Source of the DNA: Chloroflexota bacterium
GTDB lineage: Bacteria; Chloroflexota; FW602-bin22; JAMCYS01
Direction: 5' to 3'
DNA: 7,448 nucleotides
NCBI GenBank assembly: GCA_021847625.1
Contig: JAJZQK010000148.1
Span: forward strand, 1-7,448
Shown here: one piece after another, positions 1 through 7,448 of the stretch
How positions within the stretch are numbered: the first letter of the stretch is position 1
Layout: each line of letters opens with the position of its first letter
Notes under the pieces: model-generated
Database searches by the model: none
The model's input: the letters and a program-made list of their open reading frames with translations, nothing else
Told to the model about the DNA's origin: nothing
Program-made: the position numbers and the translations under genes

Positions 1-1
1 C

Positions 2-790
2 GTCCGCAACGACGACGACACGTCGTTTGCCTACCTTCGGCAGTTCCCCGCCGACAGGGTGCTTATCTACGGCATGGACTCGCCGGCTGACGTCTATCCC
101 CTCGCGCTGGAATCCGGCGTGGCGGGCATCAAGATGCGCGTGGCGACCCCGGACGGCGAGATGGCGATCGAGAGCCCGCTCTTGGGGCGCTACAACGCCT
201 ACAATATCCTCGCCGCGGTGGCGGTGAGCGTGTCGCAGGGAATACCGGCAGGGGCCATCGCCGAGGGCATTCGGCGGGTGACGGGCATTGTCGGACGGCT
301 GGAGCGGATCGACCTCGGCCAGGATTTCGCGGCCTTCGTCGACTTCGCGCACACGCCCAATTCCCTCAAGAGGGTGCTGGAGCTCGCCCACGAGCTGACG
401 GCCGGGCGGGTGATTGTGACCTTCGGCTGCGCGGGCCTGCGCGACCGCGAGAAACGGCCGGCGATGGGCGAGATCGCCGCGAGCCTGGCCGACCTCGTCG
501 TCATCACCTCCGAGGACCCGCGCACCGAGGACCCGGAGGCCATCATGGCCGAGGTCGCCGCCGGCAGCATCCGCGCGGGCGGGCGCGAGGACGAGACTTA
601 CTGGCGCATCGCCGACCGCGCCGAGGCGATACAGTTCGCCGTCGCCCTGGCCCGCCCGGGCGATCTGGTCATCACCACCGGCAAGGGCCACGAGCAGTCC
701 ATGTGCCTGGGTACGGTGGAGTACCCCTGGAGCGAACACGAAGCATTACGGCGGGCGATCGCCGAGCGCCTGGCCCGCCAAGGTCAATAA
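2..790 (+). CDS. MurE-type Mur ligase (UDP-MurNAc-tripeptide synthetase-like), 3' part
   Basis: The frame is open from base 2, so the gene begins upstream and 262 C-terminal residues are seen. Mur ligases of this type use ATP to join an amino acid to a UDP-MurNAc-peptide in the cytoplasm during peptidoglycan synthesis. Visible motifs, numbered within the fragment, are GRYNAYNILAA (62-72, central domain), GRLE (98-101), VDFAHTPNSL (113-122, matching the family VDYAHTPDSL), FGCAGLRDREKRP (141-153), TSEDPRTEDP (169-178) and GKGHEQ (227-232). The GTNGKTT ATP loop must lie in the missing N-terminal 230 or so residues. TSEDPR resembles the DNPR motif of diaminopimelate-adding MurE, but the usual FGCGGDRD is changed to FGCAGLRD. 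The gene is therefore either a lineage-specific MurE or a MurE paralogue with another substrate. The stop codon overlaps the Shine-Dalgarno site of the next gene. Family membership is sure; the added amino acid is not. Confidence 0.9.
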   Translation, partial: VRNDDDTSFAYLRQFPADRVLIYGMDSPADVYPLALESGVAGIKMRVATPDGEMAIESPLLGRYNAYNILAAVAVSVSQGIPAGAIAEGIRRVTGIVGRLERIDLGQDFAAFVDFAHTPNSLKRVLELAHELTAGRVIVTFGCAGLRDREKRPAMGEIAASLADLVVITSEDPRTEDPEAIMAEVAAGSIRAGGREDETYWRIADRAEAIQFAVALARPGDLVITTGKGHEQSMCLGTVEYPWSEHEALRRAIAERLARQGQ

Positions 791-794
791 GGAG
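789..794 (+). promoter_or_regulatory. Shine-Dalgarno site deciding a TTG start
   Basis: AAGGAG overlaps the TAA stop of the Mur ligase and sits 8 bases before TTG 803. The nearest in-frame ATG is at 824, which would leave a 29-base spacing, so TTG is preferred. The overlap suggests coupled translation of the two genes. Confidence 0.75.
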
Positions 795-802
795 CACGAG
801 CT

Positions 803-1906
803 TTGAAAGTCACCTTTCCCCGCATGGCGACCGTGTGGGTAGCGTTGAAGACCGTATTCGACAAGAACGGGGTGGGGGTGGTGCTGCCGCCGCCCTCGAG
901 CAAGCGAACGCTTTCCCTGGGTACCAAGTACTCCCCGGAGTGGATCTGCCTGCCCTACAAGCTCAACCTCGGCAACCTGATCGAGGGGCTGGAGCTGGGG
1001 GCGGACACGGTCCTCGGCGTGAGCGGGCCCGGGCTCTGCCGCTTGGGCTGCTACGCCAAGCTGCAGGAGATGGCCCTGCGCGACCTTGGCTTCAAGTTCG
1101 ACATGCGCACCTTCAACTGGCAGGAGCGGCAGGTCGTCGGCCTCGTCGACTTCGTGCACGGTCTCCTCGGTGACAAGTCGTGGTTGGAGATCATCGGCGA
1201 CGTCAAGTTTGGCATCGAGCAGCTCATCCTTCTGGACGACATCGAGCGCCGCGTCCTCCTGCTGCGGGCGCACGAGCAGGAACGGGGTAGCGTGAGCCGC
1301 GTCTGGCGGACGGTGCCGGACCGGGTCTGCGTGGCCCACACGCCGGCCGCCCTCAAGCAGGCGCGCCGCGACATAACGAGCGAGCTCGACGCCATTCCCC
1401 TCAATCCGCGGGCGTCGACGGTGCGTATCGGCCTGCTGGGCGAGTTCTTCATGGCCTGCGATCCGTTCGCCAATATGGACATCGAAGAGGAGCTCGGCCA
1501 CATGGGGGTCGAGGTGGTGCGCTCCGCCTACATCAGCGACTGGGCGAAGGTCTGGCTGTTCCTGGAGGCGATCGGCCTCAGCCACGGCCAGAAGGTGAAG
1601 AAGGCGGCCAAGCCGTACCTCAGCCGCGACGTCTCCGGCGACGCCATCCAGACGATCGGCGAGACGGTGCTGCACTCTAAGGAGGGCTTCGACGGCATCG
1701 TGCACCTACAGCCGTTCACCTGCATGCCCGAGATTATCGCCCAGAACATGCTGCCCCAGGTGAGCCGGGAGCACAACATCCCCGTCCTCTGTGTCGTCCT
1801 GGACGAGCAGATGGGCAAGGCGGGGCTGCAAACGCGTCTGGAGGCGTTCGTGGACCTGATGCGGCGGCGCAAGTTCAAGCGCACCGCCGTCGCCGTGGCG
1901 CGGTAG
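803..1906 (+). CDS. 2-hydroxyacyl-CoA dehydratase / CoA-activase-related Fe-S protein
   Basis: This 367-residue protein resembles the group annotated as acyl-CoA dehydratase activase-related or 2-hydroxyglutaryl-CoA dehydratase component (COG3580/COG3581 type). Cysteines occur at residues 49 (WICLPYK), 79 and 83 (GLCRLGC), 219 (FMACDPF) and 307 (PFTCMPE). C49, C79, C83 and C307 lie in the most family-like contexts and are candidate ligands of a [4Fe-4S] cluster. The region 329-351 (LCVVLDEQMGKAGLQTRLEA) matches the family's typical ending. There is no signal peptide or membrane segment, so it is cytoplasmic. In characterised relatives, such clusters pass single electrons to a dehydratase using ATP, but the short stand-alone members have no established reaction and no dehydratase subunits are visible here. 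It begins 12 bases after the Mur ligase gene and is probably in its operon. Family assignment is good; the function is unknown. Confidence 0.82.
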   Translation: MKVTFPRMATVWVALKTVFDKNGVGVVLPPPSSKRTLSLGTKYSPEWICLPYKLNLGNLIEGLELGADTVLGVSGPGLCRLGCYAKLQEMALRDLGFKFDMRTFNWQERQVVGLVDFVHGLLGDKSWLEIIGDVKFGIEQLILLDDIERRVLLLRAHEQERGSVSRVWRTVPDRVCVAHTPAALKQARRDITSELDAIPLNPRASTVRIGLLGEFFMACDPFANMDIEEELGHMGVEVVRSAYISDWAKVWLFLEAIGLSHGQKVKKAAKPYLSRDVSGDAIQTIGETVLHSKEGFDGIVHLQPFTCMPEIIAQNMLPQVSREHNIPVLCVVLDEQMGKAGLQTRLEAFVDLMRRRKFKRTAVAVAR

Positions 1907-1943
1907 AGAGGGAACGGCCCCCGGCGGGCCGGAATCATCGCCT

Positions 1944-2494
1944 ATGAATCCGCGGGGCGCGCTCTACGCTTTTCTGGCGACGGCCATCTGGGGCGGGATG
2001 TACGTGGTGAGCAAGTACGTCCTCCGCTTCGTGCCGCCGCTGACCCTCGTCGTCATGCGCTTCGCCATCGGCCTGCTCACGCTGGGGGCGATTCTCGTCT
2101 TCACCCGGGGGGCGTTCGTCGCCCGGCGTGATCTGCCCCAGATGGCGCTCCCGTGGTTGGTGGGATTCGCCATATCCATTTGGAGCTAGCGCTTACCGGC
2201 TCGGCGCTCGCTCCGCTGCCTTTGCCGGCGGTGCTGGGCGTGCTGTACCTGGGGGCCGTCTCCACGGCGGGGGCTTTCTATCTCTGGAACAAGGGGATGG
2301 CCTTGCTTGAGTCCGACGTGGCGGCCGTGTTCTTCTTCGCCCAGCCGGTCGTCGGCGCCTTCCTGGGGTGGCTTCTACTGCATGAGAGGCTGGGACCGAG
2401 CTTCTTCCTGGGTGGCGCGCTCATCTTTGCCGGCGTGGCTGCCGTCTCGCTGGCGCTGCCCGTCCCGGCGAAGGAACGGGCAGCGCCAGAGTAG
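1944..2494 (+). pseudogene. Broken DMT-family (EamA) transporter, middle deleted and frame changed
   Basis: Two pieces of one EamA-type transporter are present. The first (1944-2189) encodes 81 residues: start, helix 1 with the typical AIWGGMYVVSKY, helix 2 and the beginning of helix 3, ending at a TAG just after LVGFAISIWS. The second continues in another frame (to TAG 2492-2494) and encodes the last three helices of the second EamA repeat, with GAVSTAGAFYLWNKGMALLE and FFFAQPVVGAFLGWLLLHER. A normal member has about 290-300 residues and ten helices; the pieces total about 185, so roughly 110-120 residues (helices 3-7) are missing. The join lies near 2160-2190. An internal deletion with frame loss explains this better than a simple frameshift. 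A collapsed assembly could look the same. The gene starts 37 bases after the preceding one with only a weak ribosome site. Intact relatives export small metabolites across the inner membrane; this copy should not work. Confidence 0.8.
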
Positions 2495-2631
2495 GCGCCT
2501 TTCGGCGACGCGGTCACTCGGCCTGTCCTTTGCCGGCCGCTGAAGTGGCGCGAAGTGGGCGGCCGTTCGATCCGCCATCCACCGGCCCTTCCCGAGGCGA
2601 ACGACGCCCGCCGGGATCCCCAAAGGTGATT
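2495..2631. other. Convergent intergenic gap with one GC-rich hairpin
   Basis: This 137-base gap separates the converging eamA remnant and the secreted-protein gene. CGGCCGC (2534-2540) pairs perfectly with GCGGCCG (2559-2565) around an 18-base loop, and a small CGCC/GGCG hairpin lies at 2496-2507, just after the eamA stop. Neither is followed by a T tract on either strand, so I do not call an intrinsic terminator. No gene is supported here. Confidence 0.45.
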
Positions 2632-3870
2632 CTAGCGCGGGATGGTTCCCTGGGCCGAACGGGAGGGCACGTCCTGGATGGGGAAGAACGTTCGCACGTC
2701 GGCCCCGTGGGCCCATACGTTGGAGAAGGTCGTCGCCCCGTTCACGATCGTGCGGAAGAGGATTAGGTTCGCCGGGGTGTTCGCGGCGGCCACGTCGGCG
2801 TCGTTGAAGGCCCACCGCGGGTGCTCGACGCCGCCGGTGTCGGCCACCACGGGGTAGCCGAGGCCGGCGTGCCCTTGCTCGAGCGTGGCCACCTCGGCGT
2901 TCAGCGAGCGGACGAGCATCACGAAGGGACGGCGGGAAGTATCCACGGATTGCAGCGTGCCGTGGGCGAAGATGTCCACGCCGATGTTGGCGAGCTTGGC
3001 CTGGCTCACGGGCGCATTATCGTGCGGGTAGACGATCTCGATCTTCGCGTCCAGGCTATCTGTCCATCCTCCCACCGCCGACGGCACGTCCTGGAAGGGG
3101 AAGATGGTGCGCGGGTCCGCCCCGTGCACCCAGACGTTGCTGTTGGTGCCGATGCCGTCCACGGTCACGAAGAAGAAGAGCTTGTTGTTCGGGTCACGGG
3201 CTGGGCTGACGTCGACGTCGTTGAACTCCCAAGTGGGGAAAGTCACGCCCTGGACCGTGCGCGTCACTTTCGTTCCCACCGCGACAGGCTCGGCCGGATT
3301 GTTGTTGAGCGCCCGCCAGAGGCGGACCGGCCGGTCGAAGTCGAACGGCACCGCGATGCTGGTCCCCGGCGTGAAGAGGTAAGCGCCGACGTTAGCCAGG
3401 TCGGCCTGGGCTGCCGGGGCGTTGTCGTGCGGGTAGACGATCTGGATCTTGGCGTCTACTTGCGAGAACCCCGCCGGGATGGCGTCGTCGTGCCGCACCG
3501 TGAAGTGCCAGGTGGTGGACTGGACCCCGTAGAAGGCGTCGTCCACGACCACGCGGACCGTGTACTCCCCCGGCGCCAGGATTCGCTGGGAGGATATTGT
3601 AGGCCGTCCTGCGGTCCCCTCCCTGGAGACAGCCACCGGCTCGGTGTTCAGGAACATGGCCGCGTCGCGCACCTCGGCGCCGCTCGCTAGAACGGAGATG
3701 GTGACCTCGCCTGCCGGCACGGTCGATCCATCGGCCGGCGTAGCGTCCAGGAAGGTGACGTAAGTGCCGGCGTTGGCTCGCGGGACGCCTATGAACAGCG
3801 CCGGGAGCACGACGAGCAGCGCGATTAGCGAGGAAAGGAGCCTGAGGCGGACGTTGGGGTTGATCGTCAA
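2632..3870 (-). CDS. Secreted protein with Ig/CopC-like domain and two tandem unknown domains
   Basis: The 412-residue product begins with a signal peptide: a basic start (NVRLR), a hydrophobic core at about residues 11-29 and a likely cleavage after ANA at 32-34. Residues 36-125 (ATPADGSTVPAGEVTISV, then APGEYTVRVVVDD) read like a small beta-sandwich of the Ig/CopC sort. Two homologous domains follow at 138-264 and 273-403, offset by exactly 135 residues. Each has KIxIVYPHDNAP, QAxLANxG, W(E/A)FNDxDV, NVW(V/A)HGADxRTxFPxQDVPS. There are no cysteines after the signal, no sortase motif and no membrane anchor, so it is probably released or loosely wall-bound. I do not recognise the repeated domain. 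The TTG start is chosen because a perfect AAAGGAGG lies 8 bases upstream and the signal peptide follows at once. It is divergent from lepA and convergent with the eamA remnant, so it is its own transcription unit. Confidence 0.83.
   Translation of the reverse strand: MTINPNVRLRLLSSLIALLVVLPALFIGVPRANAGTYVTFLDATPADGSTVPAGEVTISVLASGAEVRDAAMFLNTEPVAVSREGTAGRPTISSQRILAPGEYTVRVVVDDAFYGVQSTTWHFTVRHDDAIPAGFSQVDAKIQIVYPHDNAPAAQADLANVGAYLFTPGTSIAVPFDFDRPVRLWRALNNNPAEPVAVGTKVTRTVQGVTFPTWEFNDVDVSPARDPNNKLFFFVTVDGIGTNSNVWVHGADPRTIFPFQDVPSAVGGWTDSLDAKIEIVYPHDNAPVSQAKLANIGVDIFAHGTLQSVDTSRRPFVMLVRSLNAEVATLEQGHAGLGYPVVADTGGVEHPRWAFNDADVAAANTPANLILFRTIVNGATTFSNVWAHGADVRTFFPIQDVPSRSAQGTIPR
2662..3459 (-). repeat. 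In-frame tandem duplication inside the secreted-protein gene
   Basis: The two domain copies are encoded at 3079-3459 (first) and 2662-3054 (second). The period is 405 bases. It is best kept in DNA at the KI.IVYPHDNAP coding segment, where an 18-base string at 3021-3038 recurs identically at 3426-3443. Most of the rest has diverged at the DNA level while protein motifs stay, so the duplication is not recent or is under selection. Confidence 0.85.
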
Positions 3871-3878
3871 GTAAGAAA

Positions 3879-3886
3879 CCTCCTTT
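3879..3886 (-). promoter_or_regulatory. Perfect Shine-Dalgarno site for the secreted-protein gene
   Basis: Read on the minus strand the site is AAAGGAGG, 8 bases before TTG 3870-3868. It fixes a start that is neither ATG nor GTG. Confidence 0.85.
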
Positions 3887-4006
3887 GCCGGTAATCCGGC
3901 CGCGCGGGCCGCTGTCCCTATCTGCCCGGCCCGGTTTGATCGGCGGTGACCACTCGTCTCTAGTGACGGACGGCGGCCGTCGCGGTTACGGCCGGCCGTG
4001 CAACCG
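3887..4006 (-). promoter_or_regulatory. Hairpin-rich 5' leader of the secreted-protein gene
   Basis: Four inverted repeats lie between the candidate promoter and the Shine-Dalgarno site. They are GCCGG-ATTA-CCGGC (3887-3900, touching the ribosome site), CGGGCCG/CGGCCCG (3905-3933, 15-base loop), GACGGC/GCCGTC (3969-3981) and CGGTT-ACGGCC/GGCCGT-AACCG (3983-4006, with a two-base bulge). The hairpin next to the ribosome site could affect translation. I could not match the leader to a riboswitch class that I know. Confidence 0.4.
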
Positions 4007-4020
4007 GTGTACGCTCACCA

Positions 4021-4049
4021 GCTATACCGATTGCGGTTACCAGTGTCCT
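4021..4049 (-). promoter_or_regulatory. Candidate sigma70-type promoter for the secreted-protein gene
   Basis: On the minus strand AGGACA (4049-4044) and TATAGC (4026-4021) are separated by 17 bases; each matches four of six consensus bases. Transcription would begin near 4014 and give a leader of about 145 bases. This is the best pair I found in the gap but it is not strong. Confidence 0.35.
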
Positions 4050-4066
4050 ATTTGTCGGTGGTTGAG

Positions 4067-4180
4067 ACGTAGCGGCCGGCGTCTCCCTCGGGCCTGCGGC
4101 CCCAGGGACCTTGTCTGCCGGCCGTGGCGGCCAGACCTCGGTCCCTGGGCGCAGCCCAGGGGGACGGGCCGCCACTACGT
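4067..4180. repeat. 114-base imperfect inverted repeat (foldback element)
   Basis: The two halves pair almost end to end. Paired blocks are 4067-4071/4176-4180 (ACGTA/TACGT), 4072-4077/4167-4172 (GCGGCC/GGCCGC), 4080-4088/4158-4166 (one T-G wobble), 4090-4092/4155-4157, 4094-4098/4150-4154 (CTGCG/CGCAG), 4101-4110/4140-4149 (CCCAGGGACC/GGTCCCTGGG), 4113-4117/4132-4136 (GTCTG/CAGAC) and 4118-4120/4128-4130. This makes about 46 base pairs broken only by bulges of one to three bases. There is no T tract on either side, no clear target duplication and no transposase. It lies upstream of both divergent promoters. It may be a MITE-like or other palindromic repeat, a structured RNA, or an insulator; the sequence alone does not decide. 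Confidence 0.8.
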
Positions 4181-4291
4181 AATAAGACGGGCGAGAACAG
4201 GACTGAACTCAACGCAATTGGTACTGCTACGCCACGGTCGTTGCCACGTCGGCCTCCAACGAGGGAGCGGTTTCTCCGTTTCCGACCAAGA

Positions 4292-4321
4292 TTGTCACGA
4301 CCCGAGGGCTTGGGGTATACT
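4292..4321 (+). promoter_or_regulatory. lepA promoter, near consensus
   Basis: TTGTCA (4292-4297) and TATACT (4316-4321) are separated by 18 bases, a strong housekeeping sigma-factor promoter. Transcription would start near 4328 and leave a leader of about 57 bases before the lepA ATG. Confidence 0.75.
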
Positions 4322-4384
4322 TCGCCTTTGGCGGGTGGAAACCCGGCCAAATCACTCGGGGCGCCACGGGCCCGCGGCGGGAAG

Positions 4385-6187
4385 ATGACCAATCAGAGCG
4401 ACATTCGTAATTTCTCCATAATCGCCCATATCGACCACGGCAAGACGACCCTGTCGGATCGCCTGCTCGAGGTCACCAACACGATCAGCAAGCGAGAGAT
4501 GGTCGACCAGGTGCTGGATTCGATGGACCTCGAGCGCGAAAAGGGCATCACGATCAAGGCGCGTGCCGTGCGCATGGAATATACGAGCGAGCGTCACGGC
4601 CGCACGTATCAGCTCAACCTCATCGACACGCCGGGCCACGTGGACTTTACCTACGAGGTCAGCCGCAGCCTGGCCGCCTGCGAGGGGGCGGTCCTCGTCG
4701 TCGACGCCGCCCAGGGCATCGAGGCGCAGACTCTGGCCAACGTCTATCTCTCCTTCGACAACGACCTCACGATCATCCCGGTGGTGAACAAAGTCGATCT
4801 GCCGAACGCCCGCCCGCGGGAGGTGGCGGCGGAGATCGAACGGGTCATCGGCATTCCCAAGGAAGAGGTCATCTTCGTCTCGGCCAAGAGCGGGCAGGGC
4901 ACGACCGAAGTTTTGGAGGCGATCGTCGAGCGCATCCCGCCCCCGCACGGCAACCGTCACCAGCCGCTGCGCGCGCTCATCTTTGACTCGCATTACGATC
5001 CCTACAAGGGCGTCGTCGCCTACGTGCGCGTGGTGGACGGCGCCATCGAGACGAATATGCCGGTGTTCACGATGGCGACGGAGCAGAAGAGCGACACGCT
5101 CGAGGTGGGCGTGTTCCGGCCCGAGCTGACGCCGGTGGATCGGCTGGCGGCCGGCGAGGTGGGATATGTCGCCACGGGCCTCAAGCGGGTGCAGGATTCG
5201 CAGGTCGGCGACACGATCACGGCGGTGAGCGACCCGGCCGGCACGCCCCTGGCCGGCTACCGGCCGGCAAAGCCGATGGTCTTCGCCGGGCTCTATCCGG
5301 TCGATTCCAACGACTACGCCCTGCTGCGCGACGCCCTCGACAAGCTACGCCTGAACGACGCCGCTCTGTCCTACGAGCCGGAAACGTCGCAGGCGCTCGG
5401 CTTCGGGTTCCGCTGCGGATTCCTCGGGCTCCTCCACATGGAGATCGTGCAGGAGCGCCTGGAGCGCGAGTACGACCTCGACCTGCTGATAACGGCGCCG
5501 AGCGTCTCCTATCGCATCACCAAGACCAACGGTGAGGTGGTCTACATAAGCAGCCCCGCCGATCTGCCGGATGAGGCGCAGGTGGCGGAGATCGCCGAAC
5601 CGTGGATGAAGATCAGCGTCATCGCCCCCAGCCGCTACATCGGCGCGATAATGGAGTTGGTCACCAAGCGCCGGGGCGAGTACGACCGTATGGAGTACCT
5701 AGACGAGCAGCGGGTGCTGCTGACCTACAACGTGCCGCTGGCCGAAATGCTGGTCGACTTCTACGACGAGCTGAAGTCGCGCACGCAGGGCTTCGCCTCC
5801 CTCGACTACGCCCTGGGCAACTATCGGGCTTCGGCGCTCGTCAAGCTCGACGTGCTGGTGAACGGTCAACCGGTGGACGCGCTCTCTTTGATCATCCACC
5901 GCGACGAGGCCTACAGCCGGGGGCGTGACCTGATAGGCAAGTTGCGCCGGATCATCCCCCGCCAGATGTTCGAGGTGCCCATCCAGGCCGCCGTCGGCAG
6001 CCGGGTCATCGCCCGGGAGACTATTGCCGCCCTGCGCAAGAACGTGCTGGCCAAGTGCTACGGCGGGGACATCACGCGTAAGCGCAAGCTGCTGGAGAAG
6101 CAGGCGGAGGGCAAACGGCGGATGAAGCGGGTGGGCAACGTCGAGATCCCCCAGGAGGCCTTCATGGCCGTCCTCAAACTTGATTAG
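4385..6187 (+). CDS. lepA: Elongation factor 4 (LepA), ribosome back-translocating GTPase
   Basis: LepA/EF4 is a translational GTPase that binds ribosomes and can reverse translocation or help in stressed or late-stage 30S assembly conditions; it acts in the cytoplasm or at the membrane. The 600-residue length is the family norm. GTPase motifs are complete: G1 HIDHGKTT (15-22), G2 in [17 protein letters not shown] (48-64), G3 DTPGHVDF (81-88), G4 NKVD (135-138) and G5 SAKSG (166-170). Domain II, the EF-G-like domains III and V and the LepA-specific C-terminal domain follow, ending in the signature [20 protein letters not shown] and [13 protein letters not shown]. The frame stays open upstream to 4124, but ATG 4385 is chosen because [14 protein letters not shown] then sits where it does in other LepA proteins and because the promoter lies at 4292-4321. 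The ribosome site (GGCGGGAAG) is weak and close. It is transcribed from its own promoter, with no gene in front on this strand and no terminator visible after it. Confidence 0.97.
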
Positions 6188-6188
6188 C

Positions 6189-6217
6189 TTGATTCACACC
6201 GGCGTGGGTGCTATACT
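6189..6217 (+). promoter_or_regulatory. Promoter of the riboswitch-controlled TsaA-FmdE gene
   Basis: TTGATT (6189-6194) and TATACT (6212-6217) are separated by 17 bases. The -35 box begins one base after the lepA stop codon (6185-6187). Transcription would start near 6224, just before the structured leader begins to fold at 6232. Confidence 0.75.
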
Positions 6218-6231
6218 CGCGGCAGAGTAGA

Positions 6232-6354
6232 CGGCCCTTTCTCCGAGCTATCGTGCCTGTGGGTGCTTGCAGGGGCGATAGCCGCAGTGGACCCTGGGGT
6301 CCCAACGGCCAGAGCGGCGACGCTCTGACCCCCCGTTCGGAAAGGAGAAGGCCG
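6232..6354 (+). promoter_or_regulatory. Moco-riboswitch-like structured leader (aptamer)
   Basis: A closing helix pairs CGGCC (6232-6236) plus TTCTCC (6239-6244) with GGAGAA (6344-6349) plus GGCCG (6350-6354): 11 pairs with a two-base bulge. Inside it, GCTATCG/CGATAGC (6247-6253/6276-6282) carries a nested CCTG/CAGG stem. CAGAGCG/CGCTCTG (6310-6316/6321-6327) is capped by GCGA, a GNRA tetraloop. The stretch between can form GGACC/GGTCC (6289-6302), or GGGGTC (6296-6301) can pair with GACCCC (6327-6332) to lengthen the tetraloop stem. The strings CTCCGAGC (6241-6248) and CGGAAAGGAGA (6338-6348), the GNRA loop and the multi-branched layout match my memory of the Moco (molybdenum cofactor) RNA family. 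The FmdE-containing gene downstream fits that ligand. The folding is seen directly; the class is by recollection and context. Another metabolite-sensing class is possible. Confidence 0.62.
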
Positions 6355-6378
6355 GATGTGAGGCTATGCACGCGTCAA

Positions 6379-6409
6379 CCGGCCCTCCTGGAGAGGTGCC
6401 GGCATTTTT
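6379..6409 (+). terminator. Rho-independent terminator acting as riboswitch expression platform
   Basis: CCGGC (6379-6383) plus CCTC (6384-6387) pair with GAGG (6393-6396) plus GCCGG (6398-6402), with one bulged T and a five-base loop; CA and TTTTT (6405-6409) follow. It lies between the aptamer and the start codon, where only regulated termination makes sense. Its 5' arm CCGGCC...CTCC (6379-6388) is also complementary to GGAG...GGCCGG (6344-6355), the 3' strand of the aptamer closing helix, giving an antiterminator. Ligand binding that holds the closing helix would free the terminator, so the predicted output is OFF with ligand. Confidence 0.8.
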
Positions 6410-6417
6410 GCTTACTA

Positions 6418-6425
6418 GGGAGGTG
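6418..6425 (+). promoter_or_regulatory. Shine-Dalgarno site deciding the GTG start
   Basis: GGGAGG (6418-6423) is 8 bases before GTG 6432. A second in-frame GTG at 6423 overlaps the site itself and is therefore unlikely to be used. Confidence 0.75.
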
Positions 6426-6431
6426 GCCGCC

Positions 6432-7448
6432 GTGGAGTTCACCCTGCAGCCGATTGGCGTCGTTCATTCGTCCATCTCCGATCCCCTGGCAATGCCCGGC
6501 GAAGGGGTGCCGGCAAGCGTCGAGATCTACGAGCCCTACGCGAGCGGATTGGCCGGACTGCAGGCTAACTCCTACGTCACCGTCATGGGCTGGCTGCACG
6601 AGGCCACCCGGGATAGCCTCGTCGCCCGCCGCAAGCGCGAGGGCGACGCCTCCCGCGGCGTCTTCGCCAGCCGCTCGCCCGGCCGGCCGAACCCCCTGGG
6701 CGTCAGCAACGCTCGTGTCACCGGCGTCGCCGGGTGCACGATTCACCTGCATGCCCTCGACTTCGTCGACGGCACGCCAGTTGTGGACGTCAAGGGGGCC
6801 ATGGGGGCCTGGGACTACGCCTGGTCGGCCACGGGCTTCCGCGATGCCCAGATCGTGAACGAGCCGGACGAGCGCTGGACGCTGGGCCTCTTTCTGATCG
6901 AGGTGGAGAACTTCCACGGCGAGCGGTGTCCGGGGCTCGCCCTCGGCGTGCGGATGGTCTACCACGTGATGCGTGCCTGGCAGGTGGCCCCCCGCGACCC
7001 TGACCTCAAGGCGATAGTGGGCGTGGACGGCGGCGTCGCCGATGCCGTGCAGGCCCTCCTGGGGGCGACGCTCGGCAACGGGCGCCTGGAGGTAACGGAG
7101 GCGACGGCCTTCCATTTTGTGCTGGGCGACAGGCAGCTGACGTTCTTTCTGCACGATCTCGCCGGGCGTTCCGTGGATGAGGTCATGGCGGCCGACGAGT
7201 CCTCGCTGTTCAGCGTCAGCGAGGGCCCGGCCGTGCACGGCCAGGAGCGGCCGGCGGGCCCGGCGCTACCGCTGGAGGGCGAGCGGCGGGTGGAGGTGCT
7301 GGCGGCGATCAGGGCCTCCCTCAGGCAAGGCAAGCTCCCGTGTCCCGTCGCCTTCCGGCTCTCGCGCCAGCTCGGGGTGGGGCTGCGCCAGATCGGCGGT
7401 CTTGTCAACGAGGAAGGTATCAAGATATGCAGCTGCCAACTCGGCTGC
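6432..7448 (+). CDS. TsaA/TrmO-like domain fused to FmdE-like domain (3' end open)
   Basis: The frame is open from GTG 6432 to the last base (339 residues) and has no stop in the window. Residues 5-130 are a TsaA/TrmO (YaeB-like) domain: IGVVHSS (8-14), then GVFASRSPGRPNPLGVS (76-92), then DFVDGTPVVDV (110-120). This family binds S-adenosylmethionine, and E. coli TrmO methylates t6A37 of tRNA. Residues 150-280 resemble the FmdE domain of Mo/W-enzyme loci, with HGERCPGLALGVRMV (162-176; His162 and Cys166 as likely metal ligands) and ADAVQALLGATLGNG (203-217). The last part has LPCPVAFRLSRQLGV and ends KICSCQLGC (331-339), a Cys-rich ending (C304, C333, C335, C339) that I recall from other Mo-related anaerobe proteins; the true C-terminus is probably only a few residues away. 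The upstream Moco-like switch suggests a role in Mo/W cofactor or metal handling rather than tRNA modification. The domains are clear; the function is inference. Confidence 0.82.
   Translation, partial: MEFTLQPIGVVHSSISDPLAMPGEGVPASVEIYEPYASGLAGLQANSYVTVMGWLHEATRDSLVARRKREGDASRGVFASRSPGRPNPLGVSNARVTGVAGCTIHLHALDFVDGTPVVDVKGAMGAWDYAWSATGFRDAQIVNEPDERWTLGLFLIEVENFHGERCPGLALGVRMVYHVMRAWQVAPRDPDLKAIVGVDGGVADAVQALLGATLGNGRLEVTEATAFHFVLGDRQLTFFLHDLAGRSVDEVMAADESSLFSVSEGPAVHGQERPAGPALPLEGERRVEVLAAIRASLRQGKLPCPVAFRLSRQLGVGLRQIGGLVNEEGIKICSCQLGC

Follow-up and report, generated by a model that had tools for sequence, protein, structure and literature searches.

A Moco/Tuco-class riboswitch with a predicted terminator switch in front of a TrmO–FmdE gene in Chloroflexota

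The contig of a Chloroflexota bacterium analysed here over 7,448 nucleotides (the window) carries a structured leader between lepA and a gene that joins a TrmO-like to an FmdE domain, which raises the question of what such an RNA could sense and why it should stand in front of such a gene. The original prediction read it as a Moco-like riboswitch followed by an intrinsic terminator, and the coordinates and strands it gave for the features of the leader at 6232 to 6409 stand as they were. For comparison, a phylum sample of 400 genomes was used, from which a comparison of LepA picks G369 as the nearest relative (81% identity). The frame of the locus is the following:

4382 to 6187, forward strand: lepA, the upstream neighbour (TIGR01393), 81% identical in G369, where it precedes the RNA too
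6189 to 6217, forward strand: putative sigma-70-type promoter TTGATT-17-TATACT, one found against a mean of 0.1 in shuffled sequences
6229 to 6361, forward strand: Moco/Tuco riboswitch aptamer (RF01055), P1 to P5, from the Rfam match and a lineage model
6432 to 7448, forward strand: the regulated gene, with TrmO_N, FmdE and a C-terminal CQLGC region, running off the end of the window

From the putative promoter, the RNA would start near 6224, and the same TGCTATACT also stands before the leader of G369. The coding sequence opens with a GTG at 6432 after a GGGAGGTGG motif, a start with which homologues beginning MEFTLQPIG agree. Elsewhere in the window, before lepA, there is a long and imperfect hairpin rich in GC (4084-4164), with a chance-level match to mir-589, that might be a terminator or a leader, together with a secreted-looking protein of 412 residues (2635-3870, reverse strand; weak Big_7, or bacterial Ig, match below cut-off) and a protein of 367 residues (803-1903) that matches DUF2229 and, below cut-off, a 2-hydroxyglutaryl-CoA dehydratase D-like family.

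Which class the RNA belongs to was approached with cmscan over the whole window, using all 4227 Rfam families and E values up to 1. Three matches came back and only RF01055 was meaningful; mir-589 (E 0.52) and AsrC (E 0.16) lay far under their own gathering scores and were dismissed. The RF01055 match, at 6229-6361, runs over the entire model (1-135 of 135) with an E value of 1e-5, but its 35.8 bits fall 0.2 bits short of the gathering score of 36, and because this score was marginal, a lineage profile was built from 40 Chloroflexota Moco RNAs, drawn from 65 and excluding the window, which picked out that same stretch at 48.7 bits (E 1.5e-10); since the G369 orthologue was among the 40, this profile is independent of the window and not of its relatives. 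Even with E values up to 10 allowed, the profile gave no second match in the window. The MAFFT alignment of the 40 RNAs yielded with RNAalifold an incomplete consensus of 16 pairs, without P2, P3 and lower P1; for this reason the alignment served as a profile with no claim of covariation, and the pairing tests given below stand in for it. With the full-length RF01055 match, the lineage score and a syntenic RNA in G369 that reaches 43.0 bits, above threshold, the class named in the original prediction is borne out, and judged by its sequence the leader is a real member of the Moco/Tuco class, one more case of a switch already known. Its parts are these:

6232 to 6244, forward strand: 5' strand of P1 (strand a), CGGCC, a CU bulge and UUCUCC, from the Rfam alignment and the duplex
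6249 to 6280, forward strand: P2, in which the receptor word CCUAA is missing, from the Rfam alignment, the fold and a word search
6289 to 6302, forward strand: P3, GGACC/GGUCC with a loop of 4 nucleotides, from the Rfam alignment and the fold
6310 to 6327, forward strand: P4 stem (arms 6310-6316/6321-6327) with the GNRA tetraloop GCGA at 6317-6320, from the fold
6331 to 6343, forward strand: P5 and the conserved GGAAA junction, from the Rfam consensus; the minimum-energy fold pairs this region differently

Helices P1, P2, P4 and P5 of RF01055 and its conserved junction nucleotides are all present in the alignment, and the junction words CUCCGAG and GGAAAGGAG are intact in both the Rfam and the lineage alignments, while P3 is found in the RNAs of the window, G369 and a second relative, G404. 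The closing helix of 11 pairs that had been described is seen in the duplex (6232-6236 with 6350-6354, 6239-6244 with 6344-6349), its upper six pairs matching the Rfam alignment, and the GNRA-capped stem is P4. The fold of the whole leader is far more stable than expected (z = -4.18, equalled by none of 200 shuffles), as is that of the aptamer by itself (z = -3.05, equalled by one of 200). In its minimum-energy form the aptamer keeps lower P1 (6232-6236), P2, P3 and P4 and forms neither P5 nor the upper P1 of the consensus; instead of these, the free folds pair 6242-6248 with 6335-6341 in both states of the switch, and the consensus form would presumably need the ligand. This seven-pair helix, which joins the conserved CUCCGAG and UUCGGA words with or without the antiterminator, may stand in for the top of P1 while no ligand is bound.

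The tetraloop of P4 is where the window departs from the common form of the class, as it reads GCGA and not GAAA, and the absence of the CCUAA word from P2 goes with it; together both changes may explain the low Rfam score. This was put in context with 109 Moco RNAs, made up of the 96 places found by phylum and class searches (94 of which reach the gathering score), 11 from G003 (one sub-threshold place there being omitted), one from G001 and the window. A GNRA loop could be called in 94 of them and in 15 none was called. Receptor words occur in 57 of the 88 RNAs with a GAAA loop, 31 being without, against none of the six with another GNRA loop (Fisher p 0.003, kinship ignored); the word was applied strictly, as 31 of 88 GAAA copies fail it versus two in the data described by Regulski et al. 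(PMC2408646). In the parts of that paper drawn on here, all four Moco RNAs with a GCAA loop are reported without a receptor, and given that non-GAAA loops go without it in both collections, the window seems to belong, with G369 and its GCAA loop, to a subgroup of Moco RNAs that lack the receptor. The same features could be taken as signs of a decayed aptamer that has lost ligand binding, with a terminator that is constitutive or relieved by something else: the score is sub-threshold, the GAAA loop and the P2 receptor word are gone, and upper P1 departs from the consensus in the free fold. We consider this very improbable, as the junction words are intact, receptor-less GCAA-loop members of the class had already been described (PMC2408646, in the sections used), the loss of the word is the rule in all six non-GAAA RNAs, and none of the other leaders among the 54 compared has an antiterminator as stable as that of the window, analysed below.

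How an RNA of this class could control its gene is suggested by the strands that follow the aptamer:

6344 to 6355, forward strand: switching strand (b), GGAGAAGGCCGG, either the 3' strand of P1 or the 5' strand of the antiterminator, from pairing tests
6379 to 6388, forward strand: 5' arm of the terminator (b'), CCGGCCCTCC, which doubles as 3' strand of the antiterminator, from pairing tests and shuffles
6393 to 6409, forward strand: 3' arm of the terminator (a', 6393-6402) and T-run (6405-6409), from the duplex and shuffles

The intrinsic terminator that had been proposed spans 6379-6402 as a hairpin of 9 pairs, interrupted by a single bulged U, and CATTTTTG comes after it; a promoter/terminator search of the window listed no site at 6379-6402, probably on account of the bulge. 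As had been claimed for strand 6344-6355, it is complementary both to strand a of P1 (-18.8 kcal/mol) and to 6379-6388 (-18.5), and the terminator duplex reaches -17.0 kcal/mol, against -8.1 and -9.9 for the non-cognate combinations a.b' and b.a'. A fourth pairing absent from the original prediction, between the 5' strand of P1 (a) and the 3' arm of the terminator (a'), amounts to -16.7 kcal/mol, and since it follows from the other three it is not independent evidence. With a terminator defined by a purpose-written script, 1000 dinucleotide shuffles of 6356-6411 gave one as stable in 2 cases, an antiterminator as stable in 2 and both in none. When the leader is folded stepwise, lower P1 persists in the optimal structure until 6382 is reached, and the antiterminator takes its place between 6388 and 6392. 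Energies from two refolds with forbidden pairs were discarded, as these left the strands entirely unpaired, and unconstrained folds and duplex energies were used.

The mutually exclusive layout of P1, antiterminator and terminator, which the original prediction had put forward, recurs in two relatives with other sequences. The duplexes of G369 are -18.7 (P1), -21.2 (antiterminator), -29.3 (terminator) and -14.7 kcal/mol (a/a'), with non-cognate values of -9.7 and -15.1, and those of G404, which has another sequence in its lower P1 than the window, are -16.0, -14.1, -20.5 and -12.2, with non-cognate values of -4.9 and -3.9. In the fold of the full leader the window favours the antiterminated form, whereas G369 and G404 favour P1 plus terminator, and the set-point is therefore not conserved. 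Beyond these loci, 17 of the 109 RNA places lacked the core word and 60 of the other 92 had a terminator-like hairpin, 54 of them close to P1; these 54 leaders entered a test with shuffled and swapped arms, and 50 of them a permutation test. In the latter, the locus-specific parts of the antiterminator paired better with their own partner (mean -3.57) than with exchanged ones (-2.56), with none of 2000 permutations as good and ranks of 0.00 for the window and 0.02 for both G369 and G404; for the locus-specific parts of P1 the values were -2.64 and -2.02, with 28 of 2000 permutations as good. Of the 54 leaders in the weaker test, 12 did better than shuffled arms (p<=0.05) and 9 better than swapped ones, the window standing at 0.05 and 0.019, respectively. 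These comparisons thus speak for an extended antiterminator in some of the Moco leaders and not in all, that of the window being among the clearest.

Very probably, then, the stretch 6229-6410 works as an OFF switch, a Moco/Tuco riboswitch whose expression platform is a transcription terminator, and the TrmO–FmdE gene behind it most likely opens a moaA–moaC operon. This reading is backed by membership of the class by profile, by the competing pairings, by the way the layout recurs and by the order of the genes in two relatives, and in it ligand binding and the direction of switching would be as follows. With no ligand, 6344-6355 would leave P1 to pair with 6379-6388, the terminator would be blocked and the operon transcribed. 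Binding of the molybdenum (or tungsten) cofactor would lock P1 and free 6379-6388 to pair with 6393-6402, and the terminator so formed would halt RNA polymerase at the T-run near 6409, the outcome being feedback repression of cofactor synthesis. The switch is compact and legible, with four strands that swap partners at near-equal energy, which makes each state testable by simple mutations.

Another way for such an RNA to act would be on translation initiation, as the ribosome-binding site of Escherichia coli appears to lie inside P1 (PMC2408646, in the parts used here), or as an ON switch. Both are very unlikely for the window, whose putative ribosome-binding motif (about 6418-6426) is outside P1 and beyond the terminator, and whose P1 competes with the antiterminator and not with the terminator. 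Neither do we give much credit to the idea that a Moco-sensing protein, rather than the RNA itself, drives the switch: direct binding was not demonstrable for Regulski et al., Moco being unstable, yet the aptamer is large, conserved and structured, and the same authors, in the available sections, bring arguments against a protein factor, though they do not rule it out (PMC2408646).

If the cofactor is what the leader senses, genes for its synthesis should be at hand, and the original prediction had indeed taken the downstream gene as pointing to Moco/Tuco. There is no moaA within the window. In G369, however, a single strand carries lepA, a Moco RNA (43.0 bits), TrmO–FmdE (62% identical to that of the window over its whole 339 residues), moaA, moaC, LspA, a MOSC protein and a YfhO protein, and in G404 a Moco RNA (65.0 bits) is followed by TrmO–FmdE, moaA, moaC and YfhO. 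As moaA and moaC come next in both relatives, the downstream gene backs the class more strongly than could be told before; moaA would lie past the end of the window, and the genes of the relatives would form a single operon. In these possibly incomplete genomes, the C-terminal domain of MoaA has one match each, in both cases at these loci.

The arrangement is confined to some of the TrmO–FmdE genes. Among 13 Chloroflexota loci (the window and 12 others of full length), a Moco RNA lies directly upstream in three, those of the window, G369 and G404, and none lies directly before TrmO–FmdE in G376, G453, G323, G418, G446, G362, G043, G010, G001 and G008. Three of these ten (G418, G446 and G362) have an in-frame stop in the TrmO–FmdE match, and in G323, where TrmO–FmdE follows yqeB, there is a Moco RNA nearby, but directed at other genes. 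In G376, TrmO–FmdE is followed by moeA with no Moco RNA directly in front (L246:5700-7963). Ten more distant loci (L002-L010, L012) showed no Moco RNA directly upstream at the gathering score; one of them, on a contig of a Syntrophomonas MAG (L007), has three Moco RNAs above that score around its TrmO–FmdE-like gene, the nearest directed away. An alignment-based scan of genome contigs gave, among the best 80 of 567, a closest locus 44% identical (L001) with no Moco RNA near its TrmO–FmdE-like gene, and in the class of that genome no RNA accompanied the full-length L094, L095 and L097 (43-45%), L096 (the L001 locus itself) or the partial L098 (33%). A single-protein scan of genome contigs confirmed nothing, and a search of plasmid DNA gave no match.

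Seen from the side of the RNA, RF01055 occurs in 53 of the 400 sampled Chloroflexota genomes, and the downstream gene was taken as the longest of the frames that begin no more than 450 bases downstream, two of the 109 places having none. An FmdE domain is found in this frame at no fewer than 14 of the 96 places (12 unfused and the two TrmO fusions of G369 and G404, all above the Pfam cut-off). Of 21 FmdE matches in 12 genomes, 14 directly follow a Moco RNA, a biased figure as 11 of the 12 were chosen for having such a case. Free-standing FmdE genes come directly after the Moco RNAs L152, L208, L212, L218, L222, L225, L228, L230, L231, L232, L236 and L237, and the L152 protein, the one tested, also has a dksA/traR-type zinc finger. 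A further place, in G376, is followed by a TrmO protein frame. When 107 downstream frames were clustered, those of the G001 and G003 loci among them, the largest cluster, with 29 frames, seemed to be a binding protein of ABC transporters, and MoaA-like frames formed a cluster of 6. Five Moco RNAs (L141, L168, L203, L216 and L235) precede P-loop NTPase-like proteins of one sequence cluster, of which the L141 protein, the one tested of the five, matches NTPase_1 (PF03266).

The regulated protein itself scores 83.3 bits with TrmO_N and 60 bits with FmdE, over 74 of its 133 profile positions, and its C-terminal CQLGC region has no Pfam match. Against TIGR00104 (TrmO, tRNA m6t6A37 methyltransferase), with an equivalog cut-off of 93.25 bits, the window reaches 93.5, G369 82.2 and G404 112.3. 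Four TrmO/YaeB-like proteins and the FmdE-like 2glz are its relatives by sequence in the PDB. An AlphaFold2 model (mean pLDDT 84.9, pTM 0.65) places helices at 283-295, 304-314 and 318-327 in the C-terminal region. A Moco RNA also stands directly before a protein of 136 residues with two copies of the CQLGC region in G298 and G310 (L224, 2351-2492, reverse strand; L229, 366-507, forward strand). Both proteins are nearly identical and without Pfam match, and the 492 homologues at E <= 0.001 bear, among the matches listed, the name 'hypothetical protein', several being from Anaerolineae.

FmdE takes its name from an operon of methanogens, and Dehalogenimonas, to which one of the comparisons below refers, belongs to the Chloroflexota. 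With the Moco/Tuco type of RF01055, as described in the portions of Regulski et al. 2008 used here (PMC2408646), the window shares the P1-P5 layout, the junction, the GNRA-capped P4 and a position before cofactor-synthesis genes, terminator platforms being already known for the class. Unlike that type, it has a score just under threshold, a GCGA loop without P2 receptor, TrmO–FmdE as first downstream gene and a long lower P1 mirrored by the terminator. Feedback control of moaA, proposed here, likewise holds for the Moco RNA of E. coli moaABCDE, which in the available part of a 2025 RNA-seq study modulates transcription termination (PMC12121620); the ribosome-binding site there is apparently in P1 (PMC2408646, same portions), in contrast to the separate intrinsic terminator downstream in the window. 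Closer in lineage, the Moco RNA of Dehalogenimonas lies directly upstream of moaA/moaC (PMC13390414), but TrmO–FmdE is not mentioned in the sections used and the word 'FmdE' is absent from the text of the paper. The same kind of fusion, of FmdE with a tRNA methyltransferase domain, is described in some Methanosarcinales and Archaeoglobales (PMC11237513), where, in the passages considered, FmdE has a role called peripheral, possibly regulatory, and the fusion is discussed as possibly regulatory around formylmethanofuran dehydrogenase, with no mention of a riboswitch. A search of the literature, with most subscription papers outside its coverage, found no paper with both the riboswitch and FmdE, nor, for TsaA with molybdenum, any title or abstract opening on the subject.

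Whether the physiological ligand of the same device could be the tungsten cofactor (Tuco), despite the P3 stem, is a question that we would answer with a cautious perhaps, at odds somewhat below even. AFOR_N marks aldehyde:ferredoxin oxidoreductases, which are typically tungsten enzymes, and G369, the closest relative found, has 16 AFOR_N matches and no MoCoBD_1, a profile that suggests, together with the general habits of these enzymes, a heavy use of tungsten. Against this, P3-bearing RNAs went with Moco genes in the survey of Regulski et al., as far as the sections drawn on go (PMC2408646), the seven molybdopterin oxidoreductases also matched in G369 may work with Mo, and G404, which shares the architecture, combines 14 MoCoBD_1 with 6 AFOR_N matches.

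Both the switch itself and its platform are ordinary for the Moco/Tuco class, while the target gene is unusual and informative. It is the recurrent pairing of Moco RNAs with FmdE or TrmO–FmdE, more than the switch, that makes up the interesting part of the locus, as a Moco RNA before FmdE genes ties FmdE and the TrmO-like domain to cofactor supply, and their role becomes testable in bacteria. Tentatively, and on odds that we would put somewhat below even, TrmO–FmdE(–CQLGC) and the free-standing FmdE proteins could be unrecognised players in the supply or insertion of the Mo/W cofactor under cofactor feedback, and the receptor-less, P3-bearing aptamer may even report the tungsten cofactor, which, if true, would break the rule that P3 means molybdenum.
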